From Clostridium sp. (GTDB lineage Bacteria > Bacteroidota > Bacteroidia > Bacteroidales > Muribaculaceae), in assembly GCA_023666615.1 (NCBI GenBank), contig JAMPBQ010000001.1:103042-137058 (forward strand): a stretch of DNA of 34,017 nt. Reading direction: 5' to 3'. The position numbers were made by a program, and so were the translations under genes. This document shows, piece after piece, positions 1 to 34,017 of the stretch. The notes below the pieces were generated by a model, which saw nothing but the letters and a program-made list of their open reading frames with translations, searched no databases and had not been told where the DNA came from. Position 1 is the stretch's first letter; each line of letters begins with the position of its first letter.

Positions 1-85
1 CTTCCCCCGAGGAAGAGTGGGGAAAAAGTCATTGCACTTCTTATTGGAAACTTTCATGTAATATAGAGAATTATTTTATCATGAA

Positions 86-117
86 ATTGTTATTCTGAAA
101 TAATCTTTGTAAATTTG
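86..117 (+). promoter_or_regulatory. Bacteroidetes-type promoter of the HigA-like gene
   Basis: TAAATTTG at 110-117 matches the Bacteroidetes -7 consensus TAnnTTTG. ATTG at 86-89 sits 20 bases upstream as a -33 element. The predicted start of transcription is near 124, leaving a leader of about 50 bases before the ATG at 175. The antitoxin gene can therefore be transcribed without an upstream toxin gene. Confidence 0.6.
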
Positions 118-174
118 TTGGCACGCACATTGAATATGATAAGATAGATTGTTCAACCATATAATCAAACAGAA

Positions 175-546
175 ATGACAAAGATAGAAAATGAAATACA
201 GTATGATTGCGTGATGTCTCGAATCGAGGAATTGCTTCTTTTGGTCAATGAGAACACGCCGGCCACTGACGCCAACTCAATAGAATTGGGTCTGCTCTCA
301 AATCTTGCTGCAGATTACGAAGATGAACATTATCCAATGGAGACGCCTTCGCTTGTGGATATGCTTAAGCTCCGCATGTACGAAATGGGGTTGACTCAGG
401 CTGCGCTGTCAAGCTTGTTGGGGATAAATCCTTCGCGCATCAGCGAGTATTTGTCAGGCAAAAAGGAGCCAACTCTTTCACAGGCCCGGGTAATTGTGGA
501 GAGGCTGAAGATTGACCCCGCCACAGTATTGGGCGTATCAATTTAA
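175..546 (+). CDS. higA: HigA-type antitoxin / XRE-family HTH regulator
   Basis: This 123-residue protein matches the layout of the HigA antitoxin family (COG5499). It has an N-terminal acidic helical region containing the typical EDEHYP stretch (about residues 50-55). A C-terminal XRE helix-turn-helix follows, about residues 62-115, with GLTQAALSSLLG and RISEYLSGKKEPTL as its helices. The family binds its own promoter and usually neutralises a HigB/RelE ribosome-dependent mRNase encoded just upstream. No toxin reading frame is visible in the 174 bases before it, and it has its own promoter at 86-117, so it may be a solitary antitoxin or regulator. The gene is AT-richer than the core genes of the window. 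The family call is firm; the biological role without a partner is inferred. Confidence 0.85.
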   Translation: MTKIENEIQYDCVMSRIEELLLLVNENTPATDANSIELGLLSNLAADYEDEHYPMETPSLVDMLKLRMYEMGLTQAALSSLLGINPSRISEYLSGKKEPTLSQARVIVERLKIDPATVLGVSI

Positions 547-603
547 GGATATTTTATGCATTCTTTTGCAACTATTCAGCGGACATCCCCCATTGAATTG
601 TAG

Positions 604-623
604 GGACGCAACCTGGTGCGTCC
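604..623. repeat. Short inverted repeat, GGACGCA / TGCGTCC
   Basis: Seven-base arms at 604-610 and 617-623 are separated by ACCTGG. The form (TAGGGACGCA...TGCGTCC) resembles dispersed palindromic intergenic elements seen in many bacterial genomes. No second copy is present in this window, so its dispersed nature is an inference. Confidence 0.5.
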
Positions 624-781
624 GAGGCCCAGCTCACCCAAATCTATGGGAAACGGATCCCCCTGTGTGTTGACCCCTTCCCCAGAAAATACCCCAAAGT
701 CTACCGCTCTCCCTATGTTCATAGTTGGATATTTTTGATGCTTATCCAAAAATTTAAAAGTAAATATCCAAATATCAAACC

Positions 782-805
782 ATAAGTCTATAAGTCTATA
801 AGTTT
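782..805. repeat. 8-base tandem repeat, three copies of ATAAGTCT
   Basis: Two perfect copies (782-789, 790-797) and one with a single change (798-805) lie just downstream of the terminator hairpin of the WG-repeat gene. It belongs to a set of 7-8 base intergenic tandem repeats found through the window. Confidence 0.75.
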
Positions 806-826
806 CTGGTTATTTTTTCAAAAGGA

Positions 827-857
827 ATGCGACGCCTCAACGATTATGGCGTCGCAT
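827..857 (-). terminator. Hairpin terminator after the WG-repeat gene
   Basis: Ten-base perfect arms, ATGCGACGCC (827-836) and GGCGTCGCAT (848-857), enclose an 11-base loop. Reading on the minus strand, the hairpin lies 36 bases past the stop codon. It is followed by a broken T-rich stretch, so it is a plausible but not ideal intrinsic terminator. Confidence 0.6.
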
Positions 858-893
858 CAGGATAAATTTATTTTAGTAAAGGAACAGTCCTCG

Positions 894-2972
894 CTAGTCG
901 TTAAGATAATAAGGGGTTGACCCGTAAATAATGTGCTCATTGCGACCGCTTCCTTGCACAAGGAAGAATGAGCCTCCTATTTTTACATATCTATTGCTTC
1001 CCTTTTTATACAATTCTGCGAATTGTGAGGCCTTCTTATAGCCGGATCCATCCTTAAGATAAAGCAAAATGTTCTTTATTTTAGTATAATCATCAGAATT
1101 TGTGTTAAGCTTGCCGGCTTGATATTGGACGTGGGCATCGTTTGTTTCAGTCGCTGTTGAGTGGCTGATATTGCTGTGTGAAGTTGAACTAGATGAATTA
1201 TTTTGTGCTGACGACAAAGAATTTGTGCTATTTGTTGGCTTGCGGGCTGGTTCTGATGCATAAGAAGTCGATGAACTTGACGACGTGCCGTATTTCGCTT
1301 CATTTTGTTCATGAATCCTTGTTACATTGTCCTTGCCGGAAGTCAAGCTCCCAACAAATGCGTTATGGCTGTCCTCGTAAATTTTCTTTTGTTCTGCAAT
1401 AATATCATAGCCTTGATTCCTTAAATTTTCAATCGCTTGGCCTTGTAACAGGCAATACTCTGAATAAGTCATATCTGGCCTATTCATAGCTCTTTTTGTA
1501 TTCTCGAACCTCTGCATTTCTTGCTGTTGCACCTGAAAAGCTGAAACTACCATTATCTGATTGAAGGCGTTTTGGAAATACCCGGGCTGGGACATTTGTT
1601 CGGCCAATGTGCCGCCAGTCTGGTAATTTGTTTTCTGTGCTGTCATCATTGAATTGTATTGCATCATAGCGTATGACTGCTGCAGTCCCATAGCGGCGCC
1701 TTCTAGTATGTTGGCCCACAATTGGGCGCGGCGCTGGCGCTTTTCTTCATCCCACATATTCTTTTGAGAAAAATCAGCTGATCCGTCAGGCATAAGCTTT
1801 ATTCCCATATAATAGTCTCCCGCATAAGCGAATCCGTGCGTGGAATCATATATCAAGGTCTTGCTCTTTTTAGGTTCAATAATTCGCCTTCCATGTATGT
1901 CGTAGGCTCCTTCTTTATTTCCCTTATATACCTTTATAAAAATTTCATCTCCTCTCCCTCGTTCGATTTTTGCATCATCATATTCTCTGCCATATTCAAC
2001 CGGCGAAAGCAATTCACTCCCTGATATATCATAGAGGCCGGTATTAAGTTTTCCGTTATAACATAGGCGCAGATACTTAAAGTATCCTATAATATCTTTA
2101 TCCTTTTCAAATTCCAATTCATCACAGGGAAAACTCGTTTCTAATATTTTTGTTCCGGTAAGGGTAAACACTTTGACATTGTCTAATGATAGGCACTTAA
2201 AGCAGGCGAGATCATCAGTAAGCTTCCAAAATTTTATTTTTTCATATATCGCGGGAATGATTATATTGCCATGGCCATCGGCAACGCCCTGTCGCCCTCT
2301 GTCTTTGATTCTTACCCACGCAAAACCATTTTGGTTCTTCTCGCTCAAAGGGCTATCATTTACCATCAGTTGTTGGGATTTTTTTGATTCATTTTCCTTT
2401 AGGTTTCTAGTCTTTTCAATATCCTTGGCAAATTCATGCAAACGCCAAAATTCTTTCACATAAGATTTGCTCACCTTGCCTATCGACTTAATTTTATAAT
2501 TTTTGTCGAAATAATAGAATCCGTTTTGCAAATTGAAAAAGATATGGTCATCGCCGTGCTTATACTCTTTCCCATCGATGCCTACTTTACTGTCACCATT
2601 TACAAAAAAATACATACATTGAGAAATGTCAACGTCCGAACCTGAAAATATATATTTATACTTAGGCTTAACTATTTCCTTGCCCGACAAATCACAAATA
2701 CCCTCCAGGCCATTTTTGGTCACTATGAAAAATCCTCCAAATGCGGGAGAAGGATAGAATCTCACTCGTCCATAACCGCGAGAGGAAGGGATAATTAGTT
2801 CCTTCTTGTAGTTGTATATATTGCCTTCGTTTTCGAAATATACATAGCCATTAGCGGTTACAAAGCTTCTCATCTCAGCCTTAGAGACTATCAAAGATGC
2901 TGCAATCAAGGCAATTAAGCAAATGCATTTTTTTAGAAAATCAAACATATTAAAGTTTTTTAGTTTTTCCAT
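894..2972 (-). CDS. Secreted WG-repeat-like protein
   Basis: This protein of about 692 residues starts with a hydrophobic signal (about residues 14-28, ending VSKA). Its first half (about 40-385) has degenerate WG (KWG-type) beta repeats: GLEGICDLSGKEIVKPKY, RQGVADGHGNIIIPAIYEKI, NTGLYDISGSELLSP and GAYDIHGRRIIEPK. These predict a beta-rich repeat scaffold outside the cytoplasm. The middle is Gln- and Met-rich helix, then a Ser/Thr/Asn-rich linker (about 565-625), then a C-terminal domain of about 60 residues that I do not recognise. It stands alone, AT-rich (about 35% GC in a line I counted), between a terminator and its own promoter. The -7 box ends only 10 bases before this ATG, so the Met nine codons in (ATG at 2946-2948) may be the true start; that start also gives a cleaner signal peptide. 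Function unknown. Confidence 0.8.
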   Translation of the reverse strand: MEKLKNFNMFDFLKKCICLIALIAASLIVSKAEMRSFVTANGYVYFENEGNIYNYKKELIIPSSRGYGRVRFYPSPAFGGFFIVTKNGLEGICDLSGKEIVKPKYKYIFSGSDVDISQCMYFFVNGDSKVGIDGKEYKHGDDHIFFNLQNGFYYFDKNYKIKSIGKVSKSYVKEFWRLHEFAKDIEKTRNLKENESKKSQQLMVNDSPLSEKNQNGFAWVRIKDRGRQGVADGHGNIIIPAIYEKIKFWKLTDDLACFKCLSLDNVKVFTLTGTKILETSFPCDELEFEKDKDIIGYFKYLRLCYNGKLNTGLYDISGSELLSPVEYGREYDDAKIERGRGDEIFIKVYKGNKEGAYDIHGRRIIEPKKSKTLIYDSTHGFAYAGDYYMGIKLMPDGSADFSQKNMWDEEKRQRRAQLWANILEGAAMGLQQSYAMMQYNSMMTAQKTNYQTGGTLAEQMSQPGYFQNAFNQIMVVSAFQVQQQEMQRFENTKRAMNRPDMTYSEYCLLQGQAIENLRNQGYDIIAEQKKIYEDSHNAFVGSLTSGKDNVTRIHEQNEAKYGTSSSSSTSYASEPARKPTNSTNSLSSAQNNSSSSTSHSNISHSTATETNDAHVQYQAGKLNTNSDDYTKIKNILLYLKDGSGYKKASQFAELYKKGSNRYVKIGGSFFLVQGSGRNEHIIYGSTPYYLND

Positions 2973-3313
2973 TATTTTAAGGCAAATTTACAATAATTTT
3001 TGATTTTACCCCCCCCCTTATGTTAATGTATGTTAATTAATTGTGGTTTTTTCAGAATTTAGTTATATGAAACCCCTAATTTATTTAATCATATTTTTTG
3101 AGATTTGTATAAAGTAAACTCTTTGATTAACTTTACGCACCTTCTTCACAAATAGAGCTTGCTCAAAGGTTAATGAAAGAATGTTTTAATGAAAAAGAAA
3201 ATGGATAAGAAAAAGGATAATGAACGCACAAACGTTTGATGGACTCTTCTGCGCTGAATACGGAAATCCCGGTTCTCTTATTTAGAGAGTTGCCCGGCTT
3301 TGAGACCCTCATC
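2973..3313. other. AT-rich intergenic region with promoter and C9 run
   Basis: This 341-base gap holds the promoter of the WG-repeat gene (2983-3017) and a direct repeat TATGTTAAT (3019-3027 and 3029-3037). Beyond that there are about 200 bases downstream of the DUF4249 gene with no credible gene. A weak hairpin (CTCTCT/AGAGA near 3277-3294) follows the DUF4249 stop but lacks a convincing T-tract. Confidence 0.5.
2983..3017 (-). promoter_or_regulatory. Promoter of the WG-repeat gene with poly-G tract at -33
   Basis: Read on the minus strand, TAAATTTG (plus-strand 2983-2990) is an exact -7 match. Where the -33 element should be, 18-26 bases upstream, lies a run of nine G (plus-strand C at 3009-3017) instead of TTTG. 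Such homopolymers change length by slippage, so the promoter may be length-sensitive. The -7 box is seen; the switching is inferred. Confidence 0.5.
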
Positions 3314-4153
3314 TTATTGAAAGGCAATCTGCAGTGCCTGTGAGCTGGCCCCTTGCCCAGAGAAGATGCCCAGTCCGCCGGATATGTTGCTGGGGAGGGT
3401 AATGTCGGAGGATATGAAGGGGGAGTGCGAGGTGAGCAGCAGGTTGTCATAACCCTGCCAGAACGCGTAAACCCCGCTTTCCACGCGGTTCAGGCTCACG
3501 ATGAACTTTTCCCCAATGGTGAAGTTCGGAACGTACGTTTCCCCCGAAATGGGTATTTTCGGCCGCAGCAGGGCCACTGATACCTCCTGGCCGGGAACAT
3601 CTGCCCTGATTGTGCTCATGGGGCACATCTTGTCTATGTCTCCTCGCTCTACGCCCCGCATCGATACGTAGTAGTAGGCCGGTGTATCCTCGGGGGCCGT
3701 AAAGTGCAGCGTGGCCGCATAGAGCGTGTCGTTTTCCGTTGGGGCGATGGTGATTCCGTCGATTGGAGTGGGATAGGGGATGTGGCATTCAGCCGACGCG
3801 TGCAGATTCCTATAGTCCGCCTTGACAAAATACCTTTTTCCCGCCTCGCATTTGAAGTCATTGGTGTAATAAACGTATGGGGGCAGATATGATTGGTCCA
3901 CTTTTCCGGTCAGTATGGTCTCTTTTTCTCCGTCGGATATGATTACTTTTCCCCACGAAATCAGGGCGTCGGAGAGCGACCCGTCGTCTGACGACGGGGT
4001 GATGGTGGAGGAGAAGACCACAACGGGGGAGGCGCCGCTCACCATATAGCCCTCAATAACAGGCATTGCCGGGACGGCCGCCTCGTCGCCATCGCCGCAA
4101 TTGGAGAGCGCCAATCCAATAAGGGCTAAACAGAAAAGATACTGGGGCTTCAT
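3314..4153 (-). CDS. DUF4249 family outer-membrane lipoprotein
   Basis: This 279-residue protein has a lipoprotein signal: the lipobox LSNC puts the lipidated Cys at residue 19, followed by acidic GDGDE. The rest is beta-rich and ends with the DUF4249 signature (SSDITLPSNISGGLGIFSGQ, about residues 247-266). DUF4249 proteins are Bacteroidetes lipoproteins usually encoded beside a TonB-dependent receptor and are thought to partner it on the cell surface. Here its ATG overlaps the receptor stop codon by four bases (ATGA), so the two are translationally coupled. It is the last gene of a three-gene operon with the receptor and another lipoprotein. No enzyme motif is visible. The substrate cannot be read from sequence. 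Confidence 0.85.
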   Translation of the reverse strand: MKPQYLFCLALIGLALSNCGDGDEAAVPAMPVIEGYMVSGASPVVVFSSTITPSSDDGSLSDALISWGKVIISDGEKETILTGKVDQSYLPPYVYYTNDFKCEAGKRYFVKADYRNLHASAECHIPYPTPIDGITIAPTENDTLYAATLHFTAPEDTPAYYYVSMRGVERGDIDKMCPMSTIRADVPGQEVSVALLRPKIPISGETYVPNFTIGEKFIVSLNRVESGVYAFWQGYDNLLLTSHSPFISSDITLPSNISGGLGIFSGQGASSQALQIAFQ

Positions 4154-6201
4154 TTGAATTCTATGGAATAGCTGATGGAAGGAAGAAAATTATACATCGA
4201 ATACAGCTTTTTCAGGCTGTAGGCCCCTTTCTCTGAATCAAGGATAAAATATTGCATCTCAGTATTTTTGTGGTTGGTGGCGTTGATGATGGAAAGATTG
4301 ATGGAGTGCCGCAGAGATTCATTCCGCCCCGAATTGAATTGGTATGTGGCGCTGAGGTTGAGGCTGAAGCGCATGGGCAGGCGGCTCGAATTGCGTTTGC
4401 CGTAGTCAAGGGCTATGTTCCCTCCGATTGCGTAGAGCGATTTTACGGGGGTGTAAACTCGGCCGGACGATAGGTTCATCGTTGAGCCGAACACCCAGTG
4501 TTCCCCGCGTTGCCACATTATCTGTCCCTTTAGGCTGTGGCCTTCGGAGTTGAGCGCGCGCCATGAGTTTTTTTCGTGGCGCAGGTGGCGGCGGCCGGTT
4601 CCGTAGGAGTAGGAGAGTGTGCCCATGATTTGCCCGATTTCGCGTGATAGGGCCACGGACGCTCCGGCATTGTAGCCATCGCAGATGATAAGGCGCGAAA
4701 GCGGGTCGTAGTCCGATTGGATTATTTCCAGCACCACCCCGCGGTATTCCGGTTCATTGTATATCCATGAATGATAGGCCTTGACCTGCGAATGCAGCCC
4801 CCACGGCAAGAAATCGCCCTCCCAGCACAAGGACGCGCTGAGGGACCGCTCAAGCGGAGCCCGCCGATTGGCCACAATCCAAAAGTCTGAGGCCAGGCCA
4901 AGCTCCGAAAGGCCTACGCGGTGCAGGTATTGGCTGCGCAAGGCTATCTCCGCCTCCAAGCTGTTTTTGCCGGCTTTCCACAGGGCGCGCAGCGACGGGG
5001 AGAAATGCGGTGCGTTGTAGGCGCGCCCTTCAATCCTCGACCTGGCGAATCCCGCGCTTGCGGCTGCCGTTAGCTCCAGCTTGTCTGAAGCTGTGTTCCA
5101 TGTGGCCTCGGTCCCCGCTCCTATCGAAAATAGCGTTTCCCTGCGCAAGGGCGAGGAAAAATCCGAAAATTCGCCCGCCTTGTCCGAGGTTACATTCAGC
5201 GCCGCCCGCTGCGGATTGGCAAGGTAGAGCTCTGCGTTAGCCGTGTATTTGACCCGCAGGGTTGAGCCATGGCTGCTTGCCGTGAAATGCGCGCCGATGG
5301 TCTTTAGCGATGACGGGGCCTTTAGCGCCGATTGCGGATTGTCGAGGGTCAGCGTGTTTGAAAAGTCGGAATAGTATAGGTCTGACGCATAGGAATAGTT
5401 TCTGTGTATGGTGTAATGCAATGCCGCTAGGGTATTCCGCCATTCCATCTTTGTGTCGTTTGAATAATTCCTGTCGGCGTAATCCAACCGGTCGAAGTTA
5501 TGGAACACATTAAGCTGGAGGTCGCCTCCGGCCACGTTTGCCCCTGCCGTTAGGTTCAGGTCCGCAAACGAATATTCTATCGCGTTTTTGTCGGTCTTAA
5601 GCAAGGAGCCGTACAATTGGTTTAGATATGATATTCTGCCGGACCCCCTGATGTATAGGCCGTTGGGCATGGCCGACGCTATGCTGGCGGAGGCGGCGGT
5701 CATGCCCGCGTTGATCGCCCCTTCCAGCTTTTTCGTCGGACGGCTTGGGGTGAAGTTCAGCGACCCGCCAAGGTGGGGAGTCTCGTAGACCTCTGGGCGG
5801 CGCCTGAACGTTACGCCGGAAAAGTGGTAAGTGTTGAACGTTGAGAAAACCCCGCCAAAGCGATATGGGAAGATTATCGGAGCGGAGTTGATGTAGTGTA
5901 TGTTTTGCGAAGGCGACGCGCCCTCTATGCTGAATCCCGATGAATAATCGCTGGACGCGTACACGCCGGCAAGCCCTTTCACGGAATTCGCCAAGTCTGC
6001 CTCGCCCACGGAATGCGTCAATTTCCCCGCGGCCGCGGCCGAAATGCGTGTAATGCGGGAGTTGGCTGGAAGCTTCTCCCCGGGCCCGCTCACTATGATT
6101 TCCTTCAGGGCGGTGGTGTCCCGAGATTCCGTTTGTGCTTGGGCGATGATTGGTGCCAAGGCCAATAAAAAAAACCAAGGCATGCAGCCGCAAAGACGCA
6201 T
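4150..6201 (-). CDS. TonB-dependent outer-membrane receptor
   Basis: This 683-residue receptor starts with a signal peptide ending IIAQAQ (about residue 22). A TonB-box-like and plug region follows (about 30-145, from LKEIIVSGPG through VKGLAGVYASSDYSSGFSIEG and PYRFGGVFSTFN). The rest is a long beta-barrel of alternating strands up to the C-terminal YSIEF. There is no N-terminal carboxypeptidase-like domain, so it is not a typical SusC. Homology begins at the ATG at 6199-6201, which has a good Shine-Dalgarno 7 bases upstream. The open frame runs a further 70 codons upstream, but those overlap the preceding lipoprotein gene and look non-coding. It should import an unknown ligand using ExbB-ExbD-TonB energy; a tonB-like gene lies at 9726. 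It is coupled to DUF4249 by an ATGA overlap. Confidence 0.88.
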   Translation of the reverse strand: MRLCGCMPWFFLLALAPIIAQAQTESRDTTALKEIIVSGPGEKLPANSRITRISAAAAGKLTHSVGEADLANSVKGLAGVYASSDYSSGFSIEGASPSQNIHYINSAPIIFPYRFGGVFSTFNTYHFSGVTFRRRPEVYETPHLGGSLNFTPSRPTKKLEGAINAGMTAASASIASAMPNGLYIRGSGRISYLNQLYGSLLKTDKNAIEYSFADLNLTAGANVAGGDLQLNVFHNFDRLDYADRNYSNDTKMEWRNTLAALHYTIHRNYSYASDLYYSDFSNTLTLDNPQSALKAPSSLKTIGAHFTASSHGSTLRVKYTANAELYLANPQRAALNVTSDKAGEFSDFSSPLRRETLFSIGAGTEATWNTASDKLELTAAASAGFARSRIEGRAYNAPHFSPSLRALWKAGKNSLEAEIALRSQYLHRVGLSELGLASDFWIVANRRAPLERSLSASLCWEGDFLPWGLHSQVKAYHSWIYNEPEYRGVVLEIIQSDYDPLSRLIICDGYNAGASVALSREIGQIMGTLSYSYGTGRRHLRHEKNSWRALNSEGHSLKGQIMWQRGEHWVFGSTMNLSSGRVYTPVKSLYAIGGNIALDYGKRNSSRLPMRFSLNLSATYQFNSGRNESLRHSINLSIINATNHKNTEMQYFILDSEKGAYSLKKLYSMYNFLPSISYSIEFK

Positions 6202-6208
6202 GCCAAGG

Positions 6209-6214
6209 TCCTTT
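6209..6214 (-). promoter_or_regulatory. Shine-Dalgarno deciding the receptor start
   Basis: AAAGGA on the minus strand lies 7 bases before the ATG at 6199-6201. It supports the short start over an in-frame start 70 codons upstream, inside the neighbouring gene. Confidence 0.6.
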
Positions 6215-6229
6215 ATTGTAGTCTTGCTG

Positions 6230-7549
6230 TTAGCGAACCGCACGGTTCCAAGCCCTCTCGTATGCGTCCAGCAGGCTCTGCCACTTGCTGGAAACGGACG
6301 TGAATCTATCGAAATAGCTTTCCATGTTGTAGGACGTGCCGTCAGGGAAAACCAGGTTTTGGGAAATCCAGTATTCCCAGCCGGGATAGCTGCTTGTGCC
6401 CCATTCTTCAAATTCGGGCACGAATGAAAGCTTGGCCTGGTCTGTGGCTGTGCCGTCGTAGCGAAGGTATACCTTGATGTTCTTGTTCAGGCGGTCGCAG
6501 ACGCTTTGCATCTTTGATTGTGCCTGGTCCTTTGAGAGGTCGTCCCAAGAGCCGTAATATGTGTCAAGGTCCTCTTCCATGCCGCTGTAGTATGTGCCGT
6601 TTCCATAAGCCTGCACCTTGCCCAGGACATCGGCCTTGGCTTCGCCGGAGCTCAACAGGCTATACAGGTCGTCGTCACTGAGCTTATCCTCAAGATACGA
6701 CTTGTCGCAGAGGTGCTTGCCGTTTACTTTGGCCGATGATGTGGCCACTTCCTTGCCGTCAATCGTAATGGTGGCGTTGCCGTTGATTTCATTGTCATTG
6801 CCAGTCACTTTCGAGGCCGCGGAGATGTTGGCCAAAGTGGCGCTGGCGTCTACGCTCAGCGAGTGGCCCTTCACGTCGATTGATGAAATCACCTTGCCCT
6901 CGAAGAGGCTCTTGCTTCCTTGCTTCAGGCTCACATTCACAGTCTGCGGGATGGAGATGTAGTAATAGTACTCCTCTGTATCGTAATAGTCCTCTTCCGT
7001 ATAGTTGAAGTCTATATCCGAGTTGCTGCCGCTCTTCGTCGCCTTCAGCTCGCATGCCGCGTTGTTTGCGTCGTTGAAGCGGAAGATGATGTCGTCGGAG
7101 TTGCCGGTCTTTGCCCACTCGCCGCGCACGGGCTCGTAGATGCCGGCGCAACGCTCAAAGTTGATGTTGTAGGTATAGGTGTACACGCTGCGGGAAAGCG
7201 CGTCAACCTCTCCGCGGGCGCCGCGGCCAAGGTTGCTGAAGAAGTCGGCGGGAGAGTAGGACTTTCCGCCGTTTGACTCAAAGTCAAAGTTTGAGGGCAG
7301 GTCAAAGTCGCCGAATGTTTCGGTGAAATATGCTGCGAGGCTGATGGCGTCGGCCTGGTCGGAGGGGTTGAGGAGGTTCATGACCTCTGTGGCGGTCTCG
7401 GTCAGATACTGCTTGCTTTCCTCGGAAGTGTACTCCTCCATGCTGCCCGTGCCGTTGCCGCCGTTCTCTCCGTCATTGTCGCTGTCGGAGCATGCGCTCA
7501 GCATCAGCGCGCCTGCCGCCAGGGCAAAATAGTAGAATTTTGATTTCAT
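6230..7549 (-). CDS. Acidic surface lipoprotein of unknown function
   Basis: This 439-residue lipoprotein has a signal and lipobox LSAC (Cys at residue 20). It is followed by SDSDNDGENGG, close to the acidic lipoprotein export signal that sends Bacteroidetes lipoproteins to the outside of the cell. The body is rich in Asp, Ser and Tyr, with an unusual tyrosine/acidic cluster around residues 183-198 (EEDYYDTEEYYYYI). Several stretches predict beta strands; no enzyme motif is recognised. It is the first gene of an operon: its stop lies 28 bases before the TonB-dependent receptor, which is followed by DUF4249. By context it probably works in the same uptake system, perhaps in ligand binding; this is inference. 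Its promoter lies at 7665-7694. Confidence 0.8.
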   Translation of the reverse strand: MKSKFYYFALAAGALMLSACSDSDNDGENGGNGTGSMEEYTSEESKQYLTETATEVMNLLNPSDQADAISLAAYFTETFGDFDLPSNFDFESNGGKSYSPADFFSNLGRGARGEVDALSRSVYTYTYNINFERCAGIYEPVRGEWAKTGNSDDIIFRFNDANNAACELKATKSGSNSDIDFNYTEEDYYDTEEYYYYISIPQTVNVSLKQGSKSLFEGKVISSIDVKGHSLSVDASATLANISAASKVTGNDNEINGNATITIDGKEVATSSAKVNGKHLCDKSYLEDKLSDDDLYSLLSSGEAKADVLGKVQAYGNGTYYSGMEEDLDTYYGSWDDLSKDQAQSKMQSVCDRLNKNIKVYLRYDGTATDQAKLSFVPEFEEWGTSSYPGWEYWISQNLVFPDGTSYNMESYFDRFTSVSSKWQSLLDAYERAWNRAVR

Positions 7550-7664
7550 AAGAAATAGTGTGTTAAAAAATTGATGTGTTTATTTAAAATTGGTCTATTG
7601 GAATGTCCGGTTAAAGTGTCCTTTTGAAATTGTGTGTGGATTCCTTTCAAAGTGAATTCTGACG
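7550..7664 (-). other. Untranslated leader of the uptake operon
   Basis: About 110 bases separate the predicted transcription start from the lipoprotein ATG. The leader is AT-rich with no recognisable riboswitch or strong hairpin. Confidence 0.4.
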
Positions 7665-7694
7665 CAAAGTTAAGAATAAATTCCCAATCCCAAC
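7665..7694 (-). promoter_or_regulatory. Promoter of the lipoprotein-receptor-DUF4249 operon
   Basis: On the minus strand TAACTTTG (plus 7665-7672) is an exact -7 match, and GTTG (plus 7691-7694) lies 18 bases upstream as a weaker -33 element. It is the only good promoter between the palindromic repeat element and the lipoprotein gene. Confidence 0.6.
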
Positions 7695-7740
7695 CGTTAT
7701 CTTGAAAAAAATAAAACTGTGTGTTGAAAAAATTCAGTCC

Positions 7741-7836
7741 AAGCCTCGTAGAGGCTGTATTGTGAATAACCCCAGGCGCAGCCTGGGGTTATTGAAAATC
7801 ATAGATATAAGCCTCGTAGAGGCGTCGTTGTGGTTA
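7741..7836. repeat. Palindromic intergenic repeat element (REP-like)
   Basis: The element has a symmetrical structure. GCCTCGTAGAGGC (7743-7755) and an identical copy (7811-7823) flank a central hairpin with 13-base perfect arms (7765-7777 and 7781-7793, AATAACCCCAGGC and its complement) and a GCA loop. Each GCCTC-GTA-GAGGC box is itself a palindrome. It has the form of dispersed REP/BIME-like elements. It lies downstream of the phosphoesterase gene, where the central hairpin may terminate transcription or protect mRNA ends. No transposase is present. Confidence 0.75.
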
Positions 7837-7895
7837 CAGCATATGTCCATCCTTTTAGGGGGTTCTCGTCCCGTTTGTATCCAAATCGATCGCCC

Positions 7896-9719
7896 TTAGT
7901 TTTTCGCGATGCGGAAGATCGTGCCTTCAATGAGCGAGGTCCACACCGACCCGTCGGGGGCGACATCGAAGCCGTTGATTTCGCTCTCGCCGAGCGGAAG
8001 CTGCCAGAGCGTCTTGCCGCTCGCGGCGTCAAGCGCGGTGACAAGTCCGCGGCGCGATCCGGCGTAGATCACCCCGTCCTGCTCCAGCACTATGCACGGA
8101 GCATGCTCGTAGCCAAGCCCCATGTCGGTGATCCAAAGCTCTTTGAATTCGGGCGATGTGGCGTCTACGCATACGAGCTCGCCGTCCATTGTTTTGGCAT
8201 ACGCCTTCTTTCCGCCTTGCCCTGAGCCGAGGCTTTCACGATAACGGTGGGCATTGTTCCTCCATATTTCCTTGCCTGTCTTGCGGTCAAGCATAGTCAT
8301 GTATCGGTCTGGTGCCACGATAACCACATAGTCCTCGTTAATGACCGGCACCACGTTGCCCGGCCCGAGCATGTTGGCCGTCTTGCCATTGTTCCATTTC
8401 CACCTCAGCTTTCCGGTCTTTGCGTCAAGGCTGCGCAGGTATGTGTCCCAAGCGCCGAAAATCACATCCGACTCCCCTATGGCCGGAGCTGCCTGGCAGT
8501 AGTTGTTGATGGAGTCGAAGCTCCAAATTAGCTTTCCGTTCTTTGGGTCGCGCCTCTCAAAGCGCTTGTATCCCCCCTGGAAATATGCCTTCCCGTCAGC
8601 CGAAAGCGCCCCATCCGCCACGTACGGCCCCTCTTTTGATGGATAATTTTTCAGCTCTTTGCCGGTGGCTGCGTCAAGTATCAATATTCCCGATGCGCTC
8701 GGGTAGGCCACTCGGCCATTGCCCAGCGCCACGGGGCGTGAGAATATCGAGGCGCCCATCGGCCGCTCCCATTTCAGCTGACCGCTCTTGGCGTCAACGG
8801 CCTTTCCTATGCCGGTCGATGTGCCGAAGTATACGGCCTGGTCATCTACGGCCAGCCGCGTGAACACTGATGCGCTGTCTGCCCATACCTTCTCCACGGT
8901 GAATCCTTCCGGATTCTCTATGGCCGCAACTTCTTCGGCTTTGAGGGGCTTGTGCTTGTCCTTGGCGGGGTAGTCGAACATCGGCTCGGCCTTTTCTCCC
9001 AGCCTTTTGTCATAGATATGCACCCATTCGGGCGAGATTTCCATGATGGTGTATCCGTAGTTGCCCTTGCCCATGTCCAGGGCGCGGGTCATGGCCGCCG
9101 GCAGTTCGCCCACGTCGTAGCGTATCCAGCTGTGGTAATGGCCGTTGATGTGCGTGATTACAGGGTAATTTTCAAGCACGCGGGCATAGGAAATGTAATT
9201 GTCTAGGTCGTCCTTACGTATTGGATAGTGGTTGAAGGATAGCACCCTCATGCCGGGCTTGAGCCGGCTGTCGAGCGTTGACTTGAGCCAGTGCAAGTCC
9301 TCTTGCTTGATGTGGCCGTCGCCCATCTTCATGTATGGGCCGCAATTGATGCCTATCACCAGGAGGGAGTCGCCAAGGGTGGTGACAAACCGGTCATCCC
9401 CCCAAAGGTCGACGAATGTCTTGGTCGCGCTTTGGCTCCAGTTGTTTTCGTGGTTTCCTGGCAGCGTGAAAAGCGGGTGGCGTATGCCGTCGAGAATGCT
9501 CTTCACGTTGATCAGCTGCTCGTCGCTGCCCTCGTTGGTCAGGTCGCCGTTCATCACGACGATATCGAAATTTTGCGAGTTGATTTCTTCCACAGCCTCT
9601 TTGAGGGCTTTTTCATTAGCGTTTCCTGGGGTGACATGCACGTCGCTGAGCACGGCTATGCGCTGCCCCCATGAAAGTTGGCACAGTAGGCACAACAGGC
9701 ACAATAGTTTGAATTTCAT
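7896..9719 (-). CDS. Calcineurin-like phosphoesterase fused to a PQQ-like beta-propeller
   Basis: This 607-residue exported protein has a Leu/Cys-rich signal peptide (about 1-18). Residues 20-245 form a metallophosphoesterase with all metal-site motifs: SDVHV (D26, H28), NGDLTNEG, GNHENN, FNHYPI and INGHYHSW. Residues 290-605 form a PQQ-like propeller with repeated blades such as LDAATGKELKN, LDAKTGKLRWKW, LDRKTGKEIWRN and LDAASGKTLWQLP. It should hydrolyse a phosphomono- or diester in the periplasm or at the surface, with the propeller binding substrate or partner; the substrate is unknown. It starts six bases after the tonB-like gene, so it is part of the Ton operon. The REP-like element at 7741 lies after its stop. 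Confidence 0.87.
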   Translation of the reverse strand: MKFKLLCLLCLLCQLSWGQRIAVLSDVHVTPGNANEKALKEAVEEINSQNFDIVVMNGDLTNEGSDEQLINVKSILDGIRHPLFTLPGNHENNWSQSATKTFVDLWGDDRFVTTLGDSLLVIGINCGPYMKMGDGHIKQEDLHWLKSTLDSRLKPGMRVLSFNHYPIRKDDLDNYISYARVLENYPVITHINGHYHSWIRYDVGELPAAMTRALDMGKGNYGYTIMEISPEWVHIYDKRLGEKAEPMFDYPAKDKHKPLKAEEVAAIENPEGFTVEKVWADSASVFTRLAVDDQAVYFGTSTGIGKAVDAKSGQLKWERPMGASIFSRPVALGNGRVAYPSASGILILDAATGKELKNYPSKEGPYVADGALSADGKAYFQGGYKRFERRDPKNGKLIWSFDSINNYCQAAPAIGESDVIFGAWDTYLRSLDAKTGKLRWKWNNGKTANMLGPGNVVPVINEDYVVIVAPDRYMTMLDRKTGKEIWRNNAHRYRESLGSGQGGKKAYAKTMDGELVCVDATSPEFKELWITDMGLGYEHAPCIVLEQDGVIYAGSRRGLVTALDAASGKTLWQLPLGESEINGFDVAPDGSVWTSLIEGTIFRIAKN

Positions 9720-9725
9720 GGATGT

Positions 9726-10529
9726 TTATTTGAAAGTATATGTAATGTAAGCTCTTGAAGTCTCTGGGGCCGTTTCAGGATTCGCCCGGGTGAAACGATG
9801 CCGGCGCACCTCTATGGCGCAGGCGTTGCGCACGGTCTGGTTGGTGGCGGCCGGTGCGTCGCCCCCGGTGAATTTCACGTCTGTTACCTGCCCTTCCCGA
9901 TTGATTGTGAGGGTCATTTTCACGCTGCCGGTCACAGGGCTCTTCACCGCTCCATAGGCGGGTATCGCCCATCCGTCGCCGGCGCTCCCGGCTCCGTGGC
10001 CGGTATGCGCCCCCTGTGCCGTGGGGCTGTCTGGCCGTCCGCTGTTGCCGTTGTCCTGCTTCCCGTCTGCCGTATTGTGCTTCCCTGAGGCATGGCTGAA
10101 GGCGTTTGTCACCTCATTTTCCGCCATCCGCTGCTCCTCCTGCCGCTTCAGCTCTTCCTTTGATGGCCCTGCTGGCTTTTCTGGCTTTTTCTGCTCTTTC
10201 ACGGGAGATTCCTCCTTGGAAGCCACGGTCGGAGGCGGGTCGCCTGCGGGCCCCGCGTTGGCTGCGTCAGTGCCGGATGCCGGCGTCGGCTGCGATTCGT
10301 TCCTTTCGGGGCTTTGCGCAGCGGACGGGTCGTCCACGGGCGCCATGTTGGGCGATGCGGGCATCTCCATCACGTCGATGTATTCCTCAAAGTCAATCTC
10401 CACGGCATCCTGTGTCATAGCATCAACGCTGCTGTCGGCAAGCGACAGGTGCGTACACATCATCAGCGATACTGCCGCGAGAACTGCCGCGGCCGTGCCA
10501 AATGCTGAGTATGCTCGTGGGGAAATCAT
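9726..10529 (-). CDS. tonB: TonB-like energy transducer
   Basis: This 267-residue protein has an N-terminal membrane anchor (about residues 8-31). A long Pro/Glu/Lys-rich periplasmic spacer follows (about 55-195). The C-terminal TonB-type domain covers about 196-267: GSVKMTLTINREGQVTDVKF, then RHRF and a final YITYTFK strand. TonB transmits proton-motive force from ExbB-ExbD to outer-membrane receptors. It lies downstream of exbD, separated by 123 bases that contain a 44-base tandem duplication, and six bases upstream of the phosphoesterase gene. The spacer is compositionally biased (Asp, Pro, Ala, Gly), as is usual. A TolA-like role is less likely given the exbB/exbD context. Confidence 0.83.
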   Translation of the reverse strand: MISPRAYSAFGTAAAVLAAVSLMMCTHLSLADSSVDAMTQDAVEIDFEEYIDVMEMPASPNMAPVDDPSAAQSPERNESQPTPASGTDAANAGPAGDPPPTVASKEESPVKEQKKPEKPAGPSKEELKRQEEQRMAENEVTNAFSHASGKHNTADGKQDNGNSGRPDSPTAQGAHTGHGAGSAGDGWAIPAYGAVKSPVTGSVKMTLTINREGQVTDVKFTGGDAPAATNQTVRNACAIEVRRHRFTRANPETAPETSRAYITYTFK

Positions 10530-10537
10530 TGGCGCAG

Positions 10538-10625
10538 TGGGGGATAACAGGATTGAAGATAATGATTGTGTATAATGGGAGTGGGGGATAACAGGATTGA
10601 GGGTAATGATTGTGAATAATGGGGG
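10538..10625. repeat. 44-base tandem duplication between exbD and tonB
   Basis: Two near-identical 44-base units (10538-10581 and 10582-10625), each with TGGGGGATAACAGGATTGA and TAATGATTGTG, differ at a few positions. A third unit begins at 10626 and decays. They fill most of the 123-base gap before the tonB-like start, so they are in its untranslated leader if the operon is co-transcribed. Confidence 0.85.
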
Positions 10626-10652
10626 TGGGGGGATGGTTGTTGTTGGCGGGGC

Positions 10653-11063
10653 TTAGTTGGCGCGGGTGGCCAGCACCATCTTTACTCCGGCCTTGGTGCC
10701 TACGTTGAGCACCTCCACCACCTTGCCGTACTCCACCGCCTTGTCGGCATACACGGCCACGGCCCGCTGCGTGGTGTCCTGCTCCATCACAGTTTGGAGG
10801 TACACTGCCAGCTCATCGAGGGCGAACTGCTGAGGCTCGCCCTCGGCGTAAGCCGCCGATACAACGCCCAGCGAATCAACGTACACCCTCGTGAGCGGCT
10901 TGGCGGAGGTCTGCTCGTCGCTCTGAGGCAAGTTCACCTCGACCGCTGTGGGAAAAACGAAGGTGGACGTTGCCATAAAGAACACCAAAAGCAAGAAAAT
11001 GACATCTGTGAGCGACGCCATCGAAAATGCCGCCAGCATTTCATTTTGTCTCTTCAGCCCCAT
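10653..11063 (-). CDS. exbD: ExbD/TolR-type biopolymer transport protein
   Basis: This 136-residue protein has the ExbD layout: a short cytoplasmic N-terminus, then one membrane helix (about 14-38) with the conserved proton-channel Asp in SMASLTDVIFLLLVFF (Asp20). A periplasmic domain of about 95 residues contains the VEVNLPQS strand and the VYADKAVEYGKVVEVLNVGTKAG region. It forms the proton-driven motor with ExbB and drives TonB. Its natural partner exbB lies 1.8 kb upstream at 12831-13460, separated by the darT-darG pair. A -7-like box lies just ahead of it (11083-11090), which could give it independent expression. Confidence 0.92.
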   Translation of the reverse strand: MGLKRQNEMLAAFSMASLTDVIFLLLVFFMATSTFVFPTAVEVNLPQSDEQTSAKPLTRVYVDSLGVVSAAYAEGEPQQFALDELAVYLQTVMEQDTTQRAVAVYADKAVEYGKVVEVLNVGTKAGVKMVLATRAN

Positions 11064-11082
11064 AATTTTATGATTATATGCT

Positions 11083-11090
11083 CAAAGTTA
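11083..11090 (-). promoter_or_regulatory. -7 box upstream of exbD
   Basis: TAACTTTG on the minus strand is an exact match to the Bacteroidetes -7 element in the 56-base gap between darG and exbD. No clear -33 TTTG lies at the right distance. If used, it would start transcription about a dozen bases before the exbD ATG. Confidence 0.4.
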
Positions 11091-11119
11091 CGGAATTTTC
11101 AGATAATGCGGAAATAAAA

Positions 11120-12190
11120 TCACAGAAAATCGCCATATAGCTTCAAATGATTGAATGCCGTTTCCAAATGCTCAGGCTTGAACAATCGTTCTTTCCTTGT
11201 GCTCCATTTATGAATTTCTTCATTTATGATGCTAAAAACCAAACGTGAGTCTTTGTTTTGCCAATCGTTCAATGCTGTGTTTGAATTAAGAATATAATCG
11301 ACAGTGGATATCAATTCCAATGCATAATTGGAATAAAACGGCCAAAGGAATTCTTGTGTCCTGTGGCATATGGCGCACAAGTCATCGCCAACGGTGCTTG
11401 AAAGGTACTTGGCGGCCTCGCTTTCGGCGTCTTCGGTAAGCCATATGTAGTCGAAAGGCTTGTTCTGCATTCCGTTCATTCCTTTTATATAGCTGCCATT
11501 CAAATAGTAAAGTACATGCGCAACCTTCCCGCCAGAATATGGGCCATAGATATAAGGCTTGAAGTCAATCTTAAAAATGCCTTTTCCGCCGAAGCGCTGC
11601 ATAAAATACACCATTTTCTCTACCGCGAAAACAGATGCGAACTCCCCGTATTTGTTCATGTCGGCAATCATCAAAAGCACCATGGCCCTTGCCGGGGTGA
11701 GATTTGCCCTCTTGGCCTTCATTCTATCCGCTATTGCGTCTGTGGGTTCATAAATGAAAATTTCGCAATTCGTGTCTTTCAGCTCGTCTTCAATCATGGA
11801 CCTTACTTTTGTCCAGTCCAATCCGCCATTGCTTGACCCTAAGGCGGGAATTGCGATGGATTTGATTCCGCGTTGAGTGATGGTGTCTTTTAGCGCGAGC
11901 AATCCTTGTGAGATATATGTGTATTCAGACGGCAATCTCCAGTGGGTCTTTGTGGGGAAATTGATGATTGTTTTAATGACATTGTTTTGATTTGATTCTT
12001 CGGTCACAAACATTTCCCCGACTTTGAAGGACTTGGATAAGCATGCCTTTCGGTATGCTTTGTAATTTTCAGGAAATTGCTCACGAAACTGCAATGCAAT
12101 TCCTTTGCCCATAACGCCTACGGTGTTCACTGTATTCACCAGGGCTTGAGCTTCGCTTGCCAATAAATCGCCTTTTACGTGATGTATCAT
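11120..12190 (-). CDS. darG: DarG antitoxin: macrodomain DNA ADP-ribosyl hydrolase
   Basis: The 356-residue protein begins with a macrodomain (about residues 1-150). Its ADP-ribose site is visible: GDLL (7-10), NTVNTVGVMGKGIALQF (19-35) with Asn22, FPTKTHWR with Lys81, and GSSNGGLDW (118-126). The second part (about 165-356) resembles the C-terminal toxin-binding region of DarG. DarG removes ADP-ribose that DarT places on thymidines in single-stranded DNA, and its C-terminal part also blocks DarT directly. The gene starts 10 bases after the darT stop, the standard toxin-antitoxin order. It is AT-rich (22 of 60 GC in one line counted) compared with exbB (35 of 60), pointing to horizontal origin. 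Confidence 0.9.
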   Translation of the reverse strand: MIHHVKGDLLASEAQALVNTVNTVGVMGKGIALQFREQFPENYKAYRKACLSKSFKVGEMFVTEESNQNNVIKTIINFPTKTHWRLPSEYTYISQGLLALKDTITQRGIKSIAIPALGSSNGGLDWTKVRSMIEDELKDTNCEIFIYEPTDAIADRMKAKRANLTPARAMVLLMIADMNKYGEFASVFAVEKMVYFMQRFGGKGIFKIDFKPYIYGPYSGGKVAHVLYYLNGSYIKGMNGMQNKPFDYIWLTEDAESEAAKYLSSTVGDDLCAICHRTQEFLWPFYSNYALELISTVDYILNSNTALNDWQNKDSRLVFSIINEEIHKWSTRKERLFKPEHLETAFNHLKLYGDFL

Positions 12191-12200
12191 ATTTTCCTGT

Positions 12201-12815
12201 TTAAAAATAGTAATTCGGATATATCACAACTTTCTTGTCTTCTATTCCGAACAATTTCAATTCCTCTTTTGCTTGACTGTCGTAAACAACGTAGCCAATT
12301 ATGCTGTCTGGCGGCAAATCCTCCTTCACCAATAGTTCTGCCTCTTTTCTTCGCTTCAAATCAATGTCGGTCTCAATGTTCCATTGTGAGGCGTAGACAT
12401 CTTCGTATTTTATTATCCTGTCAATGTATGGCAAGGATTCACGGCCGAAGAACCTTGTTAAGGAGCTTAAGGCATGCCCATCCGTAAAGATGCATTCTGT
12501 GCCGCTTTCAAATAGCCCTTTGAGGGAAAGCACGCAATATACGATTTCTCTTGGATGCCGCATTGTTACGCCTTTGTATCCATGTTGGACTACGTATAGC
12601 ATTGGTGATCTGGGACCGAAATAGAACGGTACGCATTCGCTTAGATTTATGCCGGCGAAACGCTTATTTTTTCTTATGTTTATAATCTGTGAATCTCCTA
12701 TGTTCACATACTTTTCATCGCAATTAGGAGAGTTTGGCCTCAAAAGGCCAAACTTCAAAATATGGGGGATATTGTCTATATGAGTTATGCGGAACGCATA
12801 TTTAAGAGTATTCAC
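12201..12815 (-). CDS. darT: DarT toxin: DNA ADP-ribosyltransferase
   Basis: This 204-residue protein matches DarT (DUF4433) in length and motifs: the NAD-binding start AFRITHIDNIPHILKFGLL with His12, then KRFAGINLSECVPFYFGPRSPMLY (51-74), TDGHA (111-115), and RRKEAELLV with the probable catalytic Glu160. DarT uses NAD+ to ADP-ribosylate thymidine in single-stranded DNA, which blocks replication and gives abortive phage defence. No inactivating change is visible, so the enzyme is probably functional. It starts only 15 bases after the exbB stop and therefore has no room for its own promoter outside exbB. Base composition is about 37% GC in a counted line, below its neighbours. Confidence 0.92.
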   Translation of the reverse strand: MNTLKYAFRITHIDNIPHILKFGLLRPNSPNCDEKYVNIGDSQIINIRKNKRFAGINLSECVPFYFGPRSPMLYVVQHGYKGVTMRHPREIVYCVLSLKGLFESGTECIFTDGHALSSLTRFFGRESLPYIDRIIKYEDVYASQWNIETDIDLKRRKEAELLVKEDLPPDSIIGYVVYDSQAKEELKLFGIEDKKVVIYPNYYF

Positions 12816-12830
12816 GATGTCTTTTTATTG

Positions 12831-13460
12831 TCAGCAGGCGGGTTCGTTCAGGAGGTCCATGAATTCCATGGTCTTTGATTCCATGAGGTTCATCACCTTG
12901 TTGACGCGGGCCACGAGATAGTTGTAGGAGAAGAGAGCCAGGATGCCCACAACAAGGCCGGCCACCGTCGTAACCAAGGCCGTGTAGATGCCCCCGGCGA
13001 AGGAGCCGATGGAGGCGCTGTTGCCGGCGGACGCGATGGAATAGAACGCCTCAACCATGCCGATTACCGTGCCGAGGAATCCCAGCATTGGCGCCCCTGC
13101 GGCCGTGGTGGCCAGCCACGCAAAACCCTTGCTTAGAGCAGCCACTTCGAGGTTGCCGGTGTTTTCAATGGCCACCAGCACATCGTTCATCGGTCGCCCT
13201 ATTCGGTTGATGCCCTTCAGAATCAATCGGCTGTAGGGCGAATCTGAATTTTTGCACAGGCGTATCGCGCTTTCAAGGTCGTTTTCATGTATGTAATCGC
13301 TGATGCGCTTCATGAACGACTCGTCAACCTTTGCCGCCTTGTTAACCACGATTGCCCTCTCAATGAGGATGTAAATGCTGATTATGGCCAGCACCGCCAG
13401 CACAATCATCACCCATCCCCCCTGCAGGCACAAATCCCATATAGAAAGTGAATCCTCCAT
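12831..13460 (-). CDS. exbB: ExbB/TolQ/MotA-type proton channel protein
   Basis: This 209-residue protein has three membrane helices (about 14-34, 113-137 and 155-180) and the MotA/TolQ/ExbB core GAPMLGFLGTVIGMVEAFYSIA (about 122-143). The last helix is GIYTALVTTVAGLVVGILALFSY. With ExbD it forms the inner-membrane proton motor for TonB. It follows pdxJ and is followed by darT rather than exbD. Its leader is a 56-base tandem array of a 7-base unit in which AAAGG, a Shine-Dalgarno-like sequence, recurs directly before the ATG. The start at 13458-13460 is fixed by the family length. Confidence 0.92.
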   Translation of the reverse strand: MEDSLSIWDLCLQGGWVMIVLAVLAIISIYILIERAIVVNKAAKVDESFMKRISDYIHENDLESAIRLCKNSDSPYSRLILKGINRIGRPMNDVLVAIENTGNLEVAALSKGFAWLATTAAGAPMLGFLGTVIGMVEAFYSIASAGNSASIGSFAGGIYTALVTTVAGLVVGILALFSYNYLVARVNKVMNLMESKTMEFMDLLNEPAC

Positions 13461-13516
13461 CCTTTATCCTTTATCCTTTATCCTTTATCCTTCATCCTTC
13501 ATCCTTCATCCTTCAT
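13461..13516. repeat. Eight-copy 7-base tandem repeat in the exbB leader
   Basis: On the plus strand there are four copies of CCTTTAT (13461-13488), then four of CCTTCAT (13489-13516). On the coding strand this is four ATGAAGG then four ATAAAGG units, abutting the exbB ATG and including the pdxJ stop codon. Each unit brings a new Shine-Dalgarno-like AAGG. Arrays of this type vary in copy number by slippage. Confidence 0.95.
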
Positions 13517-14226
13517 TTCAAGCATTCCTTGTACTGCTTGATGGCCTGCTGCAGGCCTATGTACAGCGCGTCGCTGATCAGGGCATGGCCGATGGAAACC
13601 TCGTTGAGATAGGGGAGTTGCTCATGCAAATACTTGAGGTTCTCCAGGCTGAGGTCATGGCCGGCGTTTACCCCAAGGCCGCATTTGTGGGCGACAAGGC
13701 TGGCCTCAACGAAAGGAGCCACGGCTGCCACGGGATCGGTAGGGTAGAGGTCGGCGTAAGGCTTCGTGTAAAGCTCCACTCTGTCGGCGCCGGTCTTTGC
13801 CGCCAGCTTGATTTGTTCCGGATCCGGATCGACGAATATCGACGTGCGTATGCCGGCTTCCTTCAGCCTGTCAACGATGCCGGTGAGGAATTCAAGGTTT
13901 TCCGCCACGTTCCACCCTGCGCTGGAGGTGAGGGCGTCGGGGGCGTCGGGCACAAGGGTCACCTGCTCGGGGCGCACCTTCAGCACCAGCGACATAAAAT
14001 CGTCGGAGGGGTACCCTTCGATGTTGAACTCTGTTTTCACCAAGGGCCGCAGAGCGAAAACATCGTCATGGCGTATGTGCCTTTCATCCGGGCGGGGATG
14101 CACGGTGATGCCATCGGCGCCGAACGATTCGCAATCCTTGGCCACTTGCTCCACATTGGGCACGTTTTCGCCGCGGGCGTTGCGCAAAGTGGCCACTTTA
14201 TTGATATTTACACTCAAATGTGTCAT
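13513..14226 (-). CDS. pdxJ: Pyridoxine 5'-phosphate synthase
   Basis: This 237-residue protein is full-length PdxJ. Motifs are clear: [16 protein letters not shown] (4-19), [13 protein letters not shown] (about 39-51), [21 protein letters not shown] (about 191-211) and [14 protein letters not shown] near the end. It condenses 1-deoxyxylulose 5-phosphate with 3-amino-2-oxopropyl phosphate to make pyridoxine 5'-phosphate in the DXP-dependent vitamin B6 route. It is the first gene of the minus-strand row that runs into exbB and diverges from the ACT-like gene and nadK. Its stop codon lies in the first units of the 7-base tandem repeat. Confidence 0.97.
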
Positions 14227-14318
14227 ATTCCTTCTATTTTTTAACAGAATTTTAGGCTGTTAAGCAGACTTTATTTATTTATATACCGAATTGCGGCGGG
14301 CAATTCAACTAAATTTCG

Positions 14319-14326
14319 TAACTTTG
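14319..14326 (+). promoter_or_regulatory. -7 box of the ACT-like / nadK operon
   Basis: TAACTTTG is an exact -7 match, with transcription predicted from about 14332. No -33 TTTG is found at the standard distance. It lies in the divergent gap from pdxJ. Confidence 0.5.
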
Positions 14327-14366
14327 TGTTTAGAATTTAACAGCAAAAATAGTGAGAATTTATCAA

Positions 14367-14729
14367 ATGACGAAAGAATTTATACCAAAAGATACAGCGA
14401 TTAACGATTTTCACAGACTTTTCCCTCCTTTGGAGGACGAAAGCACCCTTGTGCTCGGATGCATGAGGGGGCATTACAGCGCTTCGCGGATAGCCCATGC
14501 CGTGGAGGACTGCGACGCCCACCTCCTCAACCTCAACGTTACGTCTGAACCAAGCGACTTGGCCGACATCGTGGTGGAAATTCGTGTAAACCACCGCAAC
14601 GCGGAGGCCATTTCGCGCTCGCTGCAGCGGTATGGCTATGACGTCCTTGACGCCAAGAGCAACCATGCGGAGGACAATGACCGCCTGCGCTCCAGGGCCA
14701 ACGAGCTCCTCCGCTACCTCGAGGTCTAA
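14367..14729 (+). CDS. Stand-alone ACT-like domain protein (remnant of CBS-domain protein family)
   Basis: The 120-residue product resembles the C-terminal regulatory part of the Bacteroidales CBS-domain protein usually encoded upstream of nadK: LGCMRGHYSASRIAHAVEDCDAHLLNLNVTS followed by a beta-alpha-beta region ending RSLQRYGYDVLDAKS. In the usual protein this ACT-like half is preceded by a CBS pair of about 120 residues; here only about 20 residues precede it. It may be a shortened family member binding a small ligand. I chose the ATG at 14367; an in-frame GTG at 14352 would add five residues. It sits 108 bases upstream of nadK on the same strand. The family link is from memory of the pattern. 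Confidence 0.65.
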   Translation: MTKEFIPKDTAINDFHRLFPPLEDESTLVLGCMRGHYSASRIAHAVEDCDAHLLNLNVTSEPSDLADIVVEIRVNHRNAEAISRSLQRYGYDVLDAKSNHAEDNDRLRSRANELLRYLEV

Positions 14730-14739
14730 ACCCCTCAAC

Positions 14740-14784
14740 AAATCGATAAATCGATATAACGATAAATCGATAAAACGATAAATC
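14740..14784. repeat. Imperfect 8-9 base tandem repeat, (AAATCGAT)n
   Basis: About five imperfect units of AAATCGATA / TAACGATA lie between the ACT-like gene and nadK, in the nadK leader. No hairpin with a T-tract is formed. Confidence 0.75.
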
Positions 14785-14837
14785 ACATTGTCGATTCCCC
14801 AATAAATCCCCCCCAAAAAAACTAAAAGAAAAAAGCC

Positions 14838-15695
14838 ATGCGCATCGCCATCTACGGCAGCCGCCGACAAGAAAATTATATTGCCCCCCTTTCCGCCTTT
14901 TTTGACGCCCTGGCGGCCTGCGGATGCGAGATTGTGATGCACCGCAAGCTCTATGATACCCTTAGCCATCTTATGCTGCCTAAGCTCTCCGCGGTGCGCC
15001 GCGTTGTGTCCGGCCCCGATTTCGAGGCGGACTTGGCCATCAGCATTGGCGGCGACGGCACCTTTCTGCGCACAGCCATGTGGGTGGGAGACAAGCTCAT
15101 TCCAATCCTAGGCATAAACGCCGGGCATTTGGGGTTCCTTTCCTCCGCCGCCATCGACATGCTCCCCGACATTCCCGCCATCTTGGCTGCGGGAGATTTC
15201 TCGGTGTCAAGCCGAAGCATGCTCCAGCTGTTTGGGGCGGAGATTCCCACATGGCCATTCGCCCTCAACGAGGTGGCTGTGATGAAAGAGGAAAACGCCT
15301 CGATGATTTCCGCAAAGACATGCATTGACGGTGTGTTCCTGGCCGACTATCGCGCCGACGGCCTTATCGTAAGCACCCCCACGGGCAGCACAGCCTACAA
15401 CCTTTCGGTCGGCGGCCCGGTAATCGACCCCAAGGCCCCGGTGTGGTCCCTGGCTCCAATCGCCGCACACTCCCTTGGCATGCGCCCCCTGATTGTCGGG
15501 GACTCGTCTGAGATTTCAATACAGGTTGATGGCCGCGCCCATGCTTTCCGCATAGCCCTCGACGGCCGAGCCTGCACATTGCCCATAGGCTCGGAGATAA
15601 AGTTGAAGAAGGCTCCGTTTCAAATAAACATAATTGAGCTTAGCGGCGCCACTTTTGCCTCCACCCTGAGGCAGAAGCTGCATTGGAATGAATAA
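14838..15695 (+). CDS. nadK: NAD kinase
   Basis: This 285-residue protein is full-length NadK. The nucleotide site GGDGTFLRT (71-79) carries catalytic Asp73. GINAGHLGFLS (about 93-103), an LNEVAV strand and the STPTGSTAYNLSVGGPVIDP loop (about 179-198) follow. It phosphorylates NAD+ to NADP+ with ATP in the cytoplasm. The gene follows the ACT-like gene and a short tandem repeat, and the YgjP-like peptidase begins nine bases after its stop. Divergent nadK-pdxJ is the arrangement I know from other Bacteroidales. Confidence 0.97.
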   Translation: MRIAIYGSRRQENYIAPLSAFFDALAACGCEIVMHRKLYDTLSHLMLPKLSAVRRVVSGPDFEADLAISIGGDGTFLRTAMWVGDKLIPILGINAGHLGFLSSAAIDMLPDIPAILAAGDFSVSSRSMLQLFGAEIPTWPFALNEVAVMKEENASMISAKTCIDGVFLADYRADGLIVSTPTGSTAYNLSVGGPVIDPKAPVWSLAPIAAHSLGMRPLIVGDSSEISIQVDGRAHAFRIALDGRACTLPIGSEIKLKKAPFQINIIELSGATFASTLRQKLHWNE

Positions 15696-15704
15696 AGCTT
15701 TGCT

Positions 15705-16433
15705 ATGGCCGGAGATTTGATTTTTGTTTGCGGCGGCAACATTGACGTGCCGGAAATAGGGCGGGTAATGGTGACGGTGCGCCGCAATGCCCGCTCGATG
15801 CGCTTGCGCTGGAAAGGCCCCGTTCTGTCGCTGACTGTGCCATACGGCCAAAGCTATAGCCAGGCCATTGCCTTTGTGCAAGGCTCTCGCGGTTTTATCG
15901 ACAGCCACAGGCCCAAGCCCCTTTATGCGATAGACCAGGTAATCCAAGCTCCCGAAATATCCATTGAAATCAAGTCGTCGCCCGCTATGTCAAAAAGAGT
16001 GAGGACAATATTCGGCTCTTCTAATTCGTGTTCTATCCTCGTCGCTTCCGATTTAGACATAAACTCCCCCGAAGTGACGAAGACGATAGATTCCATGCTG
16101 CGCCGCATAGCTTTCCATTTTGCCCCGGACATACTTTTGCCTCAGGCTCGCGCCATATCCGAAAAGCTGAATGTTCATCCCTCCTATTGGAAAGTGTCAC
16201 GCGGGCAGCGCACGCTGGGCCTCTGTTCTTCCGCCAGGCGGATATGCCTGTCGTGCCTGCTTATATTCTATCCCCCCAGCCTTCGGGAATACGTGATATG
16301 CCACGAATTGGCCCACCTTGACCACATGGACCACAGCCCGGCCTTCCACGCCCTGTGCGATTCATACTATGGCGGAGGCAGCGCCGCAGCCCGCGCCGCC
16401 CTGCGCCAAACCAAGCTACCGCTCATCCGCTGA
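15705..16433 (+). CDS. YgjP-like (DUF45, M48-type) zinc metallopeptidase
   Basis: This 242-residue protein has the N-terminal DUF45 beta region (VTVRRNARSMRLRW, about 24-37). The C-terminal zinc motif is HELAHLDHMDHSPAFH, giving HExxH plus the downstream third His. Family members usually carry RWGSCS before the zinc helix; here the corresponding stretch reads RTLGLCSSARRICLS, so the Trp is replaced. The zinc ligands are intact. Substrates of this family are unknown. It starts nine bases after nadK and is probably in the same operon. It ends seven bases from the convergent small gene at 16441, with no terminator seen between them. Confidence 0.85.
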   Translation: MAGDLIFVCGGNIDVPEIGRVMVTVRRNARSMRLRWKGPVLSLTVPYGQSYSQAIAFVQGSRGFIDSHRPKPLYAIDQVIQAPEISIEIKSSPAMSKRVRTIFGSSNSCSILVASDLDINSPEVTKTIDSMLRRIAFHFAPDILLPQARAISEKLNVHPSYWKVSRGQRTLGLCSSARRICLSCLLIFYPPSLREYVICHELAHLDHMDHSPAFHALCDSYYGGGSAAARAALRQTKLPLIR

Positions 16434-16440
16434 CCGCGCG

Positions 16441-16626
16441 TTAGGCTTCTTCTATCTCAATGCCGTCGAGCGCCCTCTTCGCCGTGCTGAAGTTGGCGCC
16501 TATCAGAAATATCTTTTTCCCGCTGGCCTCGTATTTTTTCCAATATTCCTTTTCGCTTATTTGCCTCATAGTTGCAAATTTGTTTTGTGTTTGAGCTGTA
16601 AAAACATTAAGCCCATTAACCTCCAT
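16441..16626 (-). CDS. Small protein at the end of the sigma operon
   Basis: This frame of 61 codons begins three bases after the stop of the DUF5024-like gene. The protein is basic and acidic in patches (ISEKEYWKKYEASGKKIFLIG, then TAKRALDGIEIEEA), with no signal or membrane segment. Codon choice in the second half (GCC AGC, GGC GCC AAC TTC AGC) looks like that of neighbouring genes. A shorter start at Met20 (16569) is possible. I do not recognise the family. Confidence 0.45.
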   Translation of the reverse strand: MEVNGLNVFTAQTQNKFATMRQISEKEYWKKYEASGKKIFLIGANFSTAKRALDGIEIEEA

Positions 16627-16629
16627 GAT

Positions 16630-17166
16630 TCAGAGGCCGAGCTTTTCGCGGCGCTCGCGTTCGGCTTTTTCGATCTCGAGGTTGTTTTGCTCCACGGCGG
16701 TTTTGTCCTGGGTGGATTGCGGGCGCTTATGTTGCGACCTGCTGCCCGGCTGCTTTTTTGCCGGGGCGGGTTGAGTCTGCTGTTGCATGGATTGGCCCGA
16801 CTTGTTCACGGTCACCAGGAATTGCTTGTCCTTATCAAGGCGCTGCAGCTTGCAGTCCCAGCGGAAGCCGTCAAGGGTGAGCCGCATAATCACCATGGCG
16901 CTCCCGCTTTCGGAAAAGAAGTCCGCCTCATCGGCATGGAGGCGCAGGTCATTTCTAATAGCCTTGAATAGGCTGTCTGACGAGAATTTGTAGTCGTACA
17001 CCGCGCTGACCAGCTGATGCGACTGCGGGTTGCGGGTCGCTCGCAGGGTCTTGTCAATGTCAGAGGCGGTGTTCAGCCTCTTTATCAGCGATTCGCACCA
17101 ATTGTCGGCGCATGCCGCGGCGGTTGACACAAAGATGGCGATGAATGTGATAATCAGCCTATTCAT
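16630..17166 (-). CDS. Secreted protein, DUF5024-like
   Basis: This 178-residue protein has a signal peptide (about 1-20, ending AACAD). A compact alpha/beta domain covers about 21-110 (SLIKRLNTASDIDKT, LFKAIRNDLRLHADEADFF, SAMVIMRLTLDGFRWDCKLQRL). A disordered Gln/Pro/Lys-rich tail and a charged helix (EIEKAERERREKLGL) end it. The first domain resembles the small secreted DUF5024 proteins of Bacteroidales, often encoded with ECF sigma factors; I assign this with caution. It follows the anti-sigma-like gene by 15 bases in the same operon. It may be a regulated target or sensor of the sigma system. Confidence 0.65.
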   Translation of the reverse strand: MNRLIITFIAIFVSTAAACADNWCESLIKRLNTASDIDKTLRATRNPQSHQLVSAVYDYKFSSDSLFKAIRNDLRLHADEADFFSESGSAMVIMRLTLDGFRWDCKLQRLDKDKQFLVTVNKSGQSMQQQTQPAPAKKQPGSRSQHKRPQSTQDKTAVEQNNLEIEKAERERREKLGL

Positions 17167-17181
17167 ATGATTCTTTTTGTT

Positions 17182-17661
17182 TTATTTCGTTTCTGAAAGT
17201 CCCATCATGGCGTTGATTTCCTGCTCAAGGCAGTATCCCGATATTATCGCCGCGTCCACGTCGGCGCTTATTTCTGCCTCTCCTTCGATTACTATGCCGT
17301 CGCGCATCACGTAAGTTTCGGCGTAAAGCGCGGTCTGCGGTTGTCGTGAAGGAGAATAGTTCATGCTCACGCCCACAGCTATTGCGATTATGGCGGCAGC
17401 CGAGCTTACCCAGGCCAGGGCCTTCGGCCTCCAAGGCTTGGCGCGCAAAGCGGGCTTGTCTTCCGCAGGCAGTTTGTCCTCGTCCATCCCGGAGGCGTAC
17501 CACGCAAACATATCTCTATAGCGTTCAAATTCGGCCGGAACAGGGCCGCCGCCGAGGAAATAGTCCTCAAGGGCCTTTTCTTCGGCGCGGGTGGTGCTCC
17601 CATCAAAGAATCTTTCAAGGAGAATGCCTATGTCGTCAATATGTATCTTATTGTCTGCCAT
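17182..17661 (-). CDS. Putative anti-sigma factor, single membrane pass
   Basis: This 159-residue protein has a cytoplasmic N-terminus with the pattern LLERFFDGSTTRAEEKALEDYF (about 13-34), typical of Bacteroidetes anti-sigma or sigma-regulator N-termini. One membrane helix follows (about 80-99, WVSSAAAIIAIAVGVSM), and then a periplasmic tail of about 55 residues. There is no FecR domain. It starts nine bases after the ECF sigma gene, the usual sigma/anti-sigma order. It probably holds the sigma factor at the membrane until an envelope signal arrives; this role is inferred from position and layout. Confidence 0.7.
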   Translation of the reverse strand: MADNKIHIDDIGILLERFFDGSTTRAEEKALEDYFLGGGPVPAEFERYRDMFAWYASGMDEDKLPAEDKPALRAKPWRPKALAWVSSAAAIIAIAVGVSMNYSPSRQPQTALYAETYVMRDGIVIEGEAEISADVDAAIISGYCLEQEINAMMGLSETK

Positions 17662-17670
17662 ATCGTTGTT

Positions 17671-18165
17671 CTATTGTCTCGCTAAGTATAGTTTTCTTAT
17701 CCGCTCGCGGCCTCGCGAAAGGGCCGACCGTACGGCCCCTGGCGTTGAGCCTATCAAGGCGGCTATTTCTTCCGTCTCCATCCCTTCGATGTGCTTCATG
17801 CGCAGCACAGCCTGCTCGGTGCCGGGCAGCTTGCTTATGGCCAGCGCCAGCTCTTCATCCAGCCTCTCCCGCTCGCCGTCATCATCGGCAATGCCGCGCA
17901 GCTCGCAATCGTCCATCCCCACTGTGGGCCTGCGGTCCCTGATTGCGTTGAGGCTGAGATTGCGGGCTATCACCCTCGCCGGGGCGTCGATGCTTGTGTA
18001 TTTTTCAAGCCTGTCGCGCAGGAACCAAAGCTTCAGCAATGTTTCCTGCGCGATGTCGTCGGCCTCGTCGGCGTTCCCCGTGATTGACGCGGCAACCCGC
18101 AAGAGAATCGGGCGAAGCCTTATGGCCTCGCGCTCGAATCTTTCGCGGATTTCCGTATTTGTCAT
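17671..18165 (-). CDS. ECF-type RNA polymerase sigma factor
   Basis: This 164-residue protein has both ECF regions: region 2 with EADDIAQETLLKLWFLRDRL (about 33-52), and region 4 with LPGTEQAVLRMKHIEGMETEEIAALIGSTPGAVRSALSRGRERI as its helix-turn-helix (about 112-157). It directs RNA polymerase to a small regulon, probably including its own operon. It follows the DUF2807 gene by 16 bases and precedes the anti-sigma-like gene by nine. No promoter lies directly before it, so it is expected to be made from the DUF2807 promoter. Confidence 0.93.
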   Translation of the reverse strand: MTNTEIRERFEREAIRLRPILLRVAASITGNADEADDIAQETLLKLWFLRDRLEKYTSIDAPARVIARNLSLNAIRDRRPTVGMDDCELRGIADDDGERERLDEELALAISKLPGTEQAVLRMKHIEGMETEEIAALIGSTPGAVRSALSRGRERIRKLYLARQ

Positions 18166-18181
18166 TGTATCAGGGATGTGC

Positions 18182-19210
18182 TTATATTTTGGACACCCCG
18201 TTGCCTTTGGGGTCGTCTATTGTCACGTCAGACGGATTGCCATGCCATTTGATTTTGCCCAATCCGCGTCGCATGGCGTTGAGGCTCTGCAGGGGATGGC
18301 AATAGACGCTTCCGTTGCTTGATACTTTTGCCGTTACGTGGTTGGCCTTTAGCTTGCCGGCCTCAATCGCGCCAATGCTGGCCGAGGAAAGGTTGGCCGA
18401 GTCGCAATTTCCCGCCAATGTGACTTCTCCCGCCGATGACGCGCTTGCGCTCACATTCTTCGCCTTCAGGCTTTTGATTTCAATGTCGCCCGCTGAATTG
18501 GTGGCAATCGATGTGGATGTGGTGTTTACGGCGCCAATCTCAATGTCGCCGGCGGAGTTGGCGAATATCTCCACGCTGTTGCCGGCCACAACCTCGGGCG
18601 CCTCTATTTCGCCGGCTGAGTTTGATTTGATTTCCGCTTTGTTCTTGGCGGCTATGGCGCCGGTCTCAATGTCGCCGGCCGAGTTGGCTGTCAGGGCCAC
18701 ATCGTCGGCCTTTATGCTGCCGGTCTCAATGTCGCCGGCTGAGTTTGTGGTAAGCCTTACGGTGGCCGCCTCAATGCTCTTGGCCTTTATGTCGCCGGCG
18801 CTCAGCACCTTTAGGTTCACCTCTGCATTTTTGATATTTATCGGGCTTTTTATGGTGATGTCGCCCGCGGAGGCGGTTGTGAAGTTGTTCACGGCCGGGG
18901 CCGAAACCCTGACGCAGGAATTATGCTTGCCCTGTATGTTCATGTTTTCCTTGTAGCCTATGCGCAGCTCTCCGCCTTCAACCTTTGCTTCGATGTAATC
19001 AATCATATTGTCGGGGGCGTACACCTCCACCGAGCGGGATCCCACGGTGTACTCTACGTCAACGAATGTGTTGACGCGTATTGACGTGAAATTCCCTACC
19101 GATACCTTTTGGGTGACGTATCTGCTGCTGGGGGTGATGGTCTTGGCCTGCATGGCCATCAGCGCGGAAAAGGCAAAAAGAATGGCGAGGATTGTAGATT
19201 TTATTTTCAT
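18182..19210 (-). CDS. DUF2807 (head GIN domain) repeat solenoid protein
   Basis: This 342-residue exported protein has a signal peptide (about 1-22). The DUF2807 entry region follows (VSVGNFTSIRVNTFVDVEYT, LRIGYKENM). A run of about eight units of 20-21 residues (about 115-290) carries the core SAGDIE or SAGEIE in each. The repeats should stack as a beta-solenoid in the periplasm or at the surface. At DNA level two adjacent units align with an exact 60-base period (around 18660-18780), a sign of recent duplication. It is first in the sigma operon and diverges from secDF. DUF2807 proteins are commonly linked to sigma or PspC-type regulators; function unknown. Confidence 0.85.
   Translation of the reverse strand: MKIKSTILAILFAFSALMAMQAKTITPSSRYVTQKVSVGNFTSIRVNTFVDVEYTVGSRSVEVYAPDNMIDYIEAKVEGGELRIGYKENMNIQGKHNSCVRVSAPAVNNFTTASAGDITIKSPINIKNAEVNLKVLSAGDIKAKSIEAATVRLTTNSAGDIETGSIKADDVALTANSAGDIETGAIAAKNKAEIKSNSAGEIEAPEVVAGNSVEIFANSAGDIEIGAVNTTSTSIATNSAGDIEIKSLKAKNVSASASSAGEVTLAGNCDSANLSSASIGAIEAGKLKANHVTAKVSSNGSVYCHPLQSLNAMRRGLGKIKWHGNPSDVTIDDPKGNGVSKI
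18487..18860. repeat. In-frame 60-63 base repeats inside the DUF2807 gene
   Basis: The block CAATGTCGCC(G/C)G recurs at about 18487, 18540, 18668, 18728 and, changed, near 18788 and 18850. It encodes the SAGDI core of each solenoid unit. Units at 18661 and 18721 are in exact 60-base register, so copy number could change by recombination without breaking the frame. Confidence 0.8.
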
Positions 19211-19236
19211 TTCTGATGGTTTTTATCGTTATACTT

Positions 19237-19248
19237 GTGAAGCTTCAC
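19237..19248. promoter_or_regulatory. 12-base perfect palindrome upstream of the sigma operon
   Basis: GTGAAGCTTCAC lies 27 bases before the DUF2807 start on the minus strand. Its position in the leader/promoter region is suitable for an operator, but no regulator is known. Confidence 0.35.
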
Positions 19249-19368
19249 TAATAAGACACGCGGAGCCCCCCGAATATTGCGCCGGCGATGAAATTTTTTC
19301 AAAAAATTTTTAAACGCCTCCCGGCGCGGGCCAATTTCGGCAAAAAAATGCCCAAAAACAGTGGGAAT

Positions 19369-19399
19369 TTTGTTATTTGTGAGAAAAATCGTATATTTG
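19369..19399 (+). promoter_or_regulatory. Promoter of secDF
   Basis: TTTG at 19369-19372, a 19-base spacer and TATATTTG at 19392-19399 match the Bacteroidetes -33/-7 consensus at every defined position. Transcription should start near 19405, giving a leader of about 50 bases. Confidence 0.85.
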
Positions 19400-19456
19400 C
19401 AGGCTGAATAGCTAACTATAGAAATTAATTAATCAATCTAAACATATTTTCTAAAC

Positions 19457-22369
19457 ATGCAAGACAAAGGAAAATTAGGTAGTGTCGTGGCCGGCATTAT
19501 CGCCGTCTTCCTGGTGATTGTGTGCTTGTTCTATCTTTCATTCTCCTTTGTTTCATCATCTTACGAGAAGAAGGCAGAGCAGTTCGCGCAGAATCTCCAA
19601 AAGACAACAAACAAGCTCAACGACGACAACGTCTATAACCAGGCCTATAAGCATTATATGGACTCGGTTGGCGAAGAGAAGGTGTACGCAGGGCTTTATA
19701 CCCTCAACGACGTGCGCAAATGGGGCGTGGGCCTTGGCCTCGACCTCAAGGGCGGCATGAACGTCATCCTTGAAGTGGATATGCCCGACATGCTTCGCTC
19801 TATTTCATACAAGGCAAAGGACGCTAACTTTGAGGCCGCCATCGATTCCGCCCTGGCTGTGCGCAAAGCCGCTCCCTCTTCAGATTTCTTTGAAACTTTC
19901 ATGAAGGTTTATCGCGGCCTTGAGCCCACGATTGACCTTTCTGTCGTTTTCAAGGATAACCTGGTGCCCGCCGGCAGCGACGACCAAAAGGCTGTAAGCA
20001 TCCTCAAGGATAAGATGCGCTCAATCACTGAGACCGCCGCCAACAACGTCCTCCGCAAGCGTATTGACCAGTTTGGCGTTGTTTCCCCCAATATCCAGAT
20101 TCTTCAAGGCAAGGATGGCCAGGTGCTCCTCGAGCTCCCCGGCGTGAAAGACCACCAGCGTGTGCGTGAGCTCCTGCAGCGTTCGGCCGTGCTTGAGTTC
20201 TTTAATACGTACCGCGTGCGTGAGGTGCAGGACAAGCTCATCGCCCTCGCCAACAAGGCAGCTCAGGATTCAACCCTCGCTCCCGCATACGCAGCCGTTG
20301 TGGCCAACCTCCCCAACCAGTATGCCGACGGCGTCCTCCTCGGCTATCTGCCCAGCGAGATGGACATCACTGAATTCAACGAGTTCATCAACTCTCCGCA
20401 GGCCAAGCTCTACCTGCCCACCGACCTCAAGCTTCGCTGGGGCGTGAAGGAGGATGTACACCGCTATAAGGACCAGAACGGCAAGGACGCTGAAATGAAG
20501 CTCGGCTTCCCCCTCTACGCCCTTCGCGGCCAGGCTGTCCTCTCAGGCGGCGTTGTCACCGACGCGTCTACAAACTATGACCCCATCAAGGGCAATGAAA
20601 TCTCTATGCGCATGAACGCCGAGGGCGCTCACCGTTGGGCTCAGGTCACAGCCGCCAACGCGGCTGACGGCCAGCGTCCCATCGCAATCGTGCTTGATGA
20701 TCATGTATATTCGGCTCCCCGCGTAAACGACGCAATCGAGGGAGGCTCTTCATCCATCACCGGCGACTTCACAATCGATGAGGCTACTGACCTTGCCAAC
20801 GTGCTTAAGAGCGGTGAGATGAACGCTAAGATCAACATCATCTCCGACATGGTGATTGGCCCGAGCCTTGGCGAGCAGGCCATCCGCGACGGCGTCACAT
20901 CGTTCGTTGTGGCCCTGGTGCTCCTCATGATTTTCATGATGGCGTTCTACGGCTTCCTGCCCGGCCTTATCGCCGACCTTTGCCTGGTGTTCAACCTCTT
21001 CTTCACCCTTGGCATCCTCGCATCGTTCCAGGCTGTGCTCACAATGAGCGGCATTGCCGGTATCGTGCTCTCTTTGGGCATGGCGGTTGACGCCAACGTG
21101 CTTATCTTTGAGCGCGCCAAGGAAGAGCTTCGCGCCGGCAAGAACAGCCGCCAGGCTCTCAATGATGGCTACAGCAACGCATTCTCGGCCATCTTTGACT
21201 CCAACTTGACTTCAATCATCACCGGCCTTATCCTCTTGCTCTACGGCACAGGCCCCATCAAGGGCTTCGCCACCACGCTGATCATAGGCATCGTCTGCTC
21301 ATTCTTCACCGCTGTGTTCTTGAGCCGCGTATTCTTTAGCTGGTTTATGAAGAGCAAGACTTTCGACAACCTCTCGTTCTCGACTCCCCTGTCGCGCAAG
21401 ATGTTTGTCAACGCCCACTACAATTTCCTGGGCATGCGCAAGGCCAGCTTCACGGTCGTTGGCGTAATTATCGCCATCGTTATCGCATCTCTCTGCCTGC
21501 AGGGTCTCAATCAGGGCATCGATTTCTCCGGCGGCCGCAACTATGTGGCTAAGTTTGACCAGCCCGTCGACGTAGAGCAAATCCGCGCCGAGTTGGCTCC
21601 GGAATTTGAAGGCGCTTCAGTGCAGGTGATCACCATCGAGAGCTCCAACCAGGTGCGCATCTCCACCAACTATAAAATCAATGACGAAAGCGAAGGCGTA
21701 GAGACTGAAATCACCGACAAGCTCTTCAAGGTGCTCAAGCCCTATATGGCAGCTGACATCACCCCCGCGGAATTCTCGACCGCCGATTCAGCCCTCGGCC
21801 TTGTTAGCTCGCAGAAGGTTGGCCCGTCAGTGGCTGACGATATGCGCACCGACGCCTACATCGCCGTTGCCCTTTCGCTATTGGCAATGTTCCTTTACAT
21901 CCTTCTCCGCTTCCGCAACATCGCCTTCTCTGTGGGCGCTCTTGCAGCCGTAGCGTTCACCGCCTTCACGATTATCGGCTTCTACTCGATATTCTCTGAG
22001 GTGTTCCCGTTCGCTATGGAAGTTGACCAGACCTTCATCGCCGCAATCCTTACCGTAATCGGCTATCAAATCAACGATACCGTGGTGGTATTCGACCGTG
22101 TGCGCGAGAACCTCGGCCTGTATCCGAAGCAGTCGTTCTTCGATACCGTTAACCAGTCAATCAACTCCACCCTCGGGCGTACGATCATGACGTCGGTATC
22201 TACCCTGCTCGTTCTCCTTTGCATCTTTATCCTCGGCGGCGACGCAATCCGCAGTTTCACGTTCGCAATGCTCTTCGGCGTAATCATCGGCACCCTCGCC
22301 ACCATCTTCGTGGCATCCCCCGTTGCTTACCTCGTAGAGAACCGCCAAGCAAAGAAAGCTAAGAAATAA
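19457..22369 (+). CDS. secDF: Fused protein translocase subunit SecDF
   Basis: This 970-residue protein joins SecD and SecF, as usual in Bacteroidetes. The first helix is at about 10-32. A large periplasmic P1 domain follows with LGLDLKGGMNVILEVDMPD (about 94-112), then RKRIDQFGVVSPNIQ and LLELPGVKD. The SecD helices include LSLGMAVDANVLIFERAKEEL with the key Asp545. The SecF half starts near 660, with GLNQGIDFSGGRNYVAKF and GYQINDTVVVFDRVREN (Asp874). It uses proton-motive force to complete protein export through SecYEG. It has its own strong promoter and a strong terminator, so it is monocistronic. Confidence 0.97.
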   Translation: MQDKGKLGSVVAGIIAVFLVIVCLFYLSFSFVSSSYEKKAEQFAQNLQKTTNKLNDDNVYNQAYKHYMDSVGEEKVYAGLYTLNDVRKWGVGLGLDLKGGMNVILEVDMPDMLRSISYKAKDANFEAAIDSALAVRKAAPSSDFFETFMKVYRGLEPTIDLSVVFKDNLVPAGSDDQKAVSILKDKMRSITETAANNVLRKRIDQFGVVSPNIQILQGKDGQVLLELPGVKDHQRVRELLQRSAVLEFFNTYRVREVQDKLIALANKAAQDSTLAPAYAAVVANLPNQYADGVLLGYLPSEMDITEFNEFINSPQAKLYLPTDLKLRWGVKEDVHRYKDQNGKDAEMKLGFPLYALRGQAVLSGGVVTDASTNYDPIKGNEISMRMNAEGAHRWAQVTAANAADGQRPIAIVLDDHVYSAPRVNDAIEGGSSSITGDFTIDEATDLANVLKSGEMNAKINIISDMVIGPSLGEQAIRDGVTSFVVALVLLMIFMMAFYGFLPGLIADLCLVFNLFFTLGILASFQAVLTMSGIAGIVLSLGMAVDANVLIFERAKEELRAGKNSRQALNDGYSNAFSAIFDSNLTSIITGLILLLYGTGPIKGFATTLIIGIVCSFFTAVFLSRVFFSWFMKSKTFDNLSFSTPLSRKMFVNAHYNFLGMRKASFTVVGVIIAIVIASLCLQGLNQGIDFSGGRNYVAKFDQPVDVEQIRAELAPEFEGASVQVITIESSNQVRISTNYKINDESEGVETEITDKLFKVLKPYMAADITPAEFSTADSALGLVSSQKVGPSVADDMRTDAYIAVALSLLAMFLYILLRFRNIAFSVGALAAVAFTAFTIIGFYSIFSEVFPFAMEVDQTFIAAILTVIGYQINDTVVVFDRVRENLGLYPKQSFFDTVNQSINSTLGRTIMTSVSTLLVLLCIFILGGDAIRSFTFAMLFGVIIGTLATIFVASPVAYLVENRQAKKAKK

Positions 22370-22394
22370 AGACAAGCGCCGCTGCGCGGCAAGC

Positions 22395-22438
22395 AAAAAA
22401 AAAGCGTTGAAAGCCGAGCTTTCAACGCTTTTTTTTTT
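22395..22438. terminator. Bidirectional intrinsic terminator
   Basis: A 14-base perfect stem (22401-22414 and 22418-22431) with a CGA loop is preceded by an A-run and followed by a T-run. It can end secDF on the plus strand and the convergent nucleoside kinase on the minus strand. Confidence 0.92.
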
Positions 22439-22442
22439 CGAC

Positions 22443-22490
22443 AATTTGTCAATTTGTCAATTTGTCAATTTGTCAATTTGTCAATTTGGC
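22443..22490. repeat. 8-base tandem repeat, AATTTGTC
   Basis: Five perfect copies (22443-22482) and one degenerate copy (22483-22490) lie between the terminator and the end of the kinase gene. There are no spacers, so it is not a CRISPR array. Confidence 0.95.
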
Positions 22491-22528
22491 AGCCCCCATG
22501 GCCATGAAGGGCCATGAAGCCGCCGCGG

Positions 22529-24196
22529 CTAATACTTAAACGATGAGCCGCCGAGAAATTCCCGCAGTAGTGAGGTGGAGGGGATGTTTGCTTCCTCAAT
22601 GGGGAGGAAATAATTGAGGAATTTCTGCAGGCGATAGGCCTCGGCGTATTCGGGAATGTCCCTTGGCACTCGCCGCAGGAGATCTTCGGCATAGTATTTC
22701 ATCACGCCAAGCTCAAATAGGAGGGAGGAATTGAATGTGGCGTCGGCATTTTCCTGGAAAGGAAATATCCATTTTTCCTCGCCGCGGCGCACGCTGGGCC
22801 ATCTGCGTATTGTTTCCGCCGCCGACACGCCTCGATATTTGTGGTCGCGTATGATGCGGCGCAGAAGGCGGTTGTCGGTTGTCGGTACCCAGTTGTGGTC
22901 GTCAATCGATAGGGTGGTGAGGGCCGAGACATAAAGGCGGAATTTCATTTTGTCTTCAATGTGGCTCGTGAGCTCGGGGTTAAGGCCGTGGATGCCCTCT
23001 ATGAGCAGAACTGACCCCTCTTCAAGCTTGATGGAGTCGCCCTTGTATTGGCGTTCGCCGGTCTGGAAATTGTAGGTGGGAAGCATCACTTCTTTCCCTT
23101 CCAGCGCGGCGTTGAGGTCCTTGTTGAATTGCTCAAGGTCCAGCGCGTAGAGCGATTCATAGTCATAGTCTCCGCTTTCGTCCTTGGGGGTATGCACGCG
23201 GTCCACGAAATAATTGTCGAGCGACACCATTTGCGGCTTCAGCAGATTGGTCATCAGCTGGATGGCCAGGCGCTTAGTGGTCGTGGTCTTTCCTGACGAG
23301 GAGGGCCCGGCTATGAGCACGATGCGCGCCCCGCCGCGCTTGTGCCGCGCGGTGATTTCGTCGGCGATGCGCGCTATCATCTTTTCGTGCAGGGCCTCCG
23401 CCACGTTTATCAGCATGGGCGAGCGCCCCTCCAGCACGGCCTCGTTCAGTTCTCCGACGTTGCGCACGCCAAGGATGCTGTTGAACTCAAGATGTTCGGT
23501 GAATGCGCGGTACATCTTCTCCTGCGCAATCGGCGCCGGCGTCCGCGTGGGGTTCTCCTTGTCAAACCCCATCAGCAAGAACCCTAGCTTGTAGGGGCGC
23601 AAGTCGAAAATGTCGAGTATGCCGGTGTTTGCGGCCAAGGTGCCATAATAGCTGTCGCATACGCCGTCGAGCTTGTAATACGTCGTATAGAGGTCGTGGA
23701 TTGTGCGCAGAAGCCTGACCTTATCCACAAGCCCTTCCTCCTCAAAAATCTTTATGGCGTCCTCTGTGAGCCTTTCTTTCCGCACAATAGGCAGGTTTGC
23801 GTCAATGATCGAGCGCATCTCATTCTTCAATGCGTCAACTACCGACTGGTCCATCTCCCTGTCCAGGCCGATCAGCCTGCAATAATACCCCTTTGAAATG
23901 GAGTGGGATATGCGCAATGTGCAATTGGGATACAGTTTTGACACCACCCGGTAAAGCACCATGCAGAGCGAGCGCACATAGGTGCGTTCGGCCGAGGGAT
24001 GCGTTTTGGGCAGAAATTCCACCATCTTTGGCATAAACACCGGAAAGCGAAGATTTTCAGTCTTATTGTTCACTCTGGCGCAAATCGGGGTGAAGCCCAA
24101 GTCAATGCGCCCTGCAATATCCAAAAGGGTTTCTCCGCCTTTTATGTCAATGTATGATTGGGTGTTTACGCAGTAGATTTTCAGCTGGTCGCTCAT
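22529..24196 (-). CDS. Nucleoside (uridine-type) kinase with TGS-like N-terminus
   Basis: This 555-residue protein has three parts. A TGS-like ubiquitin-fold domain (about 1-60, with GGETLLDIAGRIDLG) comes first. A threonyl-tRNA-synthetase-like second-additional-domain region follows (about 65-230). A phosphoribulokinase/uridine kinase domain (about 290-490) carries Walker A GPSSSGKTTTTKR (297-309), SLDNYFVDR and LIEGIHGLNPEL. This architecture is common in Bacteroidetes and Firmicutes and is annotated as nucleoside kinase or udk. It should phosphorylate a nucleoside, probably uridine or cytidine, in the salvage pathway. It is convergent to secDF and divergent from rdgB. Confidence 0.9.
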   Translation of the reverse strand: MSDQLKIYCVNTQSYIDIKGGETLLDIAGRIDLGFTPICARVNNKTENLRFPVFMPKMVEFLPKTHPSAERTYVRSLCMVLYRVVSKLYPNCTLRISHSISKGYYCRLIGLDREMDQSVVDALKNEMRSIIDANLPIVRKERLTEDAIKIFEEEGLVDKVRLLRTIHDLYTTYYKLDGVCDSYYGTLAANTGILDIFDLRPYKLGFLLMGFDKENPTRTPAPIAQEKMYRAFTEHLEFNSILGVRNVGELNEAVLEGRSPMLINVAEALHEKMIARIADEITARHKRGGARIVLIAGPSSSGKTTTTKRLAIQLMTNLLKPQMVSLDNYFVDRVHTPKDESGDYDYESLYALDLEQFNKDLNAALEGKEVMLPTYNFQTGERQYKGDSIKLEEGSVLLIEGIHGLNPELTSHIEDKMKFRLYVSALTTLSIDDHNWVPTTDNRLLRRIIRDHKYRGVSAAETIRRWPSVRRGEEKWIFPFQENADATFNSSLLFELGVMKYYAEDLLRRVPRDIPEYAEAYRLQKFLNYFLPIEEANIPSTSLLREFLGGSSFKY

Positions 24197-24245
24197 CTCT
24201 ATGAATTATAAATTATGAATTGTGAATTATTTAAGCTTTAGTATG

Positions 24246-24253
24246 CAAAAATA
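24246..24253 (-). promoter_or_regulatory. -7 box of the nucleoside kinase gene
   Basis: Minus-strand TATTTTTG matches TAnnTTTG, about 50 bases before the kinase ATG. No TTTG is found at the -33 distance, so support is partial. Confidence 0.4.
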
Positions 24254-24372
24254 ACAAAAAAGCGGGGCATTATTCCCTTTCGCGGGCCAATTTTTTTTCT
24301 CAAAAGCCATATTTTGCCGGCAAAGGGGCGGTTATGCAATAAATCGCGGCTTTTTGCGTTAAATATATTGCT

Positions 24373-24975
24373 ATGCAATTGATATTCGCCACAAACAACC
24401 CACATAAGCTGCAAGAGCTTCGGCAAATCGCCGGGGACAAGCTCGAAATTTTGAGCCTTGCGGAAATTGGCTGCTCCGAGGAAATTCCTGAGACCGGCCA
24501 CACCCTGAAGGAAAACGCCCTGCAAAAGGCGAGGTACGTGCATGAAAAATACGGTCGCGCATGCTTTGCCGACGATACGGGCCTGGAGGTCGACGCCCTT
24601 GGCGGCGAGCCTGGCGTGTATTCTGCCCGCTGGGCGGCAATGGCTTATGGCTTGGAGCATACTGACGCTGACAAGAATGTAAGCCTCTTGCTGGAGCGCT
24701 TGCAAGGCAAGGCCGACCGCTCGGCGAGATTCCGCACCGTGATAGCCTTCATCACCGAGGATGGGCGCGAGTACACGGTGGAAGGCGTGGTCGAGGGCTC
24801 CATTTCTACGCAAAGGCACGGCGAGGGAGGCTTTGGCTATGACCCCGTTTTTGTGCCGAAGGGGTGGACTCAAACCTTCGCGCAAGCCTCGGCCCGGGAA
24901 AAAAACGCCGTAAGCCACAGAGGCCGCGCCTCCATGGCCTTTGGCGCCCTCTTGCGCGAATTGGGCATGATTTGA
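24373..24975 (+). CDS. rdgB: XTP/dITP diphosphatase (RdgB/HAM1)
   Basis: This 200-residue protein is full-length RdgB/HAM1: ATNNPHKLQELRQ (6-18), ADDTGLEVDALGGEPGVYSARWA (about 66-88), GGFGYDPVFVP (about 152-162) and AVSHRGRA near the end. It hydrolyses ITP, dITP and XTP to monophosphates, keeping deaminated purines out of nucleic acids. The PorZ-like gene begins 43 bases after its stop. The rdgB, PG93/PorZ-like and recO neighbourhood is one I know from other Bacteroidales, so this segment is core chromosome. Confidence 0.96.
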   Translation: MQLIFATNNPHKLQELRQIAGDKLEILSLAEIGCSEEIPETGHTLKENALQKARYVHEKYGRACFADDTGLEVDALGGEPGVYSARWAAMAYGLEHTDADKNVSLLLERLQGKADRSARFRTVIAFITEDGREYTVEGVVEGSISTQRHGEGGFGYDPVFVPKGWTQTFAQASAREKNAVSHRGRASMAFGALLRELGMI

Positions 24976-25018
24976 AGCGTCGCTTATTCGCTTTGACATT
25001 AAATTTTTTGACAATTCT

Positions 25019-27466
25019 ATGATAAAGAAATACATCACATCGCTTTTCCTATGCTTGGCGGCGGCTGTTTCGGCCCTGGCCAACGACTATGCCGGATGGA
25101 GCAAATTCCCCCTGTTCAATTATGAGATTTCGTCAATGGCGCAGGGGAAAGGCAAGCTCTATTATGTGTCTAATGGCAACCTCTTTTCCTTTGATGAAGA
25201 TGCGCAGGAGACGTATTGCTACAGCAGCCTCAACAAGCTCACCGGCGACAAGGTGCATGAGATTTACTATAATTTTGACGACAATTTCCTTCTTGTTGTC
25301 TATGAGGACGCCAACATGGATGTGCTCTATGATGACGGCGGAGTGATCAATCTCCCTGAGATACGCGATGCGTCAATCTCCTCCTCCAAGACTGTTAATG
25401 ACGTGGCTTTCAGCGAGGGACAGATGTTGATAGGCGCCGACTTCGGCATAGTCCTTTACGATTTGGATAAGATGGAGGTGCGCGAGTCGGGCATCTTCAA
25501 CCAAAAGGTCTCGGCCGTGAATTTTGAGAAGGATGGGATTTCGATTTGCACGCCCGATAAAGGGGAGCTGAAGGTGTGGTACTCGCCTATGACGGTGAGG
25601 CACAACAACTTATCAAAATTTAAATCCATCAGTTGGGGCCTAAATACAGACGCCCTATTTTCCATAGGCGACTATAAGTACTTGATGCGCAACCCGGTAA
25701 CGGGGGACGTATATACACGCGAAACTAACGCGGAACACGACAGGTGGGTGGTAAACAACGTAACGATTCTCGAAGCGTCCAAAATGCCTTTGAGGCCGTT
25801 TAAGGGGGGATTTTACACGATCACCGACAAGGAATTTGTCGCCATAGTTGACGGAGAGGTTCGCCGCTCGCTTTTGCCGGAGGACCTTCAGGGCAAAATC
25901 GCGTCGATTTACGATTCTCCAGCGAAGCTATGGGTGGGCGGAGCCAATGGAGTGGGGAAATACGACATTTCGAACCCCAATTCGCCGGAGACGCTTTTTG
26001 GCGAGGCTGTGCCCGCCGGCGTCGTCACCCTTGAAAAAATCGGGGATATGCGCTGGTCGGCCGACGGGGAAAGGCTCTACCTGTGGAATCGCCCTTATTC
26101 AAACTACACATCCTGGGGCTCAAGGGTGGAGGGTGTTGACGAATTTCAGGTGACAAACATTATTGAAGACGGATTCGCCAAAGACGCCTCTCTCATGGAA
26201 GCCAGCGCCGATATGGAGAATATGTCGGCAAAGTGGCAGAAGCTGCACGGGAACAAGCGCATGTACGGCGACCCCAACACCGTGGTTGAGGACCCCGACG
26301 ACCCCTCAATATACTATTGCGGAAACAATTACGAGGGCCTGTACGTGATTAAATACAACGATCAGACCGGCCTATACGAAGAGGCGTGCAAGTTCACCGA
26401 AGCCAATTCACGCATCCCGTATGCCTACGGCTACCGCGTTGAGGACGTAAACATTGACCCAAAGGGCAATCTATGGGTGGGCTATTTGTTTGGCTATTGC
26501 GTGCTTCCTGCCGAAAAAAGGCGCAAGAATCCGAAGGAGATCACTGTAAACGATTGGAAAACGGTGCCGAAGCTTTCCGGCGAGGATTTCGCAACTCAAG
26601 ACATGGTTTCGTTTTTCTGCCAAAAGTCGAATATGGCGTTCTTCTTCCCGAACACCTACAAGGGGCCCATGGTTGCCTACGACACGAAAGGCACCTACGA
26701 TGATTTCACGGACGATGTGATGTACATTTGGTCGCGGTTCACCGACCAGGACGGCATATCGTTTGAGGCTCCGCAGCACTTGACATGCGCCATCGAGGAC
26801 AGCCGCGGATGCGTATGGGTGGGCACCACTAGCGGAATCTTTGAGATTGGGTCTCCCTCCAAGGCCACAAATCCGGATATGCGGGTGCGCAGGATGAAGG
26901 TGGCGCGCAATGACGGCACCGAGTATGCCGACTATCTCCTTGGGAATGACGTAATCTACGATATTTCGGAGGATCCCGCCGGCAGGAAGTGGGTGGCCAC
27001 CGAGGGCTCGGGAGTCTTCCTCGTAAGCGAGACTGGCGATGAAATCATACGCACATTCAATGTCAACAATTCGCCTCTGCTTTCCAACTTGGTGACCTCT
27101 GTGCAGTGCGATCCGAAGAACAATGTCGTGTACGTGGGCACACAAAACGGCCTCTATTCATATCTGAGCGACGCCGCCCCCGGCACCGACAGCCTCAGCG
27201 ATATCCTGGCCTATCCCAATCCCGTGCGGCCGGAATTCACCGGCGAGGTGACTATCACGGGGCTTATGGACAATTCAATCGTAAAGATCGCCGACGCTCA
27301 GGGAAATGTGATTTATCAGACCCGCTCGCAGGGCGGCATGGCCACGTGGAATCCATACACATCTTCCGGAGCGCGCGTGCGCACCGGGGTGTATTTCATC
27401 TATGCCACGTCAAGCGATGGCGGCAAGCAGGTGGGCGGAGTTTCGAAGGTGATGGTTGTCAACTGA
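25019..27466 (+). CDS. porZ: PorZ-like two-component-propeller protein with C-terminal sorting-type domain
   Basis: This 815-residue exported protein has a signal peptide (about 1-22, ending ALAN). Two beta-propellers (about 25-700) carry blades such as KVHEIYYN, LIGADFGIVLYDL, KLWVGGANGVGKYD, NLWVGYLFGYCVL, CVWVGTTSGIFEI and RKWVATEGSGVFLV, typical of two-component regulator propeller repeats. The last 85 residues form an Ig-like domain: AYPNPVRPEF, then VKIADAQGNVIYQT and TGVYFIYA, ending KVMVVN. This is the type of C-terminal domain used by type IX secretion, or kept as in PorZ. In P. gingivalis PorZ works at the cell-surface attachment complex. Whether this organism has a type IX system cannot be seen here. 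Confidence 0.75.
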   Translation: MIKKYITSLFLCLAAAVSALANDYAGWSKFPLFNYEISSMAQGKGKLYYVSNGNLFSFDEDAQETYCYSSLNKLTGDKVHEIYYNFDDNFLLVVYEDANMDVLYDDGGVINLPEIRDASISSSKTVNDVAFSEGQMLIGADFGIVLYDLDKMEVRESGIFNQKVSAVNFEKDGISICTPDKGELKVWYSPMTVRHNNLSKFKSISWGLNTDALFSIGDYKYLMRNPVTGDVYTRETNAEHDRWVVNNVTILEASKMPLRPFKGGFYTITDKEFVAIVDGEVRRSLLPEDLQGKIASIYDSPAKLWVGGANGVGKYDISNPNSPETLFGEAVPAGVVTLEKIGDMRWSADGERLYLWNRPYSNYTSWGSRVEGVDEFQVTNIIEDGFAKDASLMEASADMENMSAKWQKLHGNKRMYGDPNTVVEDPDDPSIYYCGNNYEGLYVIKYNDQTGLYEEACKFTEANSRIPYAYGYRVEDVNIDPKGNLWVGYLFGYCVLPAEKRRKNPKEITVNDWKTVPKLSGEDFATQDMVSFFCQKSNMAFFFPNTYKGPMVAYDTKGTYDDFTDDVMYIWSRFTDQDGISFEAPQHLTCAIEDSRGCVWVGTTSGIFEIGSPSKATNPDMRVRRMKVARNDGTEYADYLLGNDVIYDISEDPAGRKWVATEGSGVFLVSETGDEIIRTFNVNNSPLLSNLVTSVQCDPKNNVVYVGTQNGLYSYLSDAAPGTDSLSDILAYPNPVRPEFTGEVTITGLMDNSIVKIADAQGNVIYQTRSQGGMATWNPYTSSGARVRTGVYFIYATSSDGGKQVGGVSKVMVVN

Positions 27467-27497
27467 AAAATTCTCCCGCCAGGCAATCGACGGCATA

Positions 27498-28220
27498 TCA
27501 GCTGAAAATGTCTCTAACCACGGCAAGCGACGGCAGATTGGAGAGGCGCGCGTAGTGGAGGGTGTAGTATTCCAGGATGCGGTCAAGCATCTCATTGCGC
27601 TGCGCGCGGTTAAGCCTCAACAGCCCAAGGGAGCGCGGACGCAGCCGGCTCAGCGCGCGCAGAGCCTTCGCCCTTTCGGGATCAAGCGCGTGCTGGTGCA
27701 GCGGAGGAGTTTTGACAAACCGCGCTTCGCGCATGTCGAAGTACTTGCCCGGCTCGTACGTGGCCATGTCGGGCTCTATGCCCAGGAACACGCTTAGGCG
27801 GTATATGAAGCTAAGATGAAAGTTGGCTAGGGCGTTGCCTTTGGCCTTTTTCAGTTCCGCCGCCATTTCAATCAGGAAATCCGATAGGGCGCGGTCAGGG
27901 CCGCTGTCCTTCAGGGCGGCGTAGAGGAAATCCGCCAAAAACATGGCAATGGCCGCGGCGGCGGGGTTGGTGATTTGGCCCGCGCCGATGGGCCTAACGT
28001 CCTTCAGCCTGCCTATTTCCTTGCCGGGGCGGAAATCGGCTATGGCCTCAAATGCGCACATGGGCATCATTATGGCCCTTCTGCGCTGCGCCTCGCGCCC
28101 CGAGCCGGAGGGGGTGGTTACGGCCATGCGGCCAAATTCACGGCTCCAGATGGTGGAGATTGAAGATTTGTCGCTGTATTTCACGGTGCGCAGCGCTAAG
28201 CACGTCACGGGGCTTTCCAT
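27498..28220 (-). CDS. recO: DNA repair protein RecO
   Basis: This 240-residue protein has the RecO layout. An N-terminal OB-fold covers about 1-78 (CLALRTVKYSDKSSISTIWSREFGRMAV ... LKDVRP). A helical C-terminal part follows, with AIAMFLADFLYAALKDS and NFHLSFIYRLSVFLGIEP. The zinc-binding Cys set of some RecO proteins is absent, as is usual in Bacteroidetes. RecO loads RecA on SSB-coated DNA with RecR and helps repair gaps. It is last in a minus-strand row after the DUF5672 gene (15-base gap) and converges with the PorZ-like gene. Confidence 0.88.
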   Translation of the reverse strand: MESPVTCLALRTVKYSDKSSISTIWSREFGRMAVTTPSGSGREAQRRRAIMMPMCAFEAIADFRPGKEIGRLKDVRPIGAGQITNPAAAAIAMFLADFLYAALKDSGPDRALSDFLIEMAAELKKAKGNALANFHLSFIYRLSVFLGIEPDMATYEPGKYFDMREARFVKTPPLHQHALDPERAKALRALSRLRPRSLGLLRLNRAQRNEMLDRILEYYTLHYARLSNLPSLAVVRDIFS

Positions 28221-28235
28221 ATTTGCGCAGCGGGA

Positions 28236-29006
28236 TTAGGCGGGAAGCATTTTCCGCCAAAAAGGAAGCATTTTCCTTGATGTCCAGCCGTGGCATCCCA
28301 TCGGCAGCCTGTGGCCGTTGAGCCTATGGCAAAGGGCCGGGTATTTGTCGAATGCGAAATCCAGCGCCTCCATGGCGGAAGGGTATGCGAATGATTCTTG
28401 GCGTGCCCAAAACACGTCCTCCGGCTGTCCTTTTGGGCCGATGGAGTTAAGGGCGGCGAGTTCCCCCGCCTTTTGCTCGGAAACGCGCCTGTGGCTCTCT
28501 ATTTTGCGCAGGGAGAGGCCTCCGTTGCCAACCTTCCCATAAAGGCCGATCTTCGAATAAAGGCCCTTTCTGCGGCGATTCCAGTCCTCGATTTTTTTAA
28601 TCCATGACATGGGCGGGAAGCAATTCACGCGCTTCTTCAGCCAGGGGGCGCCGACGTAGTCATATCCCTTTTCCATCCAGCGGTCCAGGTCGTCGCGGAA
28701 GACATAGGCGTCAAGCTGCGCCACCAGCATATAGTCGTAATCCGAAAACGAAGCGTAGAAGTCGGGCGAGGTCATGAGGCGGTTGTAGCCTTTGATGCCC
28801 TTGAAGTATTCCGGGGCGTACTCCTTCACTTTCAGCGAGGGGAATTCCGCGAGGATTTGGCTTATGTCGAGGCCTTTTGGCTTGACGGCGTATATGTCGC
28901 GGCCGCTCAGGGCGCTGCAGATGCTGCTAAGCGATTTCCGCTCATTGTCGTCAATCCGCGGCTTGTATATCGGCACGGCCACGGCCGCTTTTGGCTTGCT
29001 GTTCAT
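28236..29006 (-). CDS. DUF5672 glycosyltransferase-like protein
   Basis: This 256-residue cytoplasmic protein matches DUF5672: AVAVPIYKPRIDDNER at the N-terminus, FKGIKGYNRLMTSPDFYASF (about 69-88), DYMLVAQLDAYVFRDDLDRWM (with the DAY acid), YDYVGAPWL, and VGNGGLSLRKIE followed by PEDVFWAR. The order of these motifs resembles GT-A type glycosyltransferases, and the family is often found in polysaccharide loci. It lies between the LPS-kinase-like gene (50 bases upstream) and recO (15 bases downstream). With the kinase it probably decorates a lipid- or polysaccharide-linked glycan; donor and acceptor are unknown. Confidence 0.82.
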   Translation of the reverse strand: MNSKPKAAVAVPIYKPRIDDNERKSLSSICSALSGRDIYAVKPKGLDISQILAEFPSLKVKEYAPEYFKGIKGYNRLMTSPDFYASFSDYDYMLVAQLDAYVFRDDLDRWMEKGYDYVGAPWLKKRVNCFPPMSWIKKIEDWNRRRKGLYSKIGLYGKVGNGGLSLRKIESHRRVSEQKAGELAALNSIGPKGQPEDVFWARQESFAYPSAMEALDFAFDKYPALCHRLNGHRLPMGCHGWTSRKMLPFWRKMLPA

Positions 29007-29056
29007 CGTTGTTGTTGTTTTGAGTTTGGCGGAGAGGTTGGGGGAGGGTAGGCGAG

Positions 29057-29782
29057 CTATGCTCCAATGGCGTTTTTTAGGCGCCTGAGGACGGCTTTCT
29101 TGCGCTGGAAGGCCGTAAGCCTGCCAAGGGTCTTTTCGGCGAAAATATCGCTGTTCCAGCCCCTTATATCGGCGTATTCGCGCGCTATTTTTTCAAGAAG
29201 CTCGCGGTCGTGGGTAAGTCGCATCAGGTTTTCCGCGCAGGCGTCAATCCCGGGGTTCTTCCTCATTTTGGACCGGTTGGTGTCGATGAAGCGGAAATTC
29301 CCGCTGGCGTCGATGTAAATGTTGGTAAGGTTCAGGTCGCCGTGCATCAGCCCCGCGCCGTGCATTTTCGCTATTTCCTTGGCCAGGCTTTTTATCAATG
29401 CGGTGTCGGAGGCCGACAGAAAGTCGTTGAGGCACCTGCCTTCCACCGGCTCGGAAATGAAGTAAGAGCCCCTTATAAGCGGCCAGCGGCCCTCGATGAT
29501 GTACGCTATGGGCGCCGGGGTGCGCAGCCCGGCTTCAGCGAAAGCCTTCCCGTACCTGTAAGCCTTTTTTGCCTTGCAGTTGTTCAGAAACGCGAACTGC
29601 AGCTTGAGAAAGAAATTTGGCTTTTTGTATCTCTTCACAATCGCGGTTTTTCCGCCAAGCCTCATCTCCTTCACCTGGTTTCTGCCATCGTGGAGGATTT
29701 TCCCCTCCTTTGGAAACAGCGAGGGGACGGAGCTTATTAGCGGCTCCAGGCGCCTGAAATCCTTATTGACCCTTATTATCAT
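29057..29782 (-). CDS. Lipopolysaccharide kinase-like (Kdo/WaaP family) protein
   Basis: This 241-residue protein has a protein-kinase-like fold. There is a nucleotide Lys in TAIVKRYKKP (Lys50), the catalytic loop LMHGDLNLTNIYID (146-158, with HGD and the downstream Asn), and a metal-site FRFIDTNR (163-170, Asp167). WaaP/KdkA-type enzymes phosphorylate heptose or Kdo in LPS inner core. Bacteroidales often have such a gene. It is first in a row with the DUF5672 gene and recO. The gap of 62 bases before it contains a TAAGGCCTTA palindrome but no clear promoter. Confidence 0.85.
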   Translation of the reverse strand: MIIRVNKDFRRLEPLISSVPSLFPKEGKILHDGRNQVKEMRLGGKTAIVKRYKKPNFFLKLQFAFLNNCKAKKAYRYGKAFAEAGLRTPAPIAYIIEGRWPLIRGSYFISEPVEGRCLNDFLSASDTALIKSLAKEIAKMHGAGLMHGDLNLTNIYIDASGNFRFIDTNRSKMRKNPGIDACAENLMRLTHDRELLEKIAREYADIRGWNSDIFAEKTLGRLTAFQRKKAVLRRLKNAIGA

Positions 29783-29844
29783 CTTTATATGTTTGATATT
29801 AAATGCGATTAAGGCCTTATAGCCTAGAGTTTAGGATCGATTCG

Positions 29845-32103
29845 CTAAAAATGTAAATCGTTGGATATGCCATACTCGATTTCCGGCTCTTGAACTGTAG
29901 TTATTGATTCAGAGTTATGAAGACAACTCTGCTGTTTGTTGACAAGGCCGTTGAGAGTCTGTCTGCTCCAAATCTGGTTGGCCATTCGCGGAACGATGCC
30001 TTCTGTGAGTCGAATACCAAGCGAATAGTATTTGCCTATCTTGATGCGGAGGTTAGGCATGTCAATCTGCGCTTCGCCAACCTTTTGCTTATAGTATCCA
30101 AAGGAGACTTTTTCAATTTCATAATAGCCCTCAATTGCATTATCCACAATCGGCAAAAGATACCTGGCCGCGGAGATGTCGCCCTGCGGCATACGGAGCA
30201 TAACGTAGGTTTTGCCCTCAGCTTCGCGGTTGCAAAACGACTGATAGAGCTTCGTTATGTTCTTGCGGTCATCTTCGCCAACTTCCTCTTTGCGTACAAC
30301 GCAAGTAAGGAACTTGCCTTTGTCGGCTGACGAACTTTCTACCTTGCCTACCTCCTGGCGTTTGGCTTCGACATAGCTATAGGGATCTTCGCCCAATGGG
30401 CATGGGGCAACGTAGAAATTCTGCGAGAGGGTTTCGAGCAGATGTGCGTTCTCTTTGGCAAATTTGGGGTCATTGTCAAGGGCAACGGAGAAAATGCCCT
30501 TGTCAAGGAATGGGCTGTAAGTTTTTCCAAGCACAGATTGGAAATTCTCTTTGAGCCACTTTTCGCCGTCCACATCCGGGTGGGCGGTCATGGCGTAGAA
30601 AGAAAAGCGGTCTTTGAGCATATCCTGTATTTCGGTTCGGAACTTCTTGCGGACAGCCGATTTCCAAGAGGCTTTCGCTCCGGCATTGGCGCGAGCATAT
30701 AGCGAGAGAACGAAAAGGAAATTGACATCGTAGTGCGACACAATGAGAGTGTCGCGGTCGTAGAGCCGATTCTCGAATTGACGGCAAACGTTAGGCTCGC
30801 CTCGATGCCGCTCGGTCTTATCCTCATAGCTCAGTGTCAAGGGGTCAATCTTCGCGGAGATGAAGAAGTTGGGGATTACGTTGTAGCCCTCTGTTACATC
30901 ATCGCGAAGCTGTATTTTGCGGTAACGGTCTTTTTCATCATCCTTGCTTGAAGGATTGAGGAAAAGATTCAGATTCCACTGAATCACGTTACGCGCATAG
31001 GTGTATTGCTTATACACCGACTCTTTGCCGGGGTTGCTGCCTATCTTGTAATACTTTGAGTCGCCGATATAGTACATATCGTTCTGTTCCTCACGGTTGG
31101 TCAACAATCCGTCATAGGTATAGAAGTGGTCAACGAGTTTTCCATCGGCTTGGTCTTTCAAGCCGACAGGCACATCGTTATCACCGATTAGTTCGTCAAT
31201 CATTGCCTCGAAAACGATGTGAAAATTCTTCACAAGCAGATATTCGCGCTGCGTGGCCGAAGTCTTAATCTGAAATGCCTTGTCGAAGAAGGCATAGCAG
31301 AGTTCCCACAGACGCACTGCCACGTCAGAGAAATACTTGTATTTGATTTGACGCAGGCGGCGTTTGCCGTAGCCGTCAATATATCGCTCGAACTGCGCGC
31401 CTTTGATGAGCTTGAAGCCGAAAGGCGTGGCAGTCTTGAATCCGAAGCGGTCGGAGATGTAAGCGAGGATGGAGAAGAAAATCACGATGAGTTCTTCATC
31501 GAAGTTGATTTGCCTTTTCTTGTTGACCGGGTTTATATACACCGGCTGCTCTCCCTGCACCACTGCGGTAGTGTTGGAGATGGTGCGAGTCCAGTTTATC
31601 TTGTTGTAGCCGGAGTGGATGTTTTTCAGCACGAAAGTGAAGAAGGACTGATTTTCTTTCGCAAATCGAATGAGCGAAAGAATCACGTCAAGCCATGTGT
31701 TTGCTTTCTTCTTCGCGCTGCGCCCCTCGCTCTCCACCTGCTCGCGAAGCACAATTTCGTTCTTTTCGTGGGTGTCGTTGAACACCACGATTGCGCGGTG
31801 AATCCAGACGGCAAATTCATAGATGAATTTTGTTTCATGCGGCTCAATCTTGGCATCATCGAGATTGACAAGCGCGGCAGGAGCATAGCCGGAGATGCCG
31901 TCGCCATGACCGAACACACGTCCTTTCTCGTCAATCAACACCTTAGGCAGAACGAAAACAACATCTTTGATTTTCGGATTGTAGTAATAGCCTACATAGC
32001 TCACGGATATGTTGCCCTCCATATCTTGGAGGGTAAACAATCCGTCAAGGACGCTCTCAACGTCCTTGACCTTGTAGGCGTATTCTTCAATCAGAAGTTT
32101 CAT
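29845..32103 (-). CDS. LlaJI-type restriction nuclease subunit (McrC-like)
   Basis: This 752-residue protein matches the LlaJI restriction endonuclease family. An N-terminal region of about 290 residues contacts the GTPase partner in McrC-like systems. A PD-(D/E)XK nuclease core follows: FEAMIDEL with Glu299, LVDHFYTYDGLL (323-334), and YIGDSKYYK with Asp348 and Lys350. The long C-terminal part is unassigned. The core residues are present, so cleavage activity is expected. It is the last gene of the operon: its ATG overlaps the McrB-like stop by four bases. In LlaJI, this subunit works with an McrB-like NTPase and C5-methyltransferases. Base composition is close to that of the neighbours (48% GC in one line counted). 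Confidence 0.85.
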   Translation of the reverse strand: MKLLIEEYAYKVKDVESVLDGLFTLQDMEGNISVSYVGYYYNPKIKDVVFVLPKVLIDEKGRVFGHGDGISGYAPAALVNLDDAKIEPHETKFIYEFAVWIHRAIVVFNDTHEKNEIVLREQVESEGRSAKKKANTWLDVILSLIRFAKENQSFFTFVLKNIHSGYNKINWTRTISNTTAVVQGEQPVYINPVNKKRQINFDEELIVIFFSILAYISDRFGFKTATPFGFKLIKGAQFERYIDGYGKRRLRQIKYKYFSDVAVRLWELCYAFFDKAFQIKTSATQREYLLVKNFHIVFEAMIDELIGDNDVPVGLKDQADGKLVDHFYTYDGLLTNREEQNDMYYIGDSKYYKIGSNPGKESVYKQYTYARNVIQWNLNLFLNPSSKDDEKDRYRKIQLRDDVTEGYNVIPNFFISAKIDPLTLSYEDKTERHRGEPNVCRQFENRLYDRDTLIVSHYDVNFLFVLSLYARANAGAKASWKSAVRKKFRTEIQDMLKDRFSFYAMTAHPDVDGEKWLKENFQSVLGKTYSPFLDKGIFSVALDNDPKFAKENAHLLETLSQNFYVAPCPLGEDPYSYVEAKRQEVGKVESSSADKGKFLTCVVRKEEVGEDDRKNITKLYQSFCNREAEGKTYVMLRMPQGDISAARYLLPIVDNAIEGYYEIEKVSFGYYKQKVGEAQIDMPNLRIKIGKYYSLGIRLTEGIVPRMANQIWSRQTLNGLVNKQQSCLHNSESITTVQEPEIEYGISNDLHF

Positions 32104-33677
32104 TCAATAGAAAGTTCGAGGTCGGGTACATAAAGAGTCCTAATCCCTTGTTCGGTTGATTTAGATAGTTTGGCAACGAAGTCTGCGAGATAGGTGTTGC
32201 CCTCCTCGAAGAAGTCGGTAAACTCAAGGTTCTTGCCATCGAGTTTCTTAAATTCCTCGCGCCCAACGTTGAAATCTTTGAGAACGTCAGTCCAAAGATA
32301 GAACAGCACCTTATTGAGGAATACCTTTTCCGAAATAACATCATTGTCTTTCAGCTCCGGATCGCTTTTCTTATCGGGCTTGGCGAAAAAGAATCCCATC
32401 TGCTTGTCCGCGCTCTCGGTCAACTCCGATATTATCGGGTTGATTGTGCGGAGGAAGTCAGCCCATGAGTAGCGAGTCTTGCCAATCTCAAACGAGCGGT
32501 TAGAGAGTGAGGGATCGGGGTCTTTATCGAAGAAGCGGATAGGAATATACTCCCAATTCCAACGACGCTTGAAAGCGGAGTCAATGGGGAAAAGCGACTG
32601 GTCGCTTGTGTTCATCGTAGCCCAAATATAGAGGTTGGGCGGCAGTAGCAATTTCTTGCCGGAGAGAATGTCTGCACCGATAACTTCGGTCTTGCCGTTA
32701 TCCTTTTGGAGAACGAAAGAGCGGATAGCCTCGGCGGTTCCCTCCGGGAGCTTGGCGAAGCCGTTCTCATCATCACGGAGGAACTGCGAGATGTCCTCAT
32801 CGGCATTTATGGCGTATGAGGATGCGCCCTGTGAGTTGCGGTCGAGCAACTGAAAGAGGTCGCCGAAGATTTGGGCGCAGTTGCCGCGATTGATTTCCTC
32901 AATAACGAGGAAATGCGGATTTTCGAGGTCTTTCCAAGCGGCGACGTAGGCTTTCAGAAAGGCTTGAGGCACATACTTGTAGACAATCTTGCGTTCAAAA
33001 GCCTTTTCATTGGCGGCATTGCTGGCATGATGAACGGTAGTGCCAACAAAAGCGTGAATAGGCATCGACTGCATTGTCGGCTTGTAAGCGCCAACAAAAG
33101 AAGCATAGTCACTATCGGGGTGGAACGTGGTGCGGACAGTGTTGTTATCATCTGTCATTCCGTCAATCTTAAACGACTTGCCTGTGCCGGGCGCCCCGTA
33201 AAATATCAGTTGAAGCGGCTCGTCAATAGGCGATATTGTTGCTGATGGTGAACCAATCTCGTCATCGGCAGAAATAAGCACAGATGCTGGTGAAATTTGG
33301 ATTTGGTCTGCACGATAGAATGCCACAGAAAAATTGGGGGTTTCTCCATTATCTATGCGTTCTATACAAACAATGTCGCCCTCGACAATATCAAGAGACC
33401 TAAAAAGTGGTCCAAGGCCAGGGATTCGTTTCTCCCTGTTTGAGTTAGCAAAGAAAACAAAACGATAGTCGTAAGACTCCGTTGTTGGAGTATCAGTCTT
33501 ATATGATGTAGTAGAAGCAGAAAAATTCACTTCAATGACACTGCCATTCTCAATATGGGTGTTATTGAAGAATGATTCATAATCGAAGTCGTTTGGCATA
33601 CGAATATAGACTTCGTGAGTCTTCGTTTGCCCTACTTCAGCTTGGGTGAGTTTCTTGTAAAATTTTGAAGTATTCAT
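32100..33677 (-). CDS. McrB-like AAA+ GTPase subunit of the restriction system
   Basis: In this 525-residue protein the N-terminus (about 20-125) is a possible DNA-binding domain with PGLGPLFRSLDIVEGDIVCIERI. The AAA+ core shows Walker A GAPGTGKS (161-168), Walker B FLVIEEINRGN (256-266), sensor-like ATMNTSDQSL (353-362) and the arginine region FKRRWNW (369-375). The INRGN and MNTSDQS motifs are characteristic of McrB-type GTPases. It should translocate DNA or drive assembly and activate the nuclease subunit encoded next. It overlaps the methyltransferase gene and the nuclease gene by ATGA at each end, which keeps the three proteins in step. Confidence 0.92.
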   Translation of the reverse strand: MNTSKFYKKLTQAEVGQTKTHEVYIRMPNDFDYESFFNNTHIENGSVIEVNFSASTTSYKTDTPTTESYDYRFVFFANSNREKRIPGLGPLFRSLDIVEGDIVCIERIDNGETPNFSVAFYRADQIQISPASVLISADDEIGSPSATISPIDEPLQLIFYGAPGTGKSFKIDGMTDDNNTVRTTFHPDSDYASFVGAYKPTMQSMPIHAFVGTTVHHASNAANEKAFERKIVYKYVPQAFLKAYVAAWKDLENPHFLVIEEINRGNCAQIFGDLFQLLDRNSQGASSYAINADEDISQFLRDDENGFAKLPEGTAEAIRSFVLQKDNGKTEVIGADILSGKKLLLPPNLYIWATMNTSDQSLFPIDSAFKRRWNWEYIPIRFFDKDPDPSLSNRSFEIGKTRYSWADFLRTINPIISELTESADKQMGFFFAKPDKKSDPELKDNDVISEKVFLNKVLFYLWTDVLKDFNVGREEFKKLDGKNLEFTDFFEEGNTYLADFVAKLSKSTEQGIRTLYVPDLELSIE

Positions 33678-34017
33678 TGAAGAAATGGTTTTATGATTGT
33701 TGCAATGCGTTTAGCCATTAATGGTGGGACTGCATTGCCTATTTGCATGTACGTTTTAAGATATGCTCCGAGGAATAGATAATCATCGGGGAAAGACTGT
33801 ATTCTTGCAGCTTCGCGAGGTGTTATCGTTCTTGTTTGGAATGGGTGGATGTGCGACAAACAGTCCATCCTCAAATGTGCTGTAATTGTCCGGCAAGGCT
33901 TGTCGGCAATCAGTTTGTAGTATTTGTCCTTGAAGCAATGGTTTCTATGTGAATAAGGCATGATGTCACGGATTTTTTCATCGGTGGCATCATCCCCTTG
34001 GTCAAGTCGAGCAAAGA
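33674..34017 (-). CDS. DNA (cytosine-5) methyltransferase, C-terminal part (cut by window edge)
   Basis: The open frame continues past the right edge of the window, so the start is outside. About 114 residues are visible. RTITPREAARIQSFPDDYLF is C5-methyltransferase motif IX, and YMQIGNAVPPLMAKRIA is motif X. The catalytic Pro-Cys motif and the target-recognition domain are outside the window. An in-frame Met at 33961 is internal, since 18 sense codons precede it. It protects host DNA from the McrB-like/LlaJI-like restriction pair downstream, and its stop overlaps the McrB-like ATG. Confidence 0.9.
   Translation of the reverse strand, partial: FARLDQGDDATDEKIRDIMPYSHRNHCFKDKYYKLIADKPCRTITAHLRMDCLSHIHPFQTRTITPREAARIQSFPDDYLFLGAYLKTYMQIGNAVPPLMAKRIATIIKPFLQ

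Follow-up and report, generated by a model that had tools for sequence, protein, structure and literature searches.

A DarTG2-type toxin–antitoxin pair inserted between exbB-like and exbD-like genes in a member of the Muribaculaceae

Introduction

How does a toxin–antitoxin pair come to lie between two genes that are normally neighbors, and how are the pair and the genes it separates transcribed? This question is raised by a 34,017-nt stretch of DNA (hereafter, the window) from a Muribaculaceae genome (G000), in which darT and darG separate an exbB-like gene from an exbD-like gene. DarT is a toxin that modifies thymidines in single-stranded DNA; its antitoxin, DarG, removes the modification and also binds DarT. 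The DarTG family is reported to function in anti-phage defense (PMC11481870). A first-pass annotation of the window proposed that a phage-defense pair had recently entered the operon of a Ton motor, so that the toxin level might follow the demand for that motor. Here we examine the identity of the pair, its site in related genomes, and its probable transcription.

Results

Layout of the interrupted operon

All genes of the locus are encoded on the minus strand. The row begins with pdxJ (13513..14226; PF03740, 1.6e-94), which precedes exbB in all 33 relatives compared. The upstream half of the split pair is an exbB/tolQ-like proton-channel gene (12831..13460; PF01618, 4.6e-28), and the downstream half is an exbD/tolR-like gene (10653..11063; PF02472, 2.5e-20). 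A tonB-like ORF follows at 9726..10529. It showed no Pfam match and only weak similarity to TonB (NCBIfam PRK10819, 6e-4, below the cut-off; TonB in the PDB, E = 0.97), and a homologue follows exbD in 31 of the 33 relatives, the other two sequences (L050 and L054) ending nearby. Between the two motor genes lie darT (12201..12815) and darG (11120..12190), with 15 nt separating the exbB stop from the darT start (12816..12830), 10 nt separating darT from darG, and a tail of 56 nt between darG and exbD (11064..11119). The gene order, common strand, coordinates, and spacings given in the first-pass annotation were exact, and the conserved pdxJ-exbB-exbD-tonB row that it named was borne out by the relatives.

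The gap between pdxJ and exbB (13461..13512, minus strand) is filled by a heptanucleotide tandem repeat, GAAGGAT/AAAGGAT. The repeat is located just before the exbB start, and a change in its copy number might affect the translation of exbB or the extent of read-through into darTG.

Identity and integrity of darT and darG

The darT gene encodes a DNA thymidine ADP-ribosyltransferase toxin of 204 aa, with a GTG start codon. The protein matched the Pfam family PF14487 (E = 5.5e-44), passed the NCBIfam toxin_DarT equivalog NF048013 (160.4 bits; cut-off, 150), and matched the PADLOC DarT model (1.4e-52). A relative in the PDB is the Thermus DarT chain of 7omv (3.2e-17). Glu160 is retained and aligns with position 160 of that chain, which bears Ala; an E160A substitution in DarT has been described (PMC5179494).

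The 356-aa DarG consists of an N-terminal macrodomain and a C-terminal DarT-binding-type domain. It passed the NCBIfam antitoxin_DarG equivalog NF048014 (377.6 bits; cut-off, 250) over residues 2–349 and matched the PADLOC DarG model (3.9e-107). The macrodomain was detected by PF01661 (4.4e-20) and by the 5m31 macrodomain structure (1.2e-39), and residues 188–348 matched the second (antitoxin) chain of 7yk3 (E = 1.4e-4). Residues N22, K29, and K81 (the lysine of 'FPTK') are kept, together with GSSNGGLDW at position 118. K81 corresponds to K80 of Thermus aquaticus DarG, a change of which is reported to inactivate the enzyme (PMC5179494). Both reading frames are intact, and the two motifs that had been highlighted before, Glu160 of DarT and GSSNGGLDW of DarG, were confirmed.

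The locus combines a DarT-family (DUF4433) toxin bearing the invariant catalytic glutamate with a macrodomain DarG bearing the catalytic lysine and a DarT-binding-type C-terminus. Systems whose DarG contains a macrodomain are classed as DarTG2, those with a NADAR domain as DarTG1 (PMC11543638). Judged by these sequence features, darT and darG form a complete, canonical DarTG2-type pair. Both proteins are presumably active, and phage defense is the likely role of the pair, by analogy with the family. The DarTG2 systems of T. aquaticus, Mycobacterium tuberculosis, and Vibrio cholerae share with the window the toxin-then-antitoxin order, DarT Glu160, the two-domain DarG with its macrodomain lysine, and the DarT-binding-type C-terminus. 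As far as tested, the window differs from them only in its location between two proton-channel motor genes.

Empty sites in related genomes

We determined the distance between exbB and exbD, measured from alignment ends, in a sample of 49 genomes of the genus. ExbB and ExbD could be paired in 44 of them, the remaining five having no strong ExbB match. The median distance was 15 nt, with 36 genomes at 30 nt or less, five at 31–100 nt, and three above 100 nt. The pair is thus no more than 93 nt apart in 41 of the 44 measurable genomes, in agreement with the earlier claim that the two genes are normally adjacent. The three wide distances belong to the window's genome (1770 nt), G004 (564 nt), and G043 (504 nt). 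For the family, 198 genomes were sampled. Both genes were among the matches listed (150 for each gene) in 126 of these, and the gaps were 60 nt or less in 101, 61–130 nt in 18, 131–250 nt in three, and more than 250 nt in four. The gaps of G223 (397 nt) and G184 (207 nt) contained no convincing gene. Empty sites are therefore the rule in both samples, as expected if a toxin–antitoxin pair entered a housekeeping operon. The window alone carries darTG between exbB and exbD among the 44 genus genomes, and DarT itself was found in two of the 49.

A tree of PdxJ, ExbB, and ExbD placed G000 and G043 as sisters (100/99), with L054 next (95/76, not starred), within a clade of six (100/100) that also contains L050, G004, and G015. 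The gap is 0 nt in L054, the nearest outgroup, which provides the empty-site comparison that the first-pass annotation had called for, and 15 nt in L050. G015, the sister of G004, has a gap of 87 nt without a gene. Because empty sites are widespread in the tree, including in L054 and L050, the empty state is most likely ancestral, and darTG is a derived insertion into a normally contiguous gene pair. An assembly artefact is unlikely, since the window lies inside a 1.08-Mb contig and an insert is likewise present here in the sister, whose record was assembled separately.

Searches with DarG (E up to 1e-20) yielded matches in 15 of 397 family genomes, and searches with the G043 macrodomain (E up to 1e-30) in 18 of 393 genomes of the order, the query's own genome included in each case. 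Within flanks of about 1.5 kb around these family and order matches, exbB or exbD was found in G000 and G043 and in no other genome. In the genus of G133, six of 27 genomes gave matches, all of which were already among the earlier DarG matches. A search for the same arrangement elsewhere, as had been proposed, thus recovered a DarG-type gene at the same site in G043, while the full darTG pair occurs there in the window only.

Other inserts at the same site

In G043 (contig CANNVE010000003.1), exbB and exbD are separated by a single gene of 158 aa, matching only the macrodomain of DarG. It scored 241.1 bits with the NCBIfam DarG model, just under the cut-off of 250, and 4.4e-73 with the PADLOC DarG model, and N22, K29, and the catalytic-type lysine are all present. 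Around the insert, we found remnants of neither darT nor the DarG C-terminus, and no DarT was found in the G043 genome. Between the window and G043, the macrodomains are 63.6% identical, as compared with 97.6% for ExbB and 89.7% for ExbD. The macrodomain of the G133 DarG is 69.7% identical to that of the window, and the G564 DarG is 65% identical to the macrodomain of G043.

A macrodomain tree, from which the fragment L043 was dropped beforehand, placed G000 and G043 in one clade with the DarGs of G133, G181, and G237 (85/83, not starred). In the best tree, G000 groups with G181 and G237 (71/61), and a grouping of G000 with G043 was not rejected (p-AU 0.405). The tree does not order the members of this clade and does not arbitrate between one insertion and two.

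The insert of G004 (Muribaculaceae bacterium Zag1) is a different gene, encoding a 118-aa four-helix protein of the Pfam family 23S_rRNA_IVP (PF05635; L005:1935-2291, plus strand). Elsewhere, G117 contains a free-standing DarG-type macrodomain frame of 156 codons (L042, 1504-1986), similar in size to the G043 gene, with no darT in its examined flanks. It reads as a free-standing frame and not as a decayed copy.

Transcription of darTG and exbD

The Bacteroides -7 promoter element has been given as TAnnTTTG (PMC7366714). No exact match to it was present within 200 nt upstream of the window's darT, and no terminator-like site was found on the minus strand in the exbB–darT gap. The 15-nt spacing and the lack of an exact -7 element upstream make shared transcription with exbB likely; darTG would then be transcribed by read-through from pdxJ-exbB.

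A different picture was obtained for the tail between darG and exbD, which contains a promoter-like element, TTTC-20 nt-TAACTTTG, on the minus strand. Its -33 element, TTTC, has one mismatch to the consensus, and its -7 element begins at 11090, 27 nt upstream of exbD. This is the sole site with one mismatch or fewer on the minus strand of 4.6 kb, as compared with 0.51 expected in shuffled sequences. It lies inside the inserted stretch, at a point where most relatives lack the space for a promoter. The position of TAACTTTG argues for a second start, as opposed to one transcript across darG and exbD, and exbD-tonB is probably re-initiated from here. The same scan, which may miss real promoters, gave no site before pdxJ; an exact -7 element alone occurs at 14351, outside the scanned stretch. 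A sigma-70-type scan, with a model not suited to this phylum, gave 12 matches versus 5.6 expected, an excess of no clear meaning over the region; one match spans the darT start (12834-12807) and another precedes exbD (11102-11073). Rfam at gathering cut-offs gave no match in the window.

Gene neighborhoods of darTG in the family

Eight loci of the family have darT and darG with a readable upstream side. The nearest same-strand ORF, with distances estimated from alignment starts, ends 15, 6, 29, 28, 77, 91, 8, and 15 nt before darT, and thus within 30 nt in six of the eight. These upstream neighbors are the exbB-like gene in the window, a DarT-HD gene (itself a DarT gene) in G133, a cytidylyltransferase gene, presumably kdsB, at the one site shared by G181 and G237, and genes for thiamin pyrophosphokinase in G279, a CDP-alcohol phosphatidyltransferase in G273, and a DUF3256 protein in G053. 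In G383, the neighbor is a 167-aa ORF, 77 nt away, which has no Pfam match and overlaps an OmpA-family gene ending about 215 nt before darT. Two loci were left out of this count: G065, in which darT is cut by the contig end, and G002, whose DarT is of the longer HD type. In G002, the nearest ORF of at least 100 aa ends 70 nt upstream and an 83-aa ORF lies 3 nt upstream; counting this locus as not close gives six of nine.

For comparison, 17 loci were taken from other families of the order, two of which were dropped (one because it lacks darT, the other because its darT extends beyond the locus). An ORF ends within 30 nt upstream of darT in two of the 15 usable loci. The Fisher p value for this modest enrichment in the family ranges from 0.006 to 0.052, depending on how G002, L105, and the duplicate G181/G237 site are counted. 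Riding directly behind another gene may thus be a habit of darTG in this family, and the counts are suggestive only. Among the eight family loci, an exact -7 element precedes darT by no more than 200 nt only in G383 and G279, whose gaps are the widest. On the downstream side of darG, five of the eight loci (four of seven sites) have one within 150 nt, the same-strand rate in these loci being 0.46 per kb.

Two features of individual loci were observed in addition. The darT of G237 reads as two ORFs of 93 and 111 aa (L111:7823-8456, minus strand) next to an intact darG. This split may mean that the gene has truly decayed or that the sequence contains an error; in G181, darT at this site is intact. 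Long DarT proteins in which the DarT domain is followed by an HD domain are encoded in G133 (453 aa; L109:8069-9430, minus strand), adjoining a canonical darTG, and in G002 (444 aa; L087:1462-2796, plus strand), beside a DarG-like gene.

Composition and mobility

Over whole genes, the GC content is 40.5% for darT and 43.0% for darG, versus 55.1% for exbB and 58.4% for exbD. These values replace the 37% and 58% of the first-pass annotation, which had been counted on one line of each gene, and preserve its observation that the pair is richer in AT than exbB. The range for pdxJ, exbB, exbD, and the tonB-like ORF is 55–61%, and the mean of 24 other ORFs in the window is 54.8%. The suggestion that this composition marks a recent entry did not hold. 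The family darTG loci measured have GC contents of 0.39–0.49 and mostly higher-GC neighbors (mostly 0.53–0.65), except in G383, where the surrounding region is itself low in GC. The single macrodomain gene of G043 is at 0.42. As low GC is common to darTG across the family, it is no evidence of recent arrival. Synonymous sites of the operon are near saturation between G000 and G043 (dS 1.1 to 2.2) and are unusable for dating the insert.

The cassette does not qualify as a mobile genetic element. No convincing target-site duplication or inverted ends were detected, the best shared word being one of 8 nt (0.15 expected) that lies inside darT on one side. None of the 28 window ORFs scanned with Pfam belongs to an integrase or transposase family, and no mobility gene was seen beside darTG. 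The DarG relatives in viral contigs (seven loci), phages (499 records), and plasmids (89 records) are all less than 60% identical, and no phage or plasmid source was identified.

Elsewhere in the window, a WG-repeat protein gene (894-2972, minus strand) has the lowest GC content (0.39) of the 24 other ORFs. A restriction-modification-like locus (29845-33961, minus strand) contains an LlaJI-type endonuclease ORF (PF09563), an McrB-like AAA ORF (PADLOC REase_II), and a C-terminal piece of a cytosine methylase (33674-33961), the GC content of its two large ORFs being 0.47–0.48.

Ton or Tol motor

The MotA_ExbB and ExbD domains are present in the two motor proteins of the window. The ExbB-like protein scored 94 bits with the TolQ model and 48.9 bits with the ExbB model, both below the NCBIfam cut-offs, and its closest solved structures are TolQ. 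NCBIfam scores are likewise higher for TolR than for ExbD in the downstream gene, again below the cut-off. A second operon, exbB-exbD-exbD-tonB, is located near 871.2-874.5 kb of the same contig, and its TonB carries a TonB_C domain (80.9 bits). Its ExbB shows the same order of scores, TolQ above ExbB, so the score order does not discriminate Ton from Tol. The separate operon with its TonB_C-bearing TonB makes a response to Ton demand doubtful for the window operon, which need not be a Ton motor. The "Ton motor" label, and the tie of the toxin to Ton demand, are not justified.

Discussion

We consider it likely, with a probability of about 0.72, that a canonical two-gene DarTG2 cassette, probably serving in phage defense, was inserted into the pdxJ-exbB-exbD-tonB row, where it separates the exbB/tolQ-like gene from the exbD/tolR-like gene. 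It would have arrived after the split from the empty-site relatives, in the lineage of the window itself or in the ancestor that this shares with G043. Transcription of darTG would depend on read-through from pdxJ-exbB, possibly the usual mode for darTG in the family, and exbD-tonB would be re-initiated from a promoter in the 56-nt tail of the insert. Such a promoter would explain why an interruption of 1.77 kb is tolerated. The first-pass annotation offered another explanation, in which darTG entered recently, the dose of toxin is coupled to a Ton operon, loss or silencing of that operon is penalized, and the toxin level follows Ton demand. The 15-nt spacing without an exact -7 element upstream of darT, which makes shared transcription with exbB likely, speaks for such coupling. 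Against it, recency is not supported by a composition that is common to the family's darTG and the sister's macrodomain gene, a promoter-like element precedes exbD, and the genome has a separate exbB-exbD-exbD-tonB operon. Moreover, the sister G043 kept the operon with no DarT found, and insert-free relatives are the rule. We regard the penalty and the link to Ton demand as speculation, and the coupling as a whole as very improbable. A broader proposal would make the Muribaculaceae darTG a promoter-less hitch-hiker: arrest of host transcription by a phage would starve the cell of DarG and free DarT. In the window, the hitch-hiker would use the motor operon and give the cut-off genes a new promoter, and the sister would keep the DNA-repairing macrodomain as an antidote to DarT. 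We consider this unlikely.

The insertion into the exbB-exbD pair may also be traced further back. One possibility, to which we give even odds, is that darTG entered the pair once, in the common ancestor of G000 and G043, and that darT and the DarT-binding half of DarG were later lost from G043, leaving an intact macrodomain to act as an antidote on its own. Among the 15 family genomes with a DarG match, it lies at this site in the two sister species only, and both macrodomains fall into one clade with three family DarGs, their joint grouping being compatible with the data. G043 has N22, K29, and the catalytic-type lysine, and the T. aquaticus DarG macrodomain by itself is reported to suffice as an antitoxin (PMC5179494). 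On the other hand, the two macrodomains are far less alike than the flanking ExbB and ExbD and no closer to each other than to DarGs of other genera or families, G043 shows no darT or DarG C-terminal remnant around its insert, and the best tree puts G000 with G181 and G237. The same divergence speaks for two independent arrivals at a permissive site, with darTG entering in G000, a free-standing DarG-type macrodomain in G043, and the 23S_rRNA_IVP/four-helix gene in G004. Three different inserts occur in the six-member clade, which holds three of the four family gaps above 250 nt (126 measured among the matches listed), and G117 offers another free-standing macrodomain. We rate two arrivals as possible, though somewhat improbable. 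They require DarG-family genes to have hit the same gap twice in sister species, an unlikely coincidence because the other 13 family DarG matches have neither exbB nor exbD in their examined flanks. For this reason, we lean towards one ancestral darTG insertion, after which G043 lost the toxin.

In principle, there is a precedent for a bare darTG within a housekeeping unit. The M. tuberculosis darTG is reported to be co-transcribed with dnaB, and this dnaB-darT-darG arrangement, like that of the window, joins darTG to a housekeeping gene and lies outside a defense island (PMC12170906). It differs in being described as ubiquitous in its species complex (PMC12170906), whereas the pair in the window splits exbB from exbD in one of 44 genus genomes. 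Within the Muribaculaceae, the darTG loci of G181/G237, G053, G273, and G279 are likewise two-gene, low-GC cassettes behind a same-strand chromosomal gene, at 8 to 91 nt. No conserved adjacent pair was shown to be interrupted at these loci; in the window, one is. Among the matches listed in the open-licence literature, covered mostly by titles and abstracts, no description of darTG between exbB and exbD was found. As far as these searches show, three things are new: the location, the splitting of a motor gene pair, and a comparison among relatives whose site is empty, full, or occupied by a macrodomain alone.

At one orthologous position, the relatives have an empty site, a full darTG, or a DarG macrodomain alone, which offers a clean comparison and a useful natural experiment. 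The locus allows one to ask how a toxin–antitoxin pair survives inside a housekeeping operon, how the dose of the interrupted genes is maintained, and whether an antidote is kept by a relative that has no toxin. If placement for read-through were general in the family, the transcription of host genes would be part of how DarTG is set.
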